DNA from: Geminocystis herdmanii PCC 6308
Lineage (GTDB): Bacteria; Cyanobacteriota; Cyanobacteriia; Cyanobacteriales; Cyanobacteriaceae
Direction: 5' to 3'
Assembly (NCBI RefSeq): GCF_000332235.1
Contig: NZ_CM001775.1
Location: 2,855,770-2,919,769 of the forward strand
Length of the DNA stretch: 64,000 nt
Part shown: positions 1 to 64,000 of the stretch, one piece after another
How positions within the stretch are numbered: the stretch's first letter is position 1
How the letters are laid out: the number at the start of each line of letters is the position of its first letter
Program-made: the position numbers and the translations under genes
The notes under the pieces: generated by a model
What the model was told of the DNA's origin: nothing
What the model saw: the letters and a program-made list of their open reading frames with translations, nothing else
The model's database searches: none

Positions 1-350
1 CCCTAAGGGATAAAGATCACGAAATCGTAACAATTTGTTTTATTTGTTTACATTGATACGTCCCTAAATCCCCAATACTGGGGACTTCAATTTATTAATT
101 CATTCATTCTCCCCCAAAGTTGGGGGCAGGGGGGAAGTTTGATCGAGTTTAGAGGGAGTTCGATCGAGTTTTGGGATTGCTTCGTGCCTCGCAATGACGG
201 ATAAGAGAGTTCGATCGTGTTTAGAAGGAGGTTCGATCGAGGTTATAGGGTTCGATCGATTTTAGAGATTGCTTCGTTACCTCGCAATGACAGGATAGAG
301 GAGTTTGATCGTCAAAGGTTGAGCAGTTTGATCGAACTTTAAAATTTGCA
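1..350. repeat. Gene-free stretch of dispersed intergenic repeats
   Basis: No gene is visible. The stretch holds two copies of an ATTGCTTCGT...CTCGCAATGAC motif (about 176-197 and 270-292). It also holds many short GTTCGATCGA units spaced 20-40 bases apart. The same units recur in every gap up to about 6260. ATTGC and GCAAT at the ends of the first motif form a short inverted repeat. Confidence 0.7.
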
Positions 351-1295
351 TTAACGATTAATTAACTGCTCAAATTCTTCCAAAGATTTAACACTAATTG
401 TCGATAAATGTAACTGTTTTAAGAAAGCTAAATCATCAATTTTTTTGAGGGAATCTTCTATACTTTTTGGTACAGAATTAAACCGTAGTTTAAGTAAATC
501 AAGAATATCTTGTTCACGAGTTTCTTTCGCTCCTTTTTTTTCACCTCTTGCTAAAGCACGTTTTTCAATATTAGTTAATAAGGGCATTTTTCTTTCCTCC
601 TGAAATTGTGTTAATTTATCTTCAAATTTTAGTTGTAAATCTTCTGATAATGTCATCATTAAATCAATGACTTTGTATAAATCGACTATTTCTTTTCTGT
701 TGTAACCTTTTTCGTAAAGTAAACGGGATAGATTCCATTTCCATTGTTCCCTTTCTGATAAATTACTGGTAGTGGCTTTCGTTTTTATATGTGCCATCAC
801 TACGATCGCAAATAGATTGTTACTTTGCTCTAATTCCTCCCATGAATAATCTTGTAATTTAATAATCGAAAAGTCTAGTTTTAATTTACTTTTTCCTAAC
901 CCATATTCATAAGAATTAGGTCGCCATTTTTTACTGTCATCTCCTAGTATAGCTAAACTAATTACTGGTTTATTATACAGGTCAAAAGCTCGATAATTAT
1001 AAATAAACATTCTTTGGGGAAATTGCTTATCATACTGACTTTGCACCTCAATATGGATTAATAACCACACTTCTTGATTATTTAATAACCAAACCTGAAA
1101 TAGTTTATCGGCATGACGAGTTTCTGTTTCAGCAGAGGCTGTGATTTGTTCTAATTCTTTATCCAAAGGTATTGGTGTTTTTTCCCAATTAATTTGACTA
1201 TGAATATCGGGATAAAAAAAGATTAAAAAAGACTCAAAATAATCTCCTATAATCTCTTTCCATGATTCATCATAATTTGCTGTTATTTCTGACAT
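351..1295 (-). CDS. Rpn-family (PD-(D/E)XK) nuclease/putative transposase-like protein
   Basis: This 314-residue protein resembles the large cyanobacterial family annotated as Rpn recombination-promoting nuclease or putative transposase. The N-terminal half carries the pattern expected of a PD-(D/E)XK fold: an Asp in HADKLFQVW (near residue 62) followed by HIEVQ (near residue 83). The C-terminal third is helical and charged, with a MPLLTNIEKRALARGEKKG stretch typical of the family. Homologues bind or cut DNA, but a role here is not known. A near-identical copy lies at 4017-4955 and is inactivated by one stop codon. Both copies sit among dispersed repeats. Confidence 0.75.
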   Translation of the reverse strand: MSEITANYDESWKEIIGDYFESFLIFFYPDIHSQINWEKTPIPLDKELEQITASAETETRHADKLFQVWLLNNQEVWLLIHIEVQSQYDKQFPQRMFIYNYRAFDLYNKPVISLAILGDDSKKWRPNSYEYGLGKSKLKLDFSIIKLQDYSWEELEQSNNLFAIVVMAHIKTKATTSNLSEREQWKWNLSRLLYEKGYNRKEIVDLYKVIDLMMTLSEDLQLKFEDKLTQFQEERKMPLLTNIEKRALARGEKKGAKETREQDILDLLKLRFNSVPKSIEDSLKKIDDLAFLKQLHLSTISVKSLEEFEQLINR

Positions 1296-1359
1296 TTAAG
1301 CAAAGTTTTTAGATTTTCCTAATTGTAACTCTAATTTTTAGCTTTTTGTCAAGGAGTAA

Positions 1360-1521
1360 AGAGATTGCTTTGTGCCTCGCCATGAGGAGGATTCGATCGC
1401 GCAGCACCGCTTTTAGCGATCAATTTTGGAGATTGCTTCGTACCTCGCAATGACAGGATAAGGGAGGTTCGATCGTATTTTTGCTTGATGATGTTGGGTT
1501 GCAATTCGTTTAACCCAACCT
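1360..1521. repeat. Dispersed repeat cluster (three repeat types)
   Basis: The gap contains a degenerate ATTGCTT...CTCGC unit (1366-1384), a GATCGCGCAGC...TTTAGCGATC hairpin unit (about 1394-1421) and a second ATTGCTTCG unit (about 1432-1453). It ends with an inverted TTGGGTT...AACCCAA hairpin (1494-1518). Most of this is repeated almost exactly at 5026-5113 as part of the duplicated Rpn segment. Confidence 0.65.
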
Positions 1522-1527
1522 ATGGGA

Positions 1528-2364
1528 TTAATTGGGAGTGTGGTTAATTAACCAATTTTCTAAATCGTTAATATCCTGAAAATCTAATAACGCTTCTCCT
1601 AATGATTCTAATTGAGGAATGGATAACGCTCGAACTTTTGCTTGTAAAGCATCACTGAGATTACCACAACGGCGAGTTAACAAGCGGATAACGATATTTG
1701 CTTCTCCCTCATTACGTCCAATTTGTAAAACTTGTTGATAAAAACGAGTCTGGGTTACGTCTGCTTCTCTTAAGTTAATCATTTTTTGTATCTCCTCGAT
1801 GGTTAGTTTAGGGAATTTATTTACCAGTATAGCCTCCACTAAATCTAATCTTAAGTTAAACTCCTCTTGAGTTTGAGTGTTTTCTAAGATTTTATTAGCT
1901 TCGGATACTGCGTCATTTTCTGGGGTAACGATTAATTTTAATGTTGCTAAATTTGTACTTAAATTTTCTTGATTTAACAAGTCGGATAAAAATAATCTTT
2001 GCACTCTTTTATCTAGCAAATCTCCATGAGGAATTTCACAACCTAATTCTTGATTACGGTTATTTAATATTAACAATCCTCGCCAATTTCTTTTGACTTT
2101 ATACTGATGAATATAGACGAATATTCCCCCAAAATAACGACTGTAAAATTCTGTGTTATTCTGCATTTGTGCTTCGAGAAACACAAGGGGGACATTTTCA
2201 TCACTGCCGAGGGGTGTTAATAATCCATCAAGACGAAACTCTTTTTCTTTGATTACGGGAGCGTTATAATCAAACTGACAACCTTCGGGAATTTCGGGGA
2301 TTAATTCGGAGATGAGACTGGGTTGAGTTAAAAAGATACGGTAAAATAACTTATCGGTTTTCAC
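1528..2364 (-). CDS. DUF2887-type Rpn-family nuclease/transposase-like protein
   Basis: The 278-residue protein begins MKTDKLFYRIF, the usual opening of the DUF2887 branch of Rpn-like proteins common in cyanobacteria. The PD-(D/E)XK signature is visible as FRLDGLL (residues 43-49) followed by VFLEAQMQ (about 61-68). The C-terminal region carries the LIxRLLTRRCG-type segment found in relatives. A role is not established for this copy; mobile DNA or recombination is the usual suggestion. It is separated from the other Rpn gene by repeats and is not part of an operon. Confidence 0.75.
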   Translation of the reverse strand: MKTDKLFYRIFLTQPSLISELIPEIPEGCQFDYNAPVIKEKEFRLDGLLTPLGSDENVPLVFLEAQMQNNTEFYSRYFGGIFVYIHQYKVKRNWRGLLILNNRNQELGCEIPHGDLLDKRVQRLFLSDLLNQENLSTNLATLKLIVTPENDAVSEANKILENTQTQEEFNLRLDLVEAILVNKFPKLTIEEIQKMINLREADVTQTRFYQQVLQIGRNEGEANIVIRLLTRRCGNLSDALQAKVRALSIPQLESLGEALLDFQDINDLENWLINHTPN

Positions 2365-2394
2365 TTTATCGGTTTCACAGATTTTATTCTTTAT

Positions 2395-2600
2395 TTTATC
2401 AGAGTACGATCACTAAAAGTGGCACTTCGTGATCGCGCAGCGCCACTTCGTGATCGATTTTGCGGAGATTGCTTCGTGCCTCGCAATGACAAGATAAGGG
2501 GAGTTCGATCGAGTTTTGAGAGATTGCTTCGTTTCCTCGCAATGACAGGATAAGGGAGTTCGATCGTGTTTAGAAGGAGGTTCGATCGAATCTTTTGCGT
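2395..2600. repeat. Dispersed repeat cluster with nested GATCRC hairpins
   Basis: The stretch contains a compound palindrome (about 2407-2456) in which GTGATC/GATCAC half-sites alternate with a GCAGCGCCAC core. Two ATTGCTTCG...CGCAATGAC units (about 2468-2491 and 2523-2546) and GTTCGATCG spacers follow. Two overlapping minus-strand reading frames run through it, but they only translate the repeats and are not counted as genes. Confidence 0.65.
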
Positions 2601-2637
2601 ATAATATATTCTCAAGTCCTTTAAAATACGATAAATT

Positions 2638-2979
2638 ATGGCTGATTTGTCTCCAGAAAATAAACAAATAATCAATCATCTTAAAGATAAATTGTTAGAA
2701 ATTTTGAACGAAGCTAAAAAAGTTGAGTTTTTGTTATTACAGCGTTTTGGTGAAAACTCAGATACTTTAATTAGTTTAGAACAATTAACCGAAATTAGTG
2801 AACAAGCTAGAGAAGGCTTTTTTCAAATTAATAATTTACAAATACATATTGCAGAAGCACAACCAGTTATTTCTCCATCTTTGCTACAATTTATCCATCA
2901 AGTAATTGATAAAATCGAAAAGAGAATTCCTGCCTTAGAACAAAGTATTAAAGAAATTAAATTAGATTGGAGTTTATGA
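2638..2979 (+). CDS. Small coiled-coil hypothetical protein
   Basis: The 113-residue protein is rich in Lys, Glu and Ile with heptad-like spacing, suggesting mostly alpha-helix or coiled coil. No catalytic motif or membrane segment is visible and I do not recognise the family. Its TGA stop overlaps the ATG of the next small gene (ATGA at 2976-2979), so the two are probably translationally coupled. The pairing and setting resemble small two-gene toxin-antitoxin modules, but this is inference from context only. Confidence 0.5.
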   Translation: MADLSPENKQIINHLKDKLLEILNEAKKVEFLLLQRFGENSDTLISLEQLTEISEQAREGFFQINNLQIHIAEAQPVISPSLLQFIHQVIDKIEKRIPALEQSIKEIKLDWSL

Positions 2980-3155
2980 TGAATCCAGAACCAAAAATCC
3001 CAAATCCGGAAAAAATTGCCAAAACTCTGAAAAAAGCTCGTCGTGCTTGTCAAGAAATGGAATTAGCAAGGTTAGAATTAGACGAAGCGATCGCACTCTT
3101 AGAGCAAGAAAATCGTAATCAACGTAAACAATATTTAAACAAAGTTTTAAACTAA
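2976..3155 (+). CDS. Small charged hypothetical protein, coupled to upstream gene
   Basis: About 59 residues from the ATG at 2976 (a second ATG follows at 2979); I prefer these to an upstream TTG because they overlap the previous stop codon. The product is basic and helical (KTLKKARRACQEMELARLEL), with no recognised domain. It contains a canonical HIP1 octamer (GCGATCGC) in frame. The function is unknown. It forms a two-gene unit with the coiled-coil gene upstream. Confidence 0.45.
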   Translation: MMNPEPKIPNPEKIAKTLKKARRACQEMELARLELDEAIALLEQENRNQRKQYLNKVLN

Positions 3156-3164
3156 TCAGTTGAG

Positions 3165-3210
3165 GGGGTTTGATCGCGCAGCGCCGCTTTTAGTGATCGA
3201 TTTTGGGGGG
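3165..3210. repeat. GATCGCGCAGC hairpin repeat copy
   Basis: This copy reads GATCGCGCAGCGCCGC followed by TTTTAGTGATCGA, so the flanking GATCGC and GTGATC half-sites can pair. Further copies lie near 1394, 2407, 5055, 5633, 6187 and 36960. Confidence 0.6.
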
Positions 3211-3280
3211 CGATCAGTTTTAAGAAATTAATATTGAAACCCCAAAACATTTAGGCATTGATACTTATAGGATTTGATCA

Positions 3281-3559
3281 CTAAGTTAAAACAGATATTT
3301 TCTCAATTATCGGATCATTTGCGGTTTCCCTTTCAAAAAGTTCTTTTAACGATTCTTCTCCTTGGATTTCTCCATTACTAATAAATTTTTCAACTTCAAT
3401 ATCGCCATTATCTAAAAATTCAATTTCCCAACGTTCTCCCACAATGGAAACTGTTATCATAACTGCTTCATCCCGATGATGAGCAATTTGATAATTAATT
3501 TTATTCTGTTCTAACTCATTTAAAAAAGTAAGGAACTTATTAAATAAAACTGTTTTCAT
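3281..3559 (-). CDS. Small hypothetical protein, downstream partner of a broken gene
   Basis: The 92-residue acidic protein contains a VGERWEIEFLDNGDIEVE stretch, probably a beta-rich core that I recall from short cyanobacterial hypotheticals. Its start codon overlaps the stop of the upstream reading frame (ATGA at 3556-3559), so it was originally the second gene of a coupled pair. The first gene is broken. No enzymatic motif is visible. A toxin-antitoxin or similar two-component module is plausible but not shown. Confidence 0.55.
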   Translation of the reverse strand: MKTVLFNKFLTFLNELEQNKINYQIAHHRDEAVMITVSIVGERWEIEFLDNGDIEVEKFISNGEIQGEESLKELFERETANDPIIEKISVLT

Positions 3560-3777
3560 TTGTCAAATCTCCGATCGCTTAATAGTTTACGAATAGCTTT
3601 GAATCCTGTTACATTGCTATTGGCATTGGATTCAATTTCTTCCCAAGTCATCTAATTAATTTCATCCCAACTGGGTGAACCTTCGGGTAGGTGTGCTTGT
3701 TTGATACTCCCTTTTTTTTGCTTGAGAATATCAATCACTCTTTTTCTAGAAAAACGATGAACAATAAGATTTTCCTC
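3556..3777 (-). pseudogene. Remnant of the upstream partner gene, one in-frame stop
   Basis: The minus strand reads as a continuous frame of about 73 codons (IVHRFSRKRVIDILKQKKG ... LPEGSPSWDEI), then a TAG at 3652-3654, then MTWEEIESNANSNVTGFKAI and onwards to a stop at 3556. The frame is intact on both sides of the TAG, so one nonsense change explains the break. No ATG is found upstream: the frame opens directly after another TAG at 3778-3780. An internal ATG at 3649-3651 could still give a 31-residue peptide coupled to the next gene. Confidence 0.55.
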
Positions 3778-3839
3778 CTAGATAAAAACTCCAATTATAC
3801 AAAGATTATCTTAAAACAAAAAAAGTGTGATCTATTTTT

Positions 3840-4016
3840 ACTAGGGTGATCGCATTTTGGAAAAAGAGGAGGCGCGATCGCTCTCTTAAAGATGTTGGGT
3901 TACGCTGTGACTAAGCCAATCTACAAACGACAGATAATTTAGAGAGATTGCTTCGTTACCTCGCAATGACAGGAGGAGTTCGATCGAGGTTTGGAGGGTT
4001 CGATCGAGAGATAAAA
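3840..4016. repeat. Dispersed repeat cluster
   Basis: The gap contains a HIP1 octamer (near 3873), a decayed TTGGGTTACGC...TAAGCCAATC unit (3894-3925), an ATTGCTTCG...CGCAATGAC unit (about 3948-3970) and GTTCGATCGAGG spacers. No gene is visible. Confidence 0.6.
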
Positions 4017-4955
4017 TTAGCGTAAATTGTTAATTAATTGTTCAAAGTCTTCCAGAGATTTAACACTAATTGTTGCTAAATGTAACTGTTTTAAGAAAGC
4101 TAAATCATCAATATTTTTGAGGGAATCTTCTATACTTTTCGGTACAGAATTAAAACGTATATTAAGTAAGTCAAGGATATTTTCTTGACAATTTTCTTTA
4201 GCTCCTTTTTGTAAAGCACGTCTTTCAATATTAGTTAATAAAGGCATTTTTCTTTCCTCCTCATATTGTGTTAATTTATTTTCAAATTGTAGTTGTAAAT
4301 CTTCCGATAATGTCATCATTAAATCAATGACTTTGTATAAATCGGTTATTTCTTTTCTGTTGTAACCTTTTTCATAAAGTAAACGGGATAGATTCCATTT
4401 CCATTGTTCTCTTTCTGATAAATTACTGGTAGTGGCTTTCGTTTTTAAGTGTGCCATTACCACGATCGAAAATATATTGTTACTTTGCTCTAATTCCTCC
4501 CATGAATAATCTTGTAATTTAATAATCGAAAAGTCTAGTTTTAATTTACTTTTTCCTAACCCATATTCATAAGAATTAGGTCGCCATTTTTTACTGTCAT
4601 CTCCTAGTATAGCTAAACTAATTACTGGTTTATTATACAGGTCAAAAGCTCGATAATTATAAATAAACATTCTTTGGGGAAATTGCTTATCATACTGACT
4701 TTGCACCTCAATATGGATTAATAACCACACTTCTTAATTATTTAATAACCAAACCTGAAATAGTTTATCGGCATGACGAGTTTCTGTTTCAGCAGAGGCT
4801 GTGATTTGTTCTAATTCTTTATCCAAAGGTATTGGTGTTTTTTCCCAATTAATTTGACTATGAATATCGGGATAAAAAAAGATTAAAAAAGACTCAAAAT
4901 AATCTCCTATAATCTCTTTCCATGATTCATCATAATTTGCTGTTATTTCTGACAT
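4017..4955 (-). pseudogene. Duplicate Rpn-family gene inactivated by a nonsense mutation
   Basis: This is a second copy of the gene at 351-1295. Positions 4501-5045 match 841-1385 at a constant offset of 3660. In that block I see one substitution: G at 1076 is A at 4736, which turns a CAA glutamine codon into TAA (4734-4736). The product is therefore cut after 73 residues; the remaining 237 codons stay open and could only be made by reinitiation. The C-terminal part has diverged more and carries a net 12-base deletion relative to the intact copy. The duplicated block extends about 150 bp upstream of the start codon into the repeats. Confidence 0.9.
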
Positions 4956-5025
4956 TTAAGCAAAGTTTTTAGATTTTCCTAATTGTAACTCTAATTTTTA
5001 GCTTTTTGTCAAGGAGTAAAGAGAT

Positions 5026-5180
5026 TGCTTTGTGCCTCGCCATGAGGAGGGTTCGATCGCGCAGCACCGCTTTTAGCGATCAATTTTGGAGATTGCTTCG
5101 TACCTCGCAATGACAGGATAGGGGAAGTTCGGGCGCGCAGCGTGCCTTTGGCATCGATTTTGGGGAGGTTTGATCGACTG
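5026..5180. repeat. Duplicated dispersed repeats
   Basis: The segment 5026-5113 is a close copy of 1366-1453, carried along with the Rpn gene duplication. A divergent hairpin unit (GGGCGCGCAGCGTGCC near 5131-5150) and a TTTGATCGACTG spacer follow. Confidence 0.6.
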
Positions 5181-5227
5181 TGGGATATGCTATAAATGTA
5201 AGGATAAGTTAAAATTGGGGAGGATAA

Positions 5228-5437
5228 TTGTTAACAGTAGAACAGGCATTAAGTTGTGTACGGGTTTGTCAAATGTTATCAAATCTGTACCAAGCTATTT
5301 ATTTGTTTCGCTATGACTCAAAATATAAAACAGTTTTTATATTAGCGAAAAATCAAAACGATATTGATGAAGAATTACAAATCATTATTTTTGCTAACGG
5401 TATTTGGAGATTTATTGATGATGAAACAAGATTATGA
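5228..5437 (+). CDS. DUF6888-like small protein (probable TTG start)
   Basis: The 69-residue protein opens LTVEQALSCVRVCQMLSNLY and continues with VFILAKNQ and IIFANGIWRF, the pattern I associate with cyanobacterial DUF6888 proteins. The start is a TTG at 5228; GGGGAGG lies seven bases upstream and there is no better ATG. The next gene overlaps its end, as in other DUF6888/DUF6887 pairs. The biochemical role is not known. The pair behaves like other small stability modules in this islet, which is inference. Confidence 0.6.
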   Translation: MLTVEQALSCVRVCQMLSNLYQAIYLFRYDSKYKTVFILAKNQNDIDEELQIIIFANGIWRFIDDETRL

Positions 5438-5621
5438 AAATATGACAAGAAAACAGATCAAAGAATACTTACTATCTCATAGACAAGATGAGGAAGCATG
5501 GTCTGTTTTTATGGAAAAACTCGGTAATTTGAACGAAAATCAGGGATATTCTCCTGATTTGTCCGCAGAGGAAATGGAACAAATTTTTCAATCAAAGTTA
5601 AATCAAAAAATACCTCATTAA
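5418..5621 (+). CDS. DUF6887-like small protein
   Basis: About 67 residues from the tandem ATG ATG at 5418-5423, inside the 3' end of the upstream gene. I chose this start because the reading frame further upstream has no family resemblance. The core NMTRKQIKEYLLSHRQDEEAW matches the DUF6887 pattern (Met-Thr/Ser, then YVLSHRDDEEAF-like). It is a partner of the DUF6888-like gene by overlap. Function unknown. Confidence 0.6.
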   Translation: MMKQDYENMTRKQIKEYLLSHRQDEEAWSVFMEKLGNLNENQGYSPDLSAEEMEQIFQSKLNQKIPH

Positions 5622-5663
5622 TTATTTTTGTGCGATCGCGCAGTGCCACTTCGTGATCAAGAT

Positions 5664-5879
5664 TCAGATTATAGGTGAGGTTCGATCGAGGTTATAGGAT
5701 TGTAGGGGAGGGTTCGATCGATATTTTAGTTTTTTAATATCTAATTCGGTAAAAGGGATAATACTTTTTTCTTCAATAGAAATTATTAATTGTCTAAGCT
5801 GACTTTGTATTTGACTAACATCATCACCAGTAGTTTTCTGTAGAAATTTTAGTGCGTGTTTACGAAACTTTACCACCAT
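5664..5879 (-). pseudogene. RelE/ParE-type toxin, C-terminally truncated
   Basis: The first 50 or so residues (MVVKFRKHALKFLQK ... SIIPFTELDIKKLK) match the start of cyanobacterial RelE/ParE-family toxins, ribosome-dependent or gyrase-directed growth inhibitors of 85-95 residues. After IKKLK the family continues with a YRLRVGKYRVIF-type strand carrying the catalytic basic residues. Here the frame runs instead into repeat DNA and ends as residues with no family resemblance. The strands needed for activity are missing, so the product should be inactive. Its start overlaps the end of the antitoxin gene by 20 bases. Confidence 0.7.
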
Positions 5880-6072
5880 TTTTTACCCAGTCTGTCATAT
5901 CTATTAATTCATCTTGCTCATAATCTGTTGGTTTTCCAAATTCGGCTTCTATTTCATTTTGTTCGTCTTGACTAACATAGGGAATGAGATTATTGCATAA
6001 CAGTAATTTTTCTTCCCTTAAAACTTCTCGTAAACTTTCTTTAATCAATAATTTCAATTCTTTAGTTTTCAT
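5860..6072 (-). CDS. Antitoxin-like partner of the truncated RelE toxin
   Basis: The 70-residue acidic protein (MKTKELKLLIKESLREVLREEKLLL ... DMTDWVKNGGKVS) has the length, charge and position of the antitoxin of a RelE/ParE pair. It is the first gene, overlapping the toxin start. The N-terminal helix followed by an acidic tail that wraps the toxin is typical; the DNA-binding fold cannot be assigned by eye. With its toxin broken, it is probably a leftover. Confidence 0.55.
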   Translation of the reverse strand: MKTKELKLLIKESLREVLREEKLLLCNNLIPYVSQDEQNEIEAEFGKPTDYEQDELIDMTDWVKNGGKVS

Positions 6073-6407
6073 TTTTGATCAATAATCAATTAAATTAAAT
6101 TTTTAGGAGTAATTATCGTATCATTTTGATTATAAGTTATTTTTCTTAATTTGATCCGATTAACAGCGATCGAGTTTAGGGGAGTTCGATCGCGCAGCGC
6201 CGCTTTTAGCGATCGATTTTTGAGGTTGTAGAGGAAGGTTCGATCGTCTTTATCCATCATGAGACATCTCCAATAATTTAAGTAGAGACGTAAAATTTTG
6301 CGTCTTTACATAGTTTCAGGCATCAAAAATTTAATTTCTCCCAGAAGTCTTTTAGATCTACTTTCGCTTATTTTAATATTGTCAATTATATAACCATAGA
6401 GTAAGAT
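6073..6407. repeat. Gene-free gap with dispersed repeats
   Basis: The stretch contains a GATCGCGCAGCGCCGC...TTAGCGATCGA hairpin unit (about 6187-6216), GTTCGATCG spacers and an AGACGTAAAATTTTGCGTCTTTAC hairpin (about 6284-6308). The last could act as a terminator on either strand. No gene is visible. The final 60 bases are the promoter region of the persulfide dioxygenase gene. Confidence 0.55.
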
Positions 6408-6419
6408 GATTATATAATC
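6408..6419. promoter_or_regulatory. Palindrome upstream of the sulfur cluster, possible operator
   Basis: GATTATATAATC is a perfect 12-base palindrome ending 21 bases before the ATG at 6441; a related half, AATTATATAAC, lies at 6384-6394. This spacing suits a repressor site over the promoter. ArsR-type persulfide sensors often control such genes in other bacteria, but no regulator gene is adjacent. Confidence 0.35.
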
Positions 6420-6440
6420 AAAAATCAAAAAGTAATAAAA

Positions 6441-7127
6441 ATGTTATTTCGTCAACTTTTCGATCGAGACACTTGGACTTATACTTATCTTATCGCTGAT
6501 ACAGATAGCAAAGAAGCCGTATTAGTTGATCCTGTGTTAGAACAAGTAGAAAGAGATTTACAATTAATTGGTGAGTTAGGTTTAACCTTAAAGTATTGTT
6601 TAGAAACCCATGTTCACGCAGATCACATAACAGGTACAGGAAAATTAAAAGAGTTAACCCATTGTCTTGGCATCGTACCCGAAAAAGCTCAAGTAAACTG
6701 TGCCGATCGACACATAAAGGATGAAGAAGTGTTGAAAGTTGGCAATATTGACATCAAAGCCATCGCTTCTCCGGGGCATACAGACTGCCATTTTGCCTAT
6801 TTAGTCAACCAAAATCACTTGTTAACAGGGGATGCTTTATTTATTCGGGGTTGCGGAAGGACAGATTTTCAGAGTGGCAATGCTGGAGATTTATACGACA
6901 CCATCACAGAAAGATTTTTCCGTTTATCTGATGATACCTTAGTTTATCCCGGTCATGATTATCGTGGTCATATGGTATCAACGATTGGGGAAGAAAAAGA
7001 ATTTAATCCTCGAATTTCCCACAAAAAAAGAGATGAATTTATTGAATTAATGAATAACCTTAATTTACCTCATCCCCATAAAATGATGGAAGCTGTACCC
7101 GCAAATCAATTATGTGGAAAAATTTAA
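6441..7127 (+). CDS. ETHE1-type persulfide dioxygenase (MBL fold)
   Basis: This cytosolic non-haem iron enzyme should oxidise glutathione persulfide to sulfite. The metal site is visible: THVHADH at residues 56-62, His113 in SPGHT, Asp131 in GDALF and His172 in YPGHD. RGCGRTDFQSG (137-147) is a hallmark of persulfide dioxygenases rather than glyoxalase II. At 228 residues the length fits the short bacterial form. It is followed by a rhodanese and a TauE exporter on the same strand, giving a coherent route from persulfide to exported sulfite or sulfonate. Confidence 0.9.
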   Translation: MLFRQLFDRDTWTYTYLIADTDSKEAVLVDPVLEQVERDLQLIGELGLTLKYCLETHVHADHITGTGKLKELTHCLGIVPEKAQVNCADRHIKDEEVLKVGNIDIKAIASPGHTDCHFAYLVNQNHLLTGDALFIRGCGRTDFQSGNAGDLYDTITERFFRLSDDTLVYPGHDYRGHMVSTIGEEKEFNPRISHKKRDEFIELMNNLNLPHPHKMMEAVPANQLCGKI

Positions 7128-7159
7128 TTTTATTTATACATTAATACCTAATAAATATT

Positions 7160-7489
7160 ATGATAATGACTACTATAAAACCTGAAATAAAAGTAATTAA
7201 TTCTCAAGATTTAATGAGCAAATTAATGAGCGAATCTTATTATTTAGTAGATGTAAGAGAATTTGAAGAATATAATTTTGGTCATATTTCTACGGCAATT
7301 TTAAAACCTTCTTCTCAATTTAAAGCTGAAGAATGGTTAAATAAAACTAACATTATATTATATTGTCGATCGGGCAAACGTTCCCGGGAAGTAGCAGAAA
7401 AATTAATTGATTTAGGTATATCTAATATCACTGAATTAGAAGGGGGAATTATGGCATGGCAAAAGGCAAATTTTCCTCTAACCAAGTAA
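7160..7489 (+). CDS. Single-domain rhodanese (sulfurtransferase)
   Basis: The 109-residue protein is one rhodanese domain: VDVREFEEYNFGHI (residues 30-43), the active-site loop CRSGKRS with Cys69, and the C-terminal LEGGIMAWQ motif. It should carry sulfane sulfur as a cysteine persulfide, either supplying or receiving sulfur from the dioxygenase encoded 32 bases upstream. No signal peptide is seen, so it is cytosolic. The start could be the ATG at 7160 or the third codon (ATG); the difference is two residues. Confidence 0.9.
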   Translation: MIMTTIKPEIKVINSQDLMSKLMSESYYLVDVREFEEYNFGHISTAILKPSSQFKAEEWLNKTNIILYCRSGKRSREVAEKLIDLGISNITELEGGIMAWQKANFPLTK

Positions 7490-7660
7490 AAGAAAATCAC
7501 TCAAAAAAGATGTCAGGTAGCAGGTATTAGGTTAAATTTAAACTTTCAATTTATAACAATTGCATTTTTACAATTATCACAACTATATATATTAAAGTTT
7601 TAAGGGATTATTTTCTAGTAATTTATCATAACTACTATAGAAGAGCCATTTTATTTTTCA

Positions 7661-7735
7661 ATTCTTAATTCTTAATTCTTAATTCTTAATTCTTAATTCT
7701 TAATTCTTAATTCTTAATTCTTAATTCTTAATTCT
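7661..7735. repeat. Heptanucleotide tandem repeat (TTAATTC)n
   Basis: About ten and a half uninterrupted copies of a 7-base unit (TTAATTC) run almost to the ATG of the exporter gene at 7738. It is one of at least six heptamer arrays in this window, resembling cyanobacterial STRR sequences. Because it fills the upstream region of the exporter gene, changes in copy number could alter its expression. Confidence 0.9.
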
Positions 7736-7737
7736 CT

Positions 7738-8520
7738 ATGCGCTTAACATTTGGTGTTATTTTAGCTATCTTCGTGGGGTTAAGTCTCGGCTTAATTGGC
7801 GGAGGTGGCTCAATTTTAGCTGTACCCATTCTTAAATATGTCATTGGTGTTTCGACTAAAGAAGCTATAGCCATGAGTTTATTTATCGTCGGGATAGTAA
7901 GTTCGATCGGATTAATACCCCATTGGCGACAAGGAAACGTCAATTTTTCGATCGCCCTAATTTTTATTCCTCCAGCGATGATAGGGAGTTTTTTAGGGGC
8001 AAAAATGAGCGATTTACCCTTCATCAACGACACAATTCAACTGGTTAGTTTTGGAATAATTATGTTACTAGCCAGTATTTTAATGATAAAAAAAAGTAGC
8101 GATAAATCTCCGCAAAAAAATAAAAATTTAGCCGAATTAAATCCAGTTATTAAAAATCAAACTAATCAAATTTTATTGACAATAATTGAAGGTTTAGGAG
8201 TAGGAATTTTAACAGGATTTGTGGGAGTAGGAGGGGGATTTTTAATTATTCCAGCTTTAGTATTAGTGGGAGGAATCCCTATGAAAGAAGCCGTTGGTAC
8301 ATCATTAATTATTATTGCCTTTAATTCTGTTAGTGGTTTCTATGGATACTTAAATCAAGTTGATTTAAACTGGTTAATTATGATTATTTTTTCTATTTCT
8401 TCTAGTATCGGTATTATTATCGGTGGATTTTTAACTAAAAAAATTAATCCTCAATATTTGCAAAAAGGATTTGGTTATTTTGTCTTAACTGTTGCTGTTT
8501 TTGTCCTTATTGTTAGATAA
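7738..8520 (+). CDS. TauE/SafE (TSUP) family sulfite/sulfonate exporter
   Basis: The 260-residue membrane protein has about eight hydrophobic segments arranged as two similar halves. Each half starts with a glycine-rich motif: GLSLGLIGGGGSILAVPIL (residues 15-33) and GILTGFVGVGGGFLIIPAL (about 155-173). This is the TSUP signature. In this position, after a persulfide dioxygenase and a rhodanese, export of sulfite or a related sulfur anion is the likely role. The substrate cannot be fixed from sequence. The gene sits directly behind a heptamer repeat array, 248 bases from the rhodanese. Confidence 0.85.
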   Translation: MRLTFGVILAIFVGLSLGLIGGGGSILAVPILKYVIGVSTKEAIAMSLFIVGIVSSIGLIPHWRQGNVNFSIALIFIPPAMIGSFLGAKMSDLPFINDTIQLVSFGIIMLLASILMIKKSSDKSPQKNKNLAELNPVIKNQTNQILLTIIEGLGVGILTGFVGVGGGFLIIPALVLVGGIPMKEAVGTSLIIIAFNSVSGFYGYLNQVDLNWLIMIIFSISSSIGIIIGGFLTKKINPQYLQKGFGYFVLTVAVFVLIVR

Positions 8521-8643
8521 ATTAATAATTAGGAATGAGGATTTTTATCCTTATCTTCTAACTCCCTATTTAGATTCTTTCTCACAATCTCCATAGAATT
8601 GCTATAGTAGTGAAAAGAAAGATTACTATGGAAACGATCGAGC

Positions 8644-9693
8644 ATGACAGATTTAGATAGATATTATTCGATACTAGAATTATCTCCTAACGCTACAAAA
8701 GACGATATTAAAAAAGCCTATCGCACATTAGCAAAAAAGTGGCATCCTGATAATTTTATTGATAATTTGAGGGAACAAAATTTAGCGACAGAAAAATTTA
8801 TTAATATCAATGAAGCCTATAATATTTTAATTCAAGAAAATCAACATTTATCATCAGAAAATAATAGTCAAGAGATAAAAATTAACCGAGAAAAAGATAC
8901 TTCGATTTATCAATATCGCTTAGGGGTATTAGCCGCAGAAAATGAAGAATGGGAAGAAGCAATATTTTATTTTACTCATGCTATCAAAATTAATGAAAAT
9001 TTTGCGGAGGCTTACTTTTATCGAGGTAGTATTTTAGAAAAACAAGGATTCAATTTAAGGGCAGAAGCAGACTTTAATAAATTTAACCAATTAAAGGGTA
9101 AAATAAATCATAATAATTCTGCTAAAGTAGCTGATACCAGACGAGAATACCCATTCTATAGTAAGTTTCGATCGAACCCTACCCCAAAAACTCGATCGAA
9201 TCGAGTTATTTATCAAAAATCATCATCAAAAAAACACTTTAAATATATATTTTTATTCGGTTTTATTACTATCTTATTAATTCCTTTTATATCTAACTTT
9301 TATCATAATTTTAAATTTCTGCAATGGTTTCATAAATACGCAGAAGAATCCTTAAAAGAAAAAGAATTATCCTCAAAAATGCAGGAAACATTTAATGATT
9401 ATGGAGGTAATTTAAAATCGATCGAAACGGCTCAATATTTTTGTCAATTTCTCCAAGAAAATTATCCTATTTCCAAAGATTTTTCTTCAATCAAACAACA
9501 ATTAACAGAAAATGAAACTAAATATTTAAGGTTTATCTCTGACAATGCCTCCTTAGTCGGAGAATTTTTTACCAATGGAGATATTCCACCGAATACCCCT
9601 CATGGTATTGAAGCCATAAGTTGGGGAATTACCTTTGCATCCGTTAAAGTATATTGCCCTGAGTACAAACCACTATTTTTTATTCGCTCATAA
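8644..9693 (+). CDS. J-domain/TPR protein with one membrane segment
   Basis: The N-terminal J domain is clear: YYSILELSPNATKDDIKKAYR with the HPD tripeptide at residues 34-36, which stimulates DnaK-type chaperones. Two TPR-like helical pairs follow (about 88-150: YRLGVLAAENEEWEEAIFYF and AEAYFYRGSILEKQG). A basic linker leads to a single transmembrane helix (about 200-220). The last 130 residues show no family that I recognise. The layout recalls cyanobacterial J-domain proteins with a membrane anchor, some linked to cell division or thylakoids. The partner chaperone is unknown. Confidence 0.8.
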   Translation: MTDLDRYYSILELSPNATKDDIKKAYRTLAKKWHPDNFIDNLREQNLATEKFININEAYNILIQENQHLSSENNSQEIKINREKDTSIYQYRLGVLAAENEEWEEAIFYFTHAIKINENFAEAYFYRGSILEKQGFNLRAEADFNKFNQLKGKINHNNSAKVADTRREYPFYSKFRSNPTPKTRSNRVIYQKSSSKKHFKYIFLFGFITILLIPFISNFYHNFKFLQWFHKYAEESLKEKELSSKMQETFNDYGGNLKSIETAQYFCQFLQENYPISKDFSSIKQQLTENETKYLRFISDNASLVGEFFTNGDIPPNTPHGIEAISWGITFASVKVYCPEYKPLFFIRS

Positions 9694-9764
9694 TCTTCAA
9701 CAATCATCAAAGCAATACGACTTAGTAAAATATATTTGAGGGTGAAAAGCATAAATTTCTTAAC

Positions 9765-9803
9765 TTATTACTTATTACTTATTACTTATTATTCATTACC
9801 CAT
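9765..9803. repeat. Heptanucleotide tandem repeat (ATTACTT)n
   Basis: About five copies of ATTACTT, the last ones degenerate, lie in the 250-base gap upstream of gyrA. A short reading frame across it translates only the repeat and its flank and is not counted as a gene. Confidence 0.75.
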
Positions 9804-9946
9804 TACTCCACTTCTGCAAGAAGTCTATTGTTGCCCTTTCAGGTTAATGGAGCAAAATATGCTAAAATGTAACGATTCATTGAATCATACTGTTATCCTC
9901 AAGCTCATTATTACAGTAGATAACTAATCATTGCCAAAGAACACTT

Positions 9947-12520
9947 ATGACATCTATCCAAGAACGCATAGTACCTACAAACCTCACTAACGAAATGTCT
10001 CGCTCTTACCTAGAATACGCCATGAGCGTCATTGTCGGTAGAGCGTTACCCGATGCTAGGGATGGCTTAAAACCTGTTCATCGTCGCATTCTTTTCGCTA
10101 TGTATGAATTAGGATTAATGCCCGATCGACCTTTCCGAAAATGTGCTAGAGTTGTAGGGGAAGTATTGGGTAAATATCATCCCCATGGTGATACGGCAGT
10201 TTATGATGCCTTAGTGCGTATGGCTCAAGATTTTTCCATGCGTAATCCTCTCATAAATGGTCATGGAAACTTCGGTAGTATCGACAATGATCCTCCCGCC
10301 GCCATGCGTTATACAGAGTGTCGTTTACAGGCTTTAGCTACCAATGGCTTATTACGAGACATCGAAGCGGAAACCGTTGATTTTATCGATAACTTTGATG
10401 GTTCACAACAAGAACCTGTTGTATTACCTGCACGAGTACCCCAATTATTGCTCAATGGTGCAACGGGTATCGCCGTTGGTATGGCAACTAATATCCCCCC
10501 TCACAATTTAGGGGAATTAATCGATGGTGCGGTAGCGATGATTCATAATCCTGAAATTACGGATTTAGAATTGATGCAATACATCCCCGGTCCTGACTTG
10601 CCGACAGGAGCGCAAATTTTGGGCAGACAAGGCATCAAAGATGCTTATACAACGGGGAGAGGTTCGATCACCATGCGAGGTGTGGCAAACATTGAAACCG
10701 TTTCTAACAAAGGCAGACAGGATAAAGAAGCAATCATTGTCACTGAGTTACCCTATCAAACTAATAAAGCCGCCCTCATCGAAAAAATTGCCGAGTTAGT
10801 TAACGATAAAAAAATTGATGGTATCTCCGACATCCGAGACGAGAGCGATCGAACTGGGATGCGCATAGTGATAGAATTGAAACGAGACGCTTACCCTAGG
10901 GTTGTGCTAAACAATCTTTACAAACAAACCGCAATTCAAAGCAATTTTGGAGCCAATATGTTGGCTTTAGTCAACAACGAGCCACAATTATTAACCATCC
11001 GCAAGTTTTTAGAAGTATTCCTAGAGTTTCGTGTAGAAACTATCATCAGACGTACTCGTTATTTACTGCGCAAAGCGGAAGAAAGAGATCATTTATTACA
11101 AGGGTTGTTAATCGCTTTAGGCAACCTTGATGCGGTGATCAGAATTATTCGAGGTGCTGCGGATACCGCTAATGCGAAACAAGAGTTAGTGACTAATTTT
11201 GAACTGTCAGAAACTCAAGCGGATGCAATTTTACAAATGCAGTTACGCCGTTTAACTGCCCTTGAAGCGGAGAAAATCGAAGCCGAGCATCAAGACTTAA
11301 TGACACAGATTAACGACTTGAACGACATTTTAGCTCGTAGAGAAAGAATTTTTACCATTATTGAGGAAGAATTAGCGGAGATCAAAACCCTCCACGCTAC
11401 TCCCAGACGCACGGAAATTGTCCAAAATGATGGGGATTTAGGGGATATTGACTTAATCGCTAATGAACAAGTGGTAATTTTGTTGACACAACAGGGCTAC
11501 TTAAAAAAAATGTTAGTCAATACCTTTGAAGCTCAAAATCGCGCCACAAGAGGTAAATCGGGAGCAAAAATTAAAGAAGATGATGTGGTGGAACATTTCT
11601 TCACTGGATGTGATCACGATCGAGTGTTATTCTTTAGCGATAAAGGGGTAGTATATGGACTCAGTGCCTATCAAATTCCGTCTAGCTCTCGTACTGCGAG
11701 GGGAGTACCCATCGTACAACTATTACCTGTTAGCAAGGATGAAAAAATTACTTCCATCATCCCTGTAAGCGAGTTTACCGATAACGAATATTTAGTTATG
11801 CTTACCAAGAAAGGGTTTGTCAAAAAAACTGCCCTTTCTGCTTTCGGGAATATTCGTAGTAACGGTTTAATTGCCATTACCTTAGAAGATAATGACGAAT
11901 TGCGCTGGGTAAGACTCGCAACAGCCGATGATAGTATCCTCATTGGTTCTCGTCGTGGTATGGCGATTCATTTCCATGCCGATAATCAACAACTGCGCCC
12001 TCTCGGTCGTACCGCCAAAGGTGTAAAATCGATGAAGTTACGATCGGGGGATCAAATTATTAGTATGGATATTCTACCTTCTCAAATCGTGGCAAATATC
12101 CCTGAGGCGGGGGAAAACGAAGAAGACGAGAATCTCTACACTGATGACAATGAAGAAATCCTCGATAATGATACCAGTAAAAATGCTCCTTGGGCTTTAG
12201 CCGTCACCACTAGCGGTTATGGAAAAAGAGTTCCCGTATCGCAATTCCGCTTACAAAGACGAGCGGGAATTGGAGTTAAAGCCATTCGTTTCCGTAAGGC
12301 AACGGAGGAGTTAGCGGCTTTACACATCGTTAACGGTGATGACGAATTCATGATTATTACTACTCGTGGTATTATTATTCGTTGTGATGTTAATGCCGTA
12401 TCCTTACAATCCCGTAATGCTAGTGGGGTAAGGGTACAAAAACTAGACTCCGATGATGCGATCGCAGCCATCGCACTTGTACCTCCTGCAGGAGAGGAAG
12501 TCGCCAACGAGGAAGAATAA
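9947..12520 (+). CDS. gyrA: DNA gyrase subunit A
   Basis: The 857-residue subunit is full length for GyrA. It cuts and reseals DNA to introduce negative supercoils together with GyrB. Visible features are the N-terminal [14 protein letters not shown] motif, [18 protein letters not shown] in the quinolone-resistance region (Thr83 and Asp87 by E. coli numbering) and the catalytic Tyr122 in [10 protein letters not shown]. The C-terminal half forms the usual six-bladed beta-pinwheel. The GyrA box position reads [10 protein letters not shown], diverged from QRRGGKG but, as I recall, usual in cyanobacterial copies. It stands alone, with gyrB elsewhere. An acidic insert (about residues 720-748) lies between blades. 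Confidence 0.97.
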
Positions 12521-12574
12521 ACCGTTGATTTTAATAGGTTTATGAGTTATTCAGCAAACCCTAATTAATAACCT

Positions 12575-12641
12575 CCCCAACACCCCTAAGCTCGTTTTCA
12601 TGTTGTGAAATTTTTAGTTAAGATTTTAGGGTATTGGGGTG
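12575..12641. terminator. Bidirectional terminator-like hairpin between convergent genes
   Basis: CCCCAACACCCCTAA on the left can pair, with small bulges, with TTAGGGTATTGGGGTG on the right. The hairpin sits between the end of gyrA and the end of the minus-strand DUF1816 gene, where both transcripts must stop. Confidence 0.4.
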
Positions 12642-12671
12642 TTTGTCGGAGTTTTTCAAAGTCAGGTGAAT

Positions 12672-12956
12672 TTAGGTTATTTGGGTAGAAATTTTCAAAA
12701 ACGGCTTAAAAATATCAGAATCACCTACTTCATCAAAAATAGTTAAATCCCTAGGCTTAAATCTTTTAGTTGTCACGGTGATACCCTTAGTACCTTCTTC
12801 TAATAAATCTTCAATATATCCATCTTGAGAAATTCTAGCATCTTTCTTGGTGAGAAAAGGACCAAAATAATAAGTACACCTAGGGGATTCTGTACTAATT
12901 TCTAACCAACAAGCAAGTCCAAACAAGTCTAAAATTTTAATTAAAAGTTCCTTCAT
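12672..12956 (-). CDS. DUF1816-domain protein
   Basis: The 94-residue protein matches the cyanobacterial DUF1816 pattern: CWLEISTESPRCTYYFGPF, then KDARISQDGYIEDLLEEGTKGI and RFKPRDLTI. Some members are related to small CpcD-like phycobilisome linkers, but most have no proven role. No membrane segment or signal peptide is present. It is a single gene converging on gyrA. Confidence 0.75.
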   Translation of the reverse strand: MKELLIKILDLFGLACWLEISTESPRCTYYFGPFLTKKDARISQDGYIEDLLEEGTKGITVTTKRFKPRDLTIFDEVGDSDIFKPFLKISTQIT

Positions 12957-13124
12957 TTGATGTTCTTAATTATTTATATGAGAGCAATTTTTAGAATAAT
13001 AATCGATCGATCCGATTAAGTGCAATTTATTTAGGAAATATGATTAATAACCTAAATATCAGAAAACTTATCTTTAACTTTAGTTTCTACTTCTAAAATT
13101 AACAAGGGGATAATTACCCATTTT

Positions 13125-14015
13125 TTAGCTAGATTGTTTTAAAAGTTGTTGACGATGAATTTCATAAAGACAAATAGCCGTGGCTACGGAAGCGTTTAAA
13201 CTGGGGGTTTTTCCTGTCATGGGAATTGATATTAAAAAGTCACAAGATTTTGCTGTAGAGTGGCTTATACCTTTTTCTTCAGAGCCTATAACTAATCCTA
13301 TCGCTCCATCTAATTTTGTTTTGTGTAAATCATTACCACTATCTGCTATTGTGCCATAAATCCAGAATCCTGCTTCTTTTAATTGCTCGATCGAACTCTG
13401 TAGATTTACAACTCTAGCTACGGGGAAATATTCCAACGCCCCTGCGGCTACCTTTTTGACGGTGGAAGTAACACCAACTGCTCTACGTTGAGGAATAACT
13501 AAACCTTGCATACCTAAAGCCTCAGCAGTACGAATAATTGCGCCTAAGTTATGGGGATCATTGATCCCATCGGCTATAATGATGACAGGGTTTTGAGTTT
13601 GGGCTTTTGCTTGGTTAATTAATTCTGGTAATTCTATATATTCATAGGGTGCAACCGTAGCGGCAACTCCTTGATGATTAGCAAAGTTAGTAATTTGATT
13701 GAGGCGGTTATTATCAACTATATCAATTACTGTGCCGTTGGCTTTGACTTGGGGTAAAAATTGCTCAAACCTTCGATCGTGCGCCATTTTTCCAGTAATA
13801 TAAAGACGGTTTAATTGATGGTTATTTTCTAGCGCCGCTAAGAGAGGATAACAACCATAGATTAAATCTGGATTTAATTCCGTTTCCGTGTCTGTTTCCA
13901 TCGGAGGGGTAAATATTTTTTTCTCTGGAGAAGAAAAATTGTTAGAGTTTTCTGACTTTTTGGGGAAGGGTTTTTGGGGTTTCGGTTTATTCATAAGTGA
14001 CAAAATAATATGCAA
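13125..14015 (-). CDS. rlmB: 23S rRNA 2'-O-methyltransferase, TrmH/SpoU family (RlmB)
   Basis: The enzyme uses S-adenosylmethionine to methylate a 23S rRNA guanosine ribose (G2251 in E. coli). After a low-complexity N-terminus of about 45 residues comes the substrate-binding domain (YGCYPLLAALENN...), then the SpoU domain. The SpoU domain shows ADGINDPHNLGAIIRTAEALG (motif 1), GLVIGSEEKGIS (motif 2) and SIPMTGKTPSLNASVATAICLYE (motif 3). Motif 2-3 residues form the trefoil-knot cofactor site. At 296 residues it is slightly long because of the basic N-terminal extension seen in cyanobacterial homologues. Confidence 0.9.
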   Translation of the reverse strand: MHIILSLMNKPKPQKPFPKKSENSNNFSSPEKKIFTPPMETDTETELNPDLIYGCYPLLAALENNHQLNRLYITGKMAHDRRFEQFLPQVKANGTVIDIVDNNRLNQITNFANHQGVAATVAPYEYIELPELINQAKAQTQNPVIIIADGINDPHNLGAIIRTAEALGMQGLVIPQRRAVGVTSTVKKVAAGALEYFPVARVVNLQSSIEQLKEAGFWIYGTIADSGNDLHKTKLDGAIGLVIGSEEKGISHSTAKSCDFLISIPMTGKTPSLNASVATAICLYEIHRQQLLKQSS

Positions 14016-14350
14016 CTTAAATGCGTCTTAACTTATCTAGGTACTATCTTGTAAACTAATCTACAGAAAAATAGGGATTGGAAATCTAAACAAATATTTC
14101 GCCAACAAGATCATTTATTTTAAGATGAGTAACATCACATATCTTCAAATTTAGGTAAAGATGGCTAAGCTCAAATTGATTTTAACATAGGTAATGTTTT
14201 TCATGATTAAATTCATTTGTTATTATTTTAGGAATGGAAATTAAATAATTTAGTTAAGTTGGATTGTCATTGCGAGGCACGAAGCAATCTCTTAAAATAA
14301 ATTTTTATATTTTATTAAATCCTCATTCCTTAGTAAAAGGAAAAAATAAT
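14016..14350. other. Gene-free gap with one dispersed repeat
   Basis: The gap is AT-rich and contains the shared upstream regions of rlmB (minus) and the toxin module (plus). It includes one inverted ATTGCTTCG repeat copy (about 14265-14290), read here as CATTGCGAGGCACGAAGCAAT. No further gene is seen. Confidence 0.5.
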
Positions 14351-14626
14351 ATGAATAGTCAACTGATTAAAACTCTAGCTCAAATTATTCAATCTTTATC
14401 CCAAGAAGAACGTAACTTATTAGAAACTGAATTAAATAATAAAAAAGATTGGCACACAATTAAAAGCAGAATTATTAATCGTAGTCAAATAATTAAACAA
14501 CAATTAGCACAACAAAATCAAGAATTATTTATTGATGATATATTTGAACAAATGCGAGAAGAGCGTAGTGAAGATTTGATGAATTTTGATTTTGCTAATT
14601 CTATTAAGGGAGGAGAAAATGAGTAA
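14351..14626 (+). CDS. Antitoxin-like protein of a PIN toxin pair
   Basis: I start the gene at the ATG at 14351 (MNSQLIKTLAQIIQSL); AGGAAAAAAT lies just upstream, and the longer frame to 14264 only translates repeat DNA. The 91-residue product is helical (SLSQEERNLLETELN) with an acidic tail, like cyanobacterial antitoxins cotranscribed with PIN nucleases. Its stop overlaps the start of the PIN gene by eight bases. It should bind the toxin and the module promoter. Confidence 0.7.
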   Translation: MNSQLIKTLAQIIQSLSQEERNLLETELNNKKDWHTIKSRIINRSQIIKQQLAQQNQELFIDDIFEQMREERSEDLMNFDFANSIKGGENE

Positions 14627-15071
14627 TAATTTAATTTGTATTGATGCTAATTTTATGATTAATCTAGTTAATAGTGAATCAGAAAATTCTCCTTTTTTAA
14701 TTTTATGGGAAAAATGGCAAAATAATCAAACGGTAATTGTTGCACCGACTCTATTTTATTATGAAGTAACTAACGCTCTTTATCGAATGGGTAAAGCAGG
14801 AATAATAACTGTTGAGCAAGTAAAGGAATCTATAATCGATGCTTTAAGTTTTAATATTATTCTCTATGGAAATTTGCAATTACCTAATCTTCATCAAGAA
14901 GCAATTAATTTAGCGAATCAATTTAATTTATCTGCCTCCTATGATTCTCATTATCTTGCTTTATCTCAAAGTCTTAATTGTCAATTTTATACAGGAGATA
15001 AACGTTTATATAATAGTGTTAAAAATAAAATTACTTGGATTAATTTAATAATTTCAAATAATCAATTTTAA
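14619..15071 (+). CDS. PIN-domain toxin (VapC-like RNase)
   Basis: I use the ATG at 14619, which follows GGAGGAGA and overlaps the antitoxin stop; an upstream frame extension is not needed. The 150-residue product has PIN-domain acidic residues: IDANFMIN near the N-terminus, Glu in FYYEVTNALYR and Asp in SASYDSHYLALSQ and FYTGDKRLYN. VapC-type PIN domains are Mg-dependent endoribonucleases that cut tRNA or rRNA. All four acidic positions appear to be present, so the toxin looks functional. Confidence 0.85.
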   Translation: MSNNLICIDANFMINLVNSESENSPFLILWEKWQNNQTVIVAPTLFYYEVTNALYRMGKAGIITVEQVKESIIDALSFNIILYGNLQLPNLHQEAINLANQFNLSASYDSHYLALSQSLNCQFYTGDKRLYNSVKNKITWINLIISNNQF

Positions 15072-15114
15072 GGTAAGTAATGTTTTTCATTATTAAATTC
15101 ATTTTAACTTAAAT

Positions 15115-18100
15115 TTAATTATTAATTGTTAACTGTAAAGCTCGATCGATCTCGTTTATTTTAATCGGTTTGGTGATAAAATTATCCATACCAGCCGAAA
15201 CACAAATTTCTCGATCGACTTCTAAAGCATTAGCCGTTAGTGCGATAATATAGGGTTGATGTTGTGATGATGCACGGATAATTTTAGTAGCAGTAACTCC
15301 ATCCATTTCAGGCATCTGCATATCCATAAAAATCACGTCATAGCATTGTGTTTCTAGTAAATTGAGAACTTCTACCCCATTACTAGCAATATCCGCAGTG
15401 TAACCAAGTTTTTTGAGGGTAAGTAATAAAACTTTTTGATTAACTTTATTATCCTCAGCTATGAGTATTTTAACCTTTGAAGTGTCGATCGAACAGAGAT
15501 TTTTTGCTTGGGTGGGGATACTGTCTTCGGTGATAACATCATCCGTAACGGTGGTTAGTTTTAAAGTGAAATAAAATGTTGAGCCTTGTTTTTGGGAAGG
15601 TTTTACTACCCAATCCCAAGGAGGAAGCCCTCCCATATTACCGTTACTTTCTACCCAGATTGTACCTCCCATTAAGGCAACTAAGTTTTTACATATCGCT
15701 AACCCTAATCCTGTACCCCCATATTTACGGCTGATGGTTGCGTCTGCTTGGGTGAAGGGTTGGAATAACTGAGTAATTCGATCATTATCTATACCTACCC
15801 CACTATCTTCTATTTTGATCATCAATTCTATTTCTTCATCTTCAGCAAAATTAGCAGTATCAGAATGTACTATTATATTTACCTCTCCTTGACTCGTAAA
15901 TTTGATAGCATTACCGACTAAATTAAAGAAAATTTGTTGTAATCGAGAGCTATCCCCCAATATCTTGGGTAAAGGGTTCTTTATCTCATATTTTAGTAGA
16001 ATATGATTATCTTTAGCTTGTTTAGAGAATAAATGACAAACGGATTTAAGAATGTCTTCGAGGTTTAAAGGTTGTTTATCTAACGTCAACATTCCCGACT
16101 CAGTTTTAGAAAAATCAAGAATATCATTGATAATGGTTAATAAGGTTTTACAACTTTCTTGAATGATGTTGATATATTCTTTTTGATTCGAGTTAAGGGT
16201 AGAAAGGGATAATAATTCTGCCATGCCTAAGACTCCATTCATGGGAGTACGAATTTCATGACTCATGTTTGCTAAAAATTGGCTTTTTGCCTTGGTAGCC
16301 GCTTCGGCGGTTTCCTTAGCTTGGGATAGTGCAATTTCTGCTTGTCTTTTCTCAGTAATCTCTCTGGCAACGGCAACTAACATGATTACTTCTCCATTAT
16401 CATCAAAAATGGGAGATTTAATGGTACTAAAAGGATGAATTTCGCCATCGTAACGGGTAGCAAATTCTTCGGGAATGTTTAAGACTTCTCCTGTGTTAAA
16501 AACAAAGGCATCATCTCTTATATATTGTTGAGTGAAATCTGGATTATTAAAATGTGCATCGACAATTCCTTGCATTTCCTCTAAAGTCATACGATAGTAA
16601 TCTCTAAAGGCTTTATTTGCCCAAATAATTTGAAATTGTGGGTTTTTGACTACTATCAAATCGCTGATAGAGTCGAGGATTTGATGATATTTTCTTTCAC
16701 TTTGTCGGAGGGTTTCTTCTGCTTGTTTTCGATCGGTTATATTCGTAATATAGCCATGCCAAATAACACTCCCATCCGCTTCCCTTTGGGGAGTAGCATT
16801 ACCTTCTACCCAAATAATTTTGTTTTCAGGAAGACAAACTCGATATTCGCAATGCCAAGGGGTTAACTTATCAGCAGATTCAAAAACACTATCTAAAATT
16901 CTTTCTCTATCTTCTGGATGAAGTACATCCAAAACTTTGTCGGCACTTTCTTTGACATCTAAAGGGGTAACATTATATATTTGCTTAATGCCTTCACTGG
17001 CGTAGGGAAAATGTGACGTACCATCTACGCGTAATCGATACTGATAAATCATCCCGGGTATATGACGGGCTAATTCATCTAAGCGATGTTGCATTTCTAA
17101 TTGTTTTGTTACGTCCAGTATTACTCCCGTCCATGCTATATCTCCATTGTCTCTTAATTCGGGTCGATCGTTTGCCTGTAACCATTTAATTTTGCCACTG
17201 GGGGTAATCATGCGCCATTGATAGGTGAAAGCCTCCATTGTTTGAATGTTATCCATCATCGCTTGTTCAAATCCTGCTATATCATCAGGATAAAATAGAC
17301 TCAAAAAGCTATCAGGATTATTTAATACTTCTTCGGCACTTATCTCTAATATTTCTTCTACTACTGAACTAATGTACTCAAAATATCGTGAACCGTCAGG
17401 ACGTTGAACTATGATATAAATAATTCCGGGGGATGAAATAGCCATTTTTTGAAATCTAGCTTCACTTTTCTTTAAGGCAATTTCTGCTATTTTTTGTTCT
17501 GTTATATCTCGCCCTACGGATTGAATTTCTATTAATTGTCCATTTTCGTTGAAAATTCCTTGATTAATCCATTGAGTCCAACCTATATCGCCATTACGAC
17601 GATTATCTCTATTTTCTGTTCTAAAACTCGAATTTTCAGGGGTTAGTTGAGTTATTTTAACTAAGGTTGTTTTTAAGTCTTCAGGATTAGCAAAATCTAG
17701 CCATTTTTTGCCGATAACTTCTTCTAAGGTACATCCCAAGGCAAAACATAAAGCCTCATTGGTAAAAGTAATACTGGTGTCGGGGTTCGATCGAATTATG
17801 AAGTCGGTTTGTTGCTCAACTACTTGACGATAACGATTTTCACTCTGGTTAAGGGCTTCTTGTAACTTAGTTGCCATAACAGAGATGGAATAAGATAAAG
17901 TATTGATTTCTTGAATAGAAGTAGCTTCTGGTAAATAGTTTTTGGCTTCCCCTTTGATGATAGATTGACTCGTCTGAGATATTTTGAGAATAGGTTTAGT
18001 AATCCATTTAGTGGTAATAATCCCCATAATGGTAGTGGTAATTAAGGTAATACCAGAAACTATCAAAATGTTTTGTTTATTTTCTTCAATTTCTACCATA

Positions 18101-19113
18101 AAATCAGATTGAGGGATGGTAATAACCATTAACCAATCAATACCATAATTATCTTGATAGGGTATGACTTGAATAAATAAACCAGAATAACTAATAAAAT
18201 TATTTTCTGTTTCGATACCTTGAGGAAAATTAGGTAATTGAGAGTACAGAATATTGACGGTTTTTTTACTCAAATCACTAGACATTTGGGTAACAGGGAT
18301 TCTTTTTGCGTCACCATCGATAATTTTGTAGGGTTGATTTTTGGTGCAACTTGCCACTAATAAACCAGATTTATCGAGAATAAAAACTTGCCCTGTTTTA
18401 CCAATTTCTAAGGTTTGCAGAAATTTACTAATGTTAGACAAACTTAAATCTATACCCACTACCCCTAAAAATTCTTGAGATTCGCTATACACGGGCGCAC
18501 TGGCAGAAATAGCTATTTCTTCAGATTTATCAGTCCAATTATATATTGGACTCCACAAGGGTTTTTGTACTTGTTTTGCTTGATGATACCATTCAGCATC
18601 ATTGGGGGTATGCCCGGCAAAAATCCTTGGTGGATAAATACGATTCCCTTTTTCATCTACTTTGTAGCTGTAAAGATTATTAATATCAGGTGATTTAATT
18701 TGTGCTATTTCTAAAACATTTTTAAAATAACCTGCCCCAATAAACTCTTGTGTTGTTGTACCGTAGTTAACATAAGTAAAGTTATACTGCTGTATTTGTT
18801 GCCAAAAATATTTTCCTAGTGTCTCAAAATCAGTTCGATCTATAATACCACTTTCTAGCACTTGTTTATTGAGGAGATTAACTTGCTGTGCTGTTTGTAA
18901 ATAAGTATCGAGATGTTTTTCAACTTTTGCCCCTATTTCTGTCATTAAATTTTGAGCAACATTTTCGATCGATCGTTGGGCGCTACGATAGGATAAATAA
19001 CCAACTATTCCAACGGAAATACCTACTTGCAACACAAAAGGAACTATCAAAATCCATTTGAGAGGAATCTGGGATGACTTATTTTTTTTGGTAAAATCGG
19101 GTAAAAATGCCAT
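15115..19113 (-). CDS. Hybrid sensor histidine kinase (dCACHE-HAMP-PAS x4-HisKA-HATPase-REC)
   Basis: This 1332-residue membrane sensor has a transmembrane helix (about 19-41), an extracytoplasmic double-Cache sensing region (about 45-345; YYNWTDKSEEIAISASAPVY-like core) and a second transmembrane helix (about 349-369). A HAMP segment and four PAS domains (roughly 430-930, each ending in a DITEQK-like motif) follow. Then come HisKA with His952 in ANMSHEIRTPMNGVLG, and HATPase with the DNDRITQLFQPFTQAD and GGTGLGLAI boxes. The C-terminal receiver domain has Asp1264 in FMDMQMPEMDG. A small ligand is probably sensed outside the membrane. There is no adjacent response regulator, so the output partner is unknown. 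Confidence 0.92.
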   Translation of the reverse strand: MAFLPDFTKKNKSSQIPLKWILIVPFVLQVGISVGIVGYLSYRSAQRSIENVAQNLMTEIGAKVEKHLDTYLQTAQQVNLLNKQVLESGIIDRTDFETLGKYFWQQIQQYNFTYVNYGTTTQEFIGAGYFKNVLEIAQIKSPDINNLYSYKVDEKGNRIYPPRIFAGHTPNDAEWYHQAKQVQKPLWSPIYNWTDKSEEIAISASAPVYSESQEFLGVVGIDLSLSNISKFLQTLEIGKTGQVFILDKSGLLVASCTKNQPYKIIDGDAKRIPVTQMSSDLSKKTVNILYSQLPNFPQGIETENNFISYSGLFIQVIPYQDNYGIDWLMVITIPQSDFMVEIEENKQNILIVSGITLITTTIMGIITTKWITKPILKISQTSQSIIKGEAKNYLPEATSIQEINTLSYSISVMATKLQEALNQSENRYRQVVEQQTDFIIRSNPDTSITFTNEALCFALGCTLEEVIGKKWLDFANPEDLKTTLVKITQLTPENSSFRTENRDNRRNGDIGWTQWINQGIFNENGQLIEIQSVGRDITEQKIAEIALKKSEARFQKMAISSPGIIYIIVQRPDGSRYFEYISSVVEEILEISAEEVLNNPDSFLSLFYPDDIAGFEQAMMDNIQTMEAFTYQWRMITPSGKIKWLQANDRPELRDNGDIAWTGVILDVTKQLEMQHRLDELARHIPGMIYQYRLRVDGTSHFPYASEGIKQIYNVTPLDVKESADKVLDVLHPEDRERILDSVFESADKLTPWHCEYRVCLPENKIIWVEGNATPQREADGSVIWHGYITNITDRKQAEETLRQSERKYHQILDSISDLIVVKNPQFQIIWANKAFRDYYRMTLEEMQGIVDAHFNNPDFTQQYIRDDAFVFNTGEVLNIPEEFATRYDGEIHPFSTIKSPIFDDNGEVIMLVAVAREITEKRQAEIALSQAKETAEAATKAKSQFLANMSHEIRTPMNGVLGMAELLSLSTLNSNQKEYINIIQESCKTLLTIINDILDFSKTESGMLTLDKQPLNLEDILKSVCHLFSKQAKDNHILLKYEIKNPLPKILGDSSRLQQIFFNLVGNAIKFTSQGEVNIIVHSDTANFAEDEEIELMIKIEDSGVGIDNDRITQLFQPFTQADATISRKYGGTGLGLAICKNLVALMGGTIWVESNGNMGGLPPWDWVVKPSQKQGSTFYFTLKLTTVTDDVITEDSIPTQAKNLCSIDTSKVKILIAEDNKVNQKVLLLTLKKLGYTADIASNGVEVLNLLETQCYDVIFMDMQMPEMDGVTATKIIRASSQHQPYIIALTANALEVDREICVSAGMDNFITKPIKINEIDRALQLTINN

Positions 19114-19125
19114 AATCCTCTAATT

Positions 19126-19155
19126 AGGTGTTAGGTAATAGGTAATAGGTAATAG
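19126..19155. repeat. Heptanucleotide tandem repeat (TAGGTAA)n
   Basis: About four copies of a 7-base unit lie in the short gap between the divergent kinase and cyclophilin genes. Confidence 0.7.
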
Positions 19156-19184
19156 TGCGATTCTTTATTCTTTATTCTTAATAT

Positions 19185-20486
19185 ATGACTATCAATACGA
19201 ATCCTTTTAACACTTTAGTTGTCAATGCTAACAGTAATGATACTATTCTAAATCTATTTCAATATTTTGATGATCCTTTTACCACAGGTAAAATCGCTAC
19301 TTTTAATTTACATAACAATACTCTTGGTAATGGCGAGATTAAGGTTCTATTATTTGATCAAAATGGACAGGGTGCGCCCCAAACCGTTAACAATTTTTTA
19401 CAATATGTTAATAGTAATAGCTATGTAAATTCTATTATCCATCGATCGATCTCTAATTTTATTATTCAAGGGGGCGGTTTTACTGTTAATAATCTTGATG
19501 TGAATACCATCCCTACCAATCCCCCTGTCGTTAACGAGTTTAGTCCAAATCGCTCTAATACAAGGGGTACAATTGCTATGGCAAAGTTGGGAAATGATCC
19601 TAATAGTGCTACAAATCAATGGTTTTTCAACTTAGCAAATAATGCTAGTAACCTTGATAATCAAAACGGCGGTTTTACAGTATTTGGGGAAGTACTTTCT
19701 CAAAATGACTTAAATACTATCGATTCGATCGCCTCCTTAAACACCATCGATGCTAGAGAGACGAATCCTGCCTTGACTGACTTACCCGTGATTAATTCTC
19801 CTGTTAATGATGACAATGATCTAGTAAGATTCGAGAATGTCACCGTTAGCAATACACCGGAATTGACTTTTTCTGTTCAAAATAACACCAATCCTAGTTT
19901 AGTTACTTCTACCATTAACAATCAGGGAGAAATTTTATTTAATTACCAGAACAATACTAATGGTGTCGCTGAAATTACTATCCAAGCTACCAATTTATTA
20001 GGAGAAACCCAAAACAATACTGTCAGAGTCTCGGTTATCGATAATCTTAACTCTCCTTTGTATCGTTTTCAAAATCTCGATCGACTGGGAACATATTTGT
20101 TTGCAGATGATGCTGAAAGACAAGATATTCTCAACAAATTTCCCCAATTTAAAGAAGAAGGCTACGCTTTCAATGTCAGTAAAACCGACGATGATGATTT
20201 AATCGTCTTTAATCGTTTTCGCAATACTGCCGTTTCTGGTACATATCTTTATGCAGGAGAAGCAGAAAGTCGAAATATTCGTCAAAAATTCCCCCAATTT
20301 ATCGAGGAGGGAGTTGCATTTTATGCCTACGACAAAGACGCTAATCGAGGAGTTGATATTTACCGTATGCAAAATACCCAACAACCCGGCACATATATTT
20401 TTGTGGGAGAAGATGAAAAAAATAGTATTTTACAAAACTTCCCTCAATTTAAACTAGAAGGTGTTGCCTTTGAAGTTTTAGTATAA
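19185..20486 (+). CDS. Cyclophilin-type peptidyl-prolyl isomerase with three C-terminal repeats
   Basis: Residues about 35-215 form a bacterial cyclophilin domain (TVNNFLQYVNSNSYVNSIIHR, FIIQGGGF, TRGTIAMAKLGNDPNSATNQWFFNL). It should catalyse proline isomerisation; a small beta domain follows. The C-terminus holds three copies of a 40-residue repeat (about 293-330, 341-380, 389-431), each built as YRFQN..GTYLF..E...I...FPQF..EG.AF.V. This is the pattern of repeats common in secreted cyanobacterial and S-layer-like proteins. There is no classical signal peptide, so any export would use another route. The domain pairing is unusual. Confidence 0.8.
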   Translation: MTINTNPFNTLVVNANSNDTILNLFQYFDDPFTTGKIATFNLHNNTLGNGEIKVLLFDQNGQGAPQTVNNFLQYVNSNSYVNSIIHRSISNFIIQGGGFTVNNLDVNTIPTNPPVVNEFSPNRSNTRGTIAMAKLGNDPNSATNQWFFNLANNASNLDNQNGGFTVFGEVLSQNDLNTIDSIASLNTIDARETNPALTDLPVINSPVNDDNDLVRFENVTVSNTPELTFSVQNNTNPSLVTSTINNQGEILFNYQNNTNGVAEITIQATNLLGETQNNTVRVSVIDNLNSPLYRFQNLDRLGTYLFADDAERQDILNKFPQFKEEGYAFNVSKTDDDDLIVFNRFRNTAVSGTYLYAGEAESRNIRQKFPQFIEEGVAFYAYDKDANRGVDIYRMQNTQQPGTYIFVGEDEKNSILQNFPQFKLEGVAFEVLV

Positions 20487-20549
20487 CTTTTCTCTTGCTT
20501 CCTATCTCTCTTAGAAGGAAGCAACCCCTCACAATCCCATCAAAAATTT

Positions 20550-20762
20550 ATGAGTCAAAATATCAATATCACCATCAACGGTGAATTAAAAAATTGTCCT
20601 TCCAATTTATCATTACCCGATTTATTAGACTTATTTGGCTTCAATCCTCGTTTGATTGCCCTAGAATATAACGGTGAAATCCTCCATCGTCAATACTGGA
20701 ATACTACCACTATCAAAGAACTCGATCGACTGGAAGTAGTTACCATAGTCGGAGGAGGGTAA
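20550..20762 (+). CDS. thiS: Sulfur carrier protein ThiS
   Basis: The 70-residue ubiquitin-like protein ends in the Gly-Gly tail (TIVGGG) that is adenylated and thiocarboxylated to supply sulfur for the thiazole ring of thiamine. ITINGELKNCP and LIALEYNGEIL match ThiS. Other thi genes are not adjacent. The stop codon lies directly beside the terminal inverted repeat of the element at 20763. Confidence 0.88.
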   Translation: MSQNINITINGELKNCPSNLSLPDLLDLFGFNPRLIALEYNGEILHRQYWNTTTIKELDRLEVVTIVGGG

Positions 20763-21015
20763 TTAGGGTCTGCTGAATAAGTCAGAAAACTATAAAAATC
20801 AAGGGTTTAGGCATAATACATTAACCAAAAAGTGCGCCGTTTTGAGGATTTTTATTCAAAAATTCGACACTTTTGACCTTACTTTTTAAAATACAACTAT
20901 ACTCATTCTATCTATCAACAGCATCAAAACCTTGATGTTTCAGTATTTCTCCTATCTCCTGTCTCCTGACTCCTCTCTCCTATCCTCATCAAAATACTTT
21001 TTCAGCAAACCCTAA
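20763..21015. mobile_element. Non-coding element with terminal inverted repeats (MITE-like)
   Basis: The ends are TTAGGGTCTGCTGAATAAGT (20763-20782) and the reverse complement of ACTTTTTCAGCAAACCCTAA (20996-21015), matching at 18 of 20 positions. No transposase is encoded inside. The right half contains a small CATCAA/TTGATG hairpin and CTCCTGTCTCCTGACTCC-like filler. A related rearranged copy lies at 35249-35378, and single ends occur near 12552 and 42421. The element lies directly upstream of the vWA gene. Confidence 0.65.
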
Positions 21016-21036
21016 TATGTAACTTAATGCTTTAAA

Positions 21037-22155
21037 GTGATTAAAAATTGCGATCGAATTACCATCGGTGAGACATTATCCGATAATCAACAATTAGGCT
21101 TAGAATTAGTCTCTAAATTTAGTGGCGGTAGAGATGTAGTTTTTGCCGTTGATTTAACCCAGAGTGTGAGTTTGGATGAGGAAGGTAGAGTCAGACTAAC
21201 ACAAATTGTACAGGATAGTTTAAATAAGGGCGATCGAGTTTATATTGTACCCTTTTCTTCTCAAGTTAATCCGACTAATCCCGATATTAACCCTATTTCC
21301 ATGGAAAATGCCATTATCTTCGCTAATCCGAAAGAAGATATTGAGAGAATTATTGAGCAAATTCCCCTCAGTGCGAATCTTAACGAGAAAAATACCGATA
21401 TTCACCAAGCAGAGCATTTTATTTACCAAAATTTAGCCCATATTAATCAAAAACGTCTTTGTGAGAATCAACCTATTAAACATCAATCCGTAGTGTGGTT
21501 AACGGATGCACCTTTAAAAACCGAAGCGGGTATCACTTCTGATGTCTGGGTAGAAACGCCCTATAATAGCCCCTATCGTAATTCTAACAGTCCAGAGAGT
21601 CTCGATCGAGCCAACTGGTTAAATCATCTTCCTCTCAACTCTCGTAGCAAGAATATTAGCAATTATCAACTCACTGTTGTTGATATTAAACCCACTGTAC
21701 AAGAATTTTGTACTCCAGCCCCCGGCGGAAAAGAAACTTGTGTAGTAAATAGTTATATCGCTAGTCAATTATGGCTACCTACTACCATTTTATCCCTCAT
21801 TATTCTTAGCTTATTGGGAGGAGGAATTTTTTGGTGGAGATATATTAATAGTATTAGTAAGCCTTTGAAATTATCGATCGAAATTAATAATAATGATGAC
21901 AAAGAAATCAAATATTTAAAAAATCAAAATAGTCTAGCCATTGGGGAGGATATAGAATGTTTTGGCGGAGAAATCAGAGGTTATTTAAAACGAGAAGGCA
22001 ATAAACTTTTTATCGAGCCGAATAACACTTTACCTATTATTTATAGAGGTAGAGAATTAAGACAAAAACAATTAATCGAAGGGAATATTATTAGACTTAA
22101 TTTACCTTATAATGACAGAGATTTTGAAATTAAAATTATTGTATCTAAAAATTAG
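21037..22155 (+). CDS. vWA-domain membrane protein with C-terminal FHA-like region
   Basis: The 372-residue product begins at GTG 21037. A von Willebrand A domain (about 30-215) shows VVFAVDLTQSVS, a MIDAS-like DxTxS site, and VVWLTDAP. It is followed by one transmembrane helix (LWLPTTILSLIILSLLGGGIFWW, about 247-269) and a cytoplasmic beta-rich tail (SLAIGEDIECFGGEIRGYLKR) that looks FHA-like. Relatives that I recall have extra N-terminal sequence with a signal peptide. Here the frame starts just 22 bases after a MITE end, so the 5' part may be lost. It heads the tubulin/ZorA-like locus. Confidence 0.7.
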   Translation: MIKNCDRITIGETLSDNQQLGLELVSKFSGGRDVVFAVDLTQSVSLDEEGRVRLTQIVQDSLNKGDRVYIVPFSSQVNPTNPDINPISMENAIIFANPKEDIERIIEQIPLSANLNEKNTDIHQAEHFIYQNLAHINQKRLCENQPIKHQSVVWLTDAPLKTEAGITSDVWVETPYNSPYRNSNSPESLDRANWLNHLPLNSRSKNISNYQLTVVDIKPTVQEFCTPAPGGKETCVVNSYIASQLWLPTTILSLIILSLLGGGIFWWRYINSISKPLKLSIEINNNDDKEIKYLKNQNSLAIGEDIECFGGEIRGYLKREGNKLFIEPNNTLPIIYRGRELRQKQLIEGNIIRLNLPYNDRDFEIKIIVSKN

Positions 22156-22208
22156 TTTAACTATTAAATTTCTCTAAAATCATTATAACTTGGTTCGTAG
22201 TAACGGCT

Positions 22209-22415
22209 TTAGCCGTCTTTATATAAACCCTCATCTTCAGGAGCATATCCATTTAAAAATCCTTGATGATTGCGAATGAGATTTGTTGATTTAATCATAT
22301 CATCTGGTACATTATTTTCTAACTCAGTAATTAATGTGACTTGATATTTTTGATTAGGTTTTAAATTTAAAGTAGTTTCAGGTTGAAAAACTCTACCATA
22401 TTCGATCGAATATTC
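22209..22415 (-). pseudogene. Remnant of an AF2212/DUF104-like antitoxin gene
   Basis: An open minus-strand frame of about 68 codons (EYGRVFQPETTLNLKPNQKYQ ... then APEDEGLYKDG and a stop) matches the usual start of AF2212/DUF104-type antitoxins, YENGVFKPEEPL-like. It follows directly after an in-frame TAA and contains no start codon at the right place, so the 5' end is missing or mutated. No cognate toxin is next to it. Confidence 0.5.
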
Positions 22416-22452
22416 TTATGTTAAGATATAAGAAAATAATAAGTAAAAATTT

Positions 22453-22680
22453 ATGGGTATTAAAGAACAACTAATCCAAGAAATAGAGCAAACTCCTGAA
22501 GATTTAATATCCGAACTTCTTGACTTCCTGTTATTTATTAAACAACGATATAACAGTGAAGATAAAATTACTGAACAAGAAAAAATTAACATCGCTATTT
22601 CCTTAAAAGATTATCAAGCAGGAGATTATATAACTTTAGAAGAATATGAAGAAAAGATAAGAAAACTTATGAGGAAATAA
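22453..22680 (+). CDS. DUF2281-like small antitoxin-type protein
   Basis: The 75-residue acidic helical protein (MGIKEQLIQEIEQTPEDLISELLDFLLFIKQR) fits the DUF2281/VapB-like group often found beside toxins. The C-terminus ends EEYEEKIRKLMRK. The related 3' end is found again as a fragment at 26929-26957, after the tubulin gene. No toxin follows directly; the next genes form a DUF6883/DUF4926 pair. Confidence 0.6.
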   Translation: MGIKEQLIQEIEQTPEDLISELLDFLLFIKQRYNSEDKITEQEKINIAISLKDYQAGDYITLEEYEEKIRKLMRK

Positions 22681-22727
22681 TAAAAAATATACAACACTTA
22701 CTATGATAAATTAAGTTCAATTAAAAG

Positions 22728-23069
22728 ATGAAATTACCCAATGAAAATAAAGTTAACCCAACTCAAATTGATGAAAAATTAACGACTTATATTTTAAAAG
22801 AAGATCATAAAGATGGTAAAAATAAAGCTCGTTTATTCAAATCAATATTAGGAATTACACTAAATAATAAATATCTCTTAATTGAGGCATTAATTAAAAT
22901 AGCTAAAGAAGAAGATATTTGTCACAGTGAAAATAGCCCTTATGGCAAAAAATATGTTATTGATTTTTTATTAACAACTCCCGATGGTTTTTCGATCGTC
23001 AGAAGTGCTTGGATTATACTTAATAAAGAAAACTATCCCCGTTTAACGACAGTTTATCCTTTAAAATAA
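22728..23069 (+). CDS. DUF6883-like protein
   Basis: The 113-residue protein shows the DUF6883 layout: LPNENKVNPTQIDEKLTTYIL, then DHKDGKNKARLFKSILG and a central helix. It ends with a beta hairpin (YVIDFLLTTPDGFSIVRSAWII). In cyanobacteria this family is usually the first gene of a pair with DUF4926, as here (11-base gap). The pair is suspected to be a toxin-antitoxin-like module; the activity is not known to me. Confidence 0.65.
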   Translation: MKLPNENKVNPTQIDEKLTTYILKEDHKDGKNKARLFKSILGITLNNKYLLIEALIKIAKEEDICHSENSPYGKKYVIDFLLTTPDGFSIVRSAWIILNKENYPRLTTVYPLK

Positions 23070-23080
23070 GGCAAAAAAAT

Positions 23081-23329
23081 ATGAATAAAATTAAATTACA
23101 TGACACTGTAGCTTTAACTGAAAATATCACAATGAATCAATTTATGACTGATAAAAAAATAGTTATACCCAGAGGACAAGTTGGTACAATAGTTGAAGTT
23201 TATTCTGAAGAAAAAGCCTTTGAAGTAGAATTTTCAGACTCCAATGGGCAAACTTATGCTTTAGTATCTCTTAGGGCAGAACAATTAATACTACTTTATT
23301 ATGACACTTCTAATCTTGTTTTAATTTAA
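23081..23329 (+). CDS. DUF4926-like protein
   Basis: The 82-residue protein (IKLHDTVALTENI ... IPRGQVGTIVEVY ... FEVEFSDSNGQTYALVSL) is a typical DUF4926 small beta-barrel, partner of the DUF6883 gene. A decayed copy of its first 30 or so bases occurs at 27113-27143, upstream of the ZorA-like gene, which suggests that the module was duplicated around the tubulin gene. Confidence 0.7.
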   Translation: MNKIKLHDTVALTENITMNQFMTDKKIVIPRGQVGTIVEVYSEEKAFEVEFSDSNGQTYALVSLRAEQLILLYYDTSNLVLI

Positions 23330-23439
23330 CCTTTTGAAAGAAAAATTTATCACAACGAGAATAAAAAATCTCAAATTTTGCATAAATTCCCCATTTCCTA
23401 CTGATAATTAATTAATAGTCCAATTATTTTATAACTATT

Positions 23440-26400
23440 ATGGTTAGCAAGAGTCCTACAGAAACAAAAACCCTCAATATTAAACGTACCGTATGTATTG
23501 GCTTAGGGGGTACTGGTAGAGATATTTTAATGCAAATTCGCCGTTTAATAGTCGATCGATATGGTAAACTGAGCGAGTTACCCGTTGTCAGTTTCGTGCA
23601 TATAGACACCGATAAAAACGCCTCCCAAGTAGCAGGGTTAAAAAGTGGAGACACCTATCACGGCGAGAATATCTTGTTTAAACCTGCCGAATATGTTACG
23701 GCTACGATGAATAAACAGGAAATCAATGATTTAGTAGCAGGATTAGAAGAAAGAAATCCCCATGAAAGAACATCACCTTACAATCATATTGCTAATTGGT
23801 TTCCCCCACAATTAGTAAGAAATTTACAAGCTATAGAAGATGGTGCAGGTGCAATTCGCCCAGTGGGAAGATTAGCCTTTTTTCACAATCATAATAAAAT
23901 TCAGAGTGCTATCAAAAATGCTGATAATAGAACTATCGGACATTCTGAAAAACTATTAAGTAAAAATATAGCCGTTGAATCGGGTACTAATATTTTCGTT
24001 TTTGGTTCATTGTGTGGAGGTACAGGAAGCGGTACATTTATTGATATGGCTTATACTCTCAGAGCCATGTATAGTGATCAAGTAAATATACTCAGAAAGG
24101 GCATAACTTGAGCGAGGTGAAGGTAGGCAACCGGCTACGGGCAACAGGCAAAAGTTTTCTTGTAACATCAAATTATAGCCTTTGCGAGTATAACAAAATT
24201 ATTGGTTACTTTGTCATGACTCCTGAACTATACGGTAATAACGCTGGAGTCAGAGCGAATACTTACGCCGCATTAAAAGAATTAGATTATTATAGTTCTC
24301 CTAAGCGTCGATTTAAACAAAATTATGATGCACAAGGCATTGTTTCCATTGATGAATCTCGCCCTCCTTTTGATTATTGTTACCTAGTGGGCGATCGCAC
24401 TTTTAATGATCATCGAATACTAAATAAAAACAAACTTTCTCAAATTATTGCCTATAAAATTTTTGCAGATTTTGCAGAAGATAAAGAAATTATAGCAGGA
24501 TTAAAACGTAATCGGAAAAACTTTGATTTACCGATTACATTATTTGATGAACATCCCCGTAGTAATGTTCAAAATTATCTAACATTTGGTTTATCAAAAA
24601 TTTATTTTCCCCGAGATTTAACCATTGCGATTTGCCTGAATAAAGTTAAAATGAAACTAATTAACTTCTGGTTATATGGAGACGGGCAGAGTCCAGATTC
24701 AGTAGAATTATTAGACAAATTTTTATTAAATTGGCAGTCAAAAAATGAAACTAATCCTAACATTTTCAAAGCCAAACTAGAATCTGTTACCCAAGAAAAT
24801 GATAAGACATTTAAACAGGTATTAAATAACTGGTTAAGTAAAAATAAAACTGAAATAGATAACTGCAACAATGCAGATGATAGACAGAGATTTATCGATA
24901 AAATCCGTAGTGAAATTAAAAGCCAATTCAAAAAAGTACAACTCGGAGAAACCGAAAATATTAGGGGTGTATGGTTAACTCAATTACAGAAAAATAGTAT
25001 TAAATTAGAAAAACAATTTACTCAAGATATTCTTGATTATTTTGCTAATTTACTCGAACCTTCTAACCCTACTTTTGCCTTAGATAATACTCGAGGTTGG
25101 TTAGAGGCATTATTAACTAAATTAAATGAATATGTAAGAGAATTAGAAGAAGAAAAAGAAAAAGGTATGGCTTTTGTTACCCTTGAAAATATAGATAAAA
25201 AATGGCAAGATTCTTGTCAAAGATTTGATGATATTGAAACCGATAAAAAAGGTTTTTTAGGTATTGGTGGTAAATCTAATAAAACAAAAAATCAAGAATT
25301 TGAGCGAGAAGCAAATCAAAGTATTCAAGACATTGATAAACTTATTCAACGAAACTTTGATTTAACCTTAACAGAAGAATCACTCAAAATAGTAACTAAC
25401 TTAAGACAATTAGTCATAAATCTAAAAACTAAAGCCAGTAATTTTTATAATCTCCTTCAAGATATAGAAAGTTTTTATAAACGCAAAGGAGAAGATTTAA
25501 GTCAAATCGATGATGATGAAATTAACGGAGAGGCAATATTTGAACCTGAAGATAATGATCAATATTATCAAGTTTTATTACCTGAATCAGAAAAAAGAAA
25601 CTTATTCGTAGAAGTTAGTAATAAAATTAACGAAACAGCGACTCTCCCCTCTTCATTATTGTATTTTTTCACCGCCGAAAGAGCCATTGATGAAAGAGAA
25701 TTAAGTGAAATTATTGATGATAATATTGAGGGAAAATTTGGGAATAAGACTATCGATTTAACTGAATCAGTGGTTAATCGTTTTATGCAGAAATATCCTT
25801 TTTCTAGTGGTGAAATTCGTTTACAGCAAATTATTGATGAAGGAGATTTTTTACTGCCATTAAATTTAAGTGAACCCTATTTAATAAATAATTTTGCTCC
25901 TAGTAAAAATGAATCTCCTAGAGTAGAACCAATAATTGCTTTTAAAGGAACTGATGAAAGAGAAAATAAACAATTTCAAGAATTAATTACTCAAAAATTA
26001 GGTTTTCCTTCTGATCGTGTTATTCCATTAATACAATCAAAAAATGAAATTATAATTATTCAAGAAATTGCGGCTTTTCCTTTAAGAATTATTAATGGTT
26101 TACAAACTCTAAAATCTCAATATGAACAACAAAAATCATCTCTCAATGGTTATTCATTACATAACGATTATACAAAGAACTTTTTAGATATAATTCCACC
26201 TCCAGCTAGAGAAATGGAACAATTACAAGATTTATTTTACACTTGTTTAGGATTTGGAAAAATTACTAAAAATATTCCTGTTACTCATAAAAAATATAAA
26301 AAAATAAAACCTGCTGATAGTCATTATACAGCAATAGTTTTAAAAACTGAAAATGAATTAACAGGCGAAAATTATGAGTTAGAATTAAGTCAAAATTGGT

Positions 26401-26918
26401 CTGAAGCATTAGAACAAATTTCACAAAATAAAGCCTTAGTGGAACATTTAGAAGATATAAAAGAAGAATTAATTTATGACATTCAAACTCAACCAGAATT
26501 ATGGACTTCTTATGATTTAAAGTTCAAATCATTTGCTCGTAAAGTTAGTCAAATGAAAGAATCAGATGATAACTTTCCAGAAAAAGATTTATTATTGGGA
26601 AAACCTGCTAATCTTAATTCTCGTCCCAAAGAAGGTATTTTAACTAGAATTTATAAGCAATTTATGACTATTTTAGAAGAAATTAAAACTGAGTTAGATC
26701 AAGAATTAGAATTTGATCAAAATAATGAGACTAATTTCGTTGATGCTGAAATAGATAATTCGGATAATTATATTAATATTAATGTAGAAGAAGTCGATCG
26801 AGAATTTTATGAGAAATGGAAAAATATAACTCCATTAGAATTATTAGAAATGAAAAAAGAAGGTATTTTAAGCACAGAGGAGGTAAATAAAATCAAAAAA
26901 TATGTCTTGGGTTTATAA
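23440..26918 (+). pseudogene. Tubulin-like (Tubulin_2 type) protein gene split by a MITE
   Basis: Codons 1-216 carry the nucleotide-binding half of a large tubulin/FtsZ-like protein. CIGLGGTGRDILMQIRRLI (24-42) and LCGGTGSGTFIDMA (about 191-204, the tubulin signature) are clear. A 102-bp element at 24089-24190 then breaks the frame. The downstream frame resumes IIGYFVMTPELYGNNAGVRANTYAAL and runs to 26918 with long helical regions. Removing the element and one of its two TA flanks gives one frame of 1125 codons, stop included, reading DQVN-NKIIGYFVM. As it stands, a 223-residue N-terminal fragment ending ILRKGIT is made; the rest could only start independently. Family members are thought to polymerise with GTP. 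Confidence 0.85.
24089..24190. mobile_element. 102-bp MITE with terminal inverted repeats, TA-flanked, inside the tubulin gene
   Basis: The left end TACTCAGAAAGGGCATAA pairs with the reverse complement of the right end (TACTCGCAAAGGCTATAA), and both sides are bounded by TA (24087-24088 and 24191-24192). TA duplication is the mark of IS630/Tc1-mariner-type movement. The interior GGTGAAGGTAGGCAA and AACATCAAATTATA segments match the copy at 51737-51840. No protein is encoded, so a transposase elsewhere must have mobilised it. Confidence 0.85.
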
Positions 26919-26928
26919 TGATTAAAAA

Positions 26929-27143
26929 TTAGAAGATAGAATTAAACTTATGAGGTAATCAAATCATTATTTTATAAGTTTTTCTATCGTCAAAATTTAT
27001 TAAAAATTTATTAACAACATTTGGACAATCGAAAGACACCAAGACTGCTGATAAAATTATTAAAAAAATATACCACAGTCGATCGAATAAATCTAGTTTA
27101 AAAAATATATAAATGAAATAAAATTACATGACACGATAACTTT
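26929..27143 (+). pseudogene. Mosaic of toxin-antitoxin gene fragments
   Basis: The gap before the ZorA-like gene contains the 3' end of a DUF2281-like gene (26929-26957, reading EDRIKLMR and a stop). Next comes a frame ending KTADKIIKKIYHSRSNKSSLKNI, like the tail of a small antitoxin. Last is the 5' end of a DUF4926 gene (27113-27143; compare 23086-23115). None is intact. Confidence 0.55.
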
Positions 27144-27188
27144 AACTTAGATATATTTTTGATAAACTCTATAATTACTAAAAACATT

Positions 27189-29495
27189 ATGTTAGAAACA
27201 TTTAAAATTTTTCCGCTATGGTTAACCATAACAACAATAGTTTTCGTTATTTTACCTGCTATTTTATCAGCTTTTACTAGACGTAGTTTATATCAACATT
27301 TACGAGATTTAGAAAAGAAAACAAGAAGATTAGTTAATGGTGATAGTGAAGGAATACAACCTAGATTTATTAATCTTTTGCAACAACGATTTACAAAATC
27401 AAGTCAACAGATAGAAAATGTTAATACCATTGCCTTAATTGACGGAGTATATCATCAAGAAACCATCACTTTTTTAAATATTAAAATTCGTTGTGAAGAA
27501 GCGGAATATATCACTAAAACTATTCCTAATTTACTCTTAGCTTTTGGTTTATTAGGTACATTTTTAGGCATCACCTTAAACTTAAATAGTATCAGTCAAA
27601 TTATTAATACTGGCGGTACAAATATTATTGATTTAACAAGCCAGCTACAGCAACCTTTACAAAGTATGGGGATTGCTTTTATTACCAGTTTAATCGGTTT
27701 ATTCTGTGCATCAATTTTGACAATAATTAATCTTAAATATAATATTAGTTTAGAGAAAAATTCTTTACTAAATAACTTAGAAGACTATCTCGATAATATT
27801 TATAAACCTTTGGTAGAAGGTGACACCAGATTAGATAAAGCAGTTAATAAAATGGTGGATAAACAAACAGAATTTTTAGAGAGATTTCATGAAAAAGTCG
27901 GGCAAGTTTTAGAGCGAACTTTTAAACAAGCGGCAGATAGAATTGCCGAAGAAAATGAGAAATCAGTAAAATTAGCTACTCAAATTTATAATGCTTTATG
28001 GGAAGTTTCTAGTAGTTTAAATACAGGGGCAAATACTTTTCAATTATCGATGGATAAATTAGCTAGTCAAGTAAAGAATCTCGATAATATTGTAGTTAAA
28101 TTAGATAAAAATATCAATAATTTTGCGAATAGTTCTCAACTTATTTTACAAGCATCGAATAAAATAGAAGCGAGTAAGTTTAGTGAAAATTTAGAGAAAA
28201 TTACTGATAATTTAGCTCAAATTCAAAGAGAGTTTACCCTATCGACAAAAGAATTAACCCAAAGTGTAATTATTTTTCATAATGATAGTAAAAAAGCCAC
28301 TGATTTAGCATTAAATATTTACCAAGAGTTAAAAACAGCTAGTGAAAGTTTGGAGGAAAGTTCGGTTTTATTTGCCGATTCAGCTACTACTATTAAAGAA
28401 AGTCAATTTACTCAAAATTTACTCTATGCTAGTGATAATTTAAAAACAATTAAAGAACAATTTTTAGATTTAATTGATAGCTTACACCATTTAATTAAAC
28501 CTCTTGAAAATAATATTCAAACTTTTAATTTATCGATTCATAAAATGAGCGAAATTTCACCCAATTATCAGCAATTTGCCAATTCGATCGAACTCTTAGA
28601 TAAAAGTGCTAATATTTTTATACAATCCGCCGAAACAATTAAAGAAAGTAAATTTAACGATAGTTTACAAGAAACAACAAGTAACATAATTAAAATGGAA
28701 AATATATTTTTAGAAAATATTAAAAATTTTAGTGACATAGTAGAGCCAATAACAATTAATATTAGAACTTTAAAACTTTCTAGTAACAAAATGCAACAAC
28801 TAGCAGAAAATATTGACCAAATTCAATCTAATATTAACATGATTAACGATCGATATTTAGAAATGACTAATACCAGCGGAGAAATTTTATTAAAACTGGG
28901 AGAAATGGCAGTTAATACCAATAATAGCCATAGTCAAGTTATTGATAATTTAAACAGGATAACAAAGCAATTTAGTGATAATTTTAATAATAATTATCCT
29001 TCTCTTATTGGCGAATTGGGGCAAGATATATCCAATAATAATTATGATTTAAAAGGCTTAACTTATAGATTAATTAGTGAGGTAAAACAAAAGGCTAAAG
29101 ATATTAATTATTTATCAAGAATTGAAGGAGATAAAATTCTCACAGAAACTGCTTTTAAATATTTACCCAAAATAGAAGAAAGATTGAGAGAAACTGCAAA
29201 TCAATTTAAACAATATCATTATGATCATATTGATAAAGATGGAAGAAAATGTACTCCTGAAGAAGCAGAAATAATTGCTAATGAATTAAGATATTTAGGC
29301 ATGGAAATAAGAAATATTCAAAATATATCAGATTTAAGATTAATGTATAGAGTAACTTCTTTATTTTCCTATCAAATATCAAGATTTAGGCATTATAAAG
29401 CAAATAAAAATAATCTATCTTTATCTTATTTTATTAACAATGAAGTTCTCAATATTTTAAATGAATGTATGGCTAAAAGTTATTATTTAAGTTAA
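27189..29495 (+). CDS. MotA/TolQ/ZorA-like membrane protein with long coiled-coil tail
   Basis: From the ATG at 27189 (a TTG at 27159 is the alternative) the product is about 768 residues. An N-terminal transmembrane helix (LWLTITTIVFVILPAILSAF) is followed by a MotA/TolQ/ExbB channel core: IPNLLLAFGLLGTFLGITLNL, then LQQPLQSMGIAFITSLIGLFCASIL. These helices form the proton-driven stator pore in the superfamily. After the core comes a 400-residue coiled coil with repeated SANIF/SSVLFADSATTIKES-like segments, then a globular C-terminus. Such a long cytoplasmic tail is characteristic of ZorA of Zorya defence, not of flagellar MotA. It should pair with the OmpA-domain protein encoded next. Confidence 0.85.
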   Translation: MLETFKIFPLWLTITTIVFVILPAILSAFTRRSLYQHLRDLEKKTRRLVNGDSEGIQPRFINLLQQRFTKSSQQIENVNTIALIDGVYHQETITFLNIKIRCEEAEYITKTIPNLLLAFGLLGTFLGITLNLNSISQIINTGGTNIIDLTSQLQQPLQSMGIAFITSLIGLFCASILTIINLKYNISLEKNSLLNNLEDYLDNIYKPLVEGDTRLDKAVNKMVDKQTEFLERFHEKVGQVLERTFKQAADRIAEENEKSVKLATQIYNALWEVSSSLNTGANTFQLSMDKLASQVKNLDNIVVKLDKNINNFANSSQLILQASNKIEASKFSENLEKITDNLAQIQREFTLSTKELTQSVIIFHNDSKKATDLALNIYQELKTASESLEESSVLFADSATTIKESQFTQNLLYASDNLKTIKEQFLDLIDSLHHLIKPLENNIQTFNLSIHKMSEISPNYQQFANSIELLDKSANIFIQSAETIKESKFNDSLQETTSNIIKMENIFLENIKNFSDIVEPITINIRTLKLSSNKMQQLAENIDQIQSNINMINDRYLEMTNTSGEILLKLGEMAVNTNNSHSQVIDNLNRITKQFSDNFNNNYPSLIGELGQDISNNNYDLKGLTYRLISEVKQKAKDINYLSRIEGDKILTETAFKYLPKIEERLRETANQFKQYHYDHIDKDGRKCTPEEAEIIANELRYLGMEIRNIQNISDLRLMYRVTSLFSYQISRFRHYKANKNNLSLSYFINNEVLNILNECMAKSYYLS

Positions 29496-29505
29496 TACTT
29501 GATAT

Positions 29506-29655
29506 TTAATTAACTATACGTCTCCTATTATTCTTAATATCATTTCTGGCGTTATTGAGAGAATCATTTAACTCTTGATTAGAATTAATTTCTATCATTT
29601 CAAATTCGTCCACATAACTTATTTCTTGTATGTATCTGGTTGTTGCTGTTTCCAT
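29506..29655 (-). CDS. Small hypothetical ORF, possible antitoxin fragment
   Basis: A 49-codon minus-strand frame (METATTRYIQEISYVDEFEMI ... then NNARNDIKNNRRRIVN) starts with ATG at 29653-29655 and lies directly downstream of the hepT remnant. It has no recognised domain. It may be a leftover antitoxin or chance; the charged composition and position favour the former only weakly. Confidence 0.3.
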   Translation of the reverse strand: METATTRYIQEISYVDEFEMIEINSNQELNDSLNNARNDIKNNRRRIVN

Positions 29656-29683
29656 AAAATAAATTTATTTCATTAATCCTTAG

Positions 29684-29998
29684 TTAAAGGTTTTGAATAA
29701 TATCCTCAATGACTGGTTTTAGTAAAAGTAAATCTATTGTGATAGTATCCCAGACAATTTGATAGTTAATACCAAAATAATAATGAATGATTTTATCTCT
29801 CATACCAGTCAATCCTTTCCATTTTATCTGAGGGTATTTTATTCTGATATTTTCAGGGATATTTTTAGTCGCTTCTCCTATTCTTTCTATGGCGTGATTT
29901 ATGGCAAATAGAGTTTTTGTATCATTGACAAAAGAATCAAACGTTAAATCTTCTGTAAATGTTTCAATAATTAATAATGTTTCTAAAATATCTTCTAA
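29684..29998 (-). pseudogene. 5'-truncated HepT-like (DUF86, HEPN) toxin
   Basis: The minus strand reads LEDILETLLIIETFTEDL ... AIERIGEATKNIPENIR ... GMRDKIIHYYFGINYQIVW to a stop at 29684. The HEPN catalytic R-x4-H is present (RDKIIH). The first ten or so residues and the start codon are missing: the frame runs straight into the OmpA-domain gene. It is related to the intact HepT at 55856-56197. No minimal nucleotidyltransferase partner is adjacent. Confidence 0.75.
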
Positions 29999-30000
29999 AT

Positions 30001-30375
30001 AATAGTATTATTCCCCAAATAAAAACAATTGTTAAAGAAAGAAATATCGACTTTATCCAAGTAATTGGCCATACAGATGGACAAGTTTTAGGTTTAACAG
30101 GAAATCTCGATCGAAACTTAGAAAAAGTAGCACAAAATCAGCTAAAAGTCAACCAATTAAATGCAGGTTCAAATGCAGATTTAGCCTTAATGAGAGCCTT
30201 AGCAGTGGTACAAGAATTACAATCAAATCCCGACTTAAAAAATGTCAAATTTAGAGCCTATTCCGCTGCCCAATTATACCTACCATCAGGAGAATTAGCC
30301 CCCTTAAATCGTCAAGCTGACGAAAGAAGAAGACGTATTGAAATTCGCTTTATTCCTCCAGCACAAAACAATTAA
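30001..30375 (+). pseudogene. 5'-truncated OmpA/MotB/ZorB-like peptidoglycan-binding domain
   Basis: About 124 codons encode an OmpA-like C-terminal domain: FIQVIGHTDGQ, SNADLALMRALAVVQEL, then RRRRIEIRFIPP. These residues normally hold diaminopimelate of peptidoglycan and anchor a MotB- or ZorB-like stator. The membrane helix and linker expected before the domain are absent, and upstream codons are antisense hepT. A TTG at 29977 could start a soluble 132-residue product, but it could not act as a stator anchor. Confidence 0.75.
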
Positions 30376-30406
30376 AAGGGGTAAATAGTTTGTTTTTTAA
30401 GAAAAA

Positions 30407-30634
30407 TTAACTGTCAATAATTTCAATGACTTTATTCTTACTAGATAACCCTAATTTGATGATAACTTGAGATTTTTTTACCTTAAATTGTTTTGCTAAT
30501 AAAGAGATTAATTCTTCATTAGCTTTACCGTCAACGGGAGGAGATTTTAAGTTAATTATCCAGATACCTTCGCTATTTTGGGTGATTTTTGATTGTGAGG
30601 AATTAGGTTTAACTTTGACGGTAATTTTCATCAT
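30407..30634 (-). CDS. DUF167/YggU family protein
   Basis: The 75-residue protein ([14 protein letters not shown] ... then [25 protein letters not shown] and [16 protein letters not shown]) is a textbook DUF167 domain. The family is universal and of unknown biochemical role. It is encoded eight bases after the asparaginase gene on the same strand, so the two are probably cotranscribed. Confidence 0.88.
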
Positions 30635-30642
30635 TTATCTTT

Positions 30643-31596
30643 TTACAATAAAGCCAATTCTCCTGCTACTTCCAAACGCCTATAATTATCAATGCGCAAA
30701 AATTTATCCCCTAAATTCTCTGCAACCGTTGGGGTAATCCATCCCATTTGTTTTAATACATGAATAGCCGTGGCATATTTCGCCCGTTTTGCACCATCTA
30801 AAATTTTGATGGCTAATCCCATATTTTGCCCAATATTACCAATACATTGGATACCTTCCGCCCCTGATTTACTCACTAACAATCCATCGGTTAAGTTCAT
30901 TAATTCGGTGTCAAATGCTCCAGCTCCTGCTATCATACTGGGATGATGGGTCATCGATCGAACTATTCTTTCTAAATCAATGCTGTTACCCGATGCCAAT
31001 TTAGCGTAAAGAGTCGCCATTTGTCCTAATTCTAAAGCATAGGTAGGCACACCGCAATCATCCCTCGCCGTCATAATTTCTGCACCCGGAATTGACAATA
31101 ATTCGGCTATCTTATGTAATATTAGCTGTTGTACAGGGTTCGATCGATGAGTATAAGTATCTAAATCCCAATTTCTTTGTTGACACACCGCCAACATACC
31201 TGCGTGTTTTCCTGAGCAATTATGTTGTAACGCGCTATCTTTTCCTTGAGGAATCGGGCATTTTAGGTAACTGGGCTCAATATCCGCTCTCCATAGTATA
31301 TTAAATACTTGTCTAGCTTGTTCAATATTACCTTGATGAGAGCTACAAATAATTGCCAAATCCTTGTCGGTTAAATCAAACCTCTCCATTACCCCTGTGC
31401 TTGTCACCGCAAGAGCTTGAAACGGTTTCATGGACGATCGCATAAAAGAGACAGTTTCAGCATCTCCAGCGACAGCTAGGCTACGTCCTCGATCGTCCGC
31501 CACTACCACTTCTCCCTGATGGATAGATTCCACTATCCCTTCTCTAAGGAGATGTACTTCTAAACGTGGATAAGGGGTGCGTTTTAATCTAGTCAT
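30643..31596 (-). CDS. Asparaginase (PF06089 type)
   Basis: The 317-residue enzyme belongs to the asparaginase family often labelled L-asparaginase II in cyanobacteria and rhizobia, which is unrelated to E. coli AnsB. Diagnostic features are VHLLREGIVESIHQGEVVVAD at the N-terminus, a serine/lysine pair in SFMRSSMKPFQAL, CSSHQG, and NCSGKHAGML in the centre. It should hydrolyse asparagine to aspartate and ammonia in the cytoplasm. DUF167 follows on the same strand. Confidence 0.9.
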   Translation of the reverse strand: MTRLKRTPYPRLEVHLLREGIVESIHQGEVVVADDRGRSLAVAGDAETVSFMRSSMKPFQALAVTSTGVMERFDLTDKDLAIICSSHQGNIEQARQVFNILWRADIEPSYLKCPIPQGKDSALQHNCSGKHAGMLAVCQQRNWDLDTYTHRSNPVQQLILHKIAELLSIPGAEIMTARDDCGVPTYALELGQMATLYAKLASGNSIDLERIVRSMTHHPSMIAGAGAFDTELMNLTDGLLVSKSGAEGIQCIGNIGQNMGLAIKILDGAKRAKYATAIHVLKQMGWITPTVAENLGDKFLRIDNYRRLEVAGELALL

Positions 31597-31637
31597 AGGA
31601 TTGATTGTGTTCGATCGAGAAATTTCTGATTATATTA

Positions 31638-31762
31638 TACTTGACTAAGGCATAATTTGAGCCTGATTAGAGTAAGCAACATTTGGATTACTCTTAGTGC
31701 AAGTAGGTAAAAGCCAAAAGGCAGAAGTAATTTTATAATATAAAATTAAACCTTAATAACTA
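31638..31762. mobile_element. Degenerate copy of the TA-flanked MITE
   Basis: The left end TACTTGACTAAGGCATAATT and the middle AAGTAGGTAAAAGCCAAAAGGC resemble the element at 51737-51840. The right end (ATTAAACCTTAATAACTA) matches more weakly, and about 20 extra bases are present. It is probably an old copy, in the promoter region of the asparaginase gene. Confidence 0.45.
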
Positions 31763-32055
31763 TATAAAAATAGACAGGTTACTTATGAAATATTATAAAT
31801 ATTTTATTGTCATTTTAACACAAAGGAAAAATATCAAAAATGCCCTTAACAAGACAAACAATAAAGGAAGAATATTTTACTTCGTAAATAGTCAAAAAAA
31901 ATTTAAGTTGTTAAATAATCATAAGATAGAAAACTGTGTTATTAACGTAATTTTTTACCTTAATTTTTATCCCTTTCTGAATTTTTCGGCAATCTCTATT
32001 TAGTCTAAACTATTCGTAAATTCATATTTTTTTTTAATATTTCTTTTAAATTTGC
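31763..32055. other. AT-rich gap, no convincing gene
   Basis: A 72-codon frame at 31785-32003 is very rich in Asn, Lys, Ile and Phe, with no domain, no ribosome binding site and no partner. I treat it as chance. Nothing else is seen. Confidence 0.4.
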
Positions 32056-32454
32056 TCAATTATTAACTCTTTTTTCGATGTCTTCAAAAGTTTTTAATAA
32101 CAAAGTTTGAGCTTGTAATTTCCAGCCTAATTGTTGAATTTTTATGGCAATAGGAAGTGCAATAGCTGGAGCTAAAAAATCTAAATATTGTTGAGAAGAA
32201 ATCCCTAATAATAAACCTAAACCTGCAATTCCCCAAAACGGTAACGCAAAGGTTTGACGCTCTTTTTCCAGTTTTTTTGCCCAAAATCCTTGGGGCATTT
32301 GTGCTAATAATTCTTCTTTTAATTTTTGTTGTTCTTTAAATGTTAACGCTATACCGATTTTACGGCGTAACTTTTCAATTTTTAAAGCATCAGTGCTATA
32401 CTGTGTTAATTGATCTTCCGCCATTAAAATTAAGTTATTGAGTGTTAATGTCAT
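32056..32454 (-). CDS. Small cyanobacterial membrane-associated hypothetical protein
   Basis: The 132-residue protein has a basic helical N-terminal half (KIEKLRRKIGIALTFKEQQKLKEELLAQM) followed by two hydrophobic segments (LPFWGIAGLGLLLGI and YLDFLAPAIALPIAIKI). It ends with a helix predicted to lie on the membrane. I do not recognise the family. It is monocistronic and divergent from the DUF6816 gene, sharing a 100-base promoter region. Confidence 0.65.
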   Translation of the reverse strand: MTLTLNNLILMAEDQLTQYSTDALKIEKLRRKIGIALTFKEQQKLKEELLAQMPQGFWAKKLEKERQTFALPFWGIAGLGLLLGISSQQYLDFLAPAIALPIAIKIQQLGWKLQAQTLLLKTFEDIEKRVNN

Positions 32455-32555
32455 ATAATTTATTATGTTTATTTAACTATTCTAAATTAGTTATCCTAAT
32501 CTTAAATCATTCCTGAAAAGTTATAAATATTTCTAACTCCTATTTCCTATATTTT

Positions 32556-33341
32556 ATGAATTTTAATTTTATCACGAAATACCTCCTTTTTATTCTCACA
32601 ATATTGAGCTTTTTATTCTTAAATATTTCCAGTGTTAATGCCAGTATCTTAGATCAAAGAATATCACAATATCCCCAATGGGATCATAAACTTTCTTTAC
32701 CGAAGCCTAGGCAAGAGTTAATTTTTCCCGATTGGTTTGAAGGTATATGGGATGTTACTAGCACTTTAAAAGAACAAATTGCCCCCCTTTCACCTCAATT
32801 TAAAACTCCTAGTTTTGATAGTAATGAGATATATGTTGATAAAAAGATCAATTTTTTAGTTAAATTTATTCCCACAATTTTAATACCTAAAAATAATAAT
32901 TTTGTGCCAACAATTATTAATAAGAATCAAGTGATAATTCCCGATCGAGCTTTTAATGGTTTATCTATAGCTCAAGCATATTTAGGAGAAAAAAATGTTA
33001 AACAAGTAATTGTTAATAAGTTTAATTCTACAGAACAAAAAACAGTTTTTCAAAAAGATAATGAGTTAATCTCCACTGTCATAGGAAGAAAACAAGAAAC
33101 CGTTTCACCTAATGATTTTATCACTAGCGAAATCACAAGACAATTTTTTCGCCGTCCAAATAGTGTCTATTTAAACTTAGTAGAAACTACCACAAAATAT
33201 CACTTAATTAATGAAAATAAAATAGAAGGAGAACAAATTACTGCCGTTTATTTATCCACAGAAGACCCAGATTATTTTTTAGCGATCGAGCAACCAGTAG
33301 CCCTATATTATTATACACTAAACCTAGTAAAAAAATCTTAA
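32556..33341 (+). CDS. DUF6816-like exported protein
   Basis: The 261-residue protein has a clear signal peptide (hydrophobic residues 9-24, SVNA-SIL cleavage region). The mature part begins with the pattern of DUF6816 proteins shared by cyanobacteria and plastids: FPDWFEGIWDVTSTLKEQIAPL, then YLNLVETTTKYH. The likely location is the thylakoid lumen or periplasm. No enzymatic residues are evident; the fold resembles a lipocalin-like barrel by pattern only. Confidence 0.75.
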   Translation: MNFNFITKYLLFILTILSFLFLNISSVNASILDQRISQYPQWDHKLSLPKPRQELIFPDWFEGIWDVTSTLKEQIAPLSPQFKTPSFDSNEIYVDKKINFLVKFIPTILIPKNNNFVPTIINKNQVIIPDRAFNGLSIAQAYLGEKNVKQVIVNKFNSTEQKTVFQKDNELISTVIGRKQETVSPNDFITSEITRQFFRRPNSVYLNLVETTTKYHLINENKIEGEQITAVYLSTEDPDYFLAIEQPVALYYYTLNLVKKS

Positions 33342-33445
33342 AATAAGTTTATAAAGTTCAAAAATTATTGCTTTAAATTCATCAAATTCTCATATTAAGC
33401 TATCATTATCTAATAGACTAAACCATCAATAATCCCACAAAAGGA

Positions 33446-34009
33446 ATGAAACGCCAACCTAGATCAAAAAATCCCTACCCTTACGATAATTCGCCACCTC
33501 GTAAAACAAATAAACCTCCTTCCCCCTCATTTATGGAAGGTTTAAACTATACTTTAGTCGCTATTTGTGCGGGTATTTTTATTCTCGGTATCGGAGTTGG
33601 TATTGCTTTAAGCTCTGGACAGACTATTAGTACTCCTAATGTAGCGTCAAGGGAAGTGATCGATCGAAGTGCGCCCAACCCCGAAATTTGTGTACAATTT
33701 GGCGCAAGTGCTATTGTATCTGATTTACGAGTCTTTATCACCCTTAATCCTTTTAACGTTTATGTAACACAGCCAAACATGAAGCCCGGATGTGTTTTAA
33801 GAAAGAATAATTGGTCAATTTTAGAACAACAAAAATTAATTACTGATGAGCAGGTAAGACTGTGTAAAAATCGCATGAATACTTTTGCATTTACTGGTAC
33901 TTTAGAAAGTTCTCCTAGGATAGAATGTGTCTATCAAAACGATGCGGCAGGAAACTTATTTTTTAATCGTCCGGGTACAGTTGATCCGAAAAAAACAGAG
34001 AATTTTTAA
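33446..34009 (+). CDS. DUF3172 family membrane protein
   Basis: The 187-residue protein has a basic proline-rich N-terminus, one transmembrane helix (LVAICAGIFILGIGVGIAL, about 37-55) and a conserved outer domain. The outer domain shows REVIDRSAPNPEICVQFGASAIV, NPFNVYVTQPNMKPGCVLR and CKNRMNTFAFTG. Three cysteines in the outer domain may form disulfides. The DUF3172 family is restricted to cyanobacteria and relatives and has no assigned role. Confidence 0.85.
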   Translation: MKRQPRSKNPYPYDNSPPRKTNKPPSPSFMEGLNYTLVAICAGIFILGIGVGIALSSGQTISTPNVASREVIDRSAPNPEICVQFGASAIVSDLRVFITLNPFNVYVTQPNMKPGCVLRKNNWSILEQQKLITDEQVRLCKNRMNTFAFTGTLESSPRIECVYQNDAAGNLFFNRPGTVDPKKTENF

Positions 34010-34149
34010 CGATTAATTATTGATATATAAAAGTATATTCTTACTTGAAGATAATCTAATTTTTTTTTAAAATACCTTTTTTTATCGTTAAATATGTTAG
34101 AATAAAAATGCCTTTCTTACTCCTTACTCCTTACAATAGGTTATTATTT

Positions 34150-35223
34150 GTGAAAGCATTAATTTTATCAGGTGGAAAAGGTACAAGATTACGTCCTCTA
34201 ACTTATACCGGGGCGAAACAATTAGTACCTGTAGCGAATAAACCGATTCTTTGGTACGGTATCGAAGCCTTAGTGAAGGCAAAAATTACAGATATAGGTA
34301 TCATTATCAGCCCTGAAACTGGCGCGGAAATCCAAGAAAAAACAGGAGATGGTAGTAATTTTGGGGCAAATATTACCTATATTTTACAAGATAGTCCCGA
34401 TGGTTTAGCCCATGCAGTTAAAATAGCTCAACCTTTTCTCGGTAATTCTCCCTTTGTCATGTATTTAGGTGACAACTTAATTGCTGATGATTTATCAGAA
34501 TATTTAGATGAGTTTATTCTCAAAAATTTAGATGCTTTAATTCTGCTGAGAAAAGTCTCTAATCCTTCGGCTTTTGGAGTGGCAACAGTTAATGAAAAGG
34601 GAGAAGTTTTAGCCTTAGTAGAAAAGCCACAAAATCCTCCTTCTAATTTAGCTTTAGTGGGTATTTATTTTTTCTCTCCTGAAATTCACAACTCGATCGA
34701 AATTTTAAAACCTTCTGCACGAGGGGAATTAGAAATAACTGATGCCATTCAAAATTTATTAGAAAATAAAAAATTAGTATCAGCAAGAGAATTAAAAAAT
34801 TGGTGGTTAGATACAGGAAAAAAAGATGATTTATTAGAGGCAAATCGCATTATTTTAGATACTAATTTAACTTCCGAAAATTTAGGAATAATTCAAGGAA
34901 GTACTCAAATAATTGGGAGAGTAAAAATAGGTAAAAAGACAAAAATTATTAATTCAACTATCCGAGGACCTGTTATTATTGGAGATAATTGTTATTTAGA
35001 AAATTGCTTTATTGGTCCTTATTCAAGCATAGCAGATAATGCCAAATTAACTGACACAGATTTAGAACATAGTGTTATTTTAGAGTCAGCACAAGTGTTA
35101 GGTATTCAACAAAGAATTGTCGATAGTGTAATTGGACAAAGAGCAAAAATTAACCTTGTTTTAAAACGCCCAAAAGCTCTAAGTTTTATGATTGGTGATG
35201 ACTCTCACATTGAATTAACATAG
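34150..35223 (+). CDS. Glucose-1-phosphate thymidylyltransferase (long RmlA/StrD type)
   Basis: I start at the GTG at 34150 because the family begins MKALILSGGKGTRLRPLTYTGAKQL; the 14 codons upstream are unrelated. The 357-residue enzyme couples a sugar 1-phosphate to dTTP for deoxysugar or cell-wall glycan synthesis. The Rossmann nucleotidyltransferase domain shows GGKGTRLRP (residues 8-16) and LGDNLI; a left-handed beta-helix tail (GSTQIIGRVKIGKKTKI) follows, typical of the long StrD-like class. No rml genes are adjacent. The exact sugar is unknown. Confidence 0.85.
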   Translation: MKALILSGGKGTRLRPLTYTGAKQLVPVANKPILWYGIEALVKAKITDIGIIISPETGAEIQEKTGDGSNFGANITYILQDSPDGLAHAVKIAQPFLGNSPFVMYLGDNLIADDLSEYLDEFILKNLDALILLRKVSNPSAFGVATVNEKGEVLALVEKPQNPPSNLALVGIYFFSPEIHNSIEILKPSARGELEITDAIQNLLENKKLVSARELKNWWLDTGKKDDLLEANRIILDTNLTSENLGIIQGSTQIIGRVKIGKKTKIINSTIRGPVIIGDNCYLENCFIGPYSSIADNAKLTDTDLEHSVILESAQVLGIQQRIVDSVIGQRAKINLVLKRPKALSFMIGDDSHIELT

Positions 35224-35248
35224 ATTCTTTATCATACCTCCCCTTCAC

Positions 35249-35378
35249 CAAAATACTTTTTCAGCAAACCCTACTTATTCTATCTATCAACACCATCAAA
35301 ACCTTGATGTTTCAGTATTTCTCCTCTCTCCTGTCTTCTGACTCCTATCTTCCTAATCGATAAAGACTATGAGGAAAA
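35249..35378. repeat. Rearranged copy of the TTAGGG-ended element
   Basis: This stretch shares ACTTTTTCAGCAAACCCTA, then ATTCTATCTATCAACA and the CATCAAAACCTTGATG hairpin, with 20763-21015. It also shares the CTCCTGTCT..TGACTCCT filler. The order of ends differs: here the terminal sequence precedes the interior. A partial end (AAAACCCTAATTA) lies at about 35375. No gene is present between 35224 and 35509. Confidence 0.55.
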
Positions 35379-35509
35379 CCCTAATTAACATCCTTATTCC
35401 TTCTCACTTTTTACGTTTTATTTCTTACTCCTTGCTTAAAAATATTGTCAATTCATCTGGAATAACTAATAATTAGTTATATTATGATAATTTTTATATA
35501 AAATAAATT

Positions 35510-36949
35510 ATGTTTGATGCTTTAGCCGAACGTTTAGAAGATTCATGGAAAAAGTTACGAGGACAAGGTAAAATTTCCTCAAGTAATATTCAAGATGCTT
35601 TACAGGAAGTCAGACGAGCTTTATTAGAAGCAGATGTTAATTTTCAGGTTGTCAAAAGTTTTGTTGCCGAAGTCGAAAAAAAAGCCCTTGGTGCAGAAGT
35701 TATCTCTGGGGTAAATCCTCAACAGCAGTTTGTCAAGATTGTGTACGATGAATTAGTCAAAGTCATGGGGGAAAGTAATGTACCCCTTGCTAATGCCGAA
35801 AAATCCCCCACAGTAATCTTAATGGCTGGTTTACAAGGTGCGGGGAAAACCACCGCTACCGCTAAATTGGCTTTATATCTGCAAAAACAAAATCGTAGCT
35901 GTTTATTAGTTGCGACAGACGTATATCGACCTGCGGCGATCGATCAGTTAATTACTTTAGGGAAACAAATTTCTATCCCCGTCTTTGAGTTAGGTAAGGA
36001 TGCTAACCCCGTAGAGATTGCCCGTCAGGGTATCGCCCAAGCCAAAGAGCAAAAAGTCGATACTGTCATTATAGACACTGCTGGACGTTTGCAGATCGAT
36101 CGAGACATGATGGCAGAATTAGCCCAAATCAAAGAAGTAGTGCAACCCCACGAAATTTTGTTAGTAGTGGACTCCATGACAGGGCAGGAAGCCGCCAACG
36201 TTACCCGTACATTCCATGAAGAAATTGGCATTACAGGCGCGATTTTAACCAAAATGGATGGGGATAGCCGAGGGGGTGCAGCCTTATCCGTGCGTACCAT
36301 TTCAGGGCAACCCATTAAATTTATTGGGGTAGGGGAAAAAGTCGAAGCGCTTGAACCCTTTTATCCCGATCGCATGGCATCCCGTATATTAAATATGGGG
36401 GATATTGTCACCCTTGTGGAAAAAGCGCAGGAAGAATTAGACATCGCCGACGTTGAAAAAATGCAACGAAAGATGATGGAAGCGAAATTCGACTTTAACG
36501 ACTTCGTCAAACAGATGCGCCTGTTGAAAAATATGGGATCATTTGCAGGGGTAATGAAACTTATCCCCGGTATGAATAAATTAGGGGCAGGGGCGCTCGA
36601 ACAAGGAGAAGTGCAACTGAAAAAAACCGAATCTATGATCAACTCCATGACAAAGGAAGAAAGGGCAAATCCGCAACTTTTAGCCCAATCACCTAGTCGT
36701 CGTCGCCGTGTCGCTAAAGGCTCAGGCCATGAGGAAAAAGAAGTATCTCGTCTTGTCAGTGACTTTACCCGAATGCGCACCATGATGCAACAAATGAGCA
36801 TGGGAGGAGGTATGCCCGGAATGCCCGGAATGCCTGATATGGGAGGTATGGGCGGATTATTTGGCGGAAATCGTCCCGGTTATCGCAATCAACCTCCGGC
36901 TAAAAAACCGAAAAAAGTTAAGAAGAAAAGAGGTTTTGCTGATCTCTAA
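35510..36949 (+). CDS. ffh: Signal recognition particle protein Ffh
   Basis: The 479-residue GTPase binds signal sequences and 4.5S RNA and delivers ribosomes to the membrane. The N domain helical bundle is followed by the G domain with GLQGAGKTTATAKLA (about 106-120), DVYRPAAIDQL, DTAGRLQ and TKMDGDSRGGAALS. The M domain is methionine-rich (MRTMMQQMSMGGGMPGMPGM) with the RNA-binding SPSRRRRVAKGSG. The length is normal for cyanobacterial Ffh. It is monocistronic. Confidence 0.96.
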   Translation: MFDALAERLEDSWKKLRGQGKISSSNIQDALQEVRRALLEADVNFQVVKSFVAEVEKKALGAEVISGVNPQQQFVKIVYDELVKVMGESNVPLANAEKSPTVILMAGLQGAGKTTATAKLALYLQKQNRSCLLVATDVYRPAAIDQLITLGKQISIPVFELGKDANPVEIARQGIAQAKEQKVDTVIIDTAGRLQIDRDMMAELAQIKEVVQPHEILLVVDSMTGQEAANVTRTFHEEIGITGAILTKMDGDSRGGAALSVRTISGQPIKFIGVGEKVEALEPFYPDRMASRILNMGDIVTLVEKAQEELDIADVEKMQRKMMEAKFDFNDFVKQMRLLKNMGSFAGVMKLIPGMNKLGAGALEQGEVQLKKTESMINSMTKEERANPQLLAQSPSRRRRVAKGSGHEEKEVSRLVSDFTRMRTMMQQMSMGGGMPGMPGMPDMGGMGGLFGGNRPGYRNQPPAKKPKKVKKKRGFADL

Positions 36950-36956
36950 AGGTTAA

Positions 36957-36988
36957 GCTCGATCGCGCAGCGCCACTTCGTGATCGAG
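36957..36988. repeat. GATCGCGCAGC hairpin repeat copy
   Basis: GATCGCGCAGCGCCAC and TTCGTGATCGA fill the 50-base gap between the convergent ffh and LCP genes. The hairpin may serve as a terminator here. It is the only copy far from the 1-6260 islet. Confidence 0.6.
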
Positions 36989-37001
36989 GTCTTCAATCTT
37001 C

Positions 37002-38438
37002 TTAATAGGATATAGTTTTAAAAGAATTATCTTGAGGTCGATCGAAATTAATATTATGCCAATCTTGACCGACTTGAATAGTTATATCAGAATTTAAAAC
37101 TCCTGTACTTTCCACTACTACTTCCCCAACTCCTAAATCGGCTCTCACTTGAGCTGCGGAAAAATTATCCCCTTGTTGTGCCACAATTTTAGTTTTTAAT
37201 AAGGGTTGTGTCGTAAATTGTCTCGTCACAAAACTGCGATTATAACCGTGCGATCGTAAATAATCCACAATCTCTTGAGCGGTTTCCTGATTTTCTTTTG
37301 TCGTCTGTATAGCTACCCTGAGGCTACTAGGGTCTGAAATAGTAGAAGTGGCATAATAATCAGTCTCCATGTCAAAATGTTGTGCCACCACATCTTTAAT
37401 TTTGGAATCATTAGGCAACCAATAACTTAATTCTCCTTCTCCGGGGACGTTAAAATCACCGGGTAACATGACCATCTTAATACTAGAGCGATCTTTTTGT
37501 GCCGTAAAACCAGCGATCGCAATTAATTCATTAGTACTTAAATTAGTGTCAAGATGAGAACGAACTACCGATAGAATATCAGGCATTTTTAAAATAGTTC
37601 TCGGACTCAAAGCCTGTTCAATCAAAGCGCGCATGAAAGTTTGTTGTCTTTGAACTCGACCCACATCACCATAGGCATCATAACGGAATCTGAGGAATTG
37701 TAAGGCTTTATCGCCGTCAAGGTGTTGTTGCCCTTCTTTTAAATCGATATAGAGATGTTGACTATGATCAGTATATTTCATATTTTGGGGAACATATAAA
37801 TTTACCCCCCCCAATGCGTCAATAAATTTTTCTACTCCTTGCACATTAATTCTAATGTATCGATCGATCGGCACATCATTTAAAAGATGACTAACGGATT
37901 CCGCCGCTAAAGCTGGTCCCCCCAAAGCATTGGCATCATTGATTTTTGTAATTCCCCTACCCCTCACCAAAGTTTTGGTATCCCTAGGAATAGATAATAC
38001 TGTTACATAATCTTTTTCGGGATCAACTCTTAGTAATAACATACTATCAGATAAACCCTCAAAGGAATTAACAAGGGCGTGATAGCCGACATCTTCATGG
38101 ACTAAATGGGGTACATCATCGGTAGTTACTTTAATTCCTAATACAAGAATATTAACAGGGCGACTTAATTTAGGAATTTGAAGAGTATCAAAAGTTAAAG
38201 TTTCCTCGTCATTAAAAACGGCTTCTTGTTCGGGAGTTAATCTAGCTTGTCTGAGGGGAGTGTTAGATAAGGATAGGGCTAAAAATGCCCCCATAGCAGA
38301 GGAGATTACAGCGATCGCACTTAAACCAAAACCCATTAATAACCAATTAGGATTTTTTGGAGACTTAGAGACAGAATTGTTGACAAATTTTTGATTATTA
38401 CTAGGCTTACCTTGACGGTTAAAATTTTCCTCTGACAT
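37002..38438 (-). CDS. LytR-CpsA-Psr (LCP) family glycopolymer transferase
   Basis: The 478-residue membrane protein has an N-terminal cytoplasmic tail, one transmembrane helix (LLMGFGLSAIAVISSAMGAFLAL, about 33-55) and an extracytoplasmic LCP domain. The LCP domain shows SDSMLLLRVDPEKDYVTVLSIPRDT, GVNLYVPQNM and DGDKALQFLRFRYDAYGDVGRVQRQQ. These Asp and Arg residues bind the pyrophosphate of lipid-linked glycans that LCP proteins attach to peptidoglycan. A LytR_C domain follows (RVAIQTTKENQETAQEIVDYLR onward). It probably ligates a cell-wall polysaccharide. Confidence 0.92.
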   Translation of the reverse strand: MSEENFNRQGKPSNNQKFVNNSVSKSPKNPNWLLMGFGLSAIAVISSAMGAFLALSLSNTPLRQARLTPEQEAVFNDEETLTFDTLQIPKLSRPVNILVLGIKVTTDDVPHLVHEDVGYHALVNSFEGLSDSMLLLRVDPEKDYVTVLSIPRDTKTLVRGRGITKINDANALGGPALAAESVSHLLNDVPIDRYIRINVQGVEKFIDALGGVNLYVPQNMKYTDHSQHLYIDLKEGQQHLDGDKALQFLRFRYDAYGDVGRVQRQQTFMRALIEQALSPRTILKMPDILSVVRSHLDTNLSTNELIAIAGFTAQKDRSSIKMVMLPGDFNVPGEGELSYWLPNDSKIKDVVAQHFDMETDYYATSTISDPSSLRVAIQTTKENQETAQEIVDYLRSHGYNRSFVTRQFTTQPLLKTKIVAQQGDNFSAAQVRADLGVGEVVVESTGVLNSDITIQVGQDWHNINFDRPQDNSFKTISY

Positions 38439-38538
38439 TTGATCTCCTCACACGGTTGATATTTAATTTTTAATAATAATTTAACAATGTTAACTTGAAA
38501 TTGTTTTTATCAGTATATAATCAAGAAAAAAAAATCTT

Positions 38539-38979
38539 ATGCTACACAAAAATATATTAATTAAATCCGTTAGTTTTGAGTCAGAAGGATATGATCAAGC
38601 AAAAAAGATAAGACAACAATATCTTCGTAATCCCCTTGGTTTAGTTTTTACTCCCGAAGATTTAGAAATCGATCGATCAGCCTGTCATGTTATTGCCTAT
38701 GATGAAAGTAAAGTAATCGGCTGTGTTTTAGGTATTCAGGAAGATAAAAAAGTCAAAATTCGACAAATGTTAGTCATTCCTGAATATCAAAAAAAAGGAA
38801 TCGGCAGTTTGTTATTAACAAAAATTGAAGACATTTTCTCTGACTTAGGAATTAAACACTTTTATCTCCATGCACGACAAGAAAGCCTTAAATTTTATCT
38901 CAAAAACCGATACACACCCATAGGAGAAACTTTTATCGAAGTGGGCATTCCCCATCAACGGGCAGATAAATACTCCTAA
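38539..38979 (+). CDS. GNAT-family N-acetyltransferase
   Basis: The 146-residue protein is a single GNAT domain. The acetyl-CoA pyrophosphate loop is visible as QMLVIPEYQKKGIGSLLLTKIE (motif A: Q-x-x-G-I-G), with the preceding strand VIGCVLGIQEDKKVKI. The C-terminal FYLHARQESLKFYLKNRYTPIGE resembles ElaA/YjcF-like members. The substrate is unknown. It is divergent from the LCP gene and convergent on prk. Confidence 0.85.
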   Translation: MLHKNILIKSVSFESEGYDQAKKIRQQYLRNPLGLVFTPEDLEIDRSACHVIAYDESKVIGCVLGIQEDKKVKIRQMLVIPEYQKKGIGSLLLTKIEDIFSDLGIKHFYLHARQESLKFYLKNRYTPIGETFIEVGIPHQRADKYS

Positions 38980-38993
38980 TTCCTGATTCCTAA

Positions 38994-40004
38994 TTAAACA
39001 GTTGCGACTTCTTTTTCTTCAGATTTTGCCACAACTCCCGTTAATTGTTCGTAGGTTTCACGCATTTTTAAACCCACTAAAACTTGGAATAAACCAGTAC
39101 CATTGTTAGAACCGGGGTAATCTTTATGTTTAAGTAACAATTCAGTCATCTCACCATAATATTTAGTGCTAGTACGACTTAAATGACTTTCAACATAAAT
39201 AATTTCTTCGAGGTTGTCGAATTGACCATCAATTTCAAGGATGGAAACTTCGTTACCCATATAGTTATCAGGTCCATAATACATTTTAAGACCGGGGAAA
39301 GCACAGGTAAGTTTACGACCACAAGGGCGCCAATCAATGGTAGAACCTTCATCAAAGAGGTAAGTAGGTTCAAAGTGAGGGATGCCTTCTTTCTCGATGA
39401 GACGAACTCGTAAAATTTTACCTTCTTTTTCGTCTTTGATTAATTGGGTTGGTAAAACTTGAAGAACGATGTCTGCATACTGTTTTTGAGGTTCAATATA
39501 AGCAGTAAAATCAGGTTTTCTCGCCATGATAGAAGCCACAACATCATCATAACTATGACCTCTTTCCGCCATGTCACGCTGAATTTTCCAGTTAATTTTA
39601 ACTTCTTCGCTGATGTCGAGATACACACTAAAATCTACTAACTCTCTCACTCTTGCATCATAAAGAGGGTGTAAACCTTCAATCACAATTACTTTATTGG
39701 GTTCTATTCTTTCCGGAGGATCGAGTTCTCCTGTTTCATGATTATAAATAGGTTTATCAATAGCTTGACCATTTTTTAACGCTTTAACTTGTTCTGCCAT
39801 TAAGTCGAAATTGTTGGCACGAGGATCAAGCGCGGTAACTCCTGCTTCTTTTCTTCCTTTTCGATCGAGACAATGATAGTCATCAAGACAGATAACAGTC
39901 ATAAATTCTTTACCGAATAAATCTTCTAAGCGACGTAAAAAAGTTGATTTACCGCAACCAGAGTCACCCGCAACCCCAATAATTACTACTCTATCTTGAG
40001 TCAT
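38994..40004 (-). CDS. prk: Phosphoribulokinase
   Basis: This key Calvin-cycle enzyme phosphorylates ribulose 5-phosphate with ATP to give the Rubisco substrate. At 336 residues it is of normal cyanobacterial length. The P-loop GVAGDSGCGKST spans residues 10-21. Cys17 inside the loop and Cys39 (VICLDDYHC) correspond to the thioredoxin-regulated pair, so light/dark redox control should apply together with CP12/GAPDH binding. ALDPRANNFDLM and YNHETGELD line the active site. It is transcribed alone. Confidence 0.96.
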   Translation of the reverse strand: MTQDRVVIIGVAGDSGCGKSTFLRRLEDLFGKEFMTVICLDDYHCLDRKGRKEAGVTALDPRANNFDLMAEQVKALKNGQAIDKPIYNHETGELDPPERIEPNKVIVIEGLHPLYDARVRELVDFSVYLDISEEVKINWKIQRDMAERGHSYDDVVASIMARKPDFTAYIEPQKQYADIVLQVLPTQLIKDEKEGKILRVRLIEKEGIPHFEPTYLFDEGSTIDWRPCGRKLTCAFPGLKMYYGPDNYMGNEVSILEIDGQFDNLEEIIYVESHLSRTSTKYYGEMTELLLKHKDYPGSNNGTGLFQVLVGLKMRETYEQLTGVVAKSEEKEVATV

Positions 40005-40282
40005 ATTTTCCTCTATAGTTAAAACTAAATTTTACTTATACCAGTAATTTTCTATTGTTTGTTATCTTATCAGTCTAATGCACACTAATCTATAGTTAAT
40101 TACCTGAGTTCGAGATAAAATTTTTGATGGAGTAAAGGTGTCAGGTGTCAGGTTTTAAGTTTTAGGTTAAATAATGAAAAATCGAGGTTTTGAATCTTTT
40201 TCTCCTCCTCCTGCTCCTGATTACCCATTCCTTATGTTATAATTTTTGAATAAGCTAGTACATACATACATTTTTAACGATC

Positions 40283-40645
40283 ATGACTTTAAATATAGTA
40301 CATTTAGTCGGTAGAGCCGGTTCAAATCCAGAAATTCGTTATTTTGATAGTGGAAAAATTCTTTGTAAGTTTAATATTGCCGTAAATCGTCGTAGTAAAA
40401 AAGAAGATCAACCAGACTGGTTTGAATTGGAAATTTGGGATAAAACCGCAGAAATTGCCGCTAACTACGTCAAAAAAGGTAGCTTAGTTGGCATTCAAGG
40501 TTCTCTCAAAATTGATACATGGAACGATCGAAACAGTGGCGACAAACGCACTAAACCCTTAATCAGAGTGAATAATCTCGATTTATTAGGCTCTAAAAAA
40601 GACAATGACAATTATAGTAATAGTGGGGGCGGTGGAGACTTTTAA
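40283..40645 (+). CDS. ssb: Single-stranded DNA-binding protein
   Basis: The 120-residue protein is one OB fold (MTLNIVHLVGRAGSNPEIRYF ... then CKFNIAVNRR, DWFELEIWDKTAEIAANYVKKGSLVGIQG) with a short glycine- and acid-rich tail ending GGGGDF. The tail keeps the terminal Asp-Phe used by SSB to recruit replication and repair proteins. It is shorter than E. coli SSB but usual for cyanobacteria, which often have two ssb genes. The omega-RNA locus follows. Confidence 0.92.
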   Translation: MTLNIVHLVGRAGSNPEIRYFDSGKILCKFNIAVNRRSKKEDQPDWFELEIWDKTAEIAANYVKKGSLVGIQGSLKIDTWNDRNSGDKRTKPLIRVNNLDLLGSKKDNDNYSNSGGGGDF

Positions 40646-40663
40646 CAGAAATGGAGAAAGAAG

Positions 40664-40709
40664 TCCCACGCCGTAAACACGAAAAAGAAAACAACGTTTC
40701 GGCGTGGGA
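40664..40709. repeat. Strong inverted repeat downstream of ssb
   Basis: TCCCACGCCG (40664-40673) pairs exactly with CGGCGTGGGA (40700-40709), and the stem can extend with AAAC/GTTT around one bulge. There is no T-run, so it is not a classical terminator. GTCCCACGCC...GGCGTGGGAT hairpins are typical of IS200/IS605-type ends in cyanobacteria, so it may be a relic of such an element. It could still protect or end the ssb mRNA. Confidence 0.6.
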
Positions 40710-40768
40710 TGCCGATCGACCAGCATAACAGAGTCCGATAGGACATTTCCCCAAAAAATCAAAATCTA

Positions 40769-40777
40769 TGCTATAAT
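40769..40777 (+). promoter_or_regulatory. Extended -10 promoter for the omega RNA
   Basis: TGCTATAAT is an extended -10 element (TGn-TATAAT). No good -35 box is present at 17 bases, as is common with extended -10 promoters. Transcription would start near 40784, just ahead of the structured RNA. Confidence 0.5.
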
Positions 40778-40783
40778 AACGTT

Positions 40784-41125
40784 GGTCATTGACCCGCCCG
40801 ACCGACTAAAAGGCCACCCTTGAGGTATAAAGTTATGTACTAGCGGAGTTCGGGGAAGCAACTATCAGTAGTATAAAAGGTCGCAAGACGCTGGTAGGAA
40901 GCGAATAGAATTTTGTGTTCTATGGGTCTGCGGAAGGCGGACTCCTGCTCGGATTGGCGATGTGCCATAAAGCCTAGTAATAGGTAGAGATGCGAAGTAA
41001 GACTCGACAATGCTTGGATTTGGGGCGGACTAACGTCCGTGCTACGCAACGGAGTGTTGTAAAGCATTGGCAAATGAGACGAGAAGCCTACACTATACCG
41101 TAGGTTAGTGTTAGGTACTTCACAC
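40784..41125 (+). ncRNA. Orphan HEARO / IscB-type omega RNA
   Basis: A GC-richer, highly structured stretch without a credible gene lies between ssb and a glycosyltransferase. Hairpins visible in order are ATAGAA/TTCTAT (40905-40923), GTCTGC/GCGGAC (40926-40942), CAATGCTT/AAGCATTG (41008-41069) enclosing CGGAC-TAAC-GTCCG (41026-41039), and a terminal GCCTACACTA/TTAGTGTTAGG stem (41086-41115). The GCGAATAGAA hairpin followed by the GGCGGACTCC arm, and the GAGAAGCC start of the last stem, match what I remember of IscB omega RNAs (HEARO). Normally iscB follows directly; here none does. The target-matching guide in such RNAs is the short stretch at the 5' end. rnpB and tmRNA hallmarks are absent. 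Confidence 0.7.
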
Positions 41126-41182
41126 CTTGACACCCTTCACAGTGAACCATTAAACTATAGTGTTGCGTTTAGTAAAATATCC

Positions 41183-42319
41183 ATGAAAATTGCTCTGGTT
41201 CATGAATGGTTAACCCCAAAAGCCACGGGAGGTTCGGAATTAGTTGTTAAGGAGATATTGAGTTTTATCGATGCTGAAATCTTTGCCTTGATCGACTTTG
41301 AATCAACTAATCCCCATAGCTATTTATACCAGAGGAAAATTCACACGACTTTTTTACAACACTTTCCCCTTAGTCGAAATGGAGTACAAAAATATTTACC
41401 ATTGTTACCCATTGCGATCGAGCAACTGAACTTGACAGAGTATGATGTTATTCTGTCATCTTCCCATGCCGTAGCTAAAGGAGTTATTACCCGTCCTGAT
41501 CAGCTACACATTTGTTACTCCCATACACCAATGCGCTACGCTTGGGATTTAACCTTTGATTATTTAGACAAAAGTAAACTAGGGAAAGGAATACAAGGCA
41601 TAATTGCCCGTTATATTTTGCATCGTCTGCGCCAATGGGATGTTACCTCATCTAACCAAGTTGATTATTTTATCGCCAATTCTCATCACACCGCACGAAG
41701 AATTTGGCGCTGTTACCGCAGGGAAGCAAAAGTTATTTATCCCCCTGTGCAAGTACAAGAATTTCCTTTTCAACCTCAAAAATCTGATTACTATATCACC
41801 ATTTCCCGTTTAGTCAGTTACAAAAAAATCTCTTTGATAGTAGAAGCATTCAATCAATTAGGAAAACCCCTTGTGGTTATCGGTGATGGTGAAGAAATGG
41901 CACAAATACAGGCTATAGCCAAGCCCAATATCACCCTTTTGGGGTCTGTGGAATATAGTATCCTTAAGGAATATTTAGCCAACGCTAAAGCCTTTGTTTA
42001 TGCCGCCTGTGAAGATTTTGGCATTGCGATCGTCGAAGCCCAAGCCTGTGGTACTCCTGTTATTGCCTACAACTCTGGCGGAGCAACAGAAACTGTCATT
42101 GATATTCGCCAAGATAAAGAAAAAGGTACAGGAGTTCTTTTTTCTCCCCAAACAGTAGAAGGGTTGATAGAAGGAGTAGAAACCTTTTTAGAATTAGAGA
42201 AAGAGATTAATCTGGAAAACTGTCGTACCCAAGCGGAAAAATTTAGCACAGAAGTATTTAAGCAATCCTATTTAGATTTTCTGGAATATTGTTATGATAA
42301 ATGCTTATCAAAGTCTTGA
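41183..42319 (+). CDS. Family 4 (GT-B) glycosyltransferase
   Basis: I start at the ATG at 41183 (MKIALVHEWLTPKATGGSE); codons further upstream belong to the omega-RNA locus. The 378-residue GT-B enzyme has the N-terminal acceptor domain with GGSELVVKEI, then a linker (DYYITISRLVSYKKISLIVEAF). The C-terminal donor domain carries VIGDGEEMAQI and the E-x7-E motif EDFGIAIVEAQACGTPVIA. It should transfer a sugar nucleotide to a polysaccharide or lipid in the cytoplasm or at the membrane. Homologues sit in exopolysaccharide clusters, but there are no such neighbours here. Confidence 0.9.
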   Translation: MKIALVHEWLTPKATGGSELVVKEILSFIDAEIFALIDFESTNPHSYLYQRKIHTTFLQHFPLSRNGVQKYLPLLPIAIEQLNLTEYDVILSSSHAVAKGVITRPDQLHICYSHTPMRYAWDLTFDYLDKSKLGKGIQGIIARYILHRLRQWDVTSSNQVDYFIANSHHTARRIWRCYRREAKVIYPPVQVQEFPFQPQKSDYYITISRLVSYKKISLIVEAFNQLGKPLVVIGDGEEMAQIQAIAKPNITLLGSVEYSILKEYLANAKAFVYAACEDFGIAIVEAQACGTPVIAYNSGGATETVIDIRQDKEKGTGVLFSPQTVEGLIEGVETFLELEKEINLENCRTQAEKFSTEVFKQSYLDFLEYCYDKCLSKS

Positions 42320-42335
42320 TTTTTCATTATTTAAT

Positions 42336-42415
42336 CTAACACCTAACACCTAACACCTAACACCTAATACCTGACACCTAACACCTAATACCTAACACCT
42401 AACACCTAATACCTA
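42336..42415. repeat. Heptanucleotide tandem repeat (ACCTAAC)n
   Basis: About eleven copies of a 7-base unit, with TAC/TGAC variants, follow the glycosyltransferase gene. The array ends beside a decayed ACTTTTTCATCACACCCTA terminal sequence (about 42430-42448) related to the 20763-21015 element. Confidence 0.85.
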
Positions 42416-42458
42416 CCCTCATCAAAAGACTTTTTCATCACACCCTATAAAACAATAC

Positions 42459-42785
42459 TTATGAACCAAGTTTTAAGGCTTCCAAAAATAAGCCATAAAC
42501 AAAACCGATTTTTAAAGAGCTTAATAAGTCCATCCAAGGAGGTTTTTCATTGCGACGACGATATATAATATAATTGCTTGTTTCTGTAAATAAAAGAAAA
42601 AATAGTGCGATCGAAGTATCCCATCTAGCTGATTGTCCTGCGGAAGTAGTAATCACATTGGCAAGGAAAAAACCCAACAATGCACAAATAATTATTAAGG
42701 ATAATTGTCGCCAAGGATTAGTTAAAAACCCAAAAAATTGATTAACTAATCGCTCTATCAATAAGTTTAAACGGGTTTCTTGCAT
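42459..42785 (-). CDS. ycf20: Ycf20 (DUF565) family membrane protein
   Basis: The 108-residue protein matches plastid Ycf20: TRLNLLIERLVNQFFGFLTNPWRQLSLIIICALLGFFLANVITTSAGQ, with hydrophobic segments about 25-47 and 58-75. In plants and algae Ycf20-like proteins are needed for normal non-photochemical quenching. The cyanobacterial role is not settled. The C-terminus (LKIGFVYGLFLEALKLGS) is the usual ending. Confidence 0.85.
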   Translation of the reverse strand: MQETRLNLLIERLVNQFFGFLTNPWRQLSLIIICALLGFFLANVITTSAGQSARWDTSIALFFLLFTETSNYIIYRRRNEKPPWMDLLSSLKIGFVYGLFLEALKLGS

Positions 42786-42908
42786 ATTATCTAATAACTC
42801 TAACTAATTAGTTTTATGGTAACTATATCATTGATTTTATTGACTGATTAAGTGAGGATTTACTCAATCCAGTACAATTGAGAAATTAACATTATATTAT
42901 CGACAAAA

Positions 42909-43460
42909 ATGGATTTACCTTTAGATTTTAAAACTTATACTATTTGGTCAATATATACAACCATTGGCTTTTTTGTTCTCGCTATTGTGGGCTTTTTGTT
43001 TAAATGGGGTTTCCGTTTCCGTCTCGTGGGCGCTACGGGATTTATGGGAGTGTTAACCGTTGGCTTATTTGCCCTAAGTTTAGGCTTGTTCGATCGAGTA
43101 GAAATACCCAACGCCGTCAGATTTAACTTAGTTTATGATACTGGCGGAAACCAAGCAGTAATTACTGTACCCATTGACATCACCAAAGATCAACTAGAAA
43201 GCACTTTACAACAGGCATCCAATGATTTATTCTCCTATGGTAGAACAGCCACCAGTGGTGATGATCAGCTTACGATTAGGGCAAGAACACAATTTCATCA
43301 AGAAGGAGTAACAATTCCTTTATACTTAGGGCAGGTTCGTCGTTCTTTGGTGAGACAAGATGATTCAAACCCCACTATTGTTATTTCTGAAAAGGCTTTT
43401 GCTCAATTAGAATCCTTACAACAAGAACAAAAATTGAATTTGTCAACAACTCTTAATTAG
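42909..43460 (+). CDS. ycf51: Ycf51 (DUF2518) family protein
   Basis: The 183-residue protein has two N-terminal transmembrane helices (YTTIGFFVLAIVGFLFKWG and GATGFMGVLTVGLFALSLGLF). A stromal-side or periplasmic beta domain (VEIPNAVRFNLVYDTGGNQAVITVPIDITKDQLESTLQQ) follows. This is the Ycf51 family found in cyanobacteria and some red-lineage plastids, function unknown. A small conserved gene follows on the same strand. Confidence 0.88.
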   Translation: MDLPLDFKTYTIWSIYTTIGFFVLAIVGFLFKWGFRFRLVGATGFMGVLTVGLFALSLGLFDRVEIPNAVRFNLVYDTGGNQAVITVPIDITKDQLESTLQQASNDLFSYGRTATSGDDQLTIRARTQFHQEGVTIPLYLGQVRRSLVRQDDSNPTIVISEKAFAQLESLQQEQKLNLSTTLN

Positions 43461-43562
43461 TTACATCGTCACAATGTGATCTCGGTTACAATAGTATTGG
43501 TAACAATTAAGCTATCTTAGTTAATATCACTAACTAAGTCATCCTCAAAAAACAGAAAACCT

Positions 43563-43745
43563 ATGGGTATATCAACTATTTCGAGCAATTTAGTACAAGA
43601 TCAACAAATCTGGCACAGTCTCAAACAGGCGATCGCCAAAAGTTCTGGTTTTAAGCGTTGGCAAAACGAAAACAAATTAGAAATCAGTATTGATGATCAA
43701 GTTAAACAGTATTTACGTTCAACCCTTGAAGCCTTAGCTTATTAA
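43563..43745 (+). CDS. Small conserved cyanobacterial protein
   Basis: The 60-residue protein (QQIWHSLKQAIAKSSGFKRWQNE ... then QVKQYLRSTLEALAY) has no known domain. It has good codon use, a HIP1 octamer in frame and a convincing terminator right after it. Similar short proteins occur in other cyanobacteria as far as I recall. It is helical, cytosolic and of unknown function. Confidence 0.65.
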   Translation: MGISTISSNLVQDQQIWHSLKQAIAKSSGFKRWQNENKLEISIDDQVKQYLRSTLEALAY

Positions 43746-43778
43746 CCTTTGACTTGAACAAACACAAGAATAGGATAT

Positions 43779-43811
43779 GACACAGACTCTGATTCTGTGT
43801 CTATTTTTTTA
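43779..43811 (+). terminator. Rho-independent terminator
   Basis: GACACAG (43779-43785) pairs with CTGTGTC (43795-43801), extended by inner AATC-like contacts, and a run of T residues follows (43804-43811). It ends the Ycf51/small-protein transcript. Confidence 0.85.
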
Positions 43812-43927
43812 CCTCAAAAAAATTTTTTCAAAAATTTTCCCATTTTCTTGACATTCCTAAAAATATTCGTTATATTAATAAATGTGCGTTGAATAAGAGT
43901 GAAAAGCTAAATCAATGCTAAACCTAA

Positions 43928-44000
43928 GCCCCCATCGTCTAGAGGCCTAGGACACCTCCCTTTCACGGAGGCGACAGGGATTCGAATTCCCTTGGGGGTA
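43928..44000 (+). tRNA. trnE: tRNA-Glu (UUC)
   Basis: The 73-base cloverleaf has acceptor GCCCCCA paired with TGGGGGT, a D arm with TCTAGAGGCCTAGGA, anticodon stem CCTCC/GGAGG with loop CTTTCAC (anticodon TTC) and T arm AGGGATTCGAATTCCCT. CCA is not encoded. Besides translation, this tRNA is the substrate of glutamyl-tRNA reductase for chlorophyll, haem and bilin synthesis. Confidence 0.96.
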
Positions 44001-44021
44001 TTAAAAAAAAAGAAAACAAAT

Positions 44022-44044
44022 AGAGTCTGCAAAGGCTCTTTTTT
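44022..44044 (+). terminator. Terminator after tRNA-Glu
   Basis: AGAGTC and GGCTCT flank a six-base loop, with one G-T pair, followed by six T residues. Confidence 0.75.
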
Positions 44045-44056
44045 ATCATCTTCAAA

Positions 44057-44536
44057 ATGAATATGCTAATTCGTAATCCAAATCCATCTGATTATAATAT
44101 AATAATCTCCGTTGTTAACCATTGGTGGAATGGGAGAAAAATGAGTAATATGTTACCCAAACTTTTCTTTGAACACTTCAGTCAAACAAGTTTTATTATC
44201 GAAAAAGAAGGTGAAATAATTGGCTTTTTAACTGGTTTTTTATCTCAAACTCATTCACAGGAAGCATATATTCATTTTGTTGGTATTCATCCAAATTTTA
44301 GAGGGCAAGGTTTAGGAAAATCTTTATATCAAAAATTTTTTGAGGTTATTCACCAATATAATCGACAAATAGTTAAATGTGTAACATCCCCTCTAAATAA
44401 AAATTCGATCGAGTTTCATTTAAGTTTAGGATTTGAGATACAAGAGGGAAATAGTAAATATGATCAAATTTCTTATTTTTCAAACTATGACGGGGAAGGA
44501 GAAGATAGAGTCTTATTCATCAAGAGTTATAAATGA
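44057..44536 (+). CDS. GNAT-family N-acetyltransferase
   Basis: The 159-residue GNAT protein shows VGIHPNFRGQGLGKSLYQKFFEVI as motif A (R-G-Q-G-L-G), preceded by IIGFLTGFLSQTHSQEAYIHF, and HLSLGFEIQEGNS near the end. It probably acetylates an amine on a small molecule or protein; the substrate is not predictable. It is a single gene after tRNA-Glu. Confidence 0.85.
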   Translation: MNMLIRNPNPSDYNIIISVVNHWWNGRKMSNMLPKLFFEHFSQTSFIIEKEGEIIGFLTGFLSQTHSQEAYIHFVGIHPNFRGQGLGKSLYQKFFEVIHQYNRQIVKCVTSPLNKNSIEFHLSLGFEIQEGNSKYDQISYFSNYDGEGEDRVLFIKSYK

Positions 44537-44625
44537 ATTAAATAATTTTGTTTGGTTACGTTATCTTTAACTAAACCTACAAGTTGATTCATAGTAAATA
44601 ATTATATGAACTTGAATATAACATC

Positions 44626-46098
44626 TTAATTTTGAGAAAAGTTTATTTCATCATTCATCGTTAATTTTTGTAGTAAAGTTGCACTAGCTTCATTTAAACC
44701 GATTAACTCCACTTGCACACCGTTACGGCGAAATTTGAGTACCACTTTATCAATGGCAGTAATCGCCCCTTGATCCCAAAGATGAGCATGAGTTAAGTTA
44801 ATGGTGATAGAATCAACTAATTCTGTGAAGTCAAACTGATTTAAAAATTCATCTACCGACACAAAGAAAATTTGTCCTGATACATTATAAGTACGATGAT
44901 TGCCGTCTTCACTTAATACCCTATCCACAAATACAAGTTGCGCGATTTGACGGGAAAAAAACACTGTACTCATGATGATTCCCGTTACTACTCCTAAAGC
45001 AAAATTACGAGTCAGAATAGTAATAATCATGGTGGTTAACATGACAACGGTTTCTGTTCGAGGTATTCTAGGTATGTTTGTAATGGATGACCAACGGAAT
45101 GTACCAATAGATACCATAATCATCACGGCGACTAATGCACCCATGGGCATTTCTTTTACCCAATTTTGCAGGATAAGAATAGCGAAAAGGAGAAAAATCC
45201 CTGCGGAAAATGTAGATAATCTCCCTCTACCTCCTGATTGTACGTTAATTACTGATTGCCCAATCATGCCACATCCTGCCATTCCACCAAAAAAAGAGGT
45301 TATAATATTAGCGATACCTTGCCCTTTTGCTTCTTGATTTTTGTCGCTAGGGGTATCGGTTAATTCATCTACTAAAGCGGCGGTAAGAAAAGATGCTAGT
45401 AATCCCACTAATGCCATTGTTAGGGAATAGGGCAGTATAATTTGTAAAGTTTCGAGATTCAAGGGTACATTGGGAAAACTAAAAAAGGGTAAGGTTGTGG
45501 GTAATTCTCCCATGTCTCCTACTTTCGGCACATCTAGTTTAAAGAAGATGGTGATAAATGTCATTACTCCTAAAGCTATTAATGGTGAGGGTACAGCTTG
45601 GGTAAAACGGGGTAAAATATAAATGATCATTAAGGATACGATCGTAATGCCATAAACCGTATAGGGTACATTGGTTAATTGAGGTAACTGTGCAAGGAAA
45701 ATTAAAACCCCTAAAGCATTAATATAACCCATCATCACGGCACGGGGTACATACTTCATCTGTTTGCCCAACTTGAAGACACCAAATAATAACTGTAAGA
45801 TACCCGTTAAAATACCTGCGATAAAAATATATTCAACGCCATGATTTTTAACTAAATTTACCATTAATAATGCCATTGCTCCCGTAGCGGCGGAAATTGA
45901 GCCGGGTCGTCCTCCTAAAAAAGCGGTAGTGATTGCTATAATAAATGAGGCATATAAGCCAACTTTGGGATCAACTCCTGCTATGATCGAAAATGCGATC
46001 GCTTCTGGAATTAAAGCTAATCCTACCACTGCACCAGCGAGAATATCCGCTTTAACATTAGAAAACCACTCCCGTTTTAGGGTAACTGTATTTAACAT
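44626..46098 (-). CDS. SulP-family anion transporter
   Basis: The 490-residue protein has the SulP layout: an N-terminal core of about 14 membrane segments ([36 protein letters not shown] at the start, [26 protein letters not shown] in the centre) and a C-terminal STAS domain ([33 protein letters not shown]). Substrates in the family are bicarbonate, sulfate or other anions. BicA-type bicarbonate uptake is possible in a cyanobacterium, but this is a shorter relative and the substrate cannot be assigned. Confidence 0.85.
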
Positions 46099-46460
46099 TG
46101 CCTCCTCAAAAATTAATTAATGAATAGAAAAAATTGGATAATCTGAATAGTAATGAAGATTAAATAAAATCCAAAAGTTTAGTGTTAGAGATTGTTTTTA
46201 CCTCGATAGGGATTTATCTAAGGTAGGTTATTTAATTCTCTTTCCACACCATAATTGATGTTGAGATATGCTTAAGGGGGATAGTTCATTCGATCGATAT
46301 ATTGATAAAACTCAATCTTACTTATAACCTAAAATGGATATTAAAGCAAAAAAATCTTGTAAAAATAAGGCATCAGAAGTTATTTTAATTTTATTAGTAT
46401 CATTATCTTGATTTTTCATTCTTTAACCTAACACCTATCACCTTCCCTCATCAAAATACT
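46099..46460. other. Gene-free gap
   Basis: The stretch is AT-rich, with the SulP promoter region on its left side and ACCTAACACCTA heptamer remnants near 46425-46438. No gene or stable RNA is seen. Confidence 0.5.
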
Positions 46461-46477
46461 ATGAGGCAACGCCTCAT
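46461..46477 (-). terminator. Hairpin after mnmG
   Basis: ATGAGGC and GCCTCAT form a perfect 7-bp stem around a 3-base loop, overlapping the last base of the mnmG stop. On the minus strand it is followed by AGTATTTT, a weak U-run. Confidence 0.5.
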
Positions 46478-48399
46478 TATTTATTTTTAAAAGTATCAAC
46501 AGTTAACTGTTTATTTTGCATTTCCAAATAAATTAATAAAGCATTAACATCCGCAGGATTTACTCCTCCGATACGGGTAGCTTGTCCGATGGTTAAAGGC
46601 TTGACTTTATTGAGTTTTTCCCTGGCTTCCATGGATAAGGTTTCGATGTTTTGATAATCTAAATTTTCATCTAATTTACGGTTACTATGACGAGCAATTT
46701 GATCAATTTGACTTTGTTGTCTTTTGATGTAACCAGAGTATTTAATTTCAATTTCTGCCCCTTCTTTTTCCGCTTTATTTAACTCAGAATTTCCTAAATT
46801 ATATTTTTCTAAATCTTCATAATGAAAATTAGGACGGCGCAATAAATCCGCTAGGGTAATAGAGTTTTTAATTTTTTGTTCTGTATCTGCCACAATTCTT
46901 ATGGCAACTTCGTCTCTTTCTTTGATTCTTGTCTCATATAATCTTTCTTGTTCGGCGATGATATTTGTTTGTTTACGTTGATATAATTCCCAACGTCGAT
47001 CGTCGATTAAACCAATTTCTCTACCAAGAGGCGTTAAGCGTTGATCTGCATTGTCCGATCGAAGTATTAAACGATATTCCGATCGAGATGTGAGCATTCT
47101 ATAGGGTTCTCGTAAATCTTTAGTACAAAGGTCATCAATTAAAGTACCTAAATAACTTTGTTCACGGGAAAACACCACCATCTCTTTATTTTGGGCAAAT
47201 TTAGCCGCATTGATACCTGCAACGATCCCCTGTGCGGCAGCTTCTTCATAGCCCGTTGTACCGTTAATTTGTCCTGCGGAGAATAAACCCTCAATTTTTT
47301 TTGTCATCAGGGTAGGATAACATTGAGTCGCAGGTAAAAAGTCATATTCCACCGCATAGGCAGGGCGCAACATGACACAATTTTCTAAACCGGGTAACGT
47401 GCGTAACATTGCCAATTGAATATTCTCAGGTAAACCCGTAGAAAACCCTTGAATATATAACTCTGGAATGTCTCGCCCTTCAGGCTCAATAAATATTTGA
47501 TGGCTTTCTTTATCCGCAAAACGCACGATTTTATCCTCAATACTAGGACAATATCTTGGTCCTTTGGAGTCGATAAAACCGCCGTAAATGGGGGATAAAT
47601 GCAGATTATCTTTAATTAGTTGATGGGTGGCTTGAGTGGTACGGGTTAAGTAACAGTTCATTTGTTCTCTTTCGATCCAAACTTCAGGATCAAAACTAAA
47701 CCAACGGACTTCCTCATCGGGGGGTTGTACTTCCATTTTGCTGTAGTCAACGGTGCGCTTATCAACCCTTGCTGGTGTACCTGTTTTCAGTCTTCCTGTC
47801 TCGAAACCCAAGTCATTCAAGGTTTCTGTAAGTCCGATGGAGGCAAATTCTCCAGCCCTTCCTGCGGACATAGATTTACCGCCAATCCAGATTTTACCGT
47901 CTAAAAATGTGCCTGTGGTTAATACTACTGCTTTGGTTTTAAAACAAGTTCCAAAATATGTTTGAACACCGATAATTTCATCATTTTTGCCTAAGACTAA
48001 ATCTGTCACCATGCCTTCTCTGATGGACAAATTAGGCTCATTTTCCACAATATTTTTCATGATATGGGCGTATTCTCGCTTATCGGTTTGCGCCCTTAAT
48101 GCCCATACAGCAGGGCCTCTGGAATTATTTAACACTCTTTTTTGTAGGTAAGTTCGATCGGCCATTTTGCCGATTTCTCCTCCTAAAGCATCGACTTCGT
48201 GGGTAAGTTGAGATTTGGCAGGACCACCCACCGCCGGATTACAAGGTTGCCACGCAATTTTATCTAAATTCAGGGTTAACATCATGGTGCGACACCCTAA
48301 TCTAGCACTGGCTAAAGCGGATTCACAGCCCGAATGTCCTCCGCCAATAATAATCACGTCAAATTCGTCTTGAAATTCTACGGGGGTTTTAATGGTCAT
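46477..48399 (-). CDS. mnmG: tRNA uridine-5-carboxymethylaminomethyl modification enzyme MnmG
   Basis: The 640-residue FAD enzyme works with MnmE to modify wobble U34 in several tRNAs. The N-terminal FAD site is [49 protein letters not shown] and [14 protein letters not shown] are MnmG signatures. [23 protein letters not shown] is the second conserved block. The C-terminal helical domain ends [17 protein letters not shown]. The length matches the family, and the gene stands alone. Confidence 0.96.
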
Positions 48400-48466
48400 T
48401 GTTATCTTTTTGTGTCTATGAAATTAGAGATTCTAACTTTATATGATAGCGTTTTGCGATCGAAAT

Positions 48467-48655
48467 TTATTGATAAGGGGCTGTATCCCAGTAAATAAAA
48501 ATAGATTCATCTGTAAGACGATATATTAAACCTCGATCGTCCAAACCGTCTTCTCGTTGTGCTTTTTGACCATTTTCATCTTGATACTGTCCAGCTTCAT
48601 CGCCTACGGGCATTAAATCATAGCGTTTGCCATAATATTTTAATAGTAAAATTCA
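48467..48655 (-). pseudogene. C-terminal gene remnant of unknown identity
   Basis: A minus-strand frame of about 62 codons opens right after a stop. It reads LLLKYYGKRYDLMPVGDEAG, then QAQREDGLDDRGLIYRLTDES-like sequence, and ends IFIYWDTAPYQ. The composition is protein-like and the codon pattern is normal, but only an internal ATG (48611-48613) is available, so it is probably the tail of a deleted gene. I do not recognise the family. A CCCCCTAACCCCCCTT repeat lies at 48676-48692. Confidence 0.4.
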
Positions 48656-48765
48656 GGTATTTTGAGAATTTGATCCCCCCTAACCCCCCTTAAATAAAGG
48701 GGGAATTTAGTTTAAATTTCTCATAAATGATTCCTGATTGCTATAGATAAATTTTCCGTTTTATT

Positions 48766-49446
48766 TTAACTGCGAAATAAGCGACTATATAATTGTTGGT
48801 GTTGAATACTAGCTAAAGATAATCCCCAACTGCAACTAGATAATTCATCATCTTTTAAGGATAAAATTTTTGTTAATTGTTGAGTAATTTCTTTATTAAA
48901 ATTTAATAATAATTTTTGTCCTTCGGTTTGTCCTAATGGAATTAATTTGACTCCTACATTGACTAAATTATTTACCCAATTATGAAGATAGCCTAATAAT
49001 ACGTTTTCTATTTCAATTTGCCAATGCGCTGTAATTACTCCAAATACGATCGAATAGTGACCAGAGGATTTTAGGTTATTAATAACTGTTTGTAAAAATA
49101 AATTATCAGGTTCAAAAGAGTTAATTAACCGTAATAAACTTTTGCCCATTTGCCAACTTTGTTGCCTTAATTCTGCGGTTTCTCGACTGGCACTAAACCA
49201 ATTATTCCAATATAATAAATCTTCTATTTTTTTTGCTTGATAACTATGGTACGATCGAACAATCATTGCCGATTCTACTCGAATTGAGCCATATTTTAAC
49301 TCATTTAATAACCAATGTTTTAAGCCTTGACTATCAATAATTAATTTTTTTTCAACGAGAGTTTCTAATCCTTCTGAATAACTATACGCACCTAAAGGCA
49401 AACTAGAATTACACAGTTGTAAAAGTAATAATAATTTTTCTGACAT
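48766..49446 (-). CDS. ureF: Urease accessory protein UreF
   Basis: The 226-residue helical protein shows the UreF opening LLLLLQLCNSSLPLGAYSYSEGLETLVEK and RETAELRQQSWQMGKSLLRL in the centre. A FGVITAHWQ segment follows. UreF acts with UreD and UreG as a chaperone that delivers nickel and CO2 to the urease active site. The other ure genes are not in this window, as is common for scattered cyanobacterial urease genes. Confidence 0.9.
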   Translation of the reverse strand: MSEKLLLLLQLCNSSLPLGAYSYSEGLETLVEKKLIIDSQGLKHWLLNELKYGSIRVESAMIVRSYHSYQAKKIEDLLYWNNWFSASRETAELRQQSWQMGKSLLRLINSFEPDNLFLQTVINNLKSSGHYSIVFGVITAHWQIEIENVLLGYLHNWVNNLVNVGVKLIPLGQTEGQKLLLNFNKEITQQLTKILSLKDDELSSCSWGLSLASIQHQQLYSRLFRS

Positions 49447-49539
49447 TCATTATTATAAAGTGATTTTATTTATCGGAACTTTTGCTTGTTAATTATCAAT
49501 TATCATCATCAATAGTGATTCATTTTTAGTTAAGTTAAA

Positions 49540-49713
49540 TTAAATTAAATCTGCTTGATGAATTACTACGGCTAATAATGCAGAAAAAACGGTGATTCCT
49601 GTTGCTACTAAAGGATTTTGCCCTTGAGTAACGGCATAAGAGGTGATAATTCCTGCGCCAATAGCCGCAGTTAAACCAGCAGTTACTAAATCTTTTTCTT
49701 GATTATTATTCAT
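49540..49713 (-). CDS. Small two-helix membrane protein
   Basis: A 57-codon gene (MNNNQEKDLVTAGLTAAIGAG, then ITSYAVTQGQNPLVATGITV and FSALLAVVIHQADLI) has two Ala/Gly-rich hydrophobic stretches (about 11-27 and 36-52). It looks like a small integral membrane protein. It lies between ureF and DUF4079 on the same strand. The function is unknown; it is supported by protein-like composition only. Confidence 0.5.
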   Translation of the reverse strand: MNNNQEKDLVTAGLTAAIGAGIITSYAVTQGQNPLVATGITVFSALLAVVIHQADLI

Positions 49714-49920
49714 GGTTTTTAAGAGTAAGATAATTGTAAAATTAACACCAAATTTAAAGAAAAATTAATTATTGATTAATCCAGTAAAACAAGATTACGA
49801 TCGATAAAATTGGTCTTTGATTCAAATTAACATCTTCTTTTAACTTGAATAACATTTTTTAAAAAAGATTAATATTTAGCTATATTTCTTAACAAAATCC
49901 GATGATCAATAAAACTTTTT

Positions 49921-49945
49921 ACTCATTACTCATTACTCATTACTT
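49921..49945. repeat. Heptanucleotide tandem repeat (ACTCATT)n
   Basis: Three and a half copies of a 7-base unit lie just downstream of the DUF4079 stop codon. Confidence 0.7.
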
Positions 49946-49976
49946 TACTTGAATCAAAAGTTTAAGAATCAAACAG

Positions 49977-50639
49977 CTATGCTGGGGGAGGAGTCCATAA
50001 TCCAATTTCAAATAAATCTCTCGCGCCCGTGAAGCCTTGTCCTATAAATAATAACAATGCCAAACAATTTAAAATAATGTGAATATTACGCCATTTGTTC
50101 GATCGATCTCGGTAAATATCATCGATAATAGCCACAGAAAAAATCATCAATAAACAAACAGTTACACCATAATAATAATGTGACCAAAACCATTCATTAC
50201 TACGGCGAAAAATGCCATCTTGACAACCTAAAATAACTACTCCCATTCCGCTTAAAGTAGCAAAAATTCCTCGCCATAATTTATCTCTCGATCGAAATAA
50301 TAGAATAAAAGAAGCGATGGTAAAAACAAACATTAAAACAATAAAAATAAACTGAAAAAAATTAGTTTCCCAAAGTGTTTCTTTAAGAATATTTTTAGTA
50401 ATAATTGGTCGTGCTAATCCGATTAAAGACGAAATAACTACTCCTGTCGATAACCATTTCCCAATCTGCACATGATTTAAACCGACGGAAGGAGGAATTT
50501 TACTTTTCTCTCCCTCTTTGATTTCTAATCTTCTTTGACGAGTTTCCCATGCAAAATAACACACAATACCAATTAAGGGAAAAACCGCTACTACCGTAAA
50601 AAATGGATGAATTAAGAGGGTAAATTGTTCGATCGACAT
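49977..50639 (-). CDS. DUF4079 family membrane protein
   Basis: The 220-residue protein has about six hydrophobic helices, starting FTLLIHPFFTVVAVFPLIGIVCYFAWETRQRRLE, the DUF4079 signature. WFWSHYYYGVTVCLLMIFSVAII and ILNCLALLLFIGQGFTGARDLFEIG form the final conserved part. Family members resemble cytochrome b561-like four-helix bundles with conserved histidines, and occur in cyanobacteria and chloroplasts. The role is unproven. Confidence 0.82.
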   Translation of the reverse strand: MSIEQFTLLIHPFFTVVAVFPLIGIVCYFAWETRQRRLEIKEGEKSKIPPSVGLNHVQIGKWLSTGVVISSLIGLARPIITKNILKETLWETNFFQFIFIVLMFVFTIASFILLFRSRDKLWRGIFATLSGMGVVILGCQDGIFRRSNEWFWSHYYYGVTVCLLMIFSVAIIDDIYRDRSNKWRNIHIILNCLALLLFIGQGFTGARDLFEIGLWTPPPA

Positions 50640-50658
50640 AATACATCAAATAACTAAT

Positions 50659-51636
50659 TTATAACCCATTATTCACGATTTCTCTTAAATTATGACAAAA
50701 ATCTCCTGAGAAAAATTTAATTTGTAATTGTTGCCATTGTTGCCACTTATCTAGTTTATCTTTAAGGATTAATTGATGTAAATTATTCAGTTTTTTTAAC
50801 CATTTATTCCCCATAACTTCCGTTAAATGATCCTGTAAACAAATATTATCTTGAATTTCTCCTAAAATTTCTTGAACTTGCACAATAAACTCTAAATATT
50901 CTCTATATTCTTGAGGATAAAATTCAGTAAATAATTCTAACTGATAACGAGTTTTTTTAGCTTGTTTTCTCAGTTTATGTAAACTTTCTCCTTGTAGATT
51001 AATCAATAAATCAACATCTTTTTCTGAGAGATTTTCCTTAATTATAATTTGTCCATTATAATCCCTAAAAGTACCTATCAACCATGCAGATTGTAGAAAA
51101 AAGTTACTAATTTGAGGTAGTAATAAATCAGGTAAGATACGGCGGATATTTTGCAGGGCGATCAAACTAAATTGAGGATTTTCTAACCAAAATAACAAAT
51201 CTTCTTTGAGATGCAGATATTTTTTACTGGTTAAAATAGTTTCTAAATTTTTTGAGTTAGAATCAACATTAGGTTGACTGATTTTGTGAATAATTTTTTC
51301 GATGATAACAGTTTCTTGATCTAAAGATTTATGATTAAATTTATTTTCTAAATTAATTTTGAGAATATCTAAATCCCTCTGTTGTCCTAAAATTCTGGCA
51401 AGATTTCCTATTTTTTTATCGGTAATACTTGATGGAATAATTAGGGCGATCGAAAAAACACTTAAAACACTTCTTAATTTTCTCATCCCGACTCGAATTT
51501 GATGCAAATTTTCGGGATCATTTTCTGTTAAGATTTTCTGTTCATATTTAACAATTTTTTTTACCTGTTTAGCGATGGCATTAAATGCAAAATCGGCTAA
51601 GGTAATCGGATTATCTTTGAGGGTGAAATTATACAT
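50659..51636 (-). CDS. CHAD-domain protein
   Basis: I start at the ATG at 51634-51636 (MYNFTLKDNPITLADFA) because the 19 codons before it are unlike the family. The protein (325 residues) is a helical CHAD domain with its conserved histidines and basic residues: NLHQIRVGMRKLRSVLSVF, LGQQRDLDIL and LHKLRKQAKKTRYQLELF. CHAD proteins bind polyphosphate through this basic surface. No CYTH domain is fused. DUF4079 follows 19 bases downstream. Confidence 0.88.
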   Translation of the reverse strand: MYNFTLKDNPITLADFAFNAIAKQVKKIVKYEQKILTENDPENLHQIRVGMRKLRSVLSVFSIALIIPSSITDKKIGNLARILGQQRDLDILKINLENKFNHKSLDQETVIIEKIIHKISQPNVDSNSKNLETILTSKKYLHLKEDLLFWLENPQFSLIALQNIRRILPDLLLPQISNFFLQSAWLIGTFRDYNGQIIIKENLSEKDVDLLINLQGESLHKLRKQAKKTRYQLELFTEFYPQEYREYLEFIVQVQEILGEIQDNICLQDHLTEVMGNKWLKKLNNLHQLILKDKLDKWQQWQQLQIKFFSGDFCHNLREIVNNGL

Positions 51637-51736
51637 ATATATACCCCTAATGATCGTTAATAAAGATTTTTGAGATTGCTTGATATTTCCCAATGACAGA
51701 ATATCGTTATCTTTGCGTAATTCCTAGCTTATTTTA

Positions 51737-51840
51737 TACTCATCAAGGTTATAATCTGATGTTGCAAAATGTATAGTTGCCTCTTGCCTACTTGCCTTTT
51801 GCCTACCTTCACCAAACTCAAATTATGCCCTCGCCAAGTA
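51737..51840 (-). mobile_element. 104-bp MITE copy, TA-flanked
   Basis: The element has ends TACTCATCAAGGTTATAAT and the reverse complement of ATTATGCCCTCGCCAAGTA. It is bounded by TA at 51735-51736 and 51841-51842. Its interior GGTGAAGGTAGGCAAAAGGC and AACATCAGATTATAA (minus-strand sense) match the copy that splits the tubulin gene. It lies between the CHAD and trmJ genes without harm to either. Confidence 0.8.
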
Positions 51841-51849
51841 TAGCACAGC

Positions 51850-52566
51850 TTACTTATGCTCGATCGACCATTCAATTTGTCTTAAAATTCCTCTAATCAT
51901 TGCTAATTCTTGACTGGTAAGATTGGCACGATTAACAATGCGCCGTAATTTTTCCATCTTTTTTGGTGCAGTATGGGGATATAAATAACTCACTTGCAAT
52001 AATACGGACTCTAAATGTTGATAATAGCCTTCTAAATCTTCAAGATTGACTAAATCTTCCACAGATAAATTTTCTGGCTCGATCGATTCTTGGGAAATTT
52101 GATATAATTCATAAGCACAAATACCCACAGCTTGAGCTAAATTCAAGGATGGATATGCTGGATTAGAAGGAATACAAATGAAACGTTGAGCATAACTCAA
52201 TTCTTGATTGCTTAAACCCCTATCTTCAGGACCAAAAATTAAAGCACTGGTGATATGATCAGCTTTAAGCCAAGGTATTGCTTGTTTAGGAGTCTCTAAG
52301 GTTGTATGTACATCTCTTTGTCGTCCAGTGGTGGCGATCGCTCTGTTACATCCATATAAGGCTTGAGGAATTGAATCCACAATCTCAGCTTTTTCTAATA
52401 CTTCCACTCCATGAACTGCCATAATCCTAGCATCTTCCGACAAATGATCACAACGGGGATTGACAATGGTTAATTTAGTTAACTCCATATTACGCATAAC
52501 TCGCGCGATCGATCCGATATTTCTTTCCCCTGCTGGTTCAACTAAAATGATTTTGACATCAGACAT
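51850..52566 (-). CDS. trmJ: TrmJ-like tRNA/rRNA 2'-O-methyltransferase
   Basis: The 238-residue SpoU-class methyltransferase belongs to TrmH family group 1. VKIILVEPAGERNIGSIARVMRNMELTKLTIVNPR (motif 1), ALIFGPEDRGLSNQEL (motif 2) and CIPSNPAYPSLNLAQAVGICAYEL (motif 3) form the knotted cofactor site. E. coli TrmJ methylates ribose 32 of tRNAs; a cyanobacterial target is likely similar. The C-terminal helical extension (TAPKKMEKLRRIVNRANL) supports TrmJ over other SpoU enzymes. Confidence 0.9.
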   Translation of the reverse strand: MSDVKIILVEPAGERNIGSIARVMRNMELTKLTIVNPRCDHLSEDARIMAVHGVEVLEKAEIVDSIPQALYGCNRAIATTGRQRDVHTTLETPKQAIPWLKADHITSALIFGPEDRGLSNQELSYAQRFICIPSNPAYPSLNLAQAVGICAYELYQISQESIEPENLSVEDLVNLEDLEGYYQHLESVLLQVSYLYPHTAPKKMEKLRRIVNRANLTSQELAMIRGILRQIEWSIEHK

Positions 52567-52601
52567 TTTATAATAAATAAAAATTTTAAAATATAATTAC
52601 T

Positions 52602-52871
52602 ATGACAGAAGTTATTACTCAAGCTATCAGCGATCGAATTTGTAAACACATGAACAATGATCATCAAGACGCTGTGAAACTATATGCCCAATATTACGGT
52701 AAAATCGACACTCCCAACACTGCTTTTATGAGTTCGATCGATGCTCAAGGAATGTATATCATAGTTGATAACCAAGAAGAAACTCCCCTAAGAATCCAAT
52801 TTGATCATACCCTAACCGATGCCAAAGACGCTCATACAACCCTTGTGGAAATGATGAAACAAGCCCAATAA
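52602..52871 (+). CDS. DUF2470-domain protein
   Basis: The 89-residue protein is one DUF2470 domain: ITQAISDRICKHMNNDHQDAVKLYAQYYG with the conserved HMNxDH, then FMSSIDAQGMYIIV and RIQFDHTLTDAKDAHTTLVEM. The domain is usually the C-terminal part of haem-utilisation or pyridoxamine-oxidase-like proteins (HugZ, DRI1-like), where HMNxDH binds haem or stabilises the barrel. A stand-alone copy is common in cyanobacteria. Confidence 0.85.
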   Translation: MTEVITQAISDRICKHMNNDHQDAVKLYAQYYGKIDTPNTAFMSSIDAQGMYIIVDNQEETPLRIQFDHTLTDAKDAHTTLVEMMKQAQ

Positions 52872-52914
52872 TTAAGTAAAAAGTAAAAAGTAAAAAGTAA
52901 TTTAAAAATTTTCT

Positions 52915-53008
52915 CTAACTCTCCATTCTCCATTCTCCATTCTCCATTCTTCATTCTCCATTCTCCATTCTCCATTCTCCATTCTCCATTCTCCATTCTC
53001 CATTCTTC
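52915..53008. repeat. Heptanucleotide tandem repeat (TCCATTC)n
   Basis: About 13 copies of a 7-base unit, two with a TTCATTC variant, lie between the DUF2470 gene and the next gene. On the minus strand it translates as (EWRMENG)n, an apparent reading frame that I reject. Confidence 0.9.
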
Positions 53009-53069
53009 ATGTATAATCTTTATACTTGGTACAAGAACCAAGCATTATGTAGTATAACCACTGAAAACT

Positions 53070-53864
53070 ATGACTGGAAAAGTAATAGATAGTGGTGCTA
53101 ACAGTATCCTTTTAGTGATATTGCCCCTAGCGTTAATCATAATGGTAGTATTTACCTTTTGGCCCATAATTGTAGGGATTCTCGTCTTTGCATTGGGGTA
53201 CAAATTATGGAAAAGATACCATTTGAAACAACTATCTGAACAAATAGATCCTTTTTTTAATCAATTAATACAAGCCAATCAAGGTTGCTTAACGGTAATT
53301 GATATTACCACTAAAGTTAACCTTAGTGTTAAAGATGCCCGTTCATATTTAGATTACAAAACTCAACAATATGGCGCGGTAAAAAGATTATATGAAGATA
53401 AAGGAGTTGTCTATTATTTCTTGACAGCTAACGCTTTAGGCAGTATCTTTGATGATAGTGAGCCTGATGATGATACTGATCTAGCACCTGATACAAACGC
53501 TTCATTTTCCGATCGTCCGACAACACAAGTTATTGAATCTCAAACGCCAACAGTTAATCCAGAAATCGTTATCCCCGTAGTAACTGAACCTTCTACAACT
53601 ACAGTCATTCCTTCTAGTGCATCTACTTCTGTTGATAATCCCCTTCCTCCCCCTTCATCCCCAGAAGAAAACACCAGTAGCTCGATCGAAAGCAATATTA
53701 ATGCTTTAAATCAAAGTGAATTAGCTAAACGTTTAGAAGTGAGTCCAACTACAGTGGCAAAACGAAAGACTGAGGCAGATTTTCCCTTGTGGAGTCAAAG
53801 TCGTGATCCTGATGGAACTTCATGGCAATATGTAGAAGAAACGAAGTTATTTATTCCGAAATAA
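53070..53864 (+). CDS. Membrane protein with C-terminal helix-turn-helix-like region
   Basis: The 264-residue protein has one or two membrane helices (SILLVILPLALIIMVVFTFWPIIVGILVFALGY, about 13-45). A compact domain (IDPFFNQLIQANQGCLTVIDITTK ... AKEARSYLDYKT-like, about 57-120), a Ser/Thr/Pro-rich linker and a C-terminal segment follow. The C-terminal NQSELAKRLEVSPTTVAKRKTEADFPLW resembles a helix-turn-helix. The family is not recognised. It may be a membrane-tethered regulator, which is inference. Confidence 0.65.
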   Translation: MTGKVIDSGANSILLVILPLALIIMVVFTFWPIIVGILVFALGYKLWKRYHLKQLSEQIDPFFNQLIQANQGCLTVIDITTKVNLSVKDARSYLDYKTQQYGAVKRLYEDKGVVYYFLTANALGSIFDDSEPDDDTDLAPDTNASFSDRPTTQVIESQTPTVNPEIVIPVVTEPSTTTVIPSSASTSVDNPLPPPSSPEENTSSSIESNINALNQSELAKRLEVSPTTVAKRKTEADFPLWSQSRDPDGTSWQYVEETKLFIPK

Positions 53865-53896
53865 CAATTAAGATTACACAATTCTTTTAATTGTAG

Positions 53897-53913
53897 GGTG
53901 GGCATTGCCCACC
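53897..53913. terminator. Bidirectional hairpin between convergent genes
   Basis: GGTGGGC and GCCCACC form a perfect 7-bp stem around ATT, three bases before the stop codon of the minus-strand desulfurase gene. TAGGGTGGGCATTGCCCACC is also a common cyanobacterial dispersed repeat. Confidence 0.6.
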
Positions 53914-53915
53914 AA

Positions 53916-55067
53916 CTAATATTTATTGCTCAAGTTAAGAATTTCCATCACGGCATTATTAATAATCTCTGCACTTTTTTCTATTTCTATCTCCGTGGTA
54001 AATTTACCTATGCCGATTCTCAACGCCCCCTCAATGGTTGTATCATCTAAATTCATCGCTCTTAAAACGTGAGAGGGGGAAAAAGTGGCACTACTACAAG
54101 CTGAACCCGTAGAAATGGCTAATTTATGCCTAATTCGGGCTATAATGGCACTATTGGGCATATTTGGTATTGATATATGTAAATTTCCTGCTAGGCGATT
54201 TTCTGTATCTCCATTGATGACTAAATCGGGAATTTTGGCTTGTAATAGTGATTGTAGATGATTTCTTTTGAGTTCGATCGAGCCTTCATCTTCTCTCATC
54301 TCTAGTTGTCGTAAATAACAAGCCTCTCCCAAACCCACTATCCCTGATACATTTAATGTACCCGATCGAATGCCCTTTTGATGTCCTCCCCCATAAATCA
54401 GAGGTTGTAAAGAAAAACCTTTTTTGATGACTAATGCACCGATACCCTTTGGGGCGTATAATTTATGACCAGAGATAGTTAAAAAAGTGATACCCCAATC
54501 CTCGAAGTTAACGGGAATTTTGCCCACTGCCTGAGAACCATCACACAGAAAAGGGATATGATATTTATGGGCAATCCCCCCTATTTTTTCGATGGGATAG
54601 ATATTGCCAATCTCATTATTTGCCCCCATGATACACAATAAATCTGCTCCGTGAGTGCATACTTTTTCAAGGTGATTTAAGTCAATTCTGCCCTTATTAT
54701 CTACCTTCAACCACACAATCTCCCCTAATCCCTTCTTTACCATTGCCTGACAAGTATCGATAACGGCTTTATGTTCGAGGGGTGAGATAATATAACGATG
54801 AGGATAAGGCTGGATTAATCCTTGAATAACTAAGTTAATGCTTTCCGTTGCGCCAGAGGTGAAAATTATTTCTTGAGGGGATGAGTTGATTAAATCCGCA
54901 ATCTGCTGTTGAGCTTTTTTTACTGCTTCTTGGGTTCGATCGCCAAAAACATGATCTATACTGCTACTATTGCCGAAGTTATGCACCATATAATCATATA
55001 CCTTATCAGCAACACGTCGATCGACGGGGGTTGTAGAGTGATAATCTAAGTAGATAGGATTAGACAT
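53916..55067 (-). CDS. Cysteine desulfurase (IscS/NifS/DndA type)
   Basis: The 383-residue PLP enzyme takes sulfur from cysteine as an enzyme persulfide. PIYLDYHSTTPVDRRVADKV is the N-terminal signature. The PLP lysine is Lys202 in TISGHKLYAPKG, and the catalytic loop ISTGSACSSATFSPSHVL has Cys324, the class I (IscS/NifS) form. It may serve general Fe-S or tRNA thiolation. It lies downstream of a DndC-like gene on the same strand, so a DndA-like role is possible. Its first 17 or so codons are duplicated at 55749-55801, beyond the vapBC genes. Confidence 0.92.
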   Translation of the reverse strand: MSNPIYLDYHSTTPVDRRVADKVYDYMVHNFGNSSSIDHVFGDRTQEAVKKAQQQIADLINSSPQEIIFTSGATESINLVIQGLIQPYPHRYIISPLEHKAVIDTCQAMVKKGLGEIVWLKVDNKGRIDLNHLEKVCTHGADLLCIMGANNEIGNIYPIEKIGGIAHKYHIPFLCDGSQAVGKIPVNFEDWGITFLTISGHKLYAPKGIGALVIKKGFSLQPLIYGGGHQKGIRSGTLNVSGIVGLGEACYLRQLEMREDEGSIELKRNHLQSLLQAKIPDLVINGDTENRLAGNLHISIPNMPNSAIIARIRHKLAISTGSACSSATFSPSHVLRAMNLDDTTIEGALRIGIGKFTTEIEIEKSAEIINNAVMEILNLSNKY

Positions 55068-55069
55068 TA
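55017..55069. repeat. Direct repeat flanking vapBC, native copy
   Basis: These 53 bases, the 5' end of the desulfurase gene and two bases upstream, recur at 55749-55801 with two differences. See the partner entry. Confidence 0.9.
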
Positions 55070-55118
55070 AGAATCTTAGTGTATAATATTTGTATATTTA
55101 GACATTTTACACAAGAAA

Positions 55119-55331
55119 ATGAGAACTAATATTGATCTTGATGATAGTTTACTAGAAGAAGCCTTCCGTTTAACTAATGTGAGAACGAAAAAAGAGTTAG
55201 TAAATATGGCTTTAAAAGAGTTAATTCGTAATCGAAAAAAACTGAATTTATTAGATTTAAGTGGAAAAATTGAATTTAGAGAAGACTATAATTATAAGGA
55301 GTTAAGAAATAACGAAAATGTATCTAATTGA
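55119..55331 (+). CDS. vapB: VapB-type antitoxin
   Basis: The 70-residue protein is a classical VapB: an N-terminal ribbon-helix-helix (MRTNIDLDDSLLEEAFRLTNVRTKKELVNMALKELI) that binds the operon promoter, then an acidic tail (DLSGKIEFREDY) that occupies the toxin active site. It overlaps vapC by 14 bases. The module sits between two direct repeats, suggesting insertion. Confidence 0.9.
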   Translation: MRTNIDLDDSLLEEAFRLTNVRTKKELVNMALKELIRNRKKLNLLDLSGKIEFREDYNYKELRNNENVSN

Positions 55332-55713
55332 TACTTCTGTTTTGGTTAATATTTTTCGAGATAAAACGGGAATTAAAAGAAAAAATTTAGAAAATATTAT
55401 TCAAGATAATCCTTTCTTTTTGAGTCATTTTATCCAAATGGAATTATTACAGGGTGCTAAAAACGAACAGGAATGGCAACTATTGGAAATTTATTTGGAT
55501 GATCAAGATTATCTTACAGAAAATAGTTCTATATTGATTAAATCAGCTCGTGTTTTCTATGATTTAAGACGTAAAGGTTTAACCGTTAGAAGTAGCATTG
55601 ATTGTTGCATTGCTCAACTAGCTATCAGTTATAATTTCATTTTAATTCATAATGATAAAGATTTTGAAACTATTAAAAAAGTAAGAAATTTACAAACTAT
55701 TATTTTAAATTGA
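55318..55713 (+). CDS. vapC: VapC toxin (PIN-domain RNase)
   Basis: The 131-residue PIN protein has all acidic active-site residues: LIDTSVLVNIFR (Asp5), MELLQGAKNEQEW (Glu), SSIDCCIAQLAI (Asp) and LIHNDKDFETI (Asp). It should cleave tRNA or rRNA when free of VapB. The paired gene order and overlap are typical. It appears intact. Confidence 0.92.
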   Translation: MYLIDTSVLVNIFRDKTGIKRKNLENIIQDNPFFLSHFIQMELLQGAKNEQEWQLLEIYLDDQDYLTENSSILIKSARVFYDLRRKGLTVRSSIDCCIAQLAISYNFILIHNDKDFETIKKVRNLQTIILN

Positions 55714-55748
55714 ACCTTCTTTTACTTCAATGATATTTTCTTTTGAGT

Positions 55749-55801
55749 TCGATCGACAGGGGTTGTAGAGTGATAATCTAGGTAGATAGGATTAGACATT
55801 T
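55749..55801. repeat. Direct repeat flanking vapBC, duplicated desulfurase 5' end
   Basis: The segment from TCGATCGACAGGGG to TAGACATT repeats 55017-55069 with two substitutions. On the minus strand it would read MSNPIYLDYHSTTPVDR, then leaves the gene. The 679 bp between the copies hold vapBC, so the module was inserted with duplication of its target or by recombination between short homologies. Confidence 0.9.
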
Positions 55802-55855
55802 TTCACGAAGTCAGTTAGTACAGAAATTTTAATAAGTAAAAAATGTTATTTGATC

Positions 55856-56197
55856 TTAAACTTTGTCTAAAATTAATAAGATTATTTGTTTAAGTTCATC
55901 TAATTTTTTTTGATTTAAAATATTCCAAATTATTTCGTAATCTAAGGAAAAATAAGTATGAGCAATAATATTTCTTAAACCAATAATATCTTTCCATTTT
56001 ATTTGTTCATATTCTTGCCTTATTTGAGGAGGAATATTTTTAGTAGCTTCTCCAATAATCATTAAATTATGAGTCACAGCATCTAATGTTTTTTCATCTT
56101 CTAATAATTGTGATTCTGTTAAATTTTTAGTATATAATTCAATTTTATTGATACTATTAAGAATATCACTTAGATAAAGTTTAAGGTTTCTCGACAT
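55856..56197 (-). CDS. hepT: HepT-like HEPN toxin (DUF86)
   Basis: The 113-residue HEPN RNase carries the catalytic R-x4-H as RNIIAH in GLRNIIAHTYFSLDY (about residues 74-88) and the GEATKNIP motif before it. In type VII systems HepT is an mRNA-cutting toxin silenced by AMPylation of the tyrosine near the active site, done by the partner MntA. The YF after the catalytic His provides such a tyrosine. It overlaps mntA by 17 bases. Confidence 0.9.
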   Translation of the reverse strand: MSRNLKLYLSDILNSINKIELYTKNLTESQLLEDEKTLDAVTHNLMIIGEATKNIPPQIRQEYEQIKWKDIIGLRNIIAHTYFSLDYEIIWNILNQKKLDELKQIILLILDKV

Positions 56198-56510
56198 AAA
56201 TCGCTTCGGCTAATACAGAATTTTTGATTATGGTTTTGATGGATTTAAAAGTGACTAAATCTACCGATTTATTAAATAATTCTTCAAGATAAAATTTTAA
56301 GTTCATATAACCATCTAATGTAGTAGAATGATTAAACTCTACCAAAAAATCTAAATCACTATTTTCTGTAGCTTCATTTCTAGCAGTTGAGCCAAATAGT
56401 GCTAAGGTTTTAATATCGTATTTAACGAAAAAGTTTTCTTGATTTTTTAAAGTTTGTAAAATAATTTCTTTTGTTAATGTTTGTTGTTTTTCAGTCAATA
56501 AATTATTCAT
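56181..56510 (-). CDS. mntA: MntA-like minimal nucleotidyltransferase antitoxin
   Basis: The 109-residue protein shows the minimal nucleotidyltransferase signature GSTARNEATENSDLDFLVEF (G-S-x10-D-x-D) with a further Asp in SVDLVTF, the three metal-binding acids. It should AMPylate and neutralise the HepT encoded directly after it. It is transcribed in the same direction as the BrxL-like gene 44 bases upstream, so it may ride on the defence operon. Confidence 0.9.
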   Translation of the reverse strand: MNNLLTEKQQTLTKEIILQTLKNQENFFVKYDIKTLALFGSTARNEATENSDLDFLVEFNHSTTLDGYMNLKFYLEELFNKSVDLVTFKSIKTIIKNSVLAEAIYVEKP

Positions 56511-56553
56511 AATTGATAGCTATAAAATATGTTAAAAAAATAAATATTTGTAA

Positions 56554-58008
56554 TTACATTACATCAACAATAATTTCTTTTTCATACTGTTTATATTCAT
56601 CATCAAGGTTATAAAGTAAACTATGAATTTGCTGACGTAAAAAACGAGCTGGTTTTAAACAATTAAATAAATATTCTTCCTCTGTTAAATTCAAACTAGG
56701 ATAAAATAGTTTTAGAAAACCTGATGCACTTTTCAAGAGATAAATTTGATCTCTACCTGAAACATTAGAGATAAATCTAGTATGAGATTGAGCATAGTGA
56801 TAAAAACGATTATCCTTTCTTAAATTAAATAAAACCTCTCCAAAAAAGTCTGTTTTTAAACCTATTTGAGTCGCCCTCATATTTAGTTGAAATTTAGGAA
56901 TTTTCCAACCGGGTATAATACCCATAAATCGATCGAGTAAAGCAGTTTCTGAGAAAAATTTAGGAAGATTTTTGATTAAATTATCTTCATTTTTTGGACG
57001 TTGATATGCGTCTAATTCAATATTAGCTAATAACACCAAAGAGCAATCACTATTAATATCAGCAAACCCCGATCGATTATAGCGCCCATTAGCCAAATAG
57101 GTTTTTAAAGGTCCAATAATTTCATCTGGATTATCAAAAGTTAAACTTTGCACCTCATCTAAAACAGCAACATCATAAGTGCCTAATAAGCCAATTTCTC
57201 CTGTTTTACCATTGAAAAATAATCTTGGGGCAGTGATTTTTCCTCCGCTAATAACCTTTACTTTACTATTAACATTTTCATAGAAAAAACTTTTTCCCGT
57301 GCCTTTCGGTGCTAATTCCATCACATGATAATTTGATTCTACTAATGGTAATAATCGGCTTAAAATCCAAATTTTTGACTCATCATTATAGGCAGAATCT
57401 TCAGGGTTTAATCCCATAGAACATAATAACAAATCTCGCCATTGTTCAAAAGTGAATTTTTCTCGACATTTTCCATAGTCTTTAATATTTACTTCTGAAG
57501 TTTGAAAAGGATCAAATTCACACACATTAACATTATATTTTCCCCTTTCATTGATAGCATAATTAAGGGTAATTTTTCCCCATATTCCTCTACCTAATAA
57601 CAACGGATTTTGTTCAATAATATGAGGCTCAATATCACATTCAGGGAGATTTAAAACAGGAATACTGGCTAGAGGTATTTGTTTTTCTTCCGATGGTTTT
57701 TCTAGTGGCACTCTTACTTGTAATAAAGCAATTAACTTTTTCTCTTCTCCCTGTTGCACTTGATATTTTATCCTTTCTTTATCATCTTTTCTGGGAAAGG
57801 CTTTCATCACCATATTATTAACTTTTTCATGTTCCAATGTACTTAAATTACCAATACCGGGTACAATTTTATCTAATAGCCATTCAGCAACAAAACTAGG
57901 CACTCCTGATTCAGTTAAGCCACTAGATGGAAGTCTTTTTTTGTCAATAGATAAGTTAGAAAATACTTGAGTTACTAAGTCGTTATTGTAGAAGTTTAAT
58001 TCATTCAT
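56554..58008 (-). CDS. BrxL/Lon-like AAA+ ATPase
   Basis: The 484-residue protein resembles BrxL and the TIGR02688-type Lon-like proteins: LTESGVPSFVAEWLLDKI near the N-terminus, Walker A APKGTGKSF (233-241), then KVKVISGGKITAPRLFFNGKTGEIGLLGTYDVAVLDEVQ with Walker B at 279-286. DEIIGPLKTYLANGRYNRSG and SLVLLANIELDA (sensor) follow. Full-length BrxL of BREX is longer and carries a Lon protease-like C-terminus; here the protein ends after the AAA+ region. BrxL oligomers bind DNA. It sits directly after a DGQHR protein gene in an apparent operon. Confidence 0.8.
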   Translation of the reverse strand: MNELNFYNNDLVTQVFSNLSIDKKRLPSSGLTESGVPSFVAEWLLDKIVPGIGNLSTLEHEKVNNMVMKAFPRKDDKERIKYQVQQGEEKKLIALLQVRVPLEKPSEEKQIPLASIPVLNLPECDIEPHIIEQNPLLLGRGIWGKITLNYAINERGKYNVNVCEFDPFQTSEVNIKDYGKCREKFTFEQWRDLLLCSMGLNPEDSAYNDESKIWILSRLLPLVESNYHVMELAPKGTGKSFFYENVNSKVKVISGGKITAPRLFFNGKTGEIGLLGTYDVAVLDEVQSLTFDNPDEIIGPLKTYLANGRYNRSGFADINSDCSLVLLANIELDAYQRPKNEDNLIKNLPKFFSETALLDRFMGIIPGWKIPKFQLNMRATQIGLKTDFFGEVLFNLRKDNRFYHYAQSHTRFISNVSGRDQIYLLKSASGFLKLFYPSLNLTEEEYLFNCLKPARFLRQQIHSLLYNLDDEYKQYEKEIIVDVM

Positions 58009-58074
58009 AATGTTTTATTAGTAAAAATATCAGTTTGGTTAAATCAATCATTAAATAAACTTTATTTAAGTTTT

Positions 58075-58105
58075 GTTGGGTTACTATGAGTGCTAACCCA
58101 ACCTA
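58075..58105. repeat. GTTGGGTTA...TAACCCAAC hairpin repeat
   Basis: TTGGGTTA and TAACCCAA flank a short loop in the 140-base gap between the DGQHR and BrxL-like genes. The same unit occurs at 1494-1518, 63300-63324 and, decayed, 3894-3925. It may weaken transcription between the two genes. Confidence 0.65.
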
Positions 58106-58148
58106 CAAATTAGTAAGCCTTTTAAGGCTTATTATTATCAAGATAAAT

Positions 58149-60512
58149 TTAGGTTAAAAATTCTTGAATATCTCCCGCTATTCCGCTAGTAAATTTTAAG
58201 TTATTATTGATAATGTTTAACCTTTCTAATAGCTTATTTTTATTACTAAATTCTCCTAAACTTGCTTTAATATTTTCTCTAGCTAATAATTGAATTTCCG
58301 TTTGTTTTTCTTTAATAAAATTATTAATACGATTGTCTATTTCTTCTTTTGATAAATTTTGGGTTTCAAGTTTAACTTTATTTAATTCTATTTGATTTTT
58401 AAATTCTTTTGAGTTAATAACACTATTAATTCCTTTATCAATATATTCTTGTCTTAATTGTAAAATTGAGTTAATTATAGTCGGTAAATTGTCGATATAT
58501 TTTTGAGCTAAATCTTGATTTTCTGATTGATTTAAAACATCTAATAAGCCTTGATAACTATATTTACAATGGACAATTTCTAAAATAGCATAACGGAAAA
58601 ATACCCATTGACTTTCATTTAATTCTTTAATATGTAAATTTAATAATCCTCTTAATCCTAATTCGCTAGGAGTAAAAATATTGACTCTTGATTCAGTGAT
58701 AAAGCCTGTTAATTTTTGATGTAAAGTATCTGATGATGAAGAAAAATATTTGTTTAAGGCGTTTAAATATAAGTTAGCAATAAATTTAGTTATTCTCAAT
58801 CTTTCTTCATAAGGTGTGTAGGGATTATCTTTAATGATTAACTCAACAATGGAGTGAATTGTCATGGGATAACCTAATTGAAATGCCTGAGTAGAAATGG
58901 CATCTAAAATTGATTTTGCTTTTGCTATTAATTCTTTTTTCTCTTTTTCACTATTATTACTTAAAAATCTTGTGTCATCTATATTAAATAGTTTACAAGC
59001 AGTGATATATTTTATTTTTTCTTCCCAAGTTTTGACGGCATCTAAGGTATTTTTAGCATCTTTTAATTGATAGGTTAAATAGTCACTAATAGTTTTTCCT
59101 TCTTCTTGAGACTTATTTATTTTATCTGTTAAACGATGAACATGATCTTCAAATATAGCTTGAACTGCGCTACCTTCAAATAATAAATTAAATGATTTTA
59201 TGTGAATTTCTTCTGTTTTTAATAATGGGCTTTGCAACTGATTATAAACTTCTCGCATCGCCTGATTATAAACGGCAAAAGGAATAAATTTATCAAATAA
59301 AGGTAAAATAACAACATCGGTTAAATTGCCTAATAAATTAACGGCTAATTGTACTTGTTGTAAAGGGTGATATTTTCCTGAAAATCGATCGAAATAATTC
59401 CATTTTTCTGCTAATTCTGTACCTTTTAATAAATCTTGACAACGCTCTTTATTTTTGGTGCGACGATTATGGGTAATATCTTTACCAGATTCTATCAGAT
59501 TAAAAGCATCTTTCATGCCGAAACTGATGGCACAATGAATTTTAAACAACGCCACTGCTGTACAATACTCTAATTGCCCTGTAACTACTTCACTTTTACG
59601 GGTATCCGCATCGGAAAGACTATCACCAAAGGCAAAGGAATAAATACGCGCTAGGGAGGCATTCTCTTCTCCTCTGTCTTTCAACTGGGATAGGGTATTA
59701 CGCATCATACGCGCGGCTAAATCCTCATCATCTAATAATAATTCTCTTGATGGGCTAATGCGTTTTGCATTTTTATTGACTACGACAAAGATTTCTCGAC
59801 AGACGCTTTTTAAGTCAATGCCTTTTTCTTTGAAAGTGTGATTATTTTCGTGTAAATCGGGAAAAAAGACGATACAAACGGGTAATTCGAGGTTTTTTAT
59901 CTGATTTTGGTTTACTTGTAAATGATTATAGTAAGAGGCATATTTATTATCCCCCCATTTTTGATTAATGGTGCGATGTAGTGCCAAAATTGCCATTGCC
60001 CGATGTTGCCCATCAACTATAATTAAAGCACTTTGTTTTTGATTATATTTTAAGACTCCTAAAGGGGTTAATTCTCCGTCTAAGGTGTGTTTTTCAAATT
60101 CAAATAAGTTGCCAAAACTGATGGATGTATCGGTGTGATTTGTAAGGGGAGGATAGTAGGGTAAGATACCTGATTTTTCAATTCTTTTTGGTGCTAAAAC
60201 TGCTAAAATTGGGGGGAAAAAACGAGCATTTGAGCCACTTTCACCAAGTAAATAGGGAATTAAATCATTGGCTACCCTAGAATCGTCTAAGTCTCTTTGC
60301 AATAATTCATCAAAGGTTAATTCATCTATTTTAAAAATTTCTCGCCAAGGAATCATCTGATCTGCTAAAGTATTTTCCCAAGTATTTTCTGCACCCGGCT
60401 TCATTTTTGTTAGTAAATATTGGGCAGTAATTTTTTTATCTTCTGACTCTATGGTAAATTCTCCATAAGTGCCGTAAATGGGTTGTTTTTGCACACCAAA
60501 GTTTAAATTCAT
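58149..60512 (-). CDS. DGQHR-domain protein (DndB-like)
   Basis: The 787-residue protein carries VDGQHRAMAILAL with Asp-Gly-Gln-His-Arg at residues 167-171, the signature of DndB and related ParB-like NTP-binding domains. Conserved ICIVFFPDLH-like and REIFVVVNKNAKRISPSRELLLDDEDLAARMMR blocks follow, as in other DGQHR proteins. The C-terminal 400 residues are helical, with no recognised domain, making it roughly twice the size of DndB. DndB regulates phosphorothioation genes; DGQHR proteins also occur in other defence islands. A DndC-like gene lies upstream. Confidence 0.8.
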   Translation of the reverse strand: MNLNFGVQKQPIYGTYGEFTIESEDKKITAQYLLTKMKPGAENTWENTLADQMIPWREIFKIDELTFDELLQRDLDDSRVANDLIPYLLGESGSNARFFPPILAVLAPKRIEKSGILPYYPPLTNHTDTSISFGNLFEFEKHTLDGELTPLGVLKYNQKQSALIIVDGQHRAMAILALHRTINQKWGDNKYASYYNHLQVNQNQIKNLELPVCIVFFPDLHENNHTFKEKGIDLKSVCREIFVVVNKNAKRISPSRELLLDDEDLAARMMRNTLSQLKDRGEENASLARIYSFAFGDSLSDADTRKSEVVTGQLEYCTAVALFKIHCAISFGMKDAFNLIESGKDITHNRRTKNKERCQDLLKGTELAEKWNYFDRFSGKYHPLQQVQLAVNLLGNLTDVVILPLFDKFIPFAVYNQAMREVYNQLQSPLLKTEEIHIKSFNLLFEGSAVQAIFEDHVHRLTDKINKSQEEGKTISDYLTYQLKDAKNTLDAVKTWEEKIKYITACKLFNIDDTRFLSNNSEKEKKELIAKAKSILDAISTQAFQLGYPMTIHSIVELIIKDNPYTPYEERLRITKFIANLYLNALNKYFSSSSDTLHQKLTGFITESRVNIFTPSELGLRGLLNLHIKELNESQWVFFRYAILEIVHCKYSYQGLLDVLNQSENQDLAQKYIDNLPTIINSILQLRQEYIDKGINSVINSKEFKNQIELNKVKLETQNLSKEEIDNRINNFIKEKQTEIQLLARENIKASLGEFSNKNKLLERLNIINNNLKFTSGIAGDIQEFLT

Positions 60513-60584
60513 AGTTTTTATTTCTCTATATTTTATAATAATGAAAGGTTCGATCGAGTTTTGATAAAATAGGTAAAATTTGAT

Positions 60585-60926
60585 TCAATTTCTTAATAAA
60601 TAAATAGTTTGAGCGGTAGTTAGAATTTCTTTGCTACGAATCCAGTTATCATTATCATTAAGAGAATCTTTAATAGCAATATCTACGGGATAATTAAGTA
60701 AGGATTCTAATTGAGATTTAAGTTTAGAAATTGTTAATAAACCTTGAGGAGTATTAGGTTGAAAAGAGATGAGAAAATCAACATCACTTTCGTTGTTAAA
60801 ATCATCCCTTAAAACTGAGCCAAATAAAGCCATTTCTTTGATATTCCATTGTTGACAAATATCAAAAATTTGATTAAGAGAAATTTGTAAACGTTTCTCA
60901 ATTTCAGTCTTAGATAGTAATAACAT
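60585..60926 (-). CDS. Orphan MntA-like minimal nucleotidyltransferase
   Basis: The 113-residue protein has GSVLRDDFNNESDVDFLISF (G-S-x10-D-x-D) and a third Asp in YPVDIAIKD. It starts with a basic helix (SKTEIEKRLQISLNQIFDICQQW). Usually a HepT gene follows, but the next gene is the DGQHR protein 72 bases away. It may be a remnant of an HepT/MntA pair or a component of the island; the position between the two main genes favours a look at the second option. Confidence 0.8.
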   Translation of the reverse strand: MLLLSKTEIEKRLQISLNQIFDICQQWNIKEMALFGSVLRDDFNNESDVDFLISFQPNTPQGLLTISKLKSQLESLLNYPVDIAIKDSLNDNDNWIRSKEILTTAQTIYLLRN

Positions 60927-61046
60927 AATTCCCCTTTAAAATTATAATTTACTCATTTAAATATCCCTGATACTAGATTCTTCTATACATTCTGATAATG
61001 GTGTTTTTCCTCCTTCTTTTATCGATTCAATCATGTTAGGAAGGGT

Positions 61047-61847
61047 TTACAAATTACAAACTAAACAAGGTAAAGTCGAATCATCGTCATCTAACACCGA
61101 CTCTAAAGCCTCTGCTAAAGGGCGATTCGGGGCTTTTTTCTGCTCTCGTGCGATCGAACGTTCATGATGTGCTATGATTTCGTCTTTACGCTCTAATAAT
61201 TCCAAGAGGGTTTCACCCTGATTCCAAGTATAGGTGCGCCCATCTCGATGATTAGACTCGTATTCAACGGCTTTTGCAAACAAATCAGGATGATTCTCCG
61301 CCAACATCACCCATTCATACTTACGTTGAAAGAAACAGAAAAAACAACCAGAGCGACTGCGCCATTTATAATATTCAGGTAAACCAATACCGCTTTCTTC
61401 TAAAAGTTGCAGAATGTCAGTTTTAACTAAACCCCTCTCTTTGAAGGGAAAAACGGGTTTAATATTCGGTTTCGTAGAGATGTAACCCTCCCTATTTTCA
61501 TCGGCACGAATGCCAATATAGCTGATAGCTTCATCATCGCCGACAAATTCCTCAAAAGGCTTAATCTTCATTTTAACCGTACACCAGCGCATCTGCGGAG
61601 ACGGTAATAAACCATCATGAATCGCCAACCAATGATCAAAACCCCGATTTTCGCTAAGATAATGTATCTTAATGCCTAAACGAGCTTGAATTCGATCGAG
61701 GTAATCGTAAGTTTCCTGTAGCTCCTTGTGTGTATCACAAAAAAAATACTCCATGTCGGGAATTTCTTTGTGTAGCAAAATTGCTAAAGCGGTAGAATCT
61801 TTACCACCACTTAATCCTAAAACGTGCCTGACTCTTTTTTCAGTCAT
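61047..61847 (-). CDS. DndC-like PAPS-reductase-family protein
   Basis: The 266-residue protein belongs to the ATP-pyrophosphatase/PAPS reductase superfamily. The PPi-loop is LSGGKDST (residues 12-19), followed by FFCDTHKELQETYDYLD, WCTVKMKIKPFEEF, a GIRADENREGY stretch and SGCFFCFFQRKYEW. Cysteines in WCTVK and SGCFFC resemble the Fe-S or catalytic cysteines of DndC-type sulfur-incorporation proteins. Family members use ATP to activate a substrate for sulfur transfer. It is much shorter than DndC (about 500), so a different target is possible. A 25-codon frame (60957-61034) lies between it and the nucleotidyltransferase gene. Confidence 0.8.
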   Translation of the reverse strand: MTEKRVRHVLGLSGGKDSTALAILLHKEIPDMEYFFCDTHKELQETYDYLDRIQARLGIKIHYLSENRGFDHWLAIHDGLLPSPQMRWCTVKMKIKPFEEFVGDDEAISYIGIRADENREGYISTKPNIKPVFPFKERGLVKTDILQLLEESGIGLPEYYKWRSRSGCFFCFFQRKYEWVMLAENHPDLFAKAVEYESNHRDGRTYTWNQGETLLELLERKDEIIAHHERSIAREQKKAPNRPLAEALESVLDDDDSTLPCLVCNL

Positions 61848-62105
61848 GAAAGATAATTGAACTGATTATTAATTTCACATATTTATAATCATAACAGAGG
61901 AATAAGTAATCCAGTTGGGGATAAAAATATTTTTTTCAAATTATATCTTGATAACAAAATGTTAAGACACCCTTGTATCTTTGCGAACTTTGTGTATTTA
62001 TGTGAGAAAATTAATCTAAAATTATCAGATTTTAAATGTTTAAATTTAGATAATCACTCATTCCCGACTCAGCTAATTCCCTATCTTTTTGACAATTTTA
62101 CTATT

Positions 62106-63257
62106 CTAAGAAGCTGTTAAATAAATCCAATTATCGTTAAAACCTTGTATTTTTGCTAAGGATATTAAAGGCTCAAACTGACGGTTATAAATATTAGTTA
62201 ATAATTCTAAATTTAATAAATCTTCTATGTGACTTACCTTTAAATCTAGCAGATAATTTTCTGTATATTTTAACCATTCTTTTCGAGGTAAATATTGATG
62301 AGAAATAGTTAAGCCTTGATGTTGTAATTGAATAAATTTGACTAAATATTGAGAAGATGGTATATTATTTGATTTAGAACTATTAACATTATTCATCGTT
62401 GGGATTAAATTCCAAAGTCGATCGTGAGCTACAAATGACCAAGGTAAATAATGATCGATCGAAATGCTATTTTTATCTAAAGTTTGCTGAGAATAAATAC
62501 ATTTAATCGGTTGTTTTTCTAGTATAAATTTCCAATAATTAGCTTGGTTAGTTAAAGAGTTTCTTTTCTCAGGGGCAAATAATTTATTAACCAAATTGGG
62601 TACATTTTGATTATTTTTTTGCATATATTGTAACCATTCCCAAGCCACCCAACCTTTAATAATGATAAAATTTTGTTTAAAATATTCTACCCATTCTGGA
62701 TGTAAAATAATGGCATCAGATTCTCTATAGGTATTAGCATTAAAACGATATAAAGGTTTAAGAATATAAAAATATAGATTAGCTATTTCTGGGGTTTTTT
62801 TGACTACTTCATAATTAACATCAAAATCCCGTAATTTTTCTTGTAAAAAAGGGCGTAATAATCGAAAAGGTACATTCTTTTTAAAATCAGCAATAATAGC
62901 AGTTAAATTATTTTGACTAATAATTTCTTTCAACGCTATTTTATCGCTACTATTAAATTTTAAAACGGTAGTGTTTACCGTCAAATCAAGGGAGTCTAAC
63001 TTATTAGCAATTCTATCTTGTTTCCCAAAGGATAGGCGAAAAAAGGTATGAGGATACCAAGCATTAGCTAACATTTCTATCATTAATTCTTGAAAACTAA
63101 TTGACTCTGAATTATCAAATAATCTCTGGGATAAAATATCTAAAATGGAGTAAAAAAAGAGATATTTATAAGAATTAGTGGTTGCTTGAAATAATCGAGA
63201 TAATGCCCATATATTTAGATGGTTAGATTCTGGTAAAATTTGAGAATTAATATTCAT
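62106..63257 (-). CDS. HNH endonuclease-domain protein
   Basis: The 383-residue protein has about 250 N-terminal residues without a known domain, then an HNH-type nuclease core: CIYSQQTL, then SISIDHYLPWSFVAHDRLWNLIPTMNNVNSSKSN with Asp268-His269, Asn283 and Asn289/Asn290. These are the metal-binding and general-base positions of the beta-beta-alpha-metal fold. It is the first gene of the minus-strand island, 258 bases upstream of the DndC-like gene, and is a candidate effector or restriction component. Only one cysteine is present, so no zinc knuckle. Confidence 0.8.
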   Translation of the reverse strand: MNINSQILPESNHLNIWALSRLFQATTNSYKYLFFYSILDILSQRLFDNSESISFQELMIEMLANAWYPHTFFRLSFGKQDRIANKLDSLDLTVNTTVLKFNSSDKIALKEIISQNNLTAIIADFKKNVPFRLLRPFLQEKLRDFDVNYEVVKKTPEIANLYFYILKPLYRFNANTYRESDAIILHPEWVEYFKQNFIIIKGWVAWEWLQYMQKNNQNVPNLVNKLFAPEKRNSLTNQANYWKFILEKQPIKCIYSQQTLDKNSISIDHYLPWSFVAHDRLWNLIPTMNNVNSSKSNNIPSSQYLVKFIQLQHQGLTISHQYLPRKEWLKYTENYLLDLKVSHIEDLLNLELLTNIYNRQFEPLISLAKIQGFNDNWIYLTAS

Positions 63258-63299
63258 ATTTGTTCAATTTATTAAGTTTATTGAACATTCTTTTGTCGA

Positions 63300-63324
63300 T
63301 TGGGTTAGCTTCAGCGTAACCCAA
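63300..63324. repeat. GTTGGGTTA...TAACCCAAC hairpin repeat
   Basis: TTGGGTTA (63300-63307) and TAACCCAA (63317-63324) form an 8-bp stem. It lies in the 106-base gap after the Coq4-like gene and may act as its terminator. Confidence 0.7.
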
Positions 63325-63363
63325 CAATAATTATTGCAAAATACTTATTAATTAAATACTTTA

Positions 63364-64000
63364 TTAAGCCATCGCATCTTGTAATTTAGGATCACTATAC
63401 CAACTATAAGCACCAGTAGTAACAGGAATAATATTAACTTCTTTTCGTACTTCATCTAAAGGATGTTCAAAATATTCCTCCCATTTAATAGGAAATAAAG
63501 GTTTTGCAGACTCCCCCATTTCTAAACCTTGAGATATTAACTTAAATTTATAACCTAAAGTTTTAATTTGATCTTCTGGTAAAGATGTTTCAGATACTAA
63601 TTTATCAGAAGCAAAAAAGCTAATTAATAAAGATAATAAATCAATAAACAAAAAACCGGGAAAACGACTTTGAGCAACCGTTACTGAAATTACTCCTAAT
63701 TCCCCAAAATTATTAAGACTAAATCCTGTTAAAATATGATGAATATCGTGGGTTTTAAAGACTCGAAAATTTACATATTCTTCATCGTTCATTTCAGGTT
63801 TTGCTGGAGGATAAAATTGAGGATCATAACCCATTGTACTCATTACTTTACCATAAGTCCAACCAAGAGAATGTTTCGGCATCGCTAACATTGCATCTAA
63901 ATCGTATGCTAAACCAATATATTTCTCCTTAACTATTTCTGCTGAATTGGAATCACTCATTACCGCCCTAACACACAATTCCATCGGTTTTGTGCCTAAA
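63364..64000 (-). CDS. Coq4-family protein, 5' end beyond the window
   Basis: At least 206 residues, and the frame stays open to the window edge (upstream codons read LGTKP before the first Met). The Coq4 zinc motif HDIHH followed 11 residues later by Glu (THDIHHILTGFSLNNFGELG) is clear, as is YDPQFYPPAKPEMNDEEYVNFRVFKT. Yeast Coq4 acts in ubiquinone ring modification; cyanobacteria make plastoquinone, and the role of their Coq4-like proteins is not settled. It is on the same strand as the defence island but is probably independent. Confidence 0.75.
   Translation of the reverse strand, partial: LGTKPMELCVRAVMSDSNSAEIVKEKYIGLAYDLDAMLAMPKHSLGWTYGKVMSTMGYDPQFYPPAKPEMNDEEYVNFRVFKTHDIHHILTGFSLNNFGELGVISVTVAQSRFPGFLFIDLLSLLISFFASDKLVSETSLPEDQIKTLGYKFKLISQGLEMGESAKPLFPIKWEEYFEHPLDEVRKEVNIIPVTTGAYSWYSDPKLQDAMA

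Follow-up and report, generated by a model that had tools for sequence, protein, structure and literature searches.

Genes at the locus

The DNA analyzed here (the window) is a 64,000-nucleotide stretch of the chromosome of Geminocystis herdmanii PCC 6308, which is available as one contig of 4.26 Mb. The window carries an operon in which a vWA-type gene is followed by a tubulin-like gene, a MotA/ZorA-like gene and an OmpA/ZorB-like gene (Table 1), a gene order that is conserved in seven relatives. The tubulin-like gene, of the Tubulin_2 (FtsZl1) type, is present in two pieces. Its frame from 23440 ends in a stop codon at 24109-24111 and a second frame runs to 26918, confirming the change of frame described in an earlier note on this sequence. 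The two pieces occupy adjacent positions of PF13809 (195|196) and together cover its positions 1-355, the tubulin-like GTPase domain. The 5′ piece shows ∼75% identity to its closest intact homologues, and the 3′ piece, whose open frame from a TTG inside the intervening MITE has 936 aa, shows 59% identity over 960 aa to intact homologues.

Table 1. Features at and around the interrupted tubulin-like gene (positions within the window)
Feature	Position	Strand	Evidence or remarks
Related empty site: 94% identical repeat without the MITE that is found in its paralogue L011	20766..20980	+	
Probable vWA-type protein gene, intact, same operon	21037..22155	+	77-78% identity over full length to relatives
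5′ piece of Tubulin_2 (FtsZl1-type) gene, 223 aa, final residues MITE-derived	23440..24111	+	PF13809 positions 1-195, E 5.6e-65
TA target site, left copy	24087..24088	.	Sequence; TA duplication of the family seen against empty IS630 copies
MITE, 102 bp, imperfect terminal inverted repeats	24089..24190	+	Sequence; letter-identical copy elsewhere in the genome
Putative re-initiation site: Shine-Dalgarno-like motif and TTG overlapping the stop (TTGA)	24095..24110	+	Reading of the sequence only
3′ piece of the same Tubulin_2 gene	24108..26918	+	PF13809 positions 196-355, E 5.7e-30
TA target site, right copy	24191..24192	.	Sequence
MotA/ExbB-type (ZorA-like) gene, same operon	27159..29495	+	PF01618 E 9.1e-5, just under the cut-off; PADLOC ZorA E 2.9e-14
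HepT-like gene remnant, joined to the OmpA remnant	29684..30002 (limits approximate)	-	Frame read in the sequence
OmpA/ZorB-like gene remnant	29977..30375	+	Alignment covers residues 94-225 of a homologue of 225 aa
MITE family copy, 108-bp sister type	51735..51842	-	G000:C1:2907504-2907611

The vWA-type gene gave no Pfam hit, and its probable assignment is based on a DLTQS motif and on what is known of the composition of FtsZl1 operons, for which the association of vWA, FtsZl1 and OmpA genes was described by Makarova and Koonin 2010 (PMC2875224). As in the FtsZl1 family (Pfam Tubulin_2), a tubulin-superfamily gene stands beside vWA and OmpA-type genes; unlike in that family, the present gene is interrupted and the present OmpA-type gene is truncated. 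The neighbouring MotA-type gene resembles ZorA, and MotA is absent from the text of PMC2875224. Partial matches to both ZorA (E 2.9e-14) and ZorB (E 1.6e-4) were obtained with PADLOC, with no match to ZorC/D, ZorE or the ZorF/G effector among the five operon proteins scanned. Note that the operon (21037-30375) combines ZorA/ZorB-like motor genes with a tubulin-like protein in the place where known Zorya effectors would be.

The operon is not intact, a finding that goes beyond the earlier note. The N-terminal half of the OmpA/ZorB-like protein (its first 93-117 or so residues), including the membrane anchor, is gone, and what is left is joined to a HepT-like remnant, so named by sequence likeness, not by profile search. 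A relative (G001) has the HepT-like remnant together with a full-length OmpA-like gene, which makes a deletion in the present lineage the simplest reading. Given the loss of this first half, the FtsZl1-type system is probably dispensable. The same chromosome has two more Tubulin_2-like genes at other places, both with long open frames.

A DUF6883 gene and a small gene occupy the interval between the vWA-type and tubulin-like genes (22728-23329). Both are 93-94% identical to those of a relative from another genus (L109), compared with ∼55% for the tubulin-like genes, and horizontal transfer of the two is therefore likely. The tubulin-like gene of that relative is shortened (754 aa).

The inserted element

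Positions 24087-24192 read TA-[TACTCAGAAAGG...GCGAGTA]-TA and consist of a 102-bp element and its TA duplication, within the Tubulin_2 gene. The earlier note had placed an element with terminal inverted repeats and TA on both sides at 24089-24190, and these coordinates are exact. The two 25-nt arms (24087-24111 and 24168-24192) show 80% complementarity; counting from TATA, the two ends agree with each other at 20 of 26 positions. The element has no transposase, its longest frame being ∼35 codons. A conserved MITE-encoded peptide was considered and rejected, as the sister types differ and the copy in a relative (L056) has a stop in that frame. Neither a terminator nor a promoter above chance was found within the element. 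As RNA it folds somewhat better than shuffled sequences (z -2.4), as is to be expected from its inverted ends.

When the flanks were joined at one TA, removing the element and the other TA, a single frame of 1125 codons including the stop was obtained (1124 residues, no internal stop), as had been claimed; with both TAs kept, the joined sequence contained 83 stops. The comparison with uninterrupted homologues that had been suggested as a check was carried out, and the join falls within continuous alignment. The 3′ part of the gene was matched in 23 of 40 related genomes, and ∼15 near-full-length homologues (38-66% identical) continue through the insertion site, which lies shortly past the GGTGSG nucleotide-binding loop. 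At the DNA level, six homologues align across the site free of gaps and two more with few gaps. The MITE segment is present in none of the homologues aligned across the site and is coding in no homologue seen, which upholds the preference in the earlier note for a MITE over a coding origin. When the 3′ piece was compared with genome contigs, one relative only was matched, a metagenome-assembled cyanobacterium.

Other copies, broken genes and empty sites

The MITE family has ∼33 near-complete dispersed copies in the chromosome. The 106-bp segment comprising the element and its TAs occurs letter for letter a second time, at C1:570389; this and the ∼30 related copies show that the segment is not a product of chance. 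A further copy, at 4169551, is a 92-bp deletion derivative, and a 108-bp sister type (74-77% identity to the 102-bp MITE) is present in ∼30 copies, of which 15 are mutually identical, as are nine others. TATA was found at both ends of all 30 copies examined. Three loci (L012, L015 and L021) have common flanks around the MITE that are apparently another insertion sequence, and the MITE has probably spread inside it.

To assess gene disruption, the flanks were joined blindly at all 30 copies, before gene identities were known, and a frame was scored as restored if the joined frame had at least 100 codons and reached at least 25 codons into both flanks. Exact joining restored a frame at 13 copies, joining with two bases added at 1 and joining with one base added at 0. 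The identical copy at C1:570389 also breaks a gene, in which the exact join restores a frame of 495 codons. When the fragments of these genes were searched without joining, they matched a protein kinase, an ABC transporter membrane domain, a type I restriction subunit, a DnaG-type zinc finger and others. Of the sites in the frame scan, one lay in a toxin-antitoxin gene of the PemK type (searched as the unjoined piece) and another in a HepT-like one. The family has thus been active recently, in the style of Tc1/mariner-IS630 elements, and has broken a dozen or so genes, which the earlier note had not reported.

The target duplication was observed directly in a resident IS630 element, one copy of which has a MITE at its 5′ end that is missing from three sister copies. 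Alignment of the copies with and without the MITE shows a single TA replaced by TA-element-TA. Empty versions were seen for the sites of two other copies of the family, one of them within this window; the latter (20766-20980) is a related and not an identical empty version of the site occupied at L011, the dinucleotide there being CA.

Interpretation

We propose that a transposase acting in trans placed the MITE at a TA past codon 216 of the tubulin-like gene. The insertion duplicated the TA and added 104 bp; the added bases shift the frame, and translation ends after residue 223. Inactivation of the gene is very probable, and the OmpA/ZorB-like gene of its operon is truncated as well. We put the probability of this account as a whole, from insertion in trans to a damaged operon, at about 95%. 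The claim in the earlier note that the insertion is recent gains support from the letter-identical second copy and from the otherwise open 1124-codon frame.

The split might instead be functional, with translation stopping at 24111, re-initiating at the TTG of the MITE and yielding two half-proteins that reassemble. The stop and start overlap, a Shine-Dalgarno-like AAAGGG lies 6 nt upstream of the TTG at 24108, and the second identical copy sits in its gene in the same orientation and phase, for which the chance is 1 in 6. However, the MITE is oriented with the gene in 5 and against it in 8 of the 13 confirmed gene insertions, giving no sign of selection for re-initiation or read-through. The insertion also splits the GTPase domain, at a point past the GGTGSG loop, and there is further damage in the operon. 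We consider a functional split improbable. Slightly less probable again is a further version of this idea, in which the MITE would serve as a portable ribosome-binding site and start codon, and the overlap with the stop would keep the split gene translationally coupled and working.

Repeats are prone to misassembly, but a sequencing or assembly artefact is very hard to reconcile with a perfect TA-bounded copy within unique flanks on a single 4.26-Mb contig, and with ∼30 more copies of the same anatomy. An ORF finder lists two open frames at the locus, as would be the case if the 102 bp were an old part of the gene or if two genes had always been separate. That reading is already refuted, and its probability negligible: the segment is a dispersed repeat, and it is lacking where intact homologues from many species are aligned across the site.

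Inactivation by insertion of the MITE is thus the reading that we retain. The breaking of a gene by a MITE is an ordinary event (PMC10969869), seen here unusually cleanly. Cyanobacterial MITEs such as Nezha (Zhou et al. 2008, cited through PMC10969869) are described as short, non-autonomous, multi-copy and gene-inactivating, and MITEs have inactivated microcystin genes in Anabaena (reviewed in PMC10969869). The present family is like these in being short and non-autonomous, in its many copies and in inactivating genes by insertion, with Nezha likened by its description; unlike for them, no autonomous partner was found in the searches described below. The locus is a clear example of a cyanobacterial gene recently inactivated by a MITE, with a recent family-wide burst and a damaged operon as added findings. 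It also draws attention to a family whose recent insertions have broken a dozen or so genes of one chromosome, including those for a type I restriction subunit, a protein kinase and an ABC transporter. As a caution, two proteins annotated at the tubulin-like locus would be pieces of one.

Search for the mobilizing transposase

In ISY100 (ISTcSa) of Synechocystis, a member of the Tc1/mariner-IS630 family, the TA target is duplicated (PMC2170065, PMC6400869) and imperfect 24-bp inverted repeats are thought to be sufficient for transposition (PMC2170065). The present MITE shares the TA duplication and the imperfect inverted repeats with ISY100, and the ends of ISY100-group elements likewise begin with TATA; unlike ISY100, it carries no transposase. 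The ends of IS630 elements of the ISY100 group read TATAGT.ATTTCAAATAAG..TGAGA or similar, compared with TATACT.....AGG..ATAA.YTGA in the MITE. The TA target and its duplication, the structure of the ends and the size, which fit as they do for ISY100, suggest mobilization in trans by a transposase of the Tc1/mariner-IS630 type.

A parent was sought in two ways. IS630 transposases were searched with PF13358 in this genome and with PF01710 in 24 genomes, and the end pattern was compared with this genome, with 24 relatives and with 293 genomes of the order. The end pattern revealed no autonomous element with the same ends in this genome or in the 293 genomes, a result that speaks against the proposed account; the matches inspected were either single ends or of MITE size, and none had a transposase between matching ends. 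A search of the plasmid collection with the MITE DNA gave no match. IS630 relatives carried by Synechocystis and Microcystis plasmids were rejected as parents since their ends differ. The resident IS630 (L032-L035) was also rejected: its ends differ (TATAGCAAT...), and it is itself a target of the MITE. This orphan family thus raises the question of which transposase moves the MITE. Note also that, at L034 (G000:C1:3412848-3412955), the MITE copy at the 5′ end of the IS630 puts an ATG in frame with the transposase.
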